Below are positions 1 through 64,000 of a DNA stretch of 64,000 nt, piece by piece. The notes beneath the pieces were generated by a model that had not been told where the DNA came from, made no database searches, and was given only the letters and a program-made list of their open reading frames with translations. A program made the translations under genes and the position numbers. Numbering within the stretch: position 1 is the stretch's first letter; every line of letters starts with the position of its first letter. This DNA is from Eucommia ulmoides (Eukaryota; Streptophyta; Magnoliopsida; Garryales; Eucommiaceae): positions 21,244,905-21,308,904 of the forward strand of contig CM028335.1 in NCBI GenBank assembly GCA_016647705.1, read 5' to 3'.

Positions 1-3000
1 TCGGGAATAAGCCAGCACCAACACCATTATTTACACCACCCTGTCCAGTACTTGTGGGAACCCCAAAACTTGCTCCGGGTTGAAAGGGGAGAGGCTGGAT
101 AAATAAAGTTAAAAAATGTGCACAAGAAAATGTCTCAAAGAAAACAAAAACAAGAAAACAAAAAGCGGAGGGGGTGTTATAAACATTACTTGAACCATGA
201 GAGGATTAGGACGAGTCTGGGATATGTATACTGCAGGTCCAGCATTAACCACAGCTTGAGACTGTACCCAAAAAACGTATCACAATATACAAGTGCCAAT
301 TATGTGAAATCAAAAATGTTGCAAAAATTGAACCCAATAAACCTACAGGAGCTTGACCAATTCTAACTGTCATGGTTGTCCGACCCAGTTCAAGAAGAAA
401 TGCACCCAAATTTTGGAACAGAACCCCACTTCTCCATGCATCAGATTGAGTCCTCTCCCTTACAGCTGGATCAGTCACATTCAATTGGTTATGCAGTTGA
501 TCACCAAGATGCTGCCGAGAACCAAACAAACACATTTCAATTACTTGGTCTACCAACAATAGAAACAGTTAAAACACTAATAATAATAATATGGGACAAT
601 TGAGATTCATATTTGGAGCTCCCATAACATAATTAATAAGAACTTCCAACTCAAAATAATTTGAGTTTCAATTCTGCTTTTTTCCCTTATGAATACCCTT
701 GTGCCCACAAAAAATATTCAATTTAAATAATATTGAACACAACCAATATGCATACACATTAATGCTATTTTTTCATATTTTAGTTACAATTTTAGTAGAC
801 TTTAATTTGCATTAATTTGTTACTCTTGTGAACTAAATGTAACTAATATTGAACACAATCAGGGTATTATGTTGCTTTTTGGTGTTTTAGTGGCACTTTC
901 AATTGAATGTAACTAAAAGGGACAATTAACACCTGTTCTCAAGAAAAACGCAGGACTAAGCACACTTTTAAAGAAGCATGCGGGACTGAAACATTTTTTA
1001 AAAATTATGTCCCAAGTAAAATTTAAAATACGCTTAACAATAAATTAGAATGCCTAGTTTCAAACAGTTATCCCAATAAAATTTCGGATGATGTTATCTC
1101 TTCCATGCATTGTTTGGAAATATATCGCTACAGAGATAGAATGTAGCTAGCAGCAAAAATATACAGTTGATGGTTCGATTTTCCCGAGGAGGAAAATGCC
1201 TGATTTAACTAAATCACGTGATCTTTGGGTGGTGCACATATCCGGGGTTTAAATTTAGACCTTTCAATCAACAGGGAGATGAGAATGTACACACAGTAGG
1301 TACAATTTCTTAGAACATACAAGTAAGCACTGCGAGACTTGATCAACAAGCATTCCTCTAGTAGAATGCAGGACTTCTGCCAAGTATTCTGGCGTAGGAA
1401 GCCGCTCGCTTATGGGAACAGAAGCTGATGCAGGACTAGATTCTCTTCTTGGAGTCCCATGGATGGTGGATGTGTCTGCATTACTACCTCCTGCTCTTTG
1501 AACAAATTATAAACCAGCATTTATTGAGAGTAAACCTATAAAGGGAGAAACCATTACCATGAAAGAAAAAGTAACTGACCAGTGACACCAAATTCTTGCG
1601 TCATGCGAGTCAGATAATTAGACAATGTTGTCAAAGAATCTGGAATGACCTGCAACTTCAGGCATGTTGCCTCAGGGTATTTGCCACACGAAAATAAATT
1701 ACTACAGACAAACAATAACAAGATATTAAACTCACATGGGGGTGAAGAGACCCCAGAGAGAAGGGAAGTTCATTGGCACCATGTGATCTATCAGATTGAG
1801 CCCCAATGCCAGCTTGTTCAGGTTGAACTTGGGTTGGAGCTGACATATCACTATCACCCGTTGTTCTCCTATGCGCATCTGAATCATGTGCCTTACGGCA
1901 CCCACCAATTTCCATAATAAATTAATAAAACCACACGGGTTTGCATACAAATCCAAATAGAGTTTCCAATTCAGTATTTAGCCGTCTTTGATAGCGAGGT
2001 GACAACAAACAAATTATTTCACAAAAAAACAAACTAGTCAAATACACACACAGAGGATGGTGATGGTGATGGTGATGGTCATGATGAGCATTGATGCCTA
2101 TATGAGCAACTCTTTTTGAGGGGAAAGAGAAGATTCATTCAACAAACAAAATATTTATTGCCTACTGTTGGAGTCTGATATTAAAATTTACCTGCACTTC
2201 GACAACCTCAATGCCACTTACAGCATTGTTAATTCCAAAAGCACCAAGCACGGCTGAGACAATCTGATCAGAAAGTATATGAGGAAGACACCAACATTTG
2301 AAGCTGTTAATGCACCTTATATTTGATTATGGTCTTTACCTGATTAATATCTTGATGAACTCCATCACCTAGATCAGTAACATCAATCACACCCCCAGGA
2401 GCCACATGAAATCGTTGACCCCAGCTACCATATGAAGCAGAATCAGGTTCTGTAAAAGACAATGTGCAACATTTAACCTTTAGCTCCAAAAGAGTAAACT
2501 GGGGGCAGGGAGAGAAAAGTCAATTATAACTTTTCACCAGTCTTAAGCAAACTTGTTTCCAAAAGAAAAAGGATAGCACATAAAAGCAATTAAGCAACAC
2601 TGTTGACCTAAAGAAGAAATTTACAAATAATAAACAATCACACGTGTCCGTTGGTTGGCAATTTGAAAACAGTTTCCTACCTATCTGATAATTGTTTTTT
2701 ATGAGAGGAAGTTTGTTTAGATTGTAAGAGAAAGTAAACACATGCTGAATACAGTTTTAGATCAGTCAAATTATAGAACTTTTTTCCAGTTGCAAACAAA
2801 ATAGACTCTCATGTCCAAATAATTTCCATCTCATAATATGTATCCATGTAACTATCAGCGATTCATAGATATATTTCCAGATTTCATACCAATAGAACCT
2901 AAACAAACCAATGAATAGTATTATGGTGCTGGCATATCCCATCCTCCCCTCCAATAATACCAGGGAGGAGGGGTGCGGAACAAAGACGGAATGTCCGTGA

Positions 3001-6000
3001 AACTATTTGATACAACATTTTTTTAATGTTTCTAGATGAACTGCTGAACTCCTTCAATATCTTAGTGAGTTTTGAAATGAAGGATGATCATATATGGGGA
3101 TTGAAATAATACGAGTGTATTGAGTTAGAAACTTCAAGCAAAATGTATGTATTATATATGTGCCATAAGTGACATTCAATATATAAAGTATAAACATAGC
3201 ATCTAGAATTTTAATTGTAATTTGCCAACCAGGAAGAAGGGCATAAGCAAAAATCTTAACAATTACAAGTGCATTTCATCTTTCTATACAAGGTCAGTAA
3301 ATGCACCGAAGTACAGAAATTATTTCCACTTGAAGAACAAAACTAGAAGAGGTTATGAAATCTGCGTAACGTGTTACGAGTAAAAAAAATGATCATTATC
3401 AAAGGCTCAAAGCACACCTGAATGCCCAGGTAAGCTCCCTGTAGGGTGGGAAAACGGTTGTCTAGCAACAAGATGCAACGTGTGCCCATCTTCAACATCT
3501 AAGTCATATTAAGTAGCGAACAAGAAAAGCCAGAGATACTTTTTTGTGTTCCCTATTCATTGAACTTAAAAATAATCAAGGACTCGTTCTCAGTGAGACA
3601 ACTCAATCATACGCATTCTTATCCAAGAAAATAAAGAAAGAAGAAAATAGAAAAACAAGATATTTCTACTGATAATTTCCCCATAAAGAATCCAAGCCGA
3701 TGTATTTGTAAACCATAACTTTTCTAACTACCAAAAGATAAACAATAGGATTTTAAAAATTACAGTACACGAGTTCTTGCATAAAAAGAGTCATCTTTGT
3801 ATATATTTACAAGGGTGGAAAGAAAAGAACCATATCTCAGGAACGATGCAAGCAGCAGATACACTAGTGACAAGACATCAGCTCTAAGGAAAAAAGAGCA
3901 AGCACAAATATCATAACTACTGGAAATTAGGGCAGTACAGGTACATGCAATCAAAGTATGTCGAAACAGACATGCGAACCCTGACTAAATACTCTCTAGA
4001 CTAACAATAGGATAATACAAGTAAATGTATAAGGAACATGATCATTTGGAGTATATCACAATTACTGTTCTTTTCACATCTGATGTTTACCATTACATTA
4101 TTTTCATATACTAGAAATCAAATTTCATCATCAATTTCAGCAGCCATAACGAAAATGTTCTTTCTTTCTTCAACACATAAAGAGTGAATGAAAAAAAAAT
4201 AAGAAAGGGAAGAAAAAAATTAGAAAAGAATAGAAAAGTAACATTGGAAATGTTATAAGACCAAGGGTGTTATATGCTTGAGTGTTGGCCAGGTAAAATA
4301 AAAAATGATCGAGCATTGGGTAGGTAAATAAGAATCATGTTTAGAAAATACCTAAAATAAGAATGATAAGGTGGATGAATCAGAAAAAAAATTGAAGTCT
4401 TAAAATTATTCAACCTAAAACCATATGTCAATAGGTGAAGCAACTCATTCAATTAACATGCTACATTTGGAAGCGCCACTAAACCAATGTAGGAATTAAC
4501 ACCCTCCCTCACATGCATGATGCAACCCTAGGTTGCACGTGAAGTGATTGAACAAAGATTAAAGGAATATATCATAAGAGAGATCACAGATGGCCAAAGG
4601 GATAGAGGAGGGACGAAGGAGGCTACCCTAATCTAGCTATGCAATAGAGCATCAACCTAAAGCCATATGGCAATCCGTGACGTAGATCATTTGATTAGTT
4701 CAAGAGGCCCCAATAAATTGTGGAAGTTAATAAACAGAGTAATGATTGAGTACATAAGAAAAAAGTAACAAAGTAGCACAAATTGAATATAAAGTGAGAA
4801 AAAATTGTCTGCAATAATTTAGTCATATAAGGAATCATCTGTTAGAATGAGTCAATCGAAATCTTTCTTGCAAGAGGTGTAGAAGAGATTTGTTTAATAA
4901 TAAAGTTTGTGCTCCATGACTTTTCAAACCTATACATGCATTGCATAGCTTCGAAAGTATTGAGTTTATTCAAAAAGGAGACTCTTCAAGAGGGAGAGGT
5001 AGATCTAGAAGCTTAGATCTAGAAAATTTGGCCAGAACGAGATACAATTAGAAAAGACTTGATTGCATCTGATTTGATGGAGAAGAGGCGTCAACGAATA
5101 CATGGGACCGCTTACTTAGATAAATGCTTAGTAGATGCATGTATACATAATTACATATGAACTGTATAAAGCAAAATATATATATATATATATAATAATT
5201 TACCAAGCATCATTACTTGGAGCTAGGCTTCTGCCATGTAAACCAGTAAAGAAGAAAATACACCATAACAAATCTAAATGAACAGTGCACGTTTCAGAAG
5301 TTGGAATCTATATGACTTGACTGTGCATTAGTGTGCCTTGATGTTTGCACATCCTTCGTCAGGAGAAAGTGCTGAAGCCATAAATATTTCACAAAATTTA
5401 TGGGAAAACCCTTTCGGCCAAAAAGCTATAAATATATGAGTAAATTAAAAGAAGATTTTTATATTTGAAATCAGTGAACACTGGAAAGCTGGAATAGAAG
5501 AGAGATTAATTTCACTCGAATAAAAAGTACTCATAAACACGAGCAGAGATTAAAAAGTTCAAATATTAACAAGAACTTGGAAAAAATGGGCAGCCAATAC
5601 AAGAAAGCTCTTGCCATTGCAAGGTCTGGAGAGGGTCAAATGTACACAGCCTTAACCCTGAATACACAAAGGTTATTTCCAAAATTTAAACCTAGGACCT
5701 CCAGGTCACAATGGAGCAATCTTACACTATTGTACACACGGCTCACCCTCAGTAACAAGAACCTGAAAATGGATCATAAAATAAATAGAATAGAAAAATG
5801 GATACGATAAGCAGAGAGAAGTTGATCATCCTTCAGAACTCTGCCACGGCATATTAGACGTTGTTGCTCAGATAACACACCAGTAACAGAAGCAATCTGT
5901 TCTTTTAATTCAGGCACGGGCATCTGCAGGACAACAAGAATGAGGGTGCTTGCTTGTAAGTGAATGAGCCATTATTAATAAAGGAATAAGCAAAAACATA

Positions 6001-6456
6001 TCATTGATGGATGTATAAAATATACCATACAAAAAGGTTCCATTGCCTCTGTCAATCAAACATATGCTACAAATGCATCCATATATGTCAAAATAATATC
6101 TCCCAGGTCAGCTTAAATAGCAAAGCTTGGGCCTTGGAGATATACAAATTACGAATAATGTATGATCAAGTTATTATGAGAAAAGAAAAAAAAGGCTCTG
6201 AGAATCTAAGTACTGCTTATAAAACATAATAACAACTGGCTTAGAGAAAAAGTCCAAAGTCCACGATACAGTTGACTCTAAATATCACAAGTGACCTTTT
6301 CAGGGTTGATAATAAAGAAGCAATAGTAGCTACCTGCTTATTAACCCGCAACGTGTAAGTTTGAGAATCCAGTGTTTTTACTTTTATCTCAATGGTGGTC
6401 TCTGAGCTTTCTGCCTCATTGATCATACAAACTTTATCATCATGATTACTTCCCAT
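1..6456 (-). CDS. Ubiquitin-like domain protein, plant BAG6/Scythe-like (5' part, runs off left edge)
   Basis: Minus-strand gene read as spliced coding exons 6334-6456, 5806-5923, 3418-3498, 2340-2449, 2192-2263, 1736-1891, 1580-1649, 1321-1490, 347-511, 190-261 and 1-94 (continues). All introns are GT-AG and every junction keeps phase, giving about 410 residues. Residues ~20-95 form a ubiquitin-like domain (TIEIKVKTLDSQTYTLRVNK, then MPVPELKEQIASVTG, then VEDGHTLHLVARQP). Further on come the motifs VIPDSLTTLSNYLTRM, LGAFLLELGRTTMTVR and VVNAGPAVYIS, which I recall from plant proteins annotated as large proline-rich BAG6-like. BAG6 relatives are chaperone hubs for quality control of hydrophobic or mislocalised proteins; that role is inferred from the family. 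The start follows an acceptor four bases upstream, so the 5' UTR is split. The acceptor at 1892 has a weak pyrimidine tract and is the least certain junction. The C-terminal half lies outside the window. Confidence 0.88.
5574..5772 (-). mobile_element. tRNA-derived SINE in an intron of the BAG6-like gene
   Basis: The minus strand reads like a common plant SINE: a degenerate tRNA-like head beginning GAGGGTGAGCC, a 'gacctggaggtc' segment before a decayed B box (ggtttaaatt), then 'ttaaggctgtgtacatttga' and 'ccctctccagacc', ending in a T-rich tail near 5580. The layout recalls the Au/TS type of SINE. It has the same orientation as the host gene and lies within the intron after coding exon 1. It is too diverged for a recent insertion. 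Confidence 0.65.
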
Positions 6457-6779
6457 TCTTCTGTATCACAAAGGAACATGACAAGAAAAGACAACAGATG
6501 TCAACAGCTTTTTTAAGTCCTTCGCCTCCTTCACCTGTTTCTATTCTAGTTTCTACTGATTGAAAGGGAAGGCTATCCCTTAAAACATCAACTCACAATT
6601 GTTTTTCACTTTAAACACATACAAATTCTGAGAGAGTTCATAATTGTAATAAACTAGTTCCTACAAAGAATATTTATGGAGAAATTAATGAAATAAGAGA
6701 GAAATCCAACAAACACACATAACAGACGTCTAGACACAGGCAAACAATGCTATATGCCGGTCAAATGGCTACTTTTGAA

Positions 6780-8890
6780 CACGTCAAGCATACCCCTCTA
6801 GAGTGTCACAATTTCAAAGCCAACCATGATGACTTTCTTCATCCTATTCAAATGATTTTGGAAACTTCAATCCCACACCCAGAAATGTATATAGTGGTTC
6901 AGAAACTAAAGCTGCTAAAAAAAGAATAAATCAATTTACAAAGGAAAAGGTTTCCTGATGTCACAAAGAAGGCCTATGCTGCTAAAACGGCACTAAATGA
7001 CTGTCAGAATCCAATTTCTCTTGATCGCAAAATTCTGAAACTCCACACAAGAAGGATTAGCTTCAAACGAAAGGGATGCAAATAGATTGGAGGAACAGTA
7101 CTACAAGCAGATATCCAGGGTTACATGGTTTGGAGATGGGGAGAGCAACAGCGTTTTTTTTCAAAATTTTGAGCAACAAAGCACGAAAGGGAAAAATCTA
7201 TTGTAATCTAGGGGAAGATAGCACAAAAATAGAGGTTCACCAAGCTGTCAATTATTTCAATAAGTTCCCACGCAATCTCTTCAGCAGCCAGCCAGCCACA
7301 GGAGAGCAAGATTGTCAGCTAACTAAGCCCATTCCATTAGAGTAATAAATGATGTTTTCTTCAGAGTCAGTAGCTCTAAATTCCCAGTTCCTGATGGCTT
7401 TAGAGCGGCTTTAGGGGGTTTATTATACAAAAAAGCATGTTACCTTAGTATACACAAGGGCATTCTCTCTGTTTTCAGGCACTGAGTAAAAAACTATAAA
7501 TTCCAACTAAATTGCTCTTATTCTTTCTAAGCTTATTCATCCTACGAAAAGTTAATGGTTGCATATAAAGCCATTTCTAAAATCATAGCTAACACATTAA
7601 TAATTCTTCATTCCATCATAGACCATCTTATAATACTGCCATTATTCGTGGAAGAAACGTGGGTGATACCATCCTTCTTGCTTTATTGAGATCATCCCAA
7701 AAGGTAGTGGTGTTCCTAAAAGTGCCTTCAAAGTTGATATCTGAAGGCTTTTGATTCAGCAGACACTGGAAACACCCATTATTTATTATTTGTTATTTAA
7801 GCCTACTTAATTGAATATAAAACAAATAGACTTGCTTCTGTAAATGAAACATCAACCTTAAGTTAGTCCCAACAAAAGTTCAAGGTAATTATTTTGGATA
7901 GCATGCTAATGGATAGGAGAAAGATAGATCTATCAACTGCAGCCATCCATTGTATATAGAAAATTTCATTCTTTGATTTCTTTGAAAAGAAAATACATAC
8001 ATACATAAATATATTATCTTCAACAGTAAGATCCTCTACTGCCCCTACACTCCATTTTCATAAATGGTGGGTTAACTTTATTTCAAACTAACTATTTGAG
8101 AGAAGGGGTCCCCATCTCCCCCATATATGATTAGTAGAGCCATTGAATTTATTCCTCTCATTTCAAGCTTAGGTCCTCTCCTCTGTGGTCAAGCATTAAA
8201 AGAACACCAGACTTTGCGTATTTCAAATTCCATTGGAGAAAAAAAAATTAAACGTTCTCAATAGCGTTTTGCCGATGATCTCTTACTTTTCTCAAGAGTG
8301 ACTGTTACTCCCATAAATGTTCTTCAAGTTCGTGACAATTTCAAGCATTTCTCTAAAGTCTGCATAGAAGTTGGTGAGAGAAATGCAGTATTTTTCCAAC
8401 TGTCACCGAAGAATATCAAAAGTATACCCTCTAACCCCTCCTAGATACTTGTAGTTATGTAATATCTGCGGATTTTTCTCATATGCACAAAACTTGACTA
8501 CCATGACAGCTTTGTCTCTCATTGATAAACAAAGCTCTATCTTATGTTGGGAGCTCACAAACGTGTTCTTCTAAGTTTGCAAGTTTGATGAGGCAGAAAA
8601 TATCATTCTTCCATAAAAGTTCCTAGTTCTAACTGCATATTGATTAAATGCTCAGATATTTTCTTGGATTTGGCATAAAATTAGATATACAGTTTCTCTT
8701 ATATGCCCTTGGAACCCAGAAGGTCCCTTACCACCAAAACAGTGACAGGCTCGCTTACCATCTTTCTCGATTCCAACGAAGCATAGACAAGCAAAATAAT
8801 TCCAAAGACGAGTGGAATTGGCAACCTATTCCCTCAGAGCCTATTCTACCTTGGCAGATATACCCTCCTACAAACCAAATGATTGGGCAA
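6780..8890 (+). mobile_element. Degenerate L1-type LINE fragment (reverse transcriptase region) in the 5' UTR intron
   Basis: Plus-strand translation in changing frames gives the landmarks of a plant LINE ORF2 in the right order: the linker after the endonuclease (HTPLECHNFKANHDDF, then KKAYAAKTALNDCQ, near 6790-7000), a WFGDGESNSVFF-like segment near 7120, a KAISKIIANTL-like segment near 7570, the GRNVGDTILLALE and KAFDSA motifs near 7650-7760, and the catalytic core FADDLLLFS near 8270. The endonuclease half is missing, as expected of 5' truncation. Many stops and frame changes show it is dead. It lies antisense to the BAG6-like gene. Both ends are approximate, and no poly(A) tail or target duplication was identified. 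Confidence 0.8.
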
Positions 8891-10035
8891 AGAATCTTGT
8901 TCAGTGGATTCTAGTGACCACTAGTTAGTCACTAGTATCCAAGGGATCACGCTAATTCAGTCTCATGGAGTGAGTTTTATTAATACTATATTAATATATT
9001 CAGGGAAGATTACTCGCATGATACAGGATTATGAAATTCATAGAGAATGATAACGTGAAATCTCTTTCAGCAGTAGGTGATTGAAGGCATTGGCCATATA
9101 TTGTTTGCTCGCTCTTCCTACAATAAGGATTAGGGATTTGTTAGAAAGAAAATCAAGCGCCTTCTAACTTCAGCTCCTGGATATAATAGGTAGAATGGGT
9201 TGCCAGGATTTGGAAGAGTAAAGCAGCTTCAAGAGCGGAAGCAAGGATGTCTCATTTTCCGGCAGATTACTTTATATAGAAGGAAAAATCATCACTCAAG
9301 TTCAAAAGGGAAATCTAGTAAACAAATAAGTACATGCTTAAACCTGCAATAATATAAAGCATTTCTCGGCCGGGGGATTTCATAGTTTGCTTCTTTGTTT
9401 AAACCCCTTATCTTTAAGACTATTCGTAACCCTTTTTGCGATACCTTAGCCCACTTAAAAGAACATGTCTCTCTCCATTTCTTCTCATTTCTCTTCTCAC
9501 CTCAATGGAATTACCAAACAAGATAAATAGGGAGAAAACATATTTCCTTCTCTTGGCTTCCCCCTTTATCAAAACCCAAACCGAACTGCAGTATACAAAC
9601 TAAATTTAGGCTATTTTGTCATCAGACAATAACGCCCAAAGCTATTCCTGTAACTATGAATTTCCATGCCATTCAACTGAATTAAGAGTCAAAACCAGTA
9701 GAAAGACTTAAGAGTCTCAAAAATAAACTGCACTTCGATTCCCAGTCTCCTTCATCTTTTGCAAACATGCAACTTTAAAACATCCACAAAACCAAAAAAA
9801 AAAAAATCTCAGATATATCCCCACGTAACTACCAAACACAAAATACATTCGATTGTCTGAGCATTTTTGAATTAAGCTAAATTTAGGGTTTGCCGAATCA
9901 GCGCACTTGCAGATACAGAAAGGAATATGAAAATTGAATTGCTTACAGAACAAAAATCAAAATCAATAAAAATCCACGCAAATAACGATTCAATTCGGTC
10001 TAACAACGAAAGACAGATGCAACTGGTGATTGAAC

Positions 10036-10180
10036 CTGAGAAGATTAGAGGAGCTCAACACGGAGTATCTTTCGAATTCAGAACAAAAACGTCTAGAGAG
10101 AGAGACAGTGAACAGCTCCAACGAGCTGAGCTATACAACTCTCCGGCAAGGCCTCCCTCTCTCTCTCTCTCTCTCTAATA
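10036..10180 (-). other. Probable 5' UTR exon of the BAG6-like gene
   Basis: Reading leftward, a CT/GA microsatellite (about 10,156-10,178) is followed by GC-richer, UTR-like sequence and then a good donor (CTCAG|GTTCAA) at 10,036. The next plausible exon begins at 6460, four bases before the start codon, so a 3.6 kb intron would separate the leader from the coding part. Transcription start and exact exon limits are guesses. A leader intron with a pyrimidine-rich first exon is common in plant housekeeping genes. Confidence 0.45.
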
Positions 10181-13100
10181 TCAACCCCTTTCTCTAAGTA
10201 CTATGAAATGCTGCGTGGCAACCGCGACACGAGGAAGGCATTCATGGGGAGTTTTTCCGACTTTGATTTTGAGCCGTTGGATTGAATTGCAGGCTGATCT
10301 AGGGGCAGAGGAGAGAGATCACATGTGCACTGGAGAACGATGAAATGGAAGTAGGGAACTCACCCGAACGGATCGACGGGTAATCAAATCAAACGGAATC
10401 CAATGCTTTGATTTTGAAATAGTTTCGATTATAATTTTAGTTTTGCAATACAAAGTTGAAGGGGTTTTAATTTTAATTTTAAAACAGTAAATATGAAATC
10501 GAACCGCGTAATCATTGTTTTATATCTATCTATTTCCTACCGCGTAATCATTATCTTACATCTATTTTTTTATATATAATCTTTATTTTTTATTTATTCA
10601 TATTTTTACCTCGAGTATATATACGTGTGTCTTTATTTATACTTTTATGTTTGTTTGTTTTTATGTTTGTTGGTTTTTTATTACATGTGAATTTTATATG
10701 TTGTACATTAATTATGTTTGACAATTTTTATTGTAACAATTAATAATTTTATGGTTTACTTTTGATTTTATTTGAAATTTTATGTTTTGATGTTTTAATT
10801 ATATTTTTGTTTACAATTTTACAAACTTGCAAAGAAAATTAATAAATATATAAAAAAATCTTTACAATTTTGCGGTTTTATAGTTTTGACTTTGATTTTA
10901 TATAAATTTAAAAATCGACGGTTTACAATTCGATTTTGGTTTTAGTATATACATAACGGTTTCAATTTTAATTCTCTAGTGAAACTAGTTTAAAATCAAA
11001 CCGTTTTCATCCCTAAATGAAAGTGATTTGTTTTTTGCTTTTCTTTATTTTAGTTTTTTTCTCAAATGCAAATTGAAGGAGAATTTTATTGTTTAGTCCC
11101 TAGATAGTTTAGTAAAATAACTTTTGTATATTAAATTTTCATAATTAATGTTTATTTGTTAATATCCCGATCAAAGAATGTCATCAACATTTACTGATAT
11201 AGTTACGATCATTCTATAGTCGATTCTTGCGTGAACGGTGATACACCCAGGTGTTCAGGCCAAGTTTCAGTCCTGTTCAGTTCGAGATTGAGTTCTTCGT
11301 CAAAAAGACCATACCTTTCAGATTGAATCGTCAGATTTGTCCTGAAAAATTTGTGGATCTAGCCACCATTCAATTCTTGGTGTTGCGACTGCTACAAATT
11401 ACAAATGGGTTGTCGGCGATAGTGGTCTAAATTTCTCTGAATGCCTTAAGCTATCTATGAAAATAAAAAATGCTCTGGTGTGCAAAGCTCTTTCTTAGGT
11501 CTGTAAAACAAGTCGATTGTGTGGGGGATCGATTTTCCTTTTCATTATTTGTTAGTGATGGATTGGTGCAATAAATTCTCTCTCTTTCTGTTGATGATTT
11601 TAAGAACTTCAATATGGATCTAAGATCAAATTTATGTAATTAAGAAAATTATATTTATATTTTATGTGAATTATATTTTATTATTGTTGGTAGAAGAAAT
11701 CAAGAAAATAGGGATCTATATTTTATTATTGTTGATACCTAAATAGTATATCTCAATCATTTTTTTAAAAAAAAATTATCTTGACGAAAATAGAGAGTTG
11801 AGATTGAATTTTTTAAGAAACATTTCTTCCACCAACAATTTCCAGTTCTTATATGAATGAAGAAATTCTTTCATATTTTAATTTGTGAAACACTAATTGT
11901 ATTGTTCTAAAAAAATTAAAGATCGTTCAATATGGGGTAATGTAAGTTTCATAAAATATATTAAGTTTTTTTTACAAAAAAAATTATTTAATAAATAAAA
12001 AAAATGATAAAATTTTCCTTAATTTGTTCGTATTGTGGTAAATATTTACCATCATCACAATCACCGTTGACCAACATAACAAACTTTTACCACCACCACA
12101 AAAAAAAATGACCACCTTCGTGACCATTGCCTACTACCACCACTGTAACAACAAACATTCACCACCACTATAATCGTTCACCGTCAATCACCACAACAAA
12201 CATTTACCACTACTGAACACCATTTCCAGCGTAACAAAACTAATTAGATAAACGCAGATCTAAAATTTGCAAAAAAAAAAAAAAAATCTTGATTTTTCTA
12301 AAAGAGATATTAATTAAACGAAATCAAAACATCAAATTTATAAATGTGAAAAAAATTCAAGCAAAAATTAAATGAATTTCTCTTTTTTATGATATTTTAT
12401 TTTATTTAAATGAAATATAAATATTATTTATCATTAATATAGTAATTTTAATGAATTTAATTGTTATTTATTATTATCATAGTAGGTTTGATAATTATTT
12501 TTTATATATTTAAAATAGTGATATTTTCTATTTAAAGAAAATATAATTTTTTACAAAATCTATATTCTATATAAGAAACTAAAATTGAAAAACTACATTT
12601 GGAATGAATTAGAGCTCACAAAACCATTTATTTTAGTTCTCCTTAATTTCTCTATTTTTTTTAACATTTTATTTTATTTAAATAATTTTTAAATATTATT
12701 TATCATTAATATAGTGATTTTAATGAATTTAATTATTATTTATTATTATCATAGTGGGTTTAATGAATTTTAATTCTTTTATATATTTAAAATAATTTTT
12801 TTTTTAAATAAAAGATAATTTTTTAAATAAGTAACAAAAACCTATAATGACTCAATTACTAGAATTTTTTTTTAAAAAAAAAAATTATATTCTTTATTTC
12901 TCATATAGGTGTAGATAGAAGTAATTAAAAGATATTTTTTTATGCAACCGGTTTTTTTTTATTCTTCTTAATTTCTCTCTTTATTAATATTTTATTTTAT
13001 TTAAATAAATTTTAGATATTATTTATCATTAATATAGTGATTTTAATGAATTTAATTGTTATTTATTACTATCATAGTGAGTTTAATGCATTTTTTTTTA

Positions 13101-13324
13101 TATATATATATTTAAAATAATGAGATTTCTCATCTAAATAAAAGATAATTTTTACATTAAATAACAAAAAACTATAATGACTCACTTACAAGAATTTTCA
13201 TTTAAATTTTATTTTTTTCAATTTATATGTTTTTTTTTCTCATATTAAGTGTTGATAGAAGTAATTAAAAAATAATTTTTTTTATGCAACCAATTTCATA
13301 TACAAATAGAGCTTTAAAATGACA
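10181..13324. other. AT-rich intergenic region, no gene recognised
   Basis: The upstream flank of the BAG6-like gene grades into very AT-rich DNA. A less AT-rich island at about 11,210-11,480 has short open frames without a recognisable domain. A run at 12,040-12,240 is rich in 'caccac' triplets. No convincing coding exon, RNA gene or promoter was found. The right end is a tandem repeat, listed separately. Confidence 0.5.
12390..13310. repeat. Imperfect tandem repeat, about three units of 280-330 bp
   Basis: The block 'atttatcattaatatagt' followed by 'ttttaatgaatttaatt' recurs near 12,428, 12,700 and 13,020. Each is followed by a variant of 'tatcatagt'. A second landmark, 'atgactca' followed by 'agaatttt', recurs near 12,847 and 13,178, and 'tagaagtaattaaaa' near 12,916 and 13,255. 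The units are AT-rich and have diverged by small indels in the homopolymer tracts. No coding content. Confidence 0.75.
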
Positions 13325-13333
13325 AAAATAATA

Positions 13334-14892
13334 GGGATAAAAACCTTTTTGGTCCCTGAAAAATGCTTTAAGTGTCTAATTGGCCCCTAAGAAATACAAT
13401 TCGACAATTTAGCCATTGACATTTCAAAATGGTGTCCAATTGACCCCTGAGGCAGATTTCGTTAAGTCAACTAACGGTTAACATTTCATTAAGAGTATTT
13501 TGGTCTTTTTATTCAATGAGGTTAATTTGAGAAGTCATCTAAACTTCTAGGGGTCAAAATATTTTTTTCCTTTATTTCTTTTAGTTCTTCTTCTCTATCC
13601 CTATTCCACCGAGCCAAACACCCTCCACCGCCGAACACCACCACCGATTTTACCACGAAACCAAACAACACAACACCACCACCAAATGACCACCAAACGA
13701 ACCAACATCGCCGCCTCCGCGAAAGATTTACCATCTCCAACACTATCTCCAAAGCCGTCTGCGACAAATAAACAAAATCGAACGAGAAACAGAAACAGAA
13801 ATTGAAATTTGGGAAATAAAAGCAGAAACAGAAACATGGGAAACAAAAACACAACAATTGAAATATGGGAAACAGAAATTGAAATATGGGAAACATAAAC
13901 AGAAGTAGAAACAGGCTTCTTCCTTTGTTCCTGTTGAAGATATGGGAGTCGCCGCAAGCTTAAACAACACCTTAACCTTCTTCGACTTTCCGTCGGTTGC
14001 TGCCGCCGTAACCGTCGCATCTGGTTTGACTTTTCGAAATCAAACCTGAGGTTTCGAAACCCTTTCGAACGAAAACAAAATTGAAATCGAAAGATTTCGA
14101 AAATTAACATTTTGATTTCGAAATCAAAAGCTTAGTTTCCATTTCAATTTCGATTTCGAAATCGAACCTACAGTTGGATTTCGATTTCAAAAACGAAATC
14201 GAAATCGAAAGTTTTCGAAATCAATATTTCGATTTCGAAATCAAAAGCCTAGTTTTCATTTCGAAATCGAAATCGTTTTTGATTTCGATACTAAGCAGAC
14301 AACAAAGATGATGACAGTTGAAGCGATGGAGGATGGAGAAGAAGCGGATGATGGCGACGACGACGGAGGATGGAGAAGAAGCAGACGAAGGCAATGAAGG
14401 ATGTAGAAGAAGCAGACGACGGCAATGCAGGATGGAGAAGAAACAGACGATGGAGGATGGCGAAAAAGAAGCAGACGATGATGGTAGAGGCGGTTGTGTG
14501 GTGGTGTGGTGGTGCTCGATGGTGCAGAGAAACGGAGGGTACTGAGGAGCCAACAAGACAAAAAAACAAGAAAAGAAAAAAAGAGAGAAAAAAAAAAAAA
14601 AAAAAAAATGGTTTGGGAAAAAAACATTTTGACCCCTTAATTTAACAACATATGTAAATAGACCCTATTAAATTAATAAGATTGAAATGACGCATTCACC
14701 CTTGGCCAAACATCACGTGCTTGGCATGTGACTTTTTCCATCCAATTTTCCCAAATTTTACTAACGGAATCTGTCTCAGGGACCAATTGGATACTATTTT
14801 GAAATGTCAAGGACCAAATTGTCAAATTGTATTTCTTAGGGGCCAATTGGACACCTAAGGCATTTCTCATAGACCAAAAAAGTATTTATCCC
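13334..14892. mobile_element. MULE (Mutator-like DNA transposon), non-autonomous, complete ends
   Basis: Terminal inverted repeats of about 131 bp (13,334-13,464 and 14,762-14,892) start with GGGATAAA and share long blocks such as 'ttggcccctaagaaatacaa'. They are flanked by an exact 9 bp target duplication, aaaataata, at 13,325-13,333 and 14,893-14,901, which is diagnostic of Mutator-like elements. There is no transposase. The 1.3 kb interior is much richer in GC than its surroundings and resembles a gene start: CT-rich leader-like sequence, CCACCG/GCCGCC triplets, a 'gaaatcgaaatcg' repeat field at 14,085-14,290 and a GAAGAAGC/GATGG purine field at 14,310-14,480. It may be captured host DNA (Pack-MULE). 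Open frames inside are low-complexity. Confidence 0.88.
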
Positions 14893-14939
14893 AAAATAAT
14901 AAGAGTTAAAAATGACAAAAATAATAAGAGTTAAATATA

Positions 14940-15180
14940 ACAATAAAAAAATCTACAAGCCCACTGTTTTCTAATATGAGTGACACTATTACCAAATAAA
15001 ATCTTATATAAATACTTCAGCAAACAATTAAAAAAATATAATTAAATGAAATAGTATATATATAAACAATAATAATGCCAAAAATTTGTAAACCCGTTGT
15101 TTTCTAATAAGAGTGAAACTACTGTTAAATAAAGTTTTATATAAGTACTTCACCGAATAATTTTAAAAATATAATAAAAT
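14940..15180. repeat. Two-copy tandem repeat, period about 134 bp
   Basis: The segments beginning near 14,950 and 15,084 match along 'gttttctaata.gagtga' and the following 'atataa.tacttca' stretch, with scattered substitutions. It lies between the MULE and the next element. Function is not evident. Confidence 0.65.
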
Positions 15181-15181
15181 G

Positions 15182-16700
15182 TGTTGACTCAATGAGCTAC
15201 CCAAGATGGGGGGTGAATTGGGTAGTTACTAAAATTTAAACAAATAAATCTTTAACACTTAATTATCAAATAATAAATTTTCCTAAATTAATTATTATCT
15301 TAGGGATTTGATGTTATTTGAGATATGCATCATATATTATGATATTCCTATAGATACGGTTCATTAAGTTTGAATATTTCTCAATTTGGTACATGTAATT
15401 CTTTCTATTCTATTTAATTGTGATTGATAAATATTTGGGGGGTTTAATTGAAAAGTTTAAAAACCATAATTAAGTTATTTGAACCAAGATGAAGTCTTAA
15501 TGATATAATAGGTCTATTAGAGCATTAAATGTTATAACAAGTGGGAACTAACCGTTGGAGAGCTTATTTTATTCCCTTTTATATAGACCTGCATTTTTCA
15601 TATTAAAGTTATATATCAAGAGAATTATTGTGAGCTATTCAACCTTTGAGCTTTTTAAGAGTTATCGTACGGATTGAATTGTAAGATCTTTTCTAAAAGC
15701 TATTCTTGAGAATTATTTATTGTGGATTATTACTGCTACCGATCTGAAGTTTCATTGCTATCTCTAATTATTATTTTTTCGATGGAATCCAGGTGAGATC
15801 TTTCCAAATTACTTTATATTAATTGTTACTTGATTATATTTGGAATTTGATCTTTGAAATTGTTTTCTGATTTTTTTTATTGAAAAATATTTTCGAAACA
15901 ATTTATAAATCTGATTACGTGTTCAATTACGTACTACCCAATTTTTGTTTGAAATCAAATTTTGAATATCTCATTTTTCTATCACTAGTTTTGGGATATC
16001 AATTGAGTTCTAATTTATATAGGGTGGTAGAAGCTCTGAGTGAGAAAAATCACTTATCAATTTGTAATTGGTGAATTGAGTGACAAATTGAATACTATTG
16101 GGAGTATTTAATCTAAGGGTAGCTAGTTTCAATCTCTTCCTATAAAGAGATTGAGGTAGTAATTCTTCCTAAATTAAATTGATTTGTAAGCAATTTTGTA
16201 ACGATTCAATCCTTACCGAGTAAAATGATATTTTGAGTGTTTATGAGATTTCGTTTTTTTAGCCTAAGTTGCAAAAAAAAAATTAGGTTATTCTTGAGCT
16301 TGTAAAAAAGTAAAGGTTATTCTTGAGCCTAGAAATTTTTTTTTGTAAAGGTTGATTTTGAGCCTGCGAAAAGAATTATTGTAAGGGTTTGATTCCTACC
16401 TTTAAAGGAATCTTAAATTTAGTGGATGCGACTCTTCGTGGAGCTCGAGGGACTGAATTAGCCAAGAGTAGTTTAGTGAACTAGTATAAATTTCTGATGT
16501 GCTTCTATTTTTAATTATTTATTTTTTTGTTTGGTGTGCACCTAATTGATATTATATTTCTACTGTGATATAAGGATAATAATTAATTTAGAATTAAAAT
16601 TAATTATTTGGATTTTTTGAAGTATTTTCTCTTATAATTTTTTATCTACCCTATTCACTATCCTCTTGAGTAGCTCACTAGGCCAATAGTCTATACAATT
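15182..16700. mobile_element. Unclassified element with inverted ends
   Basis: The left end (tgagctacccaaga, then gggtgaattgggtag) and the reverse complement of the right end (tgagctactcaaga, then agtgaatagggtag, 16,640-16,700) match as imperfect inverted repeats about 45 bp long. No coding sequence was found. A GC-richer patch at 16,380-16,490 lies near the right end. TG/CA-like termini would also fit an LTR-type end, and similar 'gggggtgaat' ends occur in plant retrotransposon relics. No target duplication could be fixed, so the class stays open. Confidence 0.45.
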
Positions 16701-16843
16701 TATTGATGTGACATAATACATGTTAGATCGAGATAGATAATATTTTATAGATTGAATATGTGATTATGTTTGGATGATAAAGCAGTGATAATTAAAATTT
16801 AAAAATAATTTACTCGAAGTAACCTTAGTAATTAGATACATAC

Positions 16844-16987
16844 CATATTGCTATTAACGTTCTCCTTCCCGACTTCCGCACCATTTGAAGTAACGCACAC
16901 TTTTTCTTTTCCTCTACTATTTGAAGTCAAATTTTCATTCGACTTGTCATCGTTCGCCTTCTGTTTTTCCAAAGCCAAATATTTTTC
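16844..16987 (-). pseudogene. Orphan exon-like segment, 48 codons, unknown gene
   Basis: On the minus strand a T-rich tract ending TTTTTTAAG precedes a 144-base open segment that ends at a strong donor (ATATG|GTATGT). The frame is open throughout and encodes a hydrophilic, charged stretch starting EKYLALEKQKANDDK and ending GKENVNSNM. Exact phase-0 length and both splice-like borders suggest a real exon or a captured one. No neighbouring exons were found, and I do not recognise the family. It lies just left of the Helitron end. Confidence 0.35.
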
Positions 16988-17080
16988 CTTAAAAAATTAA
17001 AAACAAATATATTTTTTAGAAAGCAATACATCACATTTGCATGGAAAAGATACAAAAGTAAAATATTCAATTAAAATAAA

Positions 17081-20000
17081 CTAGTGTATAACCCGTGCCT
17101 GAAGGCATGGTTGTAAAAAAAAAAATTAACTTAAAAAAAATGATATAATCTCCTTAGTTTATACAACATTCTACATCTATCACATTAAAACAGCAATAAT
17201 TAACATTTAAATACTATTACCGATAAATAATATATATTATAATTAGAACACAATCATTATCCAGTAACAAAAAAATCGGTTATTAAAATAACATCACAAT
17301 TAAACATGAGTTGAATTGAAAAAAATCAAAACCAAAAATGTATATTGCTTATCCAAATCTTATTACATCAATGTTACATTTCGCACATGTAATTCAAAAA
17401 TAAAAACAGAATTAAAGTTACAAAATCTATAAACAAATAGAAATTACAAAAAAACCTTTGCAATTTAAAATGGGAAAAAAAAAAAAAAAAAGCTTTAACT
17501 TCTTTTATTTAATTGAATTAACATTGACCTCATTAAAACAAACAATACGATTTATACATGTGAAATTCGACCACTAACCAAACATCCAATCCTTGAAATA
17601 CAAAACGAAATTCTGCTCCAAAATTCATATATTTGAAATGGTACAACTCACCTTGGGCATCTAATCCCTCAAATTCTACTCCAAAAACTTTAGAACAAAT
17701 TTCTTCAAACTGAACAAATTTGGTTTGACATTTCTATTTCCATGTGAATAGAAAACATCGAACAAACGGATTCGGTAGCAAAAAGATTACTAATGTTTTA
17801 TATAACATCATCTGTTTGTATAACATTCTACACTTGTTTGATACTAATAGTTTATTACAAATATAACACAATAAGTATCAATCAGATTAATACTCAGATA
17901 CTAATATAATCACAACTAAGCACGAGCTAAACCAAAACAAAATCAAAGTAAAAAATATTGAACTAAAATCTTACCTTCGTGACGTGATGACACAGAAATA
18001 TAGCAATAGTTTCCAAGTACTCACTCAAGGGATAAATCACAGTTGGGAAAAATATAAAAATGAATCGAAAAAGAACTAATTAAATTAGATTATAGTAAAA
18101 TAAATTTTGATCAAACGAAAATTCGTACCAACAACCAAAAGAGTGAATATGGATCAAAGAAAACAAATTTTTTGTTATCCGAAAAAAACAAAAATTATGA
18201 AAAATTAGTTATAGAGGCTCAAATTTGGTGTTTATTTAGGCATGAGGAGGCGACACCGCCAAGGCTACAACCCTGATTGCGCGTAAGAGAGCGACGACAG
18301 GATCGATGCCTCTAACGTACATTCCGAGTTGCCCAGCCAAGATACGGGTCGAAGTTCCCCATGCACGATTTCTATTGCAAATCCTACCTAGGATTACTCG
18401 CAAATTTTAAGGGTGCAAAGTACAATTTAGCCAAATCCATTGGATCCGTTATCGTTAGCGTTGTCATTGCCAAATCCATCAGATCCGTTATTGATCTACA
18501 CAATTTAAGAATTTAAGAAGAAATCATCTGAAAATTCAAGTGTAAACGAATTTAAAACCGAAAGAAAATTGAAATTGAAGGGAATCATCAACATTGAAGA
18601 AACCAAATGATAAAACAAAAACTGAAATTGAGAACTCAAGTAGAGATCTGCATTGAAGATACCAAATGATGAAATAGAGAAATGAACCTCAAGAACAAAC
18701 TGAATTCTCAATTTCAATTCAAATTGCAACAACAATTCATTCAACTGATACGAATTAAAATATGAGTTCACCTCAAGCTCCGCCCATCAAAACATAATAG
18801 AATAGAACAGAAACACTCACTAACCATAATTAATTGCACAAAACCTTCAATTCGCAGATTGAAGTTCAGTTTCTCATTTTCACATTTTAGCCTCCTTAAT
18901 TTAGTTTCCAATCCTTAGAACACTGTTCCTGCAAATCAATTAGAAAATCAAACCCCTTTTCAATAAAAAATGAATAAAAAAAATCAAGAAGGTAGTGTTT
19001 GGTTGTATCGAATTTAGGCTTTGGAATTGAAATTTAGCATAACCAAACAAATGTAGATATAGGAATTGAAATTAAGAAATAAATAAACAGGTCTCATCCT
19101 TAGCACAACCTAACAAATGTAGATATAACAACACACCCAAAAATCCAGACAGTTTGGCTCCTAACTATATCTGGTGAATGCATATAAAGGAACAATAAAT
19201 TACAAAACAAATATATATGTTTGTCGATGTTAGGGTTTGCAGTGGTGTTCGGTATCTGGATCTTCACAGCATTAGGGTTCAGATCAGAAGTCTAGCGTGG
19301 TGGCATGCATCGATTGAGAAAGCAAGAGACAAAGAGAGAGAAAATATACCTGGTCGAGGTGATGGCGATAACAGAGATGGCACGACGATGGCGATAGAAC
19401 GGCGAATGCGCAGTGATGGCCATGGAAGAGCAATCATAGAGAGATTGGGCAGATGGGAGCGAGAAAGTGAAATGCAATTGATTAGAGAGATGGTGGTGTT
19501 ATTTTATTTAAGAGACAATTAGGGTGAGAAATTAATTGTAAGGAGAGAGAGAAAATTAGGAGAATTAGACATCTTTGTTCCATAATATTGATAGGCGATT
19601 AGGAATTAGGAATTAGGAATTGAGGAAATTAGGCATCTTTCTTTTCATAATTTGGGTGTCTCTATTCAAGGCATTAAGATTATGATAGAGAACTAAGAGA
19701 TAGAGAGAGAAAATTAGAGAATTAAAAATTTATATATCCGTTTTATCATTATATATGTCCTTATAAATCAAAATGTCCATATATATAGCCTTATTTCCAT
19801 TTCAACAAATCCAGTTTCCTTTTATGGCCTTAAATTTATGTCCTGAAAAGTTTTATAGAATAGATTATATATTTTTATAAGCCAAAACGTCCATATATAT
19901 ATAATATAATAAATTAAAAAATGACTAAATTTTTTAATTAATTTTGATGTCTCTATTTAAGGAATTAAGGTCATGAGAGAGAGAGAATTAAGAGATAGAG

Positions 20001-23000
20001 AAAGAAAATTAAGCAATTAAGAAATTATATACCCTTTTTTTATATCATTATTTATATTTTTATAAGCCAAAAATAATATTAATATAACTTTATTTCCTTT
20101 TAGACAAATTTAATTTTCTTATATATTCCTTAACTTAAGTAGGTAAAATGTCCTACTCAGCAAATTTGTTCATCCTCGTCAGCAATTTTGTTTGTCCTAG
20201 TCATATATTTTTGTCCTAGTCATAAGTGTAAGACCCTAACTTTAGCACATACATAATTCTAGTCACATTTTAGAGCATTTAGAAAAATACGGGGTAGAAA
20301 TGTGTTATTTAATATCCAAATTAAAAGTTTAGGGGTCAATTTGCAAATTTGAAAATATTTATTCTACACTTTAGGATTCAATTTGTCATTTATTTATAAA
20401 ATTAAAATTTTAGGGGTGAATTTATAATTTTAAGGAAAATTATATCTTGAATTAGGTTAAAATGATAACCTAAAGGAAATTGAGGGGGGACTTGTGTAAT
20501 TTGAAAAAAAATATATCATATATAGATATATATACACATGTGTGTTTAATCGACAATGGGAGCAAGACACGCAAAAACCGGAAGAGAAATTCAACATGGC
20601 AAGTCGTGAGATCAAGAGCTAGCCACTTAATACATGCATACACATTCTAGAACCCACAAGAAGGAAAACAAGAGAAAAAAAAAAAAAAAAAAAACAGAGG
20701 GGAGAGAGGGGATCGGCGGGGGGTGGGTCGTCAGACCGTCGTAAGTGTGAGTGTGTACCCCCGTCGGTGTGTGTGGGTGATCGTCATCGCGTGGGGGTGT
20801 CGTCGGTGGGTTAAGTGAGTGTGTGTGGGTTGTGTCGGCCAAACCCAGAAAAAAAAAATGTAGAGAGAGAGAGAGATCCGGCGGTCAGGGGGTGGTGAGA
20901 TCCGAAGAGCGTGGGTGTGAGAGGGTTCGTTCGATCGTTGGTGGTGCCAACGGTGTGATGTCTCATTCGTTGTCGATGGTGTGGAGTGCCGATAGGGTGA
21001 TCGTCGCTGTTTCGCCGTAGGTTGCCGTTGGTCAGTCCAGCGGTGGGCTGTTCAGCAGCCGGCGGTGGTGTGCTGAGTTGATGGTGAGCTTCTGGTAGTT
21101 GTTGTCGATGGTGTTATGTATGTGTACTGTTGATTGCGTGTGAGTGTGTGAGAGTCGACGGTGTGTGTTGGTTGTCTCTCCGATTGCTCATCCGACGATT
21201 GAGTAAGTATGTATTGTGTATGCGTTCTGCTCTGTTCAGTTTTCCTGTTTTCTGTGTTGTACAGCGTGTGTGTGTGTATTTTCCGTTCTGTCCAACGGTG
21301 GCGGTCGGCGGTGTATATATGTGTGTCGTTCGTCGGTTTTTGTTCGATGGTATGTGTGCTATTCAGTTGTTCGTTCCGACGTTGTGAGTGTGTGTACGAC
21401 TGTGTTTTCTGACCGTCGACGCGGTGCGTGTGTGGTGTTCGTCGATTCTGTTCGGTCGGTGGTGTCCGTCTTGTCCGACGGCGGGTGTGAATGGGTGGAT
21501 GTGCTTGTGTTTTGTTCGGCGTCGATGGTGGTGAGTGTGTGTTCCGTACGTGATTGTGTGTATATATCTGGTCGCCGGCGGTGAGTGGCTGTGAGTGTGG
21601 GGTGTCGGCGGTTGAACCCAAAATAGGAGAGAGAGAGAGAGAGAGCTGAAGCTGAAACATGAACAGGAGCAGAAAAGGGTAAAAAAAAAAAGAGGAGGAG
21701 GAAAAAAAAAAAAAAACTTACACAAACACCCCAAATAAAAACCAGAAACCCAATTCGCGGCCGGCGAACGATTCGGAACGGGTAACATTTTTCGTTAAGT
21801 TTATTTTAGTTTATTAAATTAAATTCTAGCATCGAAATGTTTTAACCGGACTAATAAATTTGGGACCGTTTGTATTAGAAAATTTTATGCAGTAACTGAC
21901 GGAATGAAAGTAATCGAATAATAACAATTTTCATAGATAAAATATGGGAAATGGAAAAATGTGGAACTTAAGGCCTGCATTGCATGATTAGGTGATTTTA
22001 CATAAAATATTAATATAGGCTCTGTCACTATTAGGTTCGCAAGCACCTGGGGTATTGGTAAAGGATAATTTGTAAAAGCTGTTCGGAGTGGGTAGCCAGG
22101 TGAGTGTACTATTTTCTTGCCAAACTATTTTTCTATGTATATATATGATGAAATATGTGTTTACTTAAACTGTACGAATTTATAAATGATATAGATCAAG
22201 CAGGATTTGGGTGAGTTGGTAAATTGAATTTTTGAAAAATTTCGATGGTTTTCGAAAAGAAGTTGAAAATGAATTTTTGTTGCATTTGGTGAAATTAGAC
22301 GGTGTTTTTAAAAGAGAATAGAAAACATCTATTTTTTTTAAAAAATGCCTGATTTTCTAAAAAATAAAGGGTGGAATAGTGGTTTTGATAAAATCAGACG
22401 TTTTCTTTAAAAGAAAGTGTGAAATATGATTTTTGGATTTAAAAGTTGATTTTGAGGAAAAGAGATAGACATGGTGATTTGATGATGCTAAGTAGGCGAT
22501 ATTTATTGAGTTGTGATTCGATGATGCTGTATTTGATTTGACGATGCCATAGTATTTATCTATTTCGGTAGAGTGAGGTTATCCGCTTTAGCGGAGTGAT
22601 GTTTATCTGTTTCGGCAGAGTGATGTTAGACGTTTATACTGCGCAGTGATTATCTGTTTCGGCGGATTGATGGGTATTCGTAGGAAGGCATATCCTACGG
22701 GTGGTACGATACCATTGCAAACTCCCGATTGCGAGGTTAAAACGATCATTAGGGCTGGCCAGTGTGTGTGTTTGAGGTGTGTGTTTGAGATGTGTGCTTG
22801 AGATGTAGTGTTTTACGTATATTGGTTGATTTGATATTTATTATTATAGTGATGGGTATTATTTTACTAGATGGGTTGGAATGAAATTTATATTTATTAC
22901 TTTATTTTCACTGCTTATATTATGGAGAATTTTACTAGTTACGTGCCGTTGCTATACTCACGCTTGATCCATTTAGATGTTGTAGAATGAATTATTATTT

Positions 23001-23395
23001 TAAAAATATTTTTACTAAGAAGGCAGTACACTCGCAAGCAAAATAGCTAGGAGTCGGTCGGTCCCTTACTGACGCTAGATAGAGTTATGCAGGTCACGCA
23101 AATGAGTCATTTGAAGAAAATTTTGGAGACAAGATATCAGAAATGAAATCTAATTGAGGTTCAAGGGATTTGTTTGATTATATTTATATTCGGGACGGTA
23201 TATCCCTATCAGATGAGACTATTATATGTGTTGTATAGATTTACAATTTTGTTATTGACGTATAGAGGTTGGCTAGTAAAGTTGAGCGGTGTCATGTCTA
23301 CGTCACGCTGGCCCCACATGACGGGTGTCCGGGGTGGGATGTGACAATAAGTTTGTCCTAGTCAATCAAAAAATCGTCATATTTTATATAATAGA
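17081..23395 (-). mobile_element. Non-autonomous Helitron, interrupted by a solo LTR
   Basis: On the minus strand the element starts TCTATTATATAAAATATG at 23,395, preceded by A. It ends at 17,081 with CTAG followed by T, which is the A|TC...CTRR|T rule of Helitrons. A hairpin (AACC.TGCC loop GGCACGGGTT, 17,090-17,113) lies a few bases inside the 3' end, as expected. Removing the nested LTR (20,227-23,346 plus one target copy) leaves about 3.2 kb. No Rep/helicase gene was seen. GC-richer patches at 18,240-18,430 and 19,210-19,510 may be captured gene pieces, but no domain was recognised. Confidence 0.65.
20227..23346. mobile_element. Solo LTR (probable Ty3/Gypsy), 3.1 kb, inserted in the Helitron
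   Basis: The segment begins TGTAAGACCC and ends GGGATGTGACA, bounded by TG/CA. It is flanked by an exact 5 bp duplication, ataag (20,222-20,226 and 23,347-23,351). Its length and end sequences fit long-LTR Gypsy groups such as Tekay/Del, and I found no internal region or second LTR. It is therefore best read as the product of LTR-LTR recombination. It contains an odd G/T-rich tract (20,720-21,610) that creates long but spurious open frames. It is younger than the Helitron it splits. Confidence 0.82.
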
Positions 23396-24805
23396 TTTAC
23401 AAGAATTCAATGCCGAATATAAATGCTAAACTAAAATTAAAAAAATTTAATGGTATAATTGACACATTAATTAACGATTGTACATAAGCAAGAGAACAAT
23501 AAAGATATAAGCATATAACATTAATTCCAGTGCACTAAGATAATATAAATTTGACTACAACAAAATCAAGAAATCAACCCACATGTCTATAATTTAAAAT
23601 AACAACATAAATGACAACATAAAAATTGAAGAAAAGTCAAAACATCTTCCACCACCGAAGAGAACAAACATACTTGACGTGATAATTCAACAAAAGAAAA
23701 AGGAAAAAAATATATATATAAGATATAAAATTTAAAAAATATATATTTTGTATACAAAATGCATTAAAAAATATTTATACCTTAAAACCGTTGGTTTAGG
23801 GCACAACTTCATTGCACTAGCTGCTCATTTGTAGTTGAACCTCGTAATCCTCTAGTGCCTTTAAGCATATATGTTCGTCCTCGTTGCTCTCTAACAACTC
23901 TCCTAATGCTCTCAGGTGTAGGAGTTCTTCCCTTAACGCTCTGTAAACTCTAGACTGCAATGTTTGGTTAAAACCTTCTATGTTTTAGGTTGTAGTATTG
24001 ACGCTCTTTTCTAAGTATATGCTTTCTGACACTATTTTTTTCATTCATTTTTCCTCTTTTGAATTCTCTCCACGATGGATTTACATCCCGCTCAGCGTTC
24101 TCTAAAATTTGCACAAATTCAAATGCAGTAAGAGGTCGATGATTCTCAAATATGTTCTCTTTCACAACAATATAATTTGATGGCAAACTATCGACAATTT
24201 GGTTCATTATATCTCTCTCACTAATTTTGCACCTATAATTCTGCAAACGCTTAATACTTAAAATCTTATTCATGTCAAATTCTCTCACGGAACAATTTCG
24301 TAAATAAAACTTGTAATAGTAGAATTGTTTTTCTTTACTCAACTCTAACCTAATACTCGTCTTCAATACAATAGCGAGTCGTACTATCATACCTAAGATT
24401 TAAGGACAATAATCGTAACATAAATAAATTATAATGAAAATATGAATTAAAATATATCAAATGTAGGCTTTGATATTGATATTACACACAAACATCTATT
24501 TAATAAATTACCTTTATTGTTTTTGTGAATGTCCTTTTTTAGTAAGATTTAAATTGAAAGTAACATGATTAAAGTGTAATTTCTCTAAGACTCTAGGGGT
24601 GCAAAGTGCAAAGACCACGCACAAAAACAAAATTAAACAAAAGTAGCAGTAAGATAAATGATCAAGAAAAACATGTGTTTAAAGTGTTTATTAGCAGTGG
24701 GATAAATGATCAAGAAAAAAAAATACAGACTGGGAAAAAAAATTGAACTGAAAAAAAAAATAAAAAACAAAAAACAAAACAGAAAAATGAGAAGGTGTTT
24801 ATTAA
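23396..24805. other. Flank with a gag-like retrotransposon relic
   Basis: A minus-strand open segment (23,968-24,390) encodes a protein with motifs such as MNQIVDSLPSNYIV and PLTAFEFVQILENAER. These resemble the gag/UBN2 region of Ty1/Copia-type retrotransposons. No pol region or LTRs were identified around it, so it is an isolated fossil fragment and the assignment is tentative. Downstream on the same strand (23,827-23,960) is a short basic open segment, discussed under findings. The rest is AT-rich with no recognised feature. Confidence 0.4.
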
Positions 24806-26559
24806 GCCCCGTTTGGCTAGTATTCCCAATTTAACTCAATCCAATCTAACTCAAAAATTTTGGAATTGATGTTTGAAAAATTTAAAAAATAAAAAAATAA
24901 AAATTGATTCCCAAAATAGGGACATGCTTGTCATTAAAATAAAGATTAGGAGAGAATTGATTCTCTCTTTCATTCCTCACATCCTCAAGCTCCCCCGACA
25001 TCATCTTCCATCATCGTCTTCATCGCTTTTGTTCTTCCCAAGCCATCGCGTTTTCTTCGTTCGGTGTTCTTCGTCGATCTCTCTTCTTGATTCGCCATTG
25101 TCTCTCTTCTTGATTCTCCATCTGCGTTGTCGTCTTCACTTCACGCCGTCGCCGCCATTGTCGTCTTGTAAAGTTCTCTCTTTCTTTCCTCTTTTTCTCC
25201 AGGTCCGAAGTCCAGATCTATTGACTTTTCTCTCTCACCCCTCTGTTTCTCTAGGCCTGAAATCGAAACCCTAGCTCCGAAATCTATGTCCGAATCTTCA
25301 CGAAATCGATTTAGGTTTAGGATTCACGAAATCAATTTCGTTGCTCGATTTCGTTCAGGATATTGATTTCGTCAATTTTGTGAAGATTTCGTTGAATCAG
25401 GTTCGGCGATTTTCTTTCTGATTTTCCATTTTTCATAATTTGTGTTGATGTCTGTTTATAAGCGAATCTATAATGGTTGATTCTTCATTTCCGACAGTAA
25501 TTTTGATTTTTGAGGAGCGAGAGAGTTGATTTGCTTCGATTCTTTCTAAGATTTATGAGCGCAGTGAATGTGATCCTGTTGCTAGATTCATCTGCGTTTT
25601 TTTTTTTTTTTTTTGATTTTATCGTTTTTCAGATCTGAGTTTTTCATTTTTCTGTACTTGATTTTTGGAGGGTTTGAATTAAAATGGGATTCCGATGATG
25701 GCATGAAATCTTTGAGCATGTGGATGAGAAAAGGAAATGATGAACACACTAAGCTCTGAGCAGTTGAATTCCACATGCAAAATAGTTACACCCAAAACCA
25801 GATATTCATCCAGACTTCAAACTATTTTCGCAAAGTAATTAACAAATTGCAAATGAATTTCGAATAATACTTCAAAAGAGAAGGAATTATAAAGCATGAT
25901 GGCTTGTTTGATAAAAAAATTAACTACTTAAAACTGATAAATTAAGTACTTAATGAATTAAGTGTGTTTGACAAATGTAATAAAAATTACTTAATTAATT
26001 AAGTTTGCTTCAAAATTAATTGAAATATTAAGTTAAAAATTCAGTAAAATCCCCTTTGTTTTTTTTTTTTTTTACAGAATGCGCTCAGCATTTTTTAAAT
26101 TAAAAAAAAAGTGGAATTGACCGTTTTGCCCTTAGGGAACTAGGGTTCTTCTGCTGATTTTCATTTGATCGATCGATCTCATTTCGTCGCTGTGCAGAGA
26201 TCCATTTTGGTGGTCTGAGAAAAGACATGATCTGAGAAGAGAGGCGACGTCGGCGAGCTTAGAAGAGGAGCGGCGGCGGAGGCGACGAGCTTAGAAGAGG
26301 AACGACATCGACGGCGACAAGCTTAGAAGAAAGGCGGCGAATAGGCAAAGCAACAAGGTATGTTCTTCGAATCTATAGTTTAGGGTTTAGGGTTTCTTCA
26401 TATATATGTTTTTCTATTTCGAAATCTAAAATTTTTGCTTGATATATGAGATTTCTGTTATTTGATTTTGATTTCAAACCAGTACACATTGATTTTGGTT
26501 TTGGTTTTTGTAATGTTTATGATTATGGGTGAAGGATTATCTGATCTTAAATTCCAGTT

Positions 26560-26890
26560 TCGATTCTCTAATATCTGAGAACAAAAACTGTAATCAAGAA
26601 CAGAAACATGGCCTATTTGAGTCAAGAATAGAAACAAGGCCTATTTCCAGTTTCGGTTCTCTGATATCTGAGAACAAAAACTGTAATCAAGAACAGAAAC
26701 ATGACCTATTTGAGTCAAGAACAGAAACATGGCCTATTTCCAGTTTCCTCACTCTCTGATATCTGAGAACAAAAACAGTAATCAAAAACAGAAACATGGC
26801 CTATTTGAGTCAAGAACAGAAACAGAGCCTATTGTTCTCTAATATCTGAGAACAAAAACAGTAATTAAGAACGAAAATAGTAATTAAGAA
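26560..26890. repeat. Tandem repeat inside the Harbinger leader, period ~83-95 bp
   Basis: The segment 'atatctgagaacaaaaac' recurs at 26,571, 26,664, 26,759 and 26,842. It is followed each time by variants of 'agaacagaaacatggcctat'. About 3.5 units, shortest at the right. One frame stays open across the first units but only because the repeat lacks stops there; it is not taken as a gene. Confidence 0.9.
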
Positions 26891-27519
26891 CAAAAATTGC
26901 AACTTTAAAACCCTGCACCTCTCAACCTTATAAGACTTGTGACAACTGCACTTGGGAAGAAAGTGGCCTGCCAAAGCTCCCAAAATTTCTGCACATTAAC
27001 AACCCCACCATCTGCACACTATCCTTCACAGTAGCAAGCTCCTAAATTTACATCCTAACACCCAGCCATGGAGACCAAGACACTGCCAATCTGCAACGAA
27101 TGAAGGGTAGCAAGCTATTTCCTAACTTGAATACACAACAGCAAATAATCAACAACACCACCTATCGCCTTTTTTTCTTTTTCTTTTTTTAACAGCAGAC
27201 CCTTAATTCAGTAGACCATCATCTTTATTTGATTGACGAATGACTATTTCACACTAAACCATGTGATCTGTCATAGAAATTAAAATATACGGCGTATGTG
27301 CTGTTTAGAATAACCAATAGTTGTGCTTCATCAAGTGTTCTTGTGCGTGTGAATTTTTTCTTTGGATATGTTGGTGACGGTCATATATTTTACATATATT
27401 TGAATACAGATTCCTCCAAGTCGATCAACATATAATAATTTGATCATTGCGTGCGAATAAGCTACTCTGTTTTTTAATTTACACTTGTATTATGTTTTTT
27501 CAATCAAACCAGTATATGT

Positions 27520-28417
27520 ATGTCGACTAATGATGCTAGAGCTAATTGGAAATATCCAAATCAATATAAACTTTTTCTGGATTTGTGTCTTGAAGAAGAG
27601 AATCATAACAAGAAATCTAGTGGAACTCTTAGGAAAGAAGTGTGGAATAATATAGCAGAGAAGATTGCCGAGAAAAAAAATATTGTCTTAACTCAAAAGC
27701 AAATGAAAAATCAATGGGACTATATGAAGAAAAAATATCAAACATGGACCAAACTAATGAAAAATACCGGTCATGGAAATGATCCATTGACAAACACGAA
27801 GAATTGGAGTGCCGAGCAATGGAATGCATACTTAAAGGTAACACGAAATACGATATTATTTATCAAATATATATTTAAATTACATAATAAAATAATAACT
27901 TATAAATGAAAAATATGATGCCTTACAGGACAATCCCGATGCTAAACAATTTCGATATGTTGGTCTGCAATATGCTGATGAAATGAAGGCGTTGTTTGAT
28001 GGTATAACAGCGACAGGGGAAGCATCATGGGGTCCTTCTAGGATAGGATTACCTTCCGATGATGTCCAGTACTCATCAACGTCTCAATCTATTGGACACG
28101 TACAAATTGACCTAGAGGGTGATTCTGTACCTTCATCTTCAAAAGTTAAGCGTCAGAAGAAGATGAAAAGTGATGACATCGATAAACAGCTACAAGTTAT
28201 TTTGCAAAGCTTAGAGAAATCGGATGGACCTACCATGGAGGAAGGTAATGGAGCTTTGGATAGTATGATAATGCTCCAAATGGATGACCCTTTATATATT
28301 GCGGCGCTAAGTATCTTTTGTGAGAGTCAATCACATCGAGAGCAATGGATGACATTAGTTCGAAAACCCGAAGAAGTTAGAATCAATTGGCTAAAAATGA
28401 ATGCGAAAAAATTATGA
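27520..28417 (+). CDS. Harbinger ORF1: Myb/SANT-like DNA-binding protein
   Basis: Two exons, 27,520-27,837 and 27,929-28,417, join at AAG|GTAACA ... TTACAG|GAC in phase, giving 268 residues. Residues 8-106 form a Myb/SANT-like trihelix-type domain with spaced tryptophans (NWKYPNQYKLFLDLCLEEE, LRKEVWNNIAEKI, QKQMKNQWDYMKKKYQTW, NWSAEQWNAYLK). After the junction comes the typical NPDAKQFRYVGLQYADE segment, then an acidic, serine-rich tail. Plant Harbinger ORF1 proteins of this kind bind DNA and help the nuclease enter the nucleus or act at the ends; that role comes from family knowledge. No stop interrupts the frame. The start is the first ATG of the open frame. Confidence 0.85.
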
Positions 28418-28619
28418 TTTCTTTGAAAGTAACGGATTTTGAATTATCTTTTGTTGAACTTCAATTATGAATTTTTATGTTAATGTAGTATTTGGATTTA
28501 TAAGGATTTGAGTATTCGCTTAGTGGTTTTAATATGTGACTCATTATGTATTTGTTTTTTTTAAGGTTTTATATATATGTGATATTTGACTTTTTATTTC
28601 AATGAAATATTTTTAGCAG

Positions 28620-29992
28620 GTGATTAAAATATTTTATTTTTGTTGTAGAATGAAAGTAAAGAATTCAAATATCGTCTTAAAGAAAGTTGCAGTTCTTTTA
28701 TTAATGAAAAAAATAAGGAGAAATAGAAGAAGACTTGATACCGATTCCTCTCTTAGTGGAAAATTATATATAGAAGAAATTGTTAACGGAAATGATTCTC
28801 ATTGTCTCGAAGTGTTGAGGATGAAGATTGACCCATTCATAAGGTTGTGTACTTATTTCGAAAACAAAGGATGGCTAAAAGATAGTTGTTACATTTCCGT
28901 TAAAGAGAAAATTGCAATATTTCTCTTAATTTTAAGTCACAATTCAAGAATTCGTTGTGTGAAGAGAAGATTCAACCATTCAACTCAAACTATACATAAA
29001 ATTTTCCATGAAGTATTGGATGCAATGATATATTTTTCTAAAGAAATGATCATCCTGATAACAAGCAATGAGAGTTCAAATCAACACCATTAACGCCTTA
29101 GGCAAATATTTCAGGTAAAATATCTAAATTGTTTGTTTAGTAGTTGATTTTGGTGTTTTGTTTGAATTAACCGATTCTTTTTAAAAGGTGCTGTAGGGGC
29201 ACTTGATATAACTCTTATTCATGCGGTTATTTCTCCTGATAAGCAAGTTCCATTTAGAGGAAGAGGGAGAGGATAGTGTTATCAAAATGTGCTTGCGATA
29301 TGTGACTTCGATATGATTTTTACATTTTTATGGGCTGGTTGGGAAGGTGTTGCACATGACGCAAGAGTGTTGTCAGAAACTATGAATGATCCAGCGAACA
29401 ATTTTCCATTTCCTTTGCCAGGTAAGTTCTTTTTATATTATTTTTCATATTAATTTAATTGTATAATACAATTTAGTATATTTATGAGTTATGCGATTGA
29501 ATAATATTTCTACATATTAATTATACAGATAATTATTATTTATGCGATGCTGCATATATGCATACAAGGAGATTTATGGCGCCCTATCGTAATGTACGAT
29601 ATTGGTTGTCTGACTTTAGGAGCAACGGTCCTAGAACGAAAAAAGAACTTTTTAACCATGTTCATGACAAATTACGGAATGTAATTGAACGAGCTTTTGG
29701 GGTTTTGAAAATGCGTTTTCCAATCTTGAAATTGATGCCATCATATACATTTGGAGTGCAGAGAAATATTGTTATTGCTTGTGTAGCTATTCATAACTAT
29801 CTTCGGAAAACAATTGTAACTGATGATTTTTTTGACCAATTTACTGAAGGTTATGAAGTAAATGAATCATCTGATGATGAAATAATTACTTCAGAAATTG
29901 AAACTAGAAGGGGAAGCAAGCAAGCAGATCAAGCATATATGATTAACTTGAGAGAGAAAATTGCAATTGAATTGTTTAATTCCCGAATTTAA
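28620..29992 (+). pseudogene. Harbinger transposase (HARBI1-like DDE nuclease), lightly damaged
   Basis: Three exon-like segments lie downstream of ORF1. Segment 1 (from 28,620 or 28,651) carries the N-terminal helical region (YISVKEKIAIFLLILSHNSR, then FNHSTQTIHKIFHEVL). Segment 2 (about 29,190-29,420) has the first catalytic Asp in ALDITLIHA, then QVPFRGRGRG and LAICDFDMIFTFLWAGWEG. Segment 3 (29,529-29,992) has the second Asp in YYLCDAAY and the Glu in NVIERAFGVLKMRFP. All three acidic DDE residues are therefore present. Segment 1 loses its frame near 29,090, and an in-frame TAG lies near 29,275, so as it stands it should not make active enzyme. Introns are about 29,115-29,188 and 29,422-29,528. 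Confidence 0.82.
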
Positions 29993-30709
29993 TTTTTGTT
30001 TTTGTTGAATTCTATGTTATTGTTGACTTGTGATAATTTATTTATTTGAACTTCTTAGTATATTATTGGTGTTTTTATTTTATTGTTTTATTATGTATTT
30101 TTATTTATTTATTTTTATTTTATTTTTTGTATTACCTTGATTCAAGGACAATTATGTAAATTAAACAATTTTCAGCAATTCAAATTTTGCACTTATCAAA
30201 CAAACAAAAAAATTTCAGCACTTAAATTTTCAGCACAATTTATCAAACAACTTTCTTAATTTTTCAGCACTTAAAATTTAAGCACTTAATTTTCAGCACT
30301 TAAAAATTAAGTCGTTATCAAACAAGCCCTTAGACTACTTGCTCAGTAAAGCTTTACTCTTGTGTGGATTGGACTCCGGCAAATTGGACATGTTTGAAGA
30401 TCTTGTCCACATTCACAACATGTCTGTTAAAAAAGAATCAAACAAAAGGGATGTTAGCATTTTACCAGTAACATATGATTTGTGAGCATACACACAAAGG
30501 ATATTTATTAACAAGAAACAATTTCAGAATTATTCGTTACCAAACGCAATTCTATTCCTATAAGAAAACAGAATTATATGTTACCAAACGCGATTCTGTT
30601 TTTAGCACAAAATAAAATTCTATTCCCAGAATGAAATAAAATTTTCAACTCAACCTAACCCATCTCAAGTGGGTTAAGAAAAGTAGGAACATTAACTAAA
30701 CACCACTTA

Positions 30710-31660
30710 AGTGTTTTTGTTCCCAGAAATTTTGGAATAATTTGTTCTGTTCCACAAATCTTTCTAAAAGTAGGAAACATAACAGACAATTTTTTTTTAT
30801 CTGTTCTCTTATTTGTTATTTTTTCTTTAATTTAATTTAAGTAAATTTAATATTTTAGCGTTATTACTGAATTTAAAGTCCATATATTATTTTTATAATT
30901 TTAATAATTTAGTGTTATTACTAAATTTAACGTCTATATATTATTTCTATAATTTTTGTAAATTTAATGTCCATAATTTTCATATATTATAATTTTCTTT
31001 TTTATATTATTTTTTTAATTTAGTTTTTGTAAATTTAATGTTTCAATTTTAGTTTTATTAGAAAATCTAATGTCCGTATATTATTTCTATACATTAATAT
31101 ATAGAAAAAATATATTCTCTCTCCTCAATTATACAAAACATATATATTTTTATATAGAAAAAACATATTCTCTCTCCTCAATTATACAAAACATATATAT
31201 TTTTTTCTTCTTAATTAGGTATAAGATATATGAGATTAGACATAAATATATATATTTTTTTATGTTAATCTTTTAGATCAATTTAGACATTTCTTTATGT
31301 GGGAGATTAATTAAGAATTGTTGTGATTTATCTAGAGGGTTTATTATATAGATATGGGCTAGACAGTGTGTGTGGAAACATTCTTTTTTAAAGAACTTTT
31401 ATATTTTTACCCATATATAAGACTTTCATTAAGATGAACTCTATAAATTACAGCTCAATTGAAAAAAATATTTTTATTTTTTATTTTTATTTCAATAGGA
31501 CCCAACTAATATATTTGAGGTGTTTTATTTATGAGTACGTATATTTCTTTGTTGAAATAGTAGATATTTGGATATTTGAGATTTTTATTAGTTATATCTA
31601 TACAATATATTTTGTCAATATATTTAGTGAAACTTTTATTGATTAATTAATAATAGTATG
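30710..31660. repeat. AT-rich spacer with short tandem repeats
   Basis: A unit of roughly 75 bp containing 'ttattactgaattta' recurs in variant form between 30,840 and 31,080. A second unit of about 52 bp with 'cattctctctcctcaattat' is present twice at 31,095-31,210. The rest is AT-rich with no gene recognised up to the RPS11 promoter. Confidence 0.6.
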
Positions 31661-31679
31661 GTAAAACTTAAGTATTTAA

Positions 31680-31938
31680 GGGCGGAGCCCAAAATAAATT
31701 ACCCCTTTTTATTTTTTCCCCCGTTCGAGCAAACCAGACTTTCATTAGCCTTTCTTAATGTTGTTGCTCACGGGCCAACCCTTCCACCCAATTGGATTCA
31801 GGTCCAAAGGCTCCGCTGTAGCCCATTTTGGATAGAACTCTTTATAAGAGACCTAGAATTAGGGTTTCAGGTTTTCCACGTGGAGTTTGCAGCCTTCTTC
31901 GCCTCCGCTTCTCGTCTCCAGTCTCCAGTGCATCAACC
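31680..31938 (+). promoter_or_regulatory. RPS11 promoter and leader with site II and telo-box motifs
   Basis: Site II-type elements (TGGGCY, seen as agccca on this strand) lie at 31,686-31,691 and 31,820-31,825, with a related gggcc at 31,772-31,776. A telo-box in reverse (ttagggttt) sits at 31,859-31,867, and a TATA-like tttataa at 31,841-31,847. Site II plus telo-box is the known signature of plant ribosomal-protein and other growth-linked genes, where TCP-type and telo-box-binding factors act. Transcription probably starts between about 31,860 and 31,900. Confidence 0.65.
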
Positions 31939-35334
<3,396 letters not shown>

Positions 35335-37424
35335 GAGGTTTGACTCTAGGATGTGGTTTATGAACAATTTTGAACAACTTTTGATTTTCAGCAGAAGAAT
35401 GTTTCTGAGGACTATTTGATGTACTTTTTATTTCAAATTCTGGATTTTATGATCATATTTACGTGTCTTTGGGCTAAAAACATGCGTGTTTGGAATATAT
35501 TTTAGGCCTGTTTGGCCTGCATCTCTTCTTTTTAATATTATACTATTATTTTAACTTTGCTTTTTTTTTTTTTTTTTTCTTTTTCCCGCTTATCAACATT
35601 TTTAATTAGTGGTATCAATAATGATTCTTAAGCCACATTGCGTCTCTTTTAACATTTAATAAACAAGCTTGTATCAAATATAAGTATAATAATTTGAAAC
35701 AATCACACAATAAATTTATGGATAAACAATATTTATAATGGATTGATATCTATTTTCAGATATGAGTATACTTAATTAATCAAATAATACACACCCTCAC
35801 TATGTAGTTGATAATGAATAAAAAATAATTTATTTTTTTTAAACATAAATTTGGATGATCTAGTGATCCTCTAATATTTTTTTATTTATAAATTGGGATA
35901 AACAATATTTATAATGGATTGATATCTATTTTCTGATATGAGTATACTTAATTAATCAAATAATACACACCCTCAATATGTAGTTGATAATGAATAAAAA
36001 ATAATTTATTTTTTTTAAACATAAATTTGGATGATCTAGTGATCCTCTAATATTTTTTTTATTTATAAATTTGGATAATCTGTTGGTTCGGAATATAAGT
36101 TGGTTTCAAAATATAATTGTCTTTTGATCTAATGGTCCTCTTTATAAGTATAATAATTTATCTATTTTTAAATTTAAAAATTAAGATGATTCAAAATATA
36201 AATCGGTTTGTATTTTGATCCGACAGTTCTCTTTATGAGTCTTTTAATTTATAAATTAAGATGATGCGAAGATCTTTATAAGTTTTCTTAACTTATTGCA
36301 TAGATTTTAATAATGGTTTTGTAAAAGATTATAAAAAACCAAACAAAACAAGTTCTTCACAATTCTCAAAAATTAGTTTTGAAAATCAGTTACTAGTTTT
36401 TTCAAACAATTCTAGATTCCTGGCCCAACTGTTTTTGATTTAAGTCTTTGTTTTTGTTCTTGAAAAACTCTGAATAGAATTAAATAATAATAATAAGTAT
36501 AATAATTCTATTTGATTTCTAGAATTTGTTTTAAAATATCCTAGAATATAAAAAAAAAATGCGTAAATTAATTATATGTTCTATTTTACACTCCATGTTT
36601 AATTTATGTCCAAGAATTTTAGACTTCATTTTTGTTTAGCTATTATTAGTATGCATTACCGTCACCATTGTCTGTCGTTTGCAGTTGCTGGCTAGTGTAA
36701 TCTACGGTATCACATTTTTTAACTACAAAATTTGTTACTAATAGCTATCTCAACAGTTGTAGGTTGATGTCGTCTATTGTTTATTGTTGCCGGTTACTAT
36801 ATTTCTATTTGTGTTGTAAGGTTTTTGAGAGGAAAAAACATAGAAACACTAAGCCAACACCAATTAGTTTATCCCAAGTAGGAGTAATTTCAATTTACTA
36901 GTCATCTCAAGAGTTAAATGGTAAAACCACCATTTTGGCTAATCAAATTTAAAAAATTTAAGCTCCAATCTAGGAGTCATGACCATACCTATTTTACCTA
37001 ATAACTGTCTCAAAAGTCATTGCTGTCTAAGGTGGAGAGGTTAGTTAAAAATTGATGGAAATTTTTAACTACCAATTTGCCTATTCAATATTAATATTAT
37101 CTACTCCAATCTATTAAGTAAATGTTTGGTTATCTAAAATAAAAATAAAAATAAAAATATTAATAGCTAATTCATTTGATTAGCATGGTTAAAATATAAT
37201 TATAAATTTCTATTGGCCAAAATAATATTGCAAAATGACATTTTAGCTAATGAAAATAAGTGGATTGGAGTTGCTGTAACAATGTGATACAAATGCTTCA
37301 TTACTGGAGCAGGTGAAAAAAGAAGAATTGCTTATGATAGAAGACAAAATAATTGTTTGTCTTAATCAACTTGCTAATTTCGCTGACGGTGATGTCCTAG
37401 TGAGGCCGTAATTGTCTTTTTTTT
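35335..37424. repeat. AT-rich region with a 176 bp direct tandem duplication
   Basis: The RPS11 3' UTR probably ends within about 150 bases of the stop. At 35,721-35,896 and 35,897-36,072 two nearly identical units begin 'gataaacaatatttataatg' and include 'gatctagtgatcctctaata'; I see only a handful of differences, so the duplication is young. A diverged third piece (aatctgttggttcgg, then 'ggtcctctttataag') follows to about 36,250. The remainder to 37,424 holds no recognised gene. Confidence 0.85.
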
Positions 37425-37560
37425 TTTGGCAAATTTTTTCAAAAGTCTCAAAACATAAACCCACCATTTGTAGGGGTTCCATCACCCTTCATTAAAATGA
37501 GACTCCTACAAGTGGTGGTTTTATATCTTGGGAGTTTTGAAAAAGTTTCTCCTTTTTTTT
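37425..37560. mobile_element. Small foldback (MITE-like) inverted repeat
   Basis: 'ttttttcaaaagtctcaaaa', then 'cccaccatttgtagg', pairs with the downstream 'ctacaagtggtgg' and 'gggagttttgaaaaag' after reverse complement. The whole makes an imperfect hairpin about 135 bp long with a small loop. It is flanked by T-runs. No family was recognised. Confidence 0.55.
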
Positions 37561-38640
37561 TTTTTTTTAATTTAAGTGCTTGTTAGTTTCTTTCTTTTTA
37601 GGCTTGTTCACCCAAGATGACATTAGAGCTTGAGCTACCATTAGAGCCCAAAATAAATTTCTACCACCCCCCCCCCCCCAAAAAAAAAAAAGAGCCCAAA
37701 ATAAATAAATGAAATAAAAAATAAAAAAATTGGCCAAAAAAAAAAAAAAGAGGAAAAGGAAGAAGAAATTATCTATCATTCTTGATGGTTGTTTGATTTT
37801 TTTAAATTATGATATAAATGACTTTTTGGTGTATTTTGGTTGGGGGGTTGTTTGCATTTGAAAGGAAAAAAAAAGAACCAGTTTGTGAATTTTTATATAT
37901 TACATATAACTCAGATATTCTAGGAAGGTAATGTCCTTGGATTTAGTCATGGACCGTAACACGATAAAGCCCAAGGGCCTGAAATAGGTCTGGGCACCCG
38001 CAAGACATGGAGGCCTAGACCCTCGAGCACCGATGGATCTAAGCCCCCTAGGGGGAGAAGAAAACGCTCGAAAGAAGTCCAAGAAATACCTAAAATCCAA
38101 GATCCACCCATGGGTTGGGTCAAAGGGCGGAGTCGAGTGAGAAGTTCTCCAATATTAAGAATTTGTGCAAACACCCTTTGAGCTAAGAGCAGAGGACCGC
38201 AAAAAAAAATTACAATTTCATTGTGTTACTATTTCTCGTTAACATCAGAAGGAACATAATTTGAAAACGTGATTTGTATTTTTTTTTTCCAGACTTTTTA
38301 ACAAAATTTTACAAATTTTTTCCATAACCAAATTTATTTTTTCCAATACCTCAAAGAGTTTTAAATAAGAAAAACTTACAAATCTCATTTTTGAGATTTT
38401 CATTATATACTCCTCCAAAATAGCATAGCATAAAGTATAAAATAAACCACCAAATAGTATAATTAAGTTTTTAGTTATCAAAAGTACTTTAGTAAATAGT
38501 CCTATTTTTATATTAATCAATTACTCCACTTTGTCTATTAATTTACAAATAAAGTCATCCTTAAAAATGCTACAACCGCCAAATAGTAATGGAGGGTGGA
38601 ACAAATTGAGGACAACCGATCTATGAAAAATTCAATGTTG
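37561..38640. other. Spacer with a GC-rich island of unknown origin
   Basis: An island at about 37,930-38,200 is far richer in GC than its flanks (gcaccc, ggcctagaccctcg, gccccctaggggga). Its short open frames show no domain. The composition resembles leader or LTR sequence of plant retrotransposons, but no ends were found. A run of C/A homopolymers at 37,666-37,691 and AT-rich DNA make up the rest. Confidence 0.35.
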
Positions 38641-38749
38641 TAAATGTTTCCAATATAAAAAAAAAAAATATATATATATAAAATATTATTTTAATCTACA
38701 TTTCGCACTTTTCATTTTGATATCCATATTGTATATTTTTTACAAAAAT

Positions 38750-40560
38750 ATATATTTTGTGAATGTTCACATCGTCATATTTAGCGATTTATAGCATATA
38801 ACGTTATATTTTCCAAAAGTATTTGAGAACCCACATTCCCACTATCCTCACAAGGTGATGTTGAATCCAACTATCACAATTTATTTACTTTTCCTATTAA
38901 TATTAGAAACTTAATTTATTGGATTTAATTCGATGCATTCCTTCATCTTTAAAGTTTTATGACCCTTCATTATATTTCTTATTATTCATGTGTGGCTTGT
39001 GTAAATATTGACACTAAATAAAATTTTAATGTCGTTTTGAATATGTGAACATTCACATCATAATTTTTTTTTTATTGAGTATCAATTTGTTATTATCATA
39101 TATATATATTGTGTGAACATTAACAGTGAATAAAATTTTGAAGTCAATTTGAATATGTGAACATTTACATTGCATTAGACAACTTGCGGCTTAGTTTAGT
39201 TTTCAGTTCATTATTGTTTTATTATTAATATATGTATTTTGTGTGAACATTCATACTGAAATAAAATTTGAGTGTCATTTGAATATGTGAACATTCATCA
39301 ATATTATACCAACTAATTGCGTAAATGCCCGGACATTTACTATCAACACAATTGTACAGAAATGTGAATGTTTACAAACATTTCAAAAATGGCATATCCA
39401 ACATTAGTTATATGGGAATGAACTTTAATTGATAACATAAGTCAAGCCATCCAAAATTTCTAGTTTACGTTCTTATGTCAATCATTACTACTTATATACA
39501 TTATATTAACAACATTTATATCAAAACTTACGTTAATGATTGTATATTTATTGTCTGTATTATTGCATATAATTGTGAATGTTCACACTAGTTCAAAAAT
39601 GACATATTCAACGTCGATGAATGTGGGATTGAATATTCATTTATTCTTTGACATTTTTTTTCTTCATTATTTACATAAAATTCTATTTTGTAAAAAAATA
39701 ATCAGACATGAATATTTACATTTTTATTTTACTGTTTTTTAAATATTTTAATACATTTTCACGTATTCTGTTAATGTGAATGTTCATTGTTTTATATGAA
39801 CAAAATTATGTTTTTTATATTCACATGTTTTTACCAAAATAAACCCAAAAACACCAAATCCAGACATTGAAACTCCCCCGATATCAAACATTCACAAAAA
39901 AGAAAAAAAAAATATTGTATAAACACCAATCAAACAAGAACAATCACCAAGCATTCATAAATCAACAAGAACAACAAAATCAAACATGAAAAAAAATCCT
40001 AAATTAATATTCACAAAACGTTAATATAAACCCTAAAATCAACAAAAAAAACTGTGTGAATATTTACCAAACATTAGAACCAAATAAAAAATATTGACGA
40101 AAAACATACATCGGTGCACATTCACCCAACCCCCCCCCCCCCCCCCCCCCAATATAAACGGTAACAAAAAACAAAATGATCAAACCAAGAACGATCACAA
40201 AACATTCACAAAATCAATGCGAACAGCAAAATCAAGACATAAAAAAAAAAAAAAAAATCCTTAAATCAACATTCGCAAAACATTGGAAATAAACCCTAAA
40301 GATTAACATTCACAGACCGATATTAAATGTTCACAGATCTGGAACAGTGAATGACAGTTCATCGTATACTGATAAACATTCCTAGATTTAGACATGAGTC
40401 CAATGAACGGCGAGTGAACATTGGATTTGAGTCACTAACATTGGATCTAAATCTGTGTCCAATGCAAACATTTACAAAAATCAACAAAATCGATGCAGAT
40501 CTACCCCTAATTCAACATTCACAAACAAAAATAAAAATAAATAAATAAAATGAATCAAAA
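38750..40560. repeat. Array of palindromic TGTGAAYRTTCACA-like motifs
   Basis: About 20 copies of a 12-14 base near-palindrome (for example atgtgaacattcacat near 39,047 and tgtgaatgttcacac near 39,574) lie in both orientations across 1.8 kb, at spacings of about 40-200 bp. The background is AT-rich and non-coding, with a C homopolymer at 40,132-40,150. Dense subterminal motif clusters of this kind are known as transposase-binding regions in plant DNA transposons, but no transposon ends were located. Confidence 0.7.
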
Positions 40561-40679
40561 ATATTTGAAAAACCCCTAAAATAATATCAACGAACGAATA
40601 AGCATTGATTTGTCAAGAACTTAAATCAGGGTTCATAAAAAAAAGATCCATTTTCACCAAACCCTAACGTTTGATTCTT

Positions 40680-41120
40680 TCATGTGCCGAAATAGGCCCT
40701 CTCTCTCAATGGAACTACTGTCATCTCTTTCTCTCAATGTGCCGAACCACTGTCTGGTGTCGTTCGCTTGATCTGTGGGTGAACACTGGTAGATCTCTCG
40801 ACCACTGTATTTCTTCGTCCTTTGAGGTCTACTAAAGTCTTGATCTCAGATCAAGCAGCGAACGGTGGTGGATCTATCCTGCCATCTTCGATCTGAAAGA
40901 TTAGGCGGTGAATGGTGAAGAAGACGGCGGCGGATGTAGCAGTGGCGGTGGAGGTGGTCGTAGACGACATATCCATTTTTATCCAATTGTTTCTCTCCCT
41001 TAAATGTCTTTATCTCTCTCCATTTTCGAATCTGGCAAATCGGGCAGTAAACGGCGAAGAGGATGATGCAGATGTGACGGTGGCAGTGGAGGTGGCCATG
41101 GACGACTGAAATGGAACTCA
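40680..41120. repeat. GC-richer segment with a duplicated ~87 bp unit
   Basis: Units at 40,884-40,970 and 41,022-41,108 share 'tcgaatctg'-like starts, 'cggcgaag' and 'cagtggaggtgg' blocks and 'gacgac' ends. They look like duplicated coding or leader DNA, but no frame stays open through both with conserved residues, so no gene is called. The segment lies at the right edge of the palindromic motif array and may be cargo of the same element. Confidence 0.55.
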
Positions 41121-41559
41121 TAGAGTAGCTGACGGAGAGGCTTAAGGTGATGGAAGATTGCGACTGTGAAGAATGGAATGGGGAATAGGATTTGTTTATG
41201 TTATATATATAGGGGTATTGTTGTCCATGCAACCGTATTTTTTAACTGTCAAGAATCAAATGATAAGAATGTTTCCACGGAGGTTTATAAAATATTTTTT
41301 TTGCTTAAAAGGGTTATTGAGAAGAGAAAGTGTGAAACATGGGCTAAACATTAAAAATCTCTTATATAAAACATTTGTATTACTCAAACAAGAAAATTCA
41401 TATAAAATTTCAATAACTCGACGTGAAATCATATATATATATATAAACACCCTGAGATACAAAACTATTACTAAAATGTAACAAGATGATTTATTCGACT
41501 AACTTACAATCTTAGTGCAAGTTCAAACATTTTTGCAGTCGTCTTTTGTATGCAAAAAT

Positions 41560-43060
41560 TGGAAATGGGCATAGAGAACATGAAATTCAAAAATCAAATG
41601 CATAAAATAGAAAATACAAAATTTACTAAAAATAACTTATCTTAACCAAACTTTCCATTAATAACTACAACAATTTCTGCGGGGCAAAGATGTCCTATCG
41701 TGACAGTAAATTTAATGACGACAATTAAACGCTAAACACAATTTACGATTTTTTTTAAAAGAACTCTTAATGTGATTTATTTTCTAAAGAAATTCTTAAT
41801 ATAAGTAATAAAAATCTCATTTTTTTAATCCAATTTCCTTTTAGAGTTGTTTACATGAATATTAGTTTTTTCTTATTTTTTTTACTGAAAAATAGTTATA
41901 AATAACTTTTTTACAAAACCCACATAGGTTAGTAAGCCTGGGTATTAAAATGTAAATAATCGAAAAAACTCACCCAAACCCAGGATTGACAATTCTGGAT
42001 ATACGGTGGATTTTTTTTTTTTTTTTTTTTTTCATATAAATGCCAAACCCGGGGTTGGCAACCCCGGATACAAAAGAATGGTAATTTTTTGTTAGTGGAC
42101 ACGTTGCGTGAATGACACTTTGCACCCCGAAGTTTGGTAGTGGAAGGAATGGTGGTTTTTTTTTTTTTTTTTCTATCACTAACTAAGAGGTGTAATTATC
42201 CAAAGCTAACTACAATGTTATAACTATTCTTTTGCGCAATTTTCATCTAGTCCTTTAGGTTTTGTCATTGTCTTAATTTAATCCTTAAAGTTTGAATCTT
42301 TTCAATTGAGACTATTTATTGTGAATAGTTTAAGGACCAAATTAAAACAAGAGTGTTTATGTGGCAAATCCCTTATTTTATCCTTAATTTTTAAAAAGTC
42401 TCATATGCAATTGCAACTTGTGTTTTGATCTCGCCCATAAAAAAAAAAAAAAACACAATTCACACACTGTATTCTCGCAGTTGTATCTAATTTGTGTGTA
42501 AAATATTTGTAAGATGTAACAAATATTACACAAATACATGCAACATATTATATGTAATTTGTAACCTATAAGATTGTTTGGTGATATGATTAGTTGAGGT
42601 GTATGTAAGTTAACTTGCGCACACTTTATCATAAACCGATTTTTTTTTTTTTTAATTCATAAAATTATTTCTCTAAAACTTATTTGTTAGGGAGGGAACA
42701 TGGAAACACCCTTGCTTCAATCTAGTCCTTAAAGTTTGAATCTTTTCAATTGAGACTATTTATTGTGAATAGTTTGAGAATATGAAATTCAAAAAGTCGA
42801 ATGGATAGAATGAAAAATACAAAATTTACTCAAAAATAATTTACCTTAACCAACCTTAGCATTAATAGCCACCACAATTTTTGCAGGGCAAAGATGTTTG
42901 ATTGTGACAGTAAATTTAATGACGAAGATTAAACACTAAACACAATTTACAAAAAATATTTTTAATAAAGAACTCTTAATATGATTTATTTTCTATAGAA
43001 ATTCATAATATAGGTTTAAACAATAAAAAATTTATTTTAAAATCCGGCTTTCCTTTTAAG
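41560..43060. repeat. Composite direct duplication, ~280 bp arms
   Basis: The block 41,571-41,850 (containing 'tgacagtaaatttaatgacg') recurs at 42,778-43,050 with about 10-15% difference. The shorter block 42,256-42,340 (agtttgaatcttttcaattg) recurs at 42,722-42,780, joined directly to the second copy of the first. No coding content. A small relic near 41,985-42,070 shares the 'cggggttggcaacccc' palindrome with the foldback element at 44.5 kb. Confidence 0.8.
42560..42660 (+). mobile_element. SINE 3' fragment
   Basis: 'ttggtgatatgattagttga' followed by 'ggtgtatgtaagttaacttg' matches the tail of the fuller SINE at 59.6 kb (gaagtgattagtcgagg, then tgcgcgtaaactgg). The tRNA-like head is missing. 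Confidence 0.55.
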
Positions 43061-43864
43061 ATATTTTTAATTTTTTATTTAATATCTTTTGGGAAAAAAC
43101 AAAATCACCATGAAACGGACCTTTTTATTGGATGTGTGAGTAGGAGTCGCAATTTTGTGAAAACCAATCAAAAGAAATGTTGGACCACAAAAGATGGAAG
43201 GAAGGAAGGAAGGAGATTCTTTACCAATGGATTTTAGTGCCTCACTCACTCATTCACCATCTCCCCCTTTTCCAAAAGGTCATTGTCTTGCATCATCATG
43301 GCCCAAACACTCCCTCTCTTCTCGTTCACGCTATAATAACTTTGACTGTTGGCACAATTGTAACCAATAAATAACGGATAAATTACACTTTCACCCCTAA
43401 TCTTTGACAGGAATTGCGTGCGTAGTCTTTCTTTAAAACTTGCAATCAATTACATTCTTTTGTTGCTAAAAATATTCGAGCAACCCTAACTCAAATAGGG
43501 ATTTACATTAATTAAAATATTCTTTTACCTGGTGAATCATATTTTGACAAATAGTATTCTATCAAATGAATTAGCTATTTTAGTTTTGACTAAGCAATTA
43601 TTTACCTTGTGGATTAGAGTAAACACTGATGTTAAATAGACAAATTGGTAGTTAAAATTTTTCATCACTTTTTAGCTAACTTCTCCATCTTATGTAGAAA
43701 TGGCTCTTGAGATGGGTATTAGTTAAAATAGATAGAGTGTTGGCTCTTGGATTCAAGTTTCAATTTTGAAGTTTGAATAGTTAAAATTGTAATTACACTA
43801 TTTGATTTATGAGCTGGCTAGTGGATTAGAGTTGCCCTTAGAAACTCTATTCATACTACCCAAG

Positions 43865-44040
43865 AGGATTAGTCCGGTAAGTAAGGGGATGTACTCTTCT
43901 TTTTTTTTGTAACTTGAGTTCGATTTTCTTGGCTAGTACTTTAGGAATAAAATCCGAACACCATCAGACTAATTAAAAGAGTATGTCTTTAAGATCATCC
44001 GGATATGCGATTAGTCGATTATCGTTGAAAAAAAAAAGAA
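43865..44040 (+). mobile_element. tRNA-derived SINE
   Basis: A box-like 'gattagtccggtaagtaagg', a B box-like 'gagttcgattttc', then 'ttaagatcatccgga' and 'gcgattagtcgatta' end in an A-run at 44,030-44,038. The order matches the copy at 59.6 kb. Such elements are copied by LINE machinery from Pol III transcripts. Diverged and not recent. Confidence 0.6.
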
Positions 44041-44049
44041 GGGAACTCT

Positions 44050-44450
44050 ATTTATACTAATGGAACAATAGGGGCTTGGCGGTTGCTTTCACATTGAAGA
44101 AGAGAAAGAAAACACGTGATAAGTATTCCTTGTGCGATATTGGACCAAATACATCAATTAATTTTACGCATAGTTTCATTTTTCTATTAAAATATATGTG
44201 AAATGACATATTTGTCTTTTTAAAAACAAGCATATTTAGCATGTTTAATTAAACATTTAGGAAGTCAATTTATACTAATGCAATAAGGCCGGGTCTTGGT
44301 GGTTGCTTTCGCATTGAACAGGAGAGAGAGAAAAAAAAATGTTAAATCCATGTGATTTTGGACCAAACACGTCAATTAATTTTACCACAAGTTATATTTT
44401 CTATCTATGTCGTATGTAAACTAACAAATTCATCCTTTTAAACTTTATTT
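44050..44450. repeat. Two-copy tandem repeat, period ~220 bp
   Basis: The blocks near 44,048 and 44,266 share 'tttatactaatg.aa', 'cttggcggttgctttc'/'cttggtggttgctttc', 'ttggaccaaa' and 'cgtcaattaattttac'. They differ by substitutions and indels. No coding content. Confidence 0.75.
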
Positions 44451-44496
44451 TTTTTAATTTTTTTTTTTTGTACAAATTGTTGATAGAGAGTTTTTG

Positions 44497-46286
44497 GAGT
44501 TCTTTACGTAATAAATATAAAAAAAGAAAAAAAAATTCTGACAACAGATGTATTTGAACTTATTTACGCAGGCCGCGTATTTCGGGGTTGGTAATCCCGG
44601 GAACTGAGATCCCGGGATTGCCAACCCCGGGATCTTCCATTTTTTATTTTTTTTTATTTGGACATATGGTCCCGGGGTTACCAACCCCGGGACCTTTTGG
44701 TCCCAGCTGCACAAGCAGCTGCTAGCTGCTTGTGCAGCTGGTTGAAGCAGCTGCTGCTGCTTCAGACGTGCAGCTGCAGCAGCAGCTGCACGTGGAGCTG
44801 CAGCTCCTAAAAAAAAAAAAAAAAAAAAAAAAAAATCAAATCGTTTTGGCCCACTAAATTTATAAAATTTTCGGCAATTTTGAGTTGATTAACGGTGATC
44901 TATCGATATTTTAAATAAATTTAATTTTTTTGTGCATAAATTAAATTGAAAACACTCCATAATGCTTTTTACAACACTAAAAACGGACATGTGGATGAAT
45001 TTTAAAAAATCGTCAAAGTTGGCCAGATGAGCTATTTCGGTAACGGCAGAATTTTTTTCGACAATTTAGAATTAATAAAAGATTGCATTATTCATAACAG
45101 AAATGAACTAAATTTTTTGTATATAAATTATGTTCATAACACTACATAACAAAATTTAGAACACTAAAAACGGACTAGTGAATAATTTTTAAATAATCGT
45201 CAAAATTGGTCAGATGAGTTGTTTCGATGACGATGCAATTTTTTTTGAAAACTTAATTAACAAAAATGGTCGTCTATCCGTAACAGAAATAAATCTGATT
45301 TTTTTGTATACAAACCATGTTCATAAGAGCGATTATTTAAAAATTATTTACTAATTCGTTTTTGGTGTTCACAATTCAAAAACACTATATTACACTTGAA
45401 AGTTTGAATTAACATAATTTTGCACTCGGAGGTCCGTTGAGGGCGATTTTTTTTTTAAAGTTGGATCTGATCTGAGTCATTACTCTGGATTTTGAAGATT
45501 TCAATTTTACCAATAGGACAAGATGCACGCTCTCAACGAAGATTACAAATTTAGTCACCTAACACTTGAAATTGAAAATTGAAGGTGAAAATGGACTTTA
45601 TTTGAAAAAATAGTGGACTTCCGGCAGTTTACGGCGCTTAGATCTCAAAAAAATACCCAAAATCAAAAAAAAAATCGCCCCAAACGGACCACCGAGCGCA
45701 AAATTATGTCTATCCAAACTTTTTCTATTATTTTACGTAAATTTTATTTTCTCTCGATAACATATTATCCGTTTTTGGTGTTTTCGATTTTATTATTTAG
45801 CGTTATGAACGTAGTTTGTATGCAAAAAAATCAGATTTATTTCTGTTACGGATAGACGACCATTTTTGTTAATTAAGTTTTCAAAAAAAATTGCATCGTC
45901 ATCGAAACAACTCATCTGACCAATTTTGATGATTATTTAAAAATTATTCACTAGTCCGTTTTTAGTGTTCTAAGTTTTGTTATGTAGTGTTATGAACATA
46001 ATTTATATACAAAAAATTTAGTTCATTTCTGTTATGAATAATGCAATCTTTTATTAATTCTAAATTGCCGAAAAAAATTCTGTCGTTATCGAAATAGCTC
46101 ATCTGGCCAACTTTGACGATTTTTTAAAATTCATCCACATGTCCGTTTTTAGTGTTGTAAAAAACATTATGGAGTGTTTTCAATTTAATTTATGCACAAA
46201 AAAATTAAATTTATTTAAAATATCGATAGATCACCGTTAATCAACTCAAAATTGCCGAAAATTTTATAAATTTAGTGGGCCAAAAC

Positions 46287-46329
<43 letters not shown>

Positions 46330-46626
46330 TAAGGAGCTGCAGCTGCTGCTGCAGCTGCACGTCTGAAGCAGCAGCAGCTTCAACCAGCTGCACAAGCAGC
46401 TAGCAGCTGCTTGTGCAGCTGGGACCAAAAGGTCCCGGGGTTGGTAACCCCGGGACCATATGTCCAAATAAAAAAAAATAAAAAATGGAAGATCCCGGGG
46501 TTGGCAATCCCGGGATCTCAGTTCCCGGGATTACCAACCCCGAAATACGCGGCCTGCGTAAATAAGTTCAAATACATCTGTTGTCAGAATTTTTTTTTTT
46601 TTTTATATTTATTACGTAAAGAACTC
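44497..46626. mobile_element. Foldback MULE-like transposon with ~825 bp inverted arms
   Basis: Arms 44,497-45,326 and 45,803-46,626 are near-perfect inverted copies beginning GAGTTCTTTACGTAATAAAT. They are flanked by an exact 10 bp duplication, agagtttttg, at 44,487-44,496 and 46,627-46,636, which fits Mutator-type insertion (usually 9-11 bp). Each arm contains a GC palindrome field (cccggg, ccaaccccggg), a CAGCTG/GCAGCT hairpin field and a ~170-180 bp internal repeat (cagatga.ctatttcg). The loop (45,327-45,802) carries no gene. Open frames in the arms are mirror copies of each other and are not genes. High arm identity suggests recent activity or arm gene conversion. Confidence 0.88.
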
Positions 46627-46639
46627 AGAGTTTTTGAAC

Positions 46640-47200
46640 ACCAAACTTCTCACTAAATAATCATTAGAATACAAGACTTCATTCCTTCTTATAATTTAAA
46701 TAACAAACATATTTAGCATATTTTTTTTTGCGCATATGTTGAGAGTTTGGGTTGAATTCTAGATATTTTATTAAAAAAAAAAAGATTAAATATCCACTAG
46801 ACTACCTGCCGTACGATATATATTTTTTAAAAGATACACAAAAATTTAATTCTAGGTCTCGATTTCCTTTTTTCTAGGCCAATTATTGGGTCTAAAAGGT
46901 CGGCCTCTAGGCCGTTTTGAAAGGAAAATAAATTTCAAGTTAAGTGTAAATTATTTTTGAATTACCCCCAATTATATCGTCATTTTTTTGGAAGTTTACT
47001 TGCAAGTCATCCTGCTACAATAATTTACATCAATATATATATATATATATATGAAACTTGATGGCCAACTACTTTTTTTTGTGCGTTCCTGCTTTCGCTT
47101 CCTTTACTTTTGCCTTTTTTAATGTTGCACTTTTCTTCAACTTCATTCCCCCCCACCCCCACCTTTTTTTTTTGTGTCGATTACTGGTTAATACCTGCAG
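46640..47200. other. AT-rich spacer, no gene
   Basis: The stretch holds homopolymer runs, a short (TA)n at 47,033-47,052 and a C-rich run near 47,150. No open frame or element end was recognised. Confidence 0.5.
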
Positions 47201-47560
47201 TTGGTCAAAATAAAATACATTTGGTCAGAATAAAATACATATAGAGATTTTCTATGTTGAGTCGTTGGCCTTAAATACGATATATTCTACCTAGTGAATG
47301 ATCCTCGGTCAAATCTTGGTAATCCGAGCGTGCAACTACACAAAGACCCATTGGGGTTTTGGCATTTTGCCAAGCAAAGTCCATTCGGCATGAAAGTAAA
47401 AGTTCGAGAGAAAAAGATAGTTCGGAATTACTCGTCAGAGTGGTAGACAGTCGCTGAATCCCCAAAGGTGGCTCTTCCATTCGCCCCTCGTTTGAGTGCT
47501 CCTGATCGGTGGTACGGTTCTGGCTAGTACACCGTCGAGTGTATGAATTTATGATCAAGA
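47200..47560 (-). mobile_element. Diverged LTR fragment related to the Gypsy LTR at 57.4 kb
   Basis: 'agagattttct', 'aatgatcctcggtcaaat', 'cacaaagaccc', and 'agtaaaag.t.gagagaaaaa' appear in the same order and orientation as in 57,450-57,630. Divergence is high, perhaps a third of positions. It could be the far LTR of the Gypsy relic, split by later insertions, or a separate old copy. Confidence 0.5.
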
Positions 47561-48254
47561 AAATAATTTATGGTTAAGAATATCCAGATTAATATTCATA
47601 TACACATTATGTGAAATAATTTGTAATATATGTAATATTAATGTATAATCATTTTTTGACACATGAATATTTGATTTCTCAGATTTGGTTTCAATATTTA
47701 TAAGTTTCAAATTTCTGTGTTTATCGATAATTACAAAGTGATATTATTTGGTATTTATTGTTATTATTTACGGTAGAAAAATTGAATCGATGTGATAAAT
47801 ATAATTGGTCGTCATAGCGTTGTAAAATTTATCGAATTTTATAGAACGAAAAAAAAAATAAGTGATTCAATTTTTATGTTAATTTTATATAGGAGAAATC
47901 TAGTAGCGGCCCTGGAAACTGAGCCATTACAATCGAGTTCTTCGGGGCATTATTTTTTGCCAATTTGCTGCCTGACGAAAGGGGATAGTGTTATACTTTG
48001 TCTAAGTTGTCCTTTCTAGTAGGATTGGACCTCGATTCATAAATGCAAGGATAAGTTTTTCTTCTTCAGTGGATATGGGTGGGAGTTGAGTCTGGGAAAG
48101 ATGGACCATAACACTACCATGCAGTGGGTGTGGGGGATACTTGTCAAGGGGTTGGTTCCCGGTTGGTCGATGATCTTTACTGGTTATTGTATAGAAAATT
48201 TTATATTTTTGTGTAGTCAACGAGAAGGCTAGAAAGCTAACCAGTATCCACCCA
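47561..48254. other. Spacer, possible LTR-derived sequence
   Basis: AT-rich DNA is followed by a GC-richer block (47,890-48,240) with no recognised domain or element ends. It may belong to the same old LTR retrotransposon as the fragment to its left. Confidence 0.35.
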
Positions 48255-48801
48255 TAGCTCGAGACTGATCGTGTCATCAAGTCTTGTTTCGTATTATGTC
48301 ATGGTCTGACACAAACATAACACGTAAGATATTGTGTCACAAATCTTTAACACGAAACTTATTGAGTCGACACGATACAACATGATAATTTATCTTGTTA
48401 CACAATAATACAAAACTTATGGGTTGACACGACACAATAATTTATAGTATTACACGATAGCACGAAATATTAACATGATAAAATAAAGATTTTTTTTAAC
48501 CCATTACACATTAAAGACCTGTTAATATTTAGCACAACTTATAAAAAAATAAACATAAAAAATTATACGATTTCAAGAAAAACAAACCAAACAAAACAAA
48601 AAAAAAGATTCACCAATACAACGGAAAAAAAATCACCAATACAGTGGAACAATTGTAGATCCTCAACCTCTCGCCGTTGCAATCGATTGGGGAGATAAGT
48701 GAGAGAGATATGAAGATTGGGATTGAAAGAGATGAAGAGGTAGAGGCAGTGTTTGGTTTGAGGCTAGAGCGGTGCTACGGTGGATTGATGGAGGCAGCGA
48801 T

Positions 48802-51800
48802 TGTAACGACCTGATTTTCCAAGACCACCACTTAGTTTTTCTTATAGAAAATTCTACTCCAAATATTTCACCATTAATAAATAAATTAATATTTAATAAG
48901 ATAATTATACTCAATTAGTATAATTATTTAATTGAATTCTGAAACATTAACTTGAAATATTTATTAATTTACTAACTTCAATTCTAATAATAATAATTAT
49001 ATGAATGTCAGTGACTTTAATTTATATTATGCATTACCTCTAATAATCACGTACACTATTGTCAGTATGTTGATTTACTAATAATAAATCAATTATTTGA
49101 TTCACAAATCTCCTTTACGTAAGATAATGGAATTATATTATGAAAAATACACGTTATATATGATTCCTATTAGTAATTAACAAAATATATATTTAAATCA
49201 TTTAAGAATATGTGTGATAATAATTGGGGTGTAATTATTATTTATTTTAGCTTGAATTCAATTATAAAAATTAATATTGATACAAAAATTTGACAATATG
49301 ATAATTATACTTATCTAATTAATCAATTCAATTTTACAACAGTAAATAATAAGTACAACTATTACAAAATTAATAGAAATTTAAATAAAATTCCAGTCGC
49401 TATTTCATTCTTCCCAGCCCTGCAATCAAAACTATGGGGTTTTTAGCTAACGCTCAGTAGAACTTCAACCTTTTCTAATACATGTATCGAATCTGGCCAA
49501 AAATAAACACATAACAATCAAATCCCAGATAAACACATAAACGTGTACCTCATATAATTTTCACATAGGGCGTATTCATAAATATTTCATGCGAACTAAC
49601 AGTTAAAATTTAGCATCATGTAATCAAGAGAGATAAATTAAATACCAATATTAAAAGAGTTAAAAATTCTACTTGAAATCTGAAGGCGAAATCTAAACCG
49701 AAATTGGTATTTCCTTTTCAAAAGCAACACTCCTCCATATATATATATATATATATATATACATTAAACACTGTAATTTTTTTTTCCATACAAGGAGAGA
49801 TGATAGAAAGAGCCGAAAAAGAGCAAACATTTCATTTTCCTCCAAAAAAAACCGTGGTATAAAAACGACCAAAAACTTATGATGCATATCCATGAAAAAG
49901 GCAATCATCACTTATTATTATTATTATTATATCATAAAATTCATACACATTACACGTGTAACTAGGGGTTGTATGGTTTTTGAATACTCATTATTATTAT
50001 CCTCTTAATATATCTATATATACAAACAAGAGGATTTGTTGCCGTCAATTTTTTTTCTTTAATTTTTATGGCCACCAACGAATGCTCAAGGGTGAAGTTT
50101 TATAAAAATTACACTACCCCCACAATTCTGAACTAATTCATATTAAGTCCAATAATTATATTTATCCTCCCAAAATTATCAAGCATTTATTATAAATTTT
50201 CATAATATAAAAACAACCCAAAAATATTAAACTTATATAGAATAATATTTTAAAAAACATAAATTTAACCTTTAACTCCAAAAATTATCAAGTATATATT
50301 TATACCACAAATTTACAAACCGTCCATAAAAAAATTAAACTTTTATAAAATAATACTTTTCAAAAATATAAATTTTCGGGGTATTACAATCGACCCCCCT
50401 TAAATAAATTTTGTCCCCGAAATTTCGTTTAAAACATTAATAATTCAGAATTGCATCGCACGGTCATGTTAGTCACACTCAATTCTAGAATAATTATTCT
50501 CTATGTAGGGTCCCATAACCGAAAGTCACCCATATTTCATAATCATCAAAATCTATTCCACACATCGTGACATCCCCATTCGCAGTGGCCTACATTATAT
50601 CCAACAACTTACGGACATGGTGCACTTTGATCAGTAACACCTAGCACAGACAACCAATTGCCAAAAAATCTTATATTTCTAAATACTTCCGCTGCGCTAC
50701 TATGATAAAAATAACAATAAATAACAATATATCTTTAAAATATCACGATAGCCTCACTGGATTGGGTCTATCTCAATTCTAATAGGTCTAGGACCTCGAT
50801 AATTTTCTTATTTGGCATGACTTTTCAAGTCAACTGCCATATCTCATAACCAATATTCATCAATTTTATCGAACATCTTAAGCCAAAATATCGCGGCCAA
50901 CATCATAATCAATAGATAGTTCAAATTCCTCGTGGACTATCTCGTAAGATTAAAAAATAATAATTTCTAATATCCACATCGAAATTTCAATAATCTTGTA
51001 AACTTTTCATAAAATATCAATACAATCCAAACCTCAAATAACAGATTTTCTGAAATACGTCTGAAAACTCATAAATACTTCTCAATTACGTAAATACATC
51101 CTAACATATATAAATACTTCTTAACTACATAATTACGTTTAAAATCGTATAAGTATGTCTTGGAACACATAAATACATTTCAAATCACATAATTACGTTT
51201 CAAACCACATAAATATGCCTCAAAATACTAAAATACCTCTTAATCATATAAATATATCTCAAGTGCATAAATACATCTCAACTACATAAATGCGTCTCCA
51301 AAGTCACGAGTTCAACATTAAGTTTAATACTCACGTAAAATGTATATAAAAATATTACACATAGCCCCTAAATATTCAACAATTACCCCACACCCCGACT
51401 CCACTTATTATTAGTAGTGGACCAATATCTATCTGAATATTTTTATCGGTGTACTATTTTGGTAGTATAAAACTATTTTATAGATCAAATATTTTTATCA
51501 GAATTCACTTTCCAATCAAATATAGCCGCACTGGGCAGTATTCAAATTTCAACAAAAATATCACTGTAACAGAACAACCAAATTTAAATCAACTGGTTAA
51601 ATCACTTGTATATAATAAAATAACATATTTTCTTGCCAACCATATGATCGTTTACCTCACGATCGGGAGTTATAACGGTATTGTAACCTGTACAACTGTG
51701 CCATCTATGGTGACTATCAGTGTTAGGGCAATTTAATATCTCCAATGGTAGGAGCAACCACCCTACAAGACTAACAACATATATCCACCATGCAGGATTT

Positions 51801-54506
51801 GCCTGATAGGTAACAATATATATTCACATCTTGCAGGACATGCCATCCTGACGAGAAGACAATTATGACATAGTCGAATAATAAAAACTATTTTCCACAT
51901 TTAAAAATTTACTTGATCCGCGTAACGTTATAAAATAATCCATTTTAATAAATTTTTTTTTTTATTTTTATGATTGACAATTTACATAGAAGACAATGCA
52001 CATGCTCTCATCATAATATAAAAAGAATTTATGGATCAAGTATATTTATCAAGCACCACTTTCCAAAAATACCACACACCAAGCTGGAAAAAAATTTCAC
52101 TACCACCATTACAAGAAAATAATGCTTTTAAATCAACTAATTAAATTATTTTGATATATAATAAAATATCGCACACATATTTCCCTATTAGCCATAGGAT
52201 CATTTCACCTCATGATCGGGAGTTACGATAGTACCTTAACCTGTACAACTGTGCCATCTAAGGTGGCTATCAGTGCTAGGGCTATTCAATATCTCCAATA
52301 GTAAGAGCAATCACCCTACAGGACTTGACTGACAGGTAACAACATATATCCACATCTTACAAGATATGACCTCTTGACGAGAAGACAACTATAGCATAGC
52401 AGGATAATAAAAATAATTTTTTCACTTTTCATATTTTACTTAATCCATTAATCATTGTAAACTGTCCATTTTTATCAACATTTTTTTTTCTACAATTTAA
52501 TACGAAAATATAATTTGACGATTTATATAGAAGACAATAAACATCTTTAAGCCAATCTTTTCAATTCAACAACATATCCTATGGTCCACGACTAACACGA
52601 TACTAATACAGTCTCACTTTACTTACTATAGGTAAATTGCATTAATCAAACGTCACCTAAGATGTCGATATATTTTGCACCAGATCATATTATATTTATC
52701 TGTGCACTTTTGCCTTCTAATCTCAATATTTTTATTTTTTTGCGTTCTTGGTTCTATGCGTGTGGATATGTTTCTACTGTTGCTGTCTAGTTAATATTCA
52801 ACCATTTTAAAATTATCATCATATAAGTGACAAGTCATGCTGATAATATAACCTACCAAGTACCTCTCACGTTTTCTGAATTTACTTTAATCTTACGTAG
52901 TTTTTCTCAAATTGTCGAATGTTTAGTGTGTTCTCTCTCTCTCTCTCTCTTAACAACTAAAACAATATAAAATAACTCATAAACCATCCAATAGTATTTT
53001 ATCCTTAAAAAAATCAAAATAAAGCATGTTATGCATTCCAATTGCAACTATAGGGAGCAAAATGAAATAATGGTAACAACTGGGTGCAAAGTGTCAAACC
53101 ACCCAAAAAAAAAAAAAAAAATAAAAAATAAAAAATAAACGTCAATGCATGTTCACAGTTTTTTTTTTTCATTCAGTTGCCTTGTACGAAAACTTAAAAA
53201 AAAAAAAATAAGCAAGGGAAAAGATATCAACATATTACAAAGAAACAAACTGAAAACCCTTTCTTGAAGTGCCAATAGTAAATTTAGTAATAGTTAACAA
53301 CAAATTACGAAGGTAGTGTTTGGTTCTATATATATTTTTTTCCCCTAGAAAATAAAATTTATTATTTATAATATTAATTAATTTATGAATAATGGGTACA
53401 ATAACTCAAGCCTAAGGCGATTGTAAACCCGCTTTGATACCACTTGGTTTCTCCTTTAGAAAATTTTACCCCAAATATTTCACCATTAATAAATAAATTA
53501 ACATTTAATAAGATAATTATACTCAATTAGTATAATTATTTAATTGAATTTTGAAACATTAACTTGAAATATTTATTAATTAACTAACTTCAATTCTAAT
53601 AATAATAATAATAATTATATGAATGCCAGTGATTTTACTTTATATCATGCATTACCTCTGATAATCACATACAGTATTGTCAATATGTTGATTTACTAAT
53701 AATAAATCAATTATTTGATTCACAAACCTCCTTTATGTAAGATAATGGAATTATATTATGAAAAATACACGTTATATATGATTCCTATTAGTAATTAACA
53801 AAATATATATTTAAATCATTTAAGAATATGTGTGATAATAATAGGGGTGTAATTATTATTTATTTTAACTTGAATTCAATTATAAAAATTAATATTGATA
53901 CAAAAAATTTGACAATATGATAATTATACTTATTGAATTAATTGATTCAATTTTACAACGTTAAATAATAAATACAACTATTACAAATTTAATAGAAATT
54001 CAAATAAAATTTCGGTTGCCGTTTCATTCTCCCCAACTCTGCAATCAAAACTATGAGGTTGTGAGCCAATGCTCAGTAGATCTTCAACCCCTTCTAATAC
54101 GTGTATCTAATCCGTCCCAAAATAAACATATAACAATCAAATCTCAGATAAACACATAAATGTGTACCTGACATAATTTTTCATAAGGCGTATTCATAAG
54201 TATTTCATGCGAACTAATAGTTAAAATTTAGCATCACATAATCAAGAAAGATAAATTAAATTTTAAAAATTCTACCAAAAATCCGAAGTTAAAATCTGTA
54301 CCGAAATTGGTATTTCCTTTTCCAAAGCAACACTCCATATATATATACACACAAACTAAACACTGTAATTTTTTTTTCCATAAAAGGAGAGATGATAGAG
54401 AGAGCTGAAAAAGAGCAAATATTTTATTTTCCAAAAAAAAAAAAAACCGTGGCATAAAAACAACCAAAAACTTGTGATGTATGTCCATGAAAAAGACAAT
54501 CATCAC

Positions 54507-54545
<39 letters not shown>

Positions 54546-55010
54546 CATAAAATTCATACATATTACACGTGTCACTAGGGGTTGCATGGTTTTTGGATAC
54601 TACTCATACTCATTATTGTTACCCTCTTAGTATATATATATAAACAAGAGTTATTTATGGCCATCAATTTTTTTTCTTTAATTTTTATGGCCATCAACGA
54701 ATGCTTAAGGGTTAAGTTTTATAAAAATTACATTAACCCCTTACAATTCTAAGCTAATTCATATTAAATTCAATAATTACACTTATTTCCCCAAACTTAT
54801 CAAGCATTTATTATAAATTTTCTTAATATAAAAACAACTCAAAAATATTAAACTTATATAAAATAATATTTTCAAAAATATAAATTTAACCTTTAACTCC
54901 AAAAATTATCAAGTATATATTTATATCACAAATTTACAAAATTGTCCACAAAAATATTAAACTTTTATAAAATAATACTTTTCAAAAATATAAATTTTTG
55001 GAGTATTACA
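48802..55010 (-). mobile_element. Non-coding LTR retrotransposon (LARD-like), whole outline
   Basis: LTRs 48,802-50,388 and about 53,443-55,010 are roughly 94% alike over the part I compared. The whole is flanked by the exact 5 bp duplication gcgat (48,797-48,801 and 55,011-55,015). On the minus strand the primer-binding site (TGGTATCAAAGC, at 53,431-53,442) follows the right-hand LTR, and a polypurine tract (AAGGGGGGTCGAT) precedes the left-hand LTR, so orientation is clear. The 3.05 kb interior has no gag or pol, which fits a large retrotransposon derivative moved by a partner's proteins. LTR divergence suggests an age of a few million years. It is younger than the hAT-like element around it. 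Confidence 0.88.
51630..52420. repeat. Duplicated block inside the non-coding LTR element
   Basis: Segments at about 51,655-51,895 and 52,205-52,415 both contain 'cctgtacaactgtgccatct', 'atctccaat', 'caccctaca' and 'gacgagaagacaa'. The period is about 550 bp. As the element has no genes, this duplicated block is its most conserved-looking internal feature. Confidence 0.8.
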
Positions 55011-55478
55011 GCGATGGCTGACAGTATTTGATTGGAGAAGTGAGTGAGCAATGTGTGCAGCTGTGATGAGAATTGAGAGTCCGAGAGTGTGTGTGTGTGA
55101 AAAGAGTGTGAGATATTAAATTAGAGTTAGAGTATAATATATATAATATGGATTAAATTATAATATTACATAAATTAAGGGTGATATTTATAAATATTTA
55201 TTAGTATATTTTTATTTTAAAATAATTTATTAAATTATCGTGTGACCTATTAAGTCTTTGTTATCGTGTAACCTGAACACCCGATAAATTATTATTGTAT
55301 CATTTGTGTCGCTTATCGGGTTATCGAGTAAACCCGATAATCTAACCTATTTTTTATCGTGTGTATCGGGTCAGACCCGATAACGACCTGCTACCCAATA
55401 AACTAAACTCATACCCAATAATTTTGTGTTAGTCTCATGTCGTGCTATTGTGTAAATACATGTTTTTCCAGCTCTAGA

Positions 55479-58130
55479 TAGTGCTCATCTTATGCACGTC
55501 CTCGTCAGTCTTTGTTTTTGTCTTGTACTCGTGGGTCTTGTGGGAGGAGGAGGTCTTTCTTCTCAAGCAAAATTCTTTGTGGATGACATTGATCTCGTTA
55601 TCCACCATCTTGGAGTCATCAGTATTGATATCCTCCGACCTTGGATGTGGCCGACCATGATCCTCTTTCATTTTTTGACCAGACCGATACTTGTCTCGGT
55701 GGTCACCTTTCCCTTCTTCAACCCTGTTCGCTCTCCGGACATAATTCCCAAGATACTCTCTCTAGATGGGGCCCTCTATTTTCTCGTGAAGCTGAAAGCA
55801 GTTCTCCGTAGAATGGCCTTAGTCTTGGTGTAATTCACAATATTTGTTCATCGATCTTCCCATAGGCTTATCTTTCAAGACTGGGGGCGGTGCAAAGAAA
55901 TCTCTCCCAGAGTTCTTCGCGAAGATTGTCACTATGGAGGCACTGAGTAGGGTAAAATATTGAGGCCAGTCTCTCGGGGAGTAAATGATCTTTGATCCTC
56001 GGGCAAGGGTCCAAGGTGCCCCTCCGCTTGTAACCTCTTCGGGCCTTGTTAGGGCCCTTTTGTTTATTCTTGCCTTTCTTCTTTTGGGCTCTTTTGCACT
56101 CTCTCTTGGTCACTGCCCACAAGTCAACATTGTGGAAGCAGGTGCCGCAGTCAAGCAATTAGTCTAATTTATCTGGAGGGTTGGCATAGAGGATATACGA
56201 GAACATCTAGTAAGAAAGCCTATCTATGAAGATGGTTATAGACAACCTATTAGAGAGCTCATCACAAGTATTTGTCACCCAGTTAAACTAATAGATGTAC
56301 TCCCCAAGTGACTTACCAACCTCCTCGCGGATCGTGAGGATGTGAGTGATGGTCTTCGACTTTTGTCGTAAGTGATTGAATTAAGACATGAATAATTGCT
56401 CGAGCTCATTGAAATTGGCAATGGAGGAGGGGGTCATGTGCTCAGGAACCATGTCCTCGCAACATTCGACAGGGTGAGTGGAAAAGATTTGTACCTCATT
56501 GTCACTAAGGTTGAATGTATGTCCATATGAGGGTGAAAGATGGACTGATGGTCCATAAAGTCCATCTTCCCATCATAAGTTGTCATTTGGGGGGGCATGA
56601 AGTGATGGTGCATGACCTCTTCGAGCACCTTGTTGACGAACAAAGACTTCACCTCGGTATTGGCTCTAGATGTCGACATTCCTCGGTAGATTTCTTGAAA
56701 ATACACTTCCATGTTAGTGAGTGACGCTCCACAATACCATTCCTAGGGGCATAACGATCCTTCATGTACACATGGCTGCCCGCTAGATGGATGTTGTGGT
56801 AACAGGATGGCGATGAATAGGAAAGGTCCCTTGTGCACTATCTTCTCAGCGGTAAAAATGGAGATCTAGATGCAGTTAGGGGACCACGTATTTATTCCCT
56901 ATTCTTGGGATCATTGCATTTTTTACGATCTCCGAGTGTAAGCTCATTAGAGTAAATCACCTGATTTCTTAACGGCTATGCCCGCTCCTCACGCCCTACA
57001 ATCTGGAGAGCTAGTTCCCTATCTGTTGAAGCCGATGATAGGTGGACAAAGAGGGGTCTGATGTAGACCTAGAATTCTCCAAGTTGTCGTTCTAGGTTAT
57101 CTATGGGGGAGGCATCCGCAGCACTAGAGGTCTATGCCATGAAATAACTAGAGGGAAAAATGGAAGGGCCCGTCTAGCTTGTGGGCGGGGGGTGGTCCTC
57201 AGTGGCCTACTCTTCGATCAAGGATTGGTAGACATCGGTGCAGTTTCCATAAGGGTTGTTCGGTTTGAGGACTGCTTACGACACGATTTTAATTTATTCT
57301 TTCAATTATCTGATCAAACCTTGTGATCGTCAAGTAGTAGTTGATTGGTGAATGATGATCTAAGGGAGACTTTTAATAGCATTTCCACAGACAATGTCAA
57401 TCTGTTGGTGTCGAAAATTGCTTAACACCCGTAGTTAGTTCGGTCAAAGTCCACGTGGAGATTTTCTTTGCGAAGTTGGTGAACTTAAATATGGTGTCCT
57501 CTGCCTAATCAATGATCCTCAGTCAAATCCTTGCAATCCAAGCCTATATTTGCACAAAGACCCGCTGGAGGTTTGCCTAACGAAGTCCCTCTGCCACGAG
57601 AGTAAAAGCTTGAGAGAAAAAAAGAATTCATAATTACTTAAGTAGAATCTCTTGCAATTACCTGGTGCATTTATTACTCGTTATTTATCGGAGGCGGGTC
57701 AAATTAGCCCCAAAATATTAGGGTCCTGAGAAAGGTAAATTAGAGTAAACTGCACGTAGCATGGCTTAAGCACTTGGGCCTTGAGTTTAGGCCCACTAAA
57801 AGGGCTCCATGGGTTAGCCCAAGTGATCAACAGACAGAGCCAACCCGCGGAGATACAAAATCCTTCTTGGTGGTGCGGAGGATCTGCCCGGTGGCCGCTA
57901 AGCGGTAGTGGGCCCAGGCGAAGTATTAGATTGCCACCGGGATCTGGTTGGTGGCTAATGAAAGAGCAATGCGGCTAGTCTTATCCTTGGTTAGTGGTCG
58001 TCAGGCAATTAACAAGGGTCACTATGTATTTCACCTCGCCACATGAAGCGTTGTGAGTCGTCTGGGATGCTTGACGGAATTATCCCTCACCGCTTGGTAA
58101 ATCTATCATTTAGAAGTAATGGATGATTTT
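55479..58130 (-). mobile_element. Ty3/Gypsy retrotransposon relic: LTR, primer-binding site and gag
   Basis: On the minus strand an LTR (from somewhere near 58,100 down to 57,403) ends ACACCAACA. It is followed by a primer-binding-site-like ATTGACATTGTCTGTGG, comparable to the usual TTGGCGCCGTCTGTGG of plant Gypsy elements. Downstream, 56,434-56,712 encodes the start of a gag domain (motifs MTTYDGKMDFMDH and FPLTLSNVARTWF). Gag-like sequence continues toward 55,500. It is broken with several lesions and has no recognisable pol. It is an old fossil, abutting the hAT-like element on its left. Confidence 0.75.
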
Positions 58131-58439
58131 TAGGGGTGCTTACCCAGGAGTCCCAAAAAGTGGCCGAAATCTACTACTTTTTCTTTGAACCGAGCCGTCC
58201 TTATGGTATTTTCGTGACTAAAATGCCCCTATTTAATGCACCACGTCATAAACACCATGTAATTACCTCCTCTTTATGTTGAACTAAATTAGATAACAAA
58301 AGACCAACTCTAGATAGAATAGAATGCTTATTTTGATCTCAATCCGAATGTGAAACAATAAAATTTTTACACAACAATTATGTTCGATTATTTTTTTTAA
58401 AAAAAAAGATATCAATCACATTTTTTTTGAATTACTTAT

Positions 58440-58920
58440 CGTAATGAGTGTGAATGTTACATGTAACATTTAGTACTGCACCATGTTACATGTAGCATTA
58501 AAACCAACCTAAAACTAAAACCCAACCAAAAGGTTAGTAACTAAACCATGTTACATGTAACATTCATGTAAAATCAATGTTACATGTAACATTAAAACCA
58601 AACCAAACCAAAACCAAAGTCAAAATGTTAGTAACTATATCTTGTTACATGTAATATTCATGTAACATCAATGTTACATCATATTATTGTATTTTTCATT
58701 TATATTTGCATGTTCAATGTGACATCCAATCTAACTAAGTTGACACTATAATGTTCGCATCGCATCTGATAATAACCCCTCGTTCTTTGCGTGTGGAATG
58801 TAACATTACCTGCGTCGAATTGTATTTCGTATAAATGCCACATGTAACATCTTCTAGTTCGTAAAAACTAAAAATTCTGGAAATACCATATTATATGTAA
58901 CATGAATGCGAAAACTGAAA
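58440..58920. repeat. Array of palindromic ATGTTACATGTAACAT motifs
   Basis: Full or partial copies occur near 58,448, 58,483, 58,549, 58,577, 58,643, 58,668 and 58,840, with shorter tgtaacat pieces in between. Two larger repeat units share 'aaccaaaagg'/'aaccaaagtc' and 'ttagtaacta' next to the palindrome. The surroundings (58,130-59,440) are otherwise AT-rich with no gene recognised. Confidence 0.75.
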
Positions 58921-59639
58921 CTAATGAAAGAAAATAGTGAATTTGATATCGCGTTGAAGATCTTGTTTAGACGAATTTAAATATATAATTAGATTGTAAA
59001 AAAAAAAATATGTATAACAATAGTTATTTTTAATTTAATAAAATGATTTGTTGAATATGGAAACTCTCAATCCCTATGATAGAATTTTCATTGCCACATA
59101 TAACGTGAGGACAAATCTATCAATAAGAAATATACGGATGCCGATTTTGGGACTGAAATGTATATGAGAACTATGAAAGAGGCGTTAACTAATTAAGTAG
59201 CGAATTTTGTTGGTAGATTAGTTATTAATATGGATTCATAGATTCCATAAGGTAATTTTTCTTGATTTTTATATACCATAAAAAAGGGGAGAATGCAAGA
59301 TCGTGAAACTTGTAACCTGCCAAAAAAATTTAGCCTCATTGGGTGTGAAAATTAAAAATATGTCCAGATGTAAAAGATTTACTGCATTTTGCGTGTACGT
59401 TGAACCGACTATTAGATAATTAGTTCAAATTCGTTGTAACCAAAAAAAAAATTAAATAATAATAATAATAATAATAAGTTCCAATCCAAGAAATAAATTA
59501 TTGGCAGGAGTCGAAGTCTTGAATTTTTATTTTAAAAAATAAAGACTTGACCAATCAAATTAATTAAAAATGTAAAAGTTTGCTTCTTTAGTTTTCCTAA
59601 ATAATCAAGTCCCACCATACATTAAACATAGTTACCTCT

Positions 59640-59857
59640 TTGATATTAGTCCGTCCTACTAGCAAGAGAATGTACTCTATTTTTTTATTAACCAGAGTTC
59701 AACTCTCCTAGAGAACACTTTGAGAATTAAATCTTGAATGTACCAGACCAATGTGAAGGAATGCGCCCTTAAGATCGCTCGGTGAAGTGATTAGTCGAGG
59801 TGCGCGTAAACTGGCTCAAACTCACTTTACCATATAAAAAAAAAAAAAAAAAAAAAA
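59640..59857 (+). mobile_element. tRNA-derived SINE with A tail
   Basis: The A box-like region (attagtccgtcctactag), B box-like 'gagttcaactctc' and the family tail (cggtgaagtgattagtcgag, then tgcgcgtaaactggct) end in an A-run at 59,837-59,857. This is the best-preserved of the SINE copies here (others at 42.6, 43.9 and 61.3 kb). An (AAT)n tract precedes it near 59,454-59,477. The foldback element begins about 10 bases beyond the tail. Confidence 0.7.
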
Positions 59858-59867
59858 CCATATTGGG

Positions 59868-60131
59868 GTCCCTAAAGATAAAAAATAACCAAAATGAATC
59901 ATTTTTTCACTTAATTACCGAATGGGGTCTATCCGGCCTTGTGATGGCCGGTTTCTACCATTTTAAATCTTTTTATTTATTTATTTATTAAAACCAGCCT
60001 TCGCAAGGCCGGTTTGAAAATAGGGGACTGCTACCATGGCAACCCCCCTCCCCCAATTATATATATATTTGTAGTTTTAACTAATTAATTTGTATATATA
60101 ATTTTTAATTTTAAATTATTAAATAAATTTT

Positions 60132-60219
<88 letters not shown>

Positions 60220-61288
60220 TGATTCAACCCCCACCCACCTCCCCCAAACCCAAATTCGGCCTTGCCATGACCGGATTTGGTTTTGGGGGTTAAGTAAAAT
60301 TATATAATTTCACTTAACTCCCACTCCCCACCACCCTACTCCCCACCCTGCCCCAATTATATATATATTGATTCAAACCATACCCCCAACTCCCCTCACC
60401 GTCAATGGATTTGGTTTCGGGGGAGGGGGTTAAGTGAAATTAATAAAAACGGTTTTATTTGTCATTGTATTAAAACTAGGCAACCAAAAATGTAATTTTT
60501 CTATTTTTTTTTGTTTTTTCTACTTGTTTGGGCATTACTTAACCCATTTTTATTATATTATAATTTTTTTTAACAAGCTTATTTTTATTTTTTTTCATAT
60601 AGTTTATACACTACAATAATTTTTTCAGAAATTCAAATTTATTGTATTATATAATAGTCGCTATAATTTTTTTATATAAAAAATTACAGTTACTTTTATA
60701 ACGTATAAAAAAAAAATTGATTCAAACCATATCTCCAACCCCCCTCCTGCCCCACCCACCCCAAATGGTTAAGTAAAATTACAAATTATATATACAAATT
60801 AATTAGTTAAACTATAAATATATACAAATTAATTAGTTAAAACTATAATGGGGAGGGGGGAGGGGGGTAAGTGACATTAATTTCACTTACCTCTCCTTCC
60901 CCAACCACCCCACTCCCCACCCTCCCCCAATTATATATATATATTTATAGTTTTATAATTTGTATATATATTTATAATTTTAAACTTTGTTTAATATTTT
61001 TAAATTAAAAATTATATATACAAATTAATTAGTTATATATACAAATTAATTAGTTAAAACTACAAATATATATAATTGGGGGAGTGGGGGGTTAAGTGAA
61101 ATTATATAATTGCACTTAACCCCCAAACCAAATCCAGCCCTTATTTTCAAAACCGGCCTTGTGAAGGCCGGTTTTAATAAAAAATTATATTAAAATGGTA
61201 GAAACCGACCATCACAAGACCGGATAGACCCCATTCAATAATTAAGTGAAAAATGGACTCATTTTGGTTATATTTTATCTTTAGGGAC
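59868..61288. mobile_element. Foldback element with ~170 bp inverted ends and an (AT)n core
   Basis: Ends start GTCCCTAAAGATAAAA on both strands. They share 'aatggggtctatccgg', 'gatggccggtttctaccatt' and 'ccggccttcacaaggccggt' (right-hand version). The interior consists of alternating C-rich blocks (cttaaccccc, ctccccacc), their inverted copies, and AT-rich 'caaattaattagttaaaact' repeats, plus a perfect (AT)n of about 80 bp at 60,136-60,217. No coding sequence. The end sequence is MULE-like, but no clean target duplication was seen. Confidence 0.75.
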
Positions 61289-61309
61289 TTCACTATGTAA
61301 AGAGCTCCT

Positions 61310-61460
61310 CAAGATGTGTTGGTTTGATTATTAAGGAGAGATGTTTTATTTTTTTTGTCAATCAGGATTCAATTCTATTACTTTAGAAATTACATCTTGA
61401 ATTTAATTTTGAATGTATCAAAATGATATGAGAGAGTCCAATTGATAATATTATATCATT
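61310..61460 (+). mobile_element. SINE fragment
   Basis: 'ggagagatgttttatttttt', then 'caatcaggattcaattct' and 'acatcttgaatttaattttg', matches the middle of the 59.6 kb SINE (agagaatgtactctattttt, then accagagttcaactct and 'aaatcttgaatgtacca'). Head and tail are eroded. Confidence 0.5.
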
Positions 61461-61796
61461 GTACGATGACTTCGATTCTTTGGAGTTAGTGATGGAAATT
61501 CAATGGCTTTAAGGTAACAACGAATGACGGAAAGAAGAATAAAATAAAAAGATAGATGTTTGCATAAAAGTCCTAAAGGTTGTTGAAGGGCTTTCTTGTA
61601 ATTAGCCATGAACTCAATATCATAAATTTTCTAGAACTATTGTGAAGGACTGGTATAACAACTTCCATCCGGAGGCAATATTCTTGTAACCACAACATTG
61701 GCATGAATTGCCCTAGCCGAGATCAACTGATTTTAATTTTTCAAATTATAATTTTTAATGATGTCCAAATCTACAATATATTCCTTCCAACCTTTA

Positions 61797-62872
61797 CGGC
61801 ATGTTTGGTTGGATGAAATCGAGGGCGGAATGGAATCGCATTCCGCCCTCGATTCCTATTCCGTTGTTTGGTTCTCCAATGGAATCACTTTTGTGATTCC
61901 ATTGTAATGAAATTGGATGAAATGGAATTCCATTTGAGATGGGATGGAATGGAATTCCAACCCAATGGAATCAATATCTTAAATTATATGATAACCCTTA
62001 TAATTAAGTCCTTGAAAATTGAGAACAAAAACAAAAATTAGAGAACATAAATTGAAATTGGAGAACAGAAAGTTGGGAATAGAAATAGAAAATTGAGAAC
62101 AAAAAATTGAGAACAGAACTAGAAAATTGAGAACAAAAATAGAAAATTAAAGAACAGGAAATTGAGAACATAAACTAAAAATTGAGAACAAAAACATAAA
62201 ATTAAATAACAGAAAATTGATAACAGAAACAGAAAATTGAGAACATAAACTGAAAATTGAGAACAAAAATATAAAATTAGAGAACGAAAAATTGAGAACG
62301 AAAACTGAAAATTGAGAACAAAAACATAAAATTAGAGAATAGAAACAGAAAATTGAGAACAAAAACATAAAATTAAATAATAGAAAATTGAGAACGGAAA
62401 CCGAAAATTGAGAATAAAAACAAAAAATTGAGAACAAAAATAAAAAATTTAGAACATAAACTGAAAATTGAGAACAAAAAATAGAAAATTAGAGAACGAA
62501 AAATTGAAAAAGGAAACTGAAAATTGAGAACAAAAACAAAAATTAAAAAATAGAAACTGAAAATTGAGAACAAAAATAGAAATTAGAGAACGAAAATTTA
62601 AAATTGAGTTGAATAGTGAAATATAATAAAATGAGGAAATGAATAGAATAGTGAAATATAATAAATTTTATTATAACCAACCAAGAAGAGAATTGAATAA
62701 TAATTTTATAAGGGCAAAATAGAAATTTTACTATATTTCATTATTCTATTCTTTCTTTCATTCCAGACCAACCAAACAAGAGAATGAAATAGTGATTCCA
62801 TTCACAATTCCATTTCATTCTTTCTTCCATTCCATTCCACCCTCATTCCATTCCGTCTAACCAAACATGCCG
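61797..62872. mobile_element. Tourist-like (PIF/Harbinger) MITE, 1.08 kb
   Basis: Inverted ends CGGCATGTTTGGTT are flanked by a TTA target duplication (61,794-61,796 and 62,873-62,875), the hallmark of PIF/Harbinger-type elements. Subterminal sequence is rich in 'ggaatggaat' on both sides. No transposase. The centre (61,990-62,610) is a minisatellite, listed separately. Confidence 0.82.
61990..62610. repeat. Minisatellite of 'gaaaattgagaacaaaaac' type
   Basis: Roughly 28 to 30 units of about 20-23 bp (variants: aaaattgagaacaaaaacat, aaattagagaacgaaaaatt) fill 620 bp. Some higher-order repetition is visible. It creates Phe/Ser/Leu-rich open frames on the minus strand that are by-products of the repeat. 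Confidence 0.92.
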
Positions 62873-63129
62873 TTAGTTCATACAAAATAATAAACTATTG
62901 ACATTGTGTAACAATAAATAGTGATTTTAATAGAAATTTCATAGAGCATCAACTTAAAAACTTATGCATACCTTGACCTGACAATCGCCTTACTATTTAT
63001 AGATGTAGAAATACTTGTTCAGATCTTGGTCAATCCTCATTAATGTCTACAAAATTCGTGGGATTGAAGGACTTATACCTATTAAATGAGATGTACTATT
63101 CCCTTTCTTTATTTAATGGGATTCGATAA

Positions 63130-63684
63130 TTGTTCCCAAGTAGGGATCATGACCCAAGCTTGAGACGTGCTTTGGGATATCCTCAGTTACTTGAGGATGA
63201 ACCAGCTTGAATAGACTTAAGCTCATGGTTTGACCATATCGAAGTGGTAACCGATAATGGGAATGACCTTGGTATTCATCTCGGGTCTCGGGAAAAACCT
63301 CGGGAATCCACGTGTCATGCTTGGGCTCATGTGTGTGTTGTGTGAGTTTTCTTCTGACACATGTCCTAATACAAAACTTTCTGAAATATCCCTTATCAGA
63401 TATCTGTTGCTCCCGAGCAGGGATCATGGCCCAAGCTTGAGATGTGCTTTGGGATATCCTCAGTTACCTAAGGATGAACTAGCTCGAACAGACCGAAGCT
63501 CATGGTTTGACTATATTGAAGTGGTAACCGATAATACGAATGGCCTTGGTATTCATCTCGGGTCTCGGGCAAAATCCTCAGGAATCCACGTGTTATGCTT
63601 GGGCTCATGTGTGTGTTGTGTGAGTTTTCTTCTAACACGTGTCCTTATACAGAACTTCCCGAAATATCCCTTATCAGATATCTG
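63130..63684. repeat. Two-copy tandem duplication, 277 bp unit
   Basis: Units at 63,130-63,406 and 63,407-63,683 are about 90% alike. Both contain 'gggatcatg.cccaagcttg', a CACGTG-type box (ccacgtgtcatg/ccacgtgttatg) and 'aatatcccttatcagatatc'. A third unit seems to begin at 63,684 (tgctcttcctgag) but diverges at once. The style and GC content recall an LTR or leader of a plant retrotransposon. The remaining sequence to 64,000 holds no recognised gene. Confidence 0.8.
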
Positions 63685-64000
63685 CTCTTCCTGAGGCCAG
63701 AGAATGTTGGGATTGGGAATATATGGTCGAGATAGAGGATGAAGTCTCGAGGTTCGAAATAAAAATTTAAATAGTTGCGTCACTTCGAGTTTTGAGAGCA
63801 AACTTGCATTTAATGCCTGTACGATTTGAATGACATGTCGCTTTGTTTCCTAATGACGATTGACATCTCTGTTAACCCTAGAGGGTTTGATCCTTTGCGG
63901 TTCTACTCGTCTTCTGCCTGTAGATGTCCTCGGCAGAGATAGAGTCCATCAATGAAGTAAATACCGAGGAAAGAGTCTTGGACAATGCCTAAGCTATTTC

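Follow-up and report, generated by a model that had tools for sequence, protein, structure and literature searches.

A foldback element that shares its ends with long MULEs carrying a plant mobile domain

Anatomy of the element

The window, by which we mean the whole stretch of 64,000 nt analysed here (C11:21244905-21308904), contains a foldback element of 2130 bp at positions 44497-46626. The element is flanked at 44487-44496 and 46627-46636 by AGAGTTTTTG, an exact 10-bp duplication; this 10-mer has two exact occurrences in the whole window, both of them the element flanks, against 0.36 expected. The left arm (44497-45330, 834 bp) and the right arm (45800-46626, 827 bp) are identical at 804 of 816 aligned bases (98.5%). 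They are separated by 29 gap columns and 12 substitutions. Nine of the substitutions are transitions; of the three transversions, two sit at the edge of the A-run. A first-pass annotation of this DNA had described a foldback of about 2.1 kb with long, near-identical arms and an exact 10-bp duplication, and both descriptions are borne out. The features of the element are as follows.

44487..44496, no strand: left target-site duplication AGAGTTTTTG (exact 10-mer match)
44497..44695, plus strand: outer left terminal inverted repeat (element 1-199) with CCCGGG-centred palindromes inside (inverted-repeat and long-MULE comparison)
44703..44805, plus strand: CAGCTG palindrome cluster of the left arm
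44809..44835, plus strand: A-run of 27
44913..45326, plus strand: left inner arm, 187-bp tandem repeat, 2.2 copies, 76% matches
45331..45799, no strand: central segment of about 470 bp between the arms, with a shorter nested inverted pair at 45399-45464 / 45657-45722 (85% complementary)
45800..46216, minus strand: right inner arm, 187-bp tandem repeat; the tandem-repeat call begins at 45768 and counts 2.4 copies
46289..46327, minus strand: T-run of 39
46332..46422, minus strand: CAGCTG palindrome cluster of the right arm
46430..46626, minus strand: outer right terminal inverted repeat (element 1934-2130)
46627..46636, no strand: right target-site duplication AGAGTTTTTG (exact 10-mer match)

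From the outside inwards, each arm is composed of an end sequence, an A-rich stretch, GC-rich CCCGGG-centred palindromes, CAGCTG palindromes, an A/T run (27 bases on the left, 39 on the right) and the 187-bp tandem repeats (about 2.2-2.4 copies, 76% alike), with the CCCGGG- and CAGCTG-centred palindromes lying close to both element ends. Arms of 834 and 827 bp containing internal tandem repeats place the element in the foldback type.

No stop-to-stop frame of at least 120 aa lies wholly within the element. The single frame of this size that overlaps it (144 aa, 44454-44888, minus strand) matched no Pfam family at E 0.001, which agrees, for frames of at least 120 aa, with the earlier description of the element as devoid of genes. 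An Rfam search gave 0 matches, and a search of the window for further copies returned only the element's matches to itself.

Copies in the genome and their target sites

The genome (946.7 Mb in 391 contigs) was searched with the element, and the best 40 of 2174 candidates were scored, revealing many full-length copies. Intact copies are therefore over-represented among the 40 examined, which comprise 39 fetched loci and the window copy. Seven of these were excluded from the count of duplications: in L030, L031, L040, L046 and L047 the two ends were not both recognised, L017 consists of two joined elements, and L042 is a tandem array. Among the 33 remaining two-ended copies, 27 have an exact 10-bp duplication at their ends, one of them (L015) within a C-run and uninformative. 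The duplication is 11 bp and exact in L032, 10 bp with one mismatch in L036 and L043, and 9 bp with one mismatch in L028; none was found at the ends of L037 and L041. Windows displaced outward matched with at most one mismatch in only 2 of 228 cases, in a control of 38 rows that also took in L017, L042 twice, and two long elements (L048 and L049, described below).

The 29 exact duplications, counting those of L048 and L049, have an A+T content of 70%, near the 68% of the window, indicating no clear target preference; in 26 of the 29, position 9 is occupied by A or T. The element ends are GAGTTCTTTAC and lack a G-run opening, an unusual feature that the first-pass annotation had pointed out correctly. 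A G-run at the ends is not known to be a requirement for MULE membership. At position 12 of the end sequence the copies fall into G and C types. A 17-base end, GAGTTCTTTACSTAATA, occurs 536 times in the genome compared with 5 times for its reversed control, and no match to the 12-base end sequence was found in the papers searched. The genome-wide check of ends and flanking duplications on which the earlier reading had been staked thus turned up many copies, mostly consistent in their ends and duplications: the element belongs to a family of many copies whose ends are precise and whose duplications are mostly 10 bp long.

Several loci have unusual arrangements. L042 (G000:C3:6252555-6262211) consists of four tandem foldback copies, in units of about 2.13-2.16 kb, with three identical 134-bp spacers. 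At L017 (G000:C14:53417375-53422683) two opposed foldbacks, each without its inner end, lie 35 bp apart, and their outer ends show no duplication. The flanks of L016, L018, L019, L020 and L026 hold an extra end-like sequence less than 600 bp from the element (at most 5 mismatches in 22, a count made with no control); in L018, L019 and L026 this is followed by a second AACTTATTTAC motif, arranged as in the element.

Long elements with the same ends

Among the first 100 ends listed, out of the 536, we found 30 facing pairs under 20 kb, of which 10 span 0.7-2.2 kb, two span 4.9 and 5.7 kb, and 18 span 6.8-11.8 kb. All 10 short pairs, both middle-sized pairs and two of the 18 long pairs (L048 and L049) were read. 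The element at L048 is 8850 bp long and that at L049 9113 bp, and each has an exact 10-bp duplication (TATCTCCTTA and CTAAACCAAG, respectively). L048 encodes, on one strand and in this order, a 735-aa open frame with MULE (2e-16) and DBD_Tnp_Mut (6e-11) domains, a SWIM frame (4e-7), and frames with a plant mobile domain (PMD; 5e-60 and 1e-15). In L049 the DBD_Tnp_Mut and MULE domains lie in two frames and are again accompanied by PMD frames (1e-58 and 3e-16); no SWIM domain was matched in the frame scanned. A search of solved structures with the L048 PMD frame returned 0 relatives at E 0.01. Genes of the PMD kind are used by plants in gene silencing. By their domain content, L048 and L049 are MULEs carrying a plant mobile domain.

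At each end of L048 and at one end of L049, the terminal ~200 bp match the outer part of the foldback with 85-89% identity, and at the remaining end of L049 with 73%. For the left terminal repeat (element 1-199) the range is 85-88%. Beyond this outer part, just short palindrome and A/T-run pieces are common to the foldback and the long elements. The earlier designation of the element as MULE-like gains support from these comparisons, since two ~9-kb elements encoding MuDR/MULE transposase domains have these ends and are flanked by exact 10-bp duplications, and MULE and MuDR domains were found in 2/2 long elements read. The duplication length of the window family likewise falls within the 8-11 bp range given for MULEs in an excerpt of PMC6446971. 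The window element is thus a non-autonomous MULE with the long elements as its likely partner, and it was probably moved by the enzyme of longer elements that have the same ends and a PMD gene. The shared ends are compatible with a relative of the L048-type transposase as the mover, which falls short of proof for that transposase itself.

An element from another foldback-bearing superfamily, for example P-type Galileo or Drosophila FB, could also look like this one, as long arms with internal tandem repeats occur in Galileo and FB as well (excerpts of PMC3688188 and PMC3573991). However, membership in the Galileo / P superfamily would call for a partner with a P-type transposase, and both partners that were read encode MULE-type transposase; we consider this explanation very improbable.

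L058 and L059, the two elements of middle size, retain the PMD side but lack much of the transposase region, and their duplications have one mismatch. Ordinary internal deletions of the long elements therefore also exist.

Other foldbacks with the same ends

All 10 short pairs among the first 100 listed ends proved to be foldbacks, and they fall into five structures. Six belong to the window family (L010, L015, L053, L055, L056 and L057). The other four (L050, L051, L052 and L054) are palindromic over nearly their whole length, with halves 76-92% alike, and have only the outer ~165-310 bp in common with each other and with the window element; L050 is scarcely more than these common outer parts. 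Among the eight end-listed foldbacks read for duplications, L052, L055, L056 and L057 have an exact 10-bp duplication, L050 an exact one of 11 bp, L053 an exact one of 9 bp, and L051 one of 11 bp with one mismatch; none was found at the ends of L054.

One of these structures offers a view of its likely source. Both arms of L052 match the same stretch of the L048 element (472-691), at 85% and 78%, and since this stretch lies near one end of the long MULE, an origin of L052 from one MULE end is suggested.

Spread of the palindrome and possible source of its arms

The 410-bp centre of the window family is 90-100% identical across 33/33 copies. When clean arm segments of the 12 closest copies were compared, 24/24 arms were nearest to the same-side arm in another copy. 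Across all 33 copies this was true of 50/66 arms, with 16/66 nearest to an other-side arm, and 9/66 arms resembled the opposite arm of their own copy more closely than they did any other copy, so that inheritance of the arms side by side is evident only among the closest copies. Evening-out of the two arms within a copy does not appear to be the rule in young copies, and may have occurred in older ones. The closest pair, the window copy and L009, differ by just 1.2%, which indicates recent, though undated, movement.

One might suppose that every foldback arose separately where it now lies, through inverted duplication of a MULE end at that place, with no transposition of the family as a palindrome. 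The existence of five differing structures with common ends, which show no mutual match beyond the outer ~165-310 bp, would fit such a scenario; but the 33 copies of the window family have both arms and the centre in common, and 27/33 carry their own exact 10-bp duplication, making separate formation very improbable. Indeed, that the copies have both arms and the same loop in common shows that the palindrome spreads as a unit, and the young copies make this clear.

We favour a different reading, and with considerable confidence: the element is a non-autonomous foldback MULE, probably moved in trans by a long-MULE transposase, with arms probably derived from inverted duplication of one end. The transposase would bind the terminal repeats common to both, palindromes included, and mobilise the foldback by a cut-and-paste mechanism. 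To judge from the anatomy of L052, the arms may have arisen by inverted duplication of one end of a related element, consisting of a terminal repeat and a 187-bp tandem array, after which the completed palindrome would have spread.

The inner arm is absent from L048 and L049, and a search with the inner-arm profile found neither of these long MULEs. One 16-mer taken from the 187-bp repeat is present 1278 times in the genome, compared with 0 times for the reversed control. The first 100 listed places of this 16-mer form 59 clusters, of which 16 have the foldback order, 12 are same-strand and 31 are single. At one locus (L060, G000:C2:18530500-18538500) a same-strand 187-bp array of 6.6 copies (97%) at 3343-5272 adjoins a divergent element with PMD and transposase-like sequence, and end-like sequences lie on both sides. 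Same-strand arrays of this kind show that the repeat is not confined to foldbacks. No convincing direct duplication was found around the L060 array, nor was the far end of the divergent PMD element found in the 15.7 kb read. The L060 array sits within a larger inverted repeat with GA/TC runs.

A possible role in silencing

The foldback could instead be mainly a silencing locus, in which read-through transcription gives a long hairpin RNA and small RNAs against the terminal repeats of the long MULEs, as has been suggested for Mu killer of maize. The RNA of the element is predicted to fold with 807 arm-to-arm pairs at -1485 kcal/mol, and exact 21-mers (low-complexity words excluded) are common with L048 in 33/33 copies and with L049 in 32/33; for 24-mers the numbers are 30 and 31 of 33 copies. 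Nearly all of these words lie within the terminal repeats. They span just 199-259 bp per long element, however, and none lies in the transposase frame. Mu killer's own hairpin model is, moreover, presented as disputed in an excerpt of PMC3440606.

Singleton substitutions were also considered in this context. In the 12 close copies, C>T/G>A singletons are roughly 10 times as frequent as A>G/T>C ones (0.0126 per CG site, 0.0106 per CHG site and 0.0136 per CHH site, against 0.0012 for transitions at A/T sites) and are alike in the three contexts, an excess of the methylation type. But the excess is present in the loop too, with CHH counts of 11/1140 in the loop, 36/2438 in the inner arm and 14/902 in the terminal repeat. 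The loop rate of 0.0096 is lower than those of the inner arm (0.0148) and terminal repeat (0.0155), but not significantly so (loop versus arms, Fisher p 0.24), and a methylated transposon of whatever shape could give such an excess. These transitions fit a methylated element and do not show that the arms make small RNAs; we discard them as a pointer to hairpin arms. Taken together, a primarily silencing role seems to us rather unlikely.

A broader form of this idea is more doubtful still: the MULE lineage might repeatedly spawn palindromic satellites from its own ends, which as sources of double-stranded RNA corresponding to its terminal repeats would act as a brake on the PMD-carrying transposon. 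If true, measure and counter-measure would reside inside one transposon family.

Relation to known systems

Returning to the non-autonomous foldback MULE that we favour, such families are known in kind, as excerpts of the papers cited here describe for MuTAnT and Tm1 and, by citation, for FARE. MuTAnT of Medicago truncatula (PMC4486113) is likewise a foldback MULE: its arms are long and modular, its non-autonomous copies are numerous, and a long partner bears the transposase. It is mostly 200-300 bp in size, makes 9-bp duplications, has GGGG ends and inserts into TA microsatellites, whereas the present family is about 2.1 kb, makes mostly 10-bp duplications, has GAGTTCTTTAC ends, uses varied targets and has a partner carrying a PMD as well. 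The Tm1 Mutator/Foldback elements of root-knot nematodes (PMC3169594) share composite arms with internal tandem repeats; their arms are 93% alike on average and some elements encode a putative transposase. Tm1 differs in its mostly 9-bp duplications, tandem motif of ~14 bp, asymmetric 7-bp motifs outside the repeat and animal host (PMC3169594). FARE of Arabidopsis comprises plant foldbacks with long palindromic repeats, a likeness by description alone (via PMC4486113 and PMC3169594), and is now classed among MULEs (PMC4486113).

Mu killer of maize (PMC3440606) is an inverted duplication of a MULE with both terminal repeats from one end, and the anatomy of L052 suggests the same. It is a single locus with transposase sequence, in contrast to the multi-copy families described here and to the window family, which is without transposase sequence. 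MULE transposase and plant mobile domain within one element are also found in the PMD-carrying MULEs of PMC5418596, whose fusion proteins occur in several grasses and Amborella and for which an anti-silencing use has been suggested. In the elements read here, the PMD frames lie downstream on the same strand.

What is noteworthy here is a PMD-bearing partner together with several palindromes that have its ends: five foldback structures, one of them with a visible likely source. Because the foldback family is tied to concrete long partners carrying transposase and PMD, it becomes testable how MULE ends become still-jumping palindromes, and whether palindromes feed the silencing of the parent element.

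Other features of the window

When the window was scanned for terminal repeats accompanied by a duplication, the hits were the element, with nested hits inside it, and one weak candidate at 48920-53520; the same scan of five block-shuffled windows gave 2, 0, 0, 1 and 0 matches. The candidate, near control level, is a possible 4.6-kb element with an 11-bp direct repeat (ACTCAATTAGT) and imperfect ends (15/20). Two end-like sites, at 41844 and 42975, were considered as a possible pair and rejected, as they have no matching duplication. A Myb/SANT-like frame and a DDE_Tnp_4/Plant_tran frame at 27478-29992 mark a transposon remnant, which we take to be Harbinger-like. A copia-type gag match that is under its cut-off lies at 23968-24399, and a ribosomal S17 N-terminal exon is found at 32166-32555.
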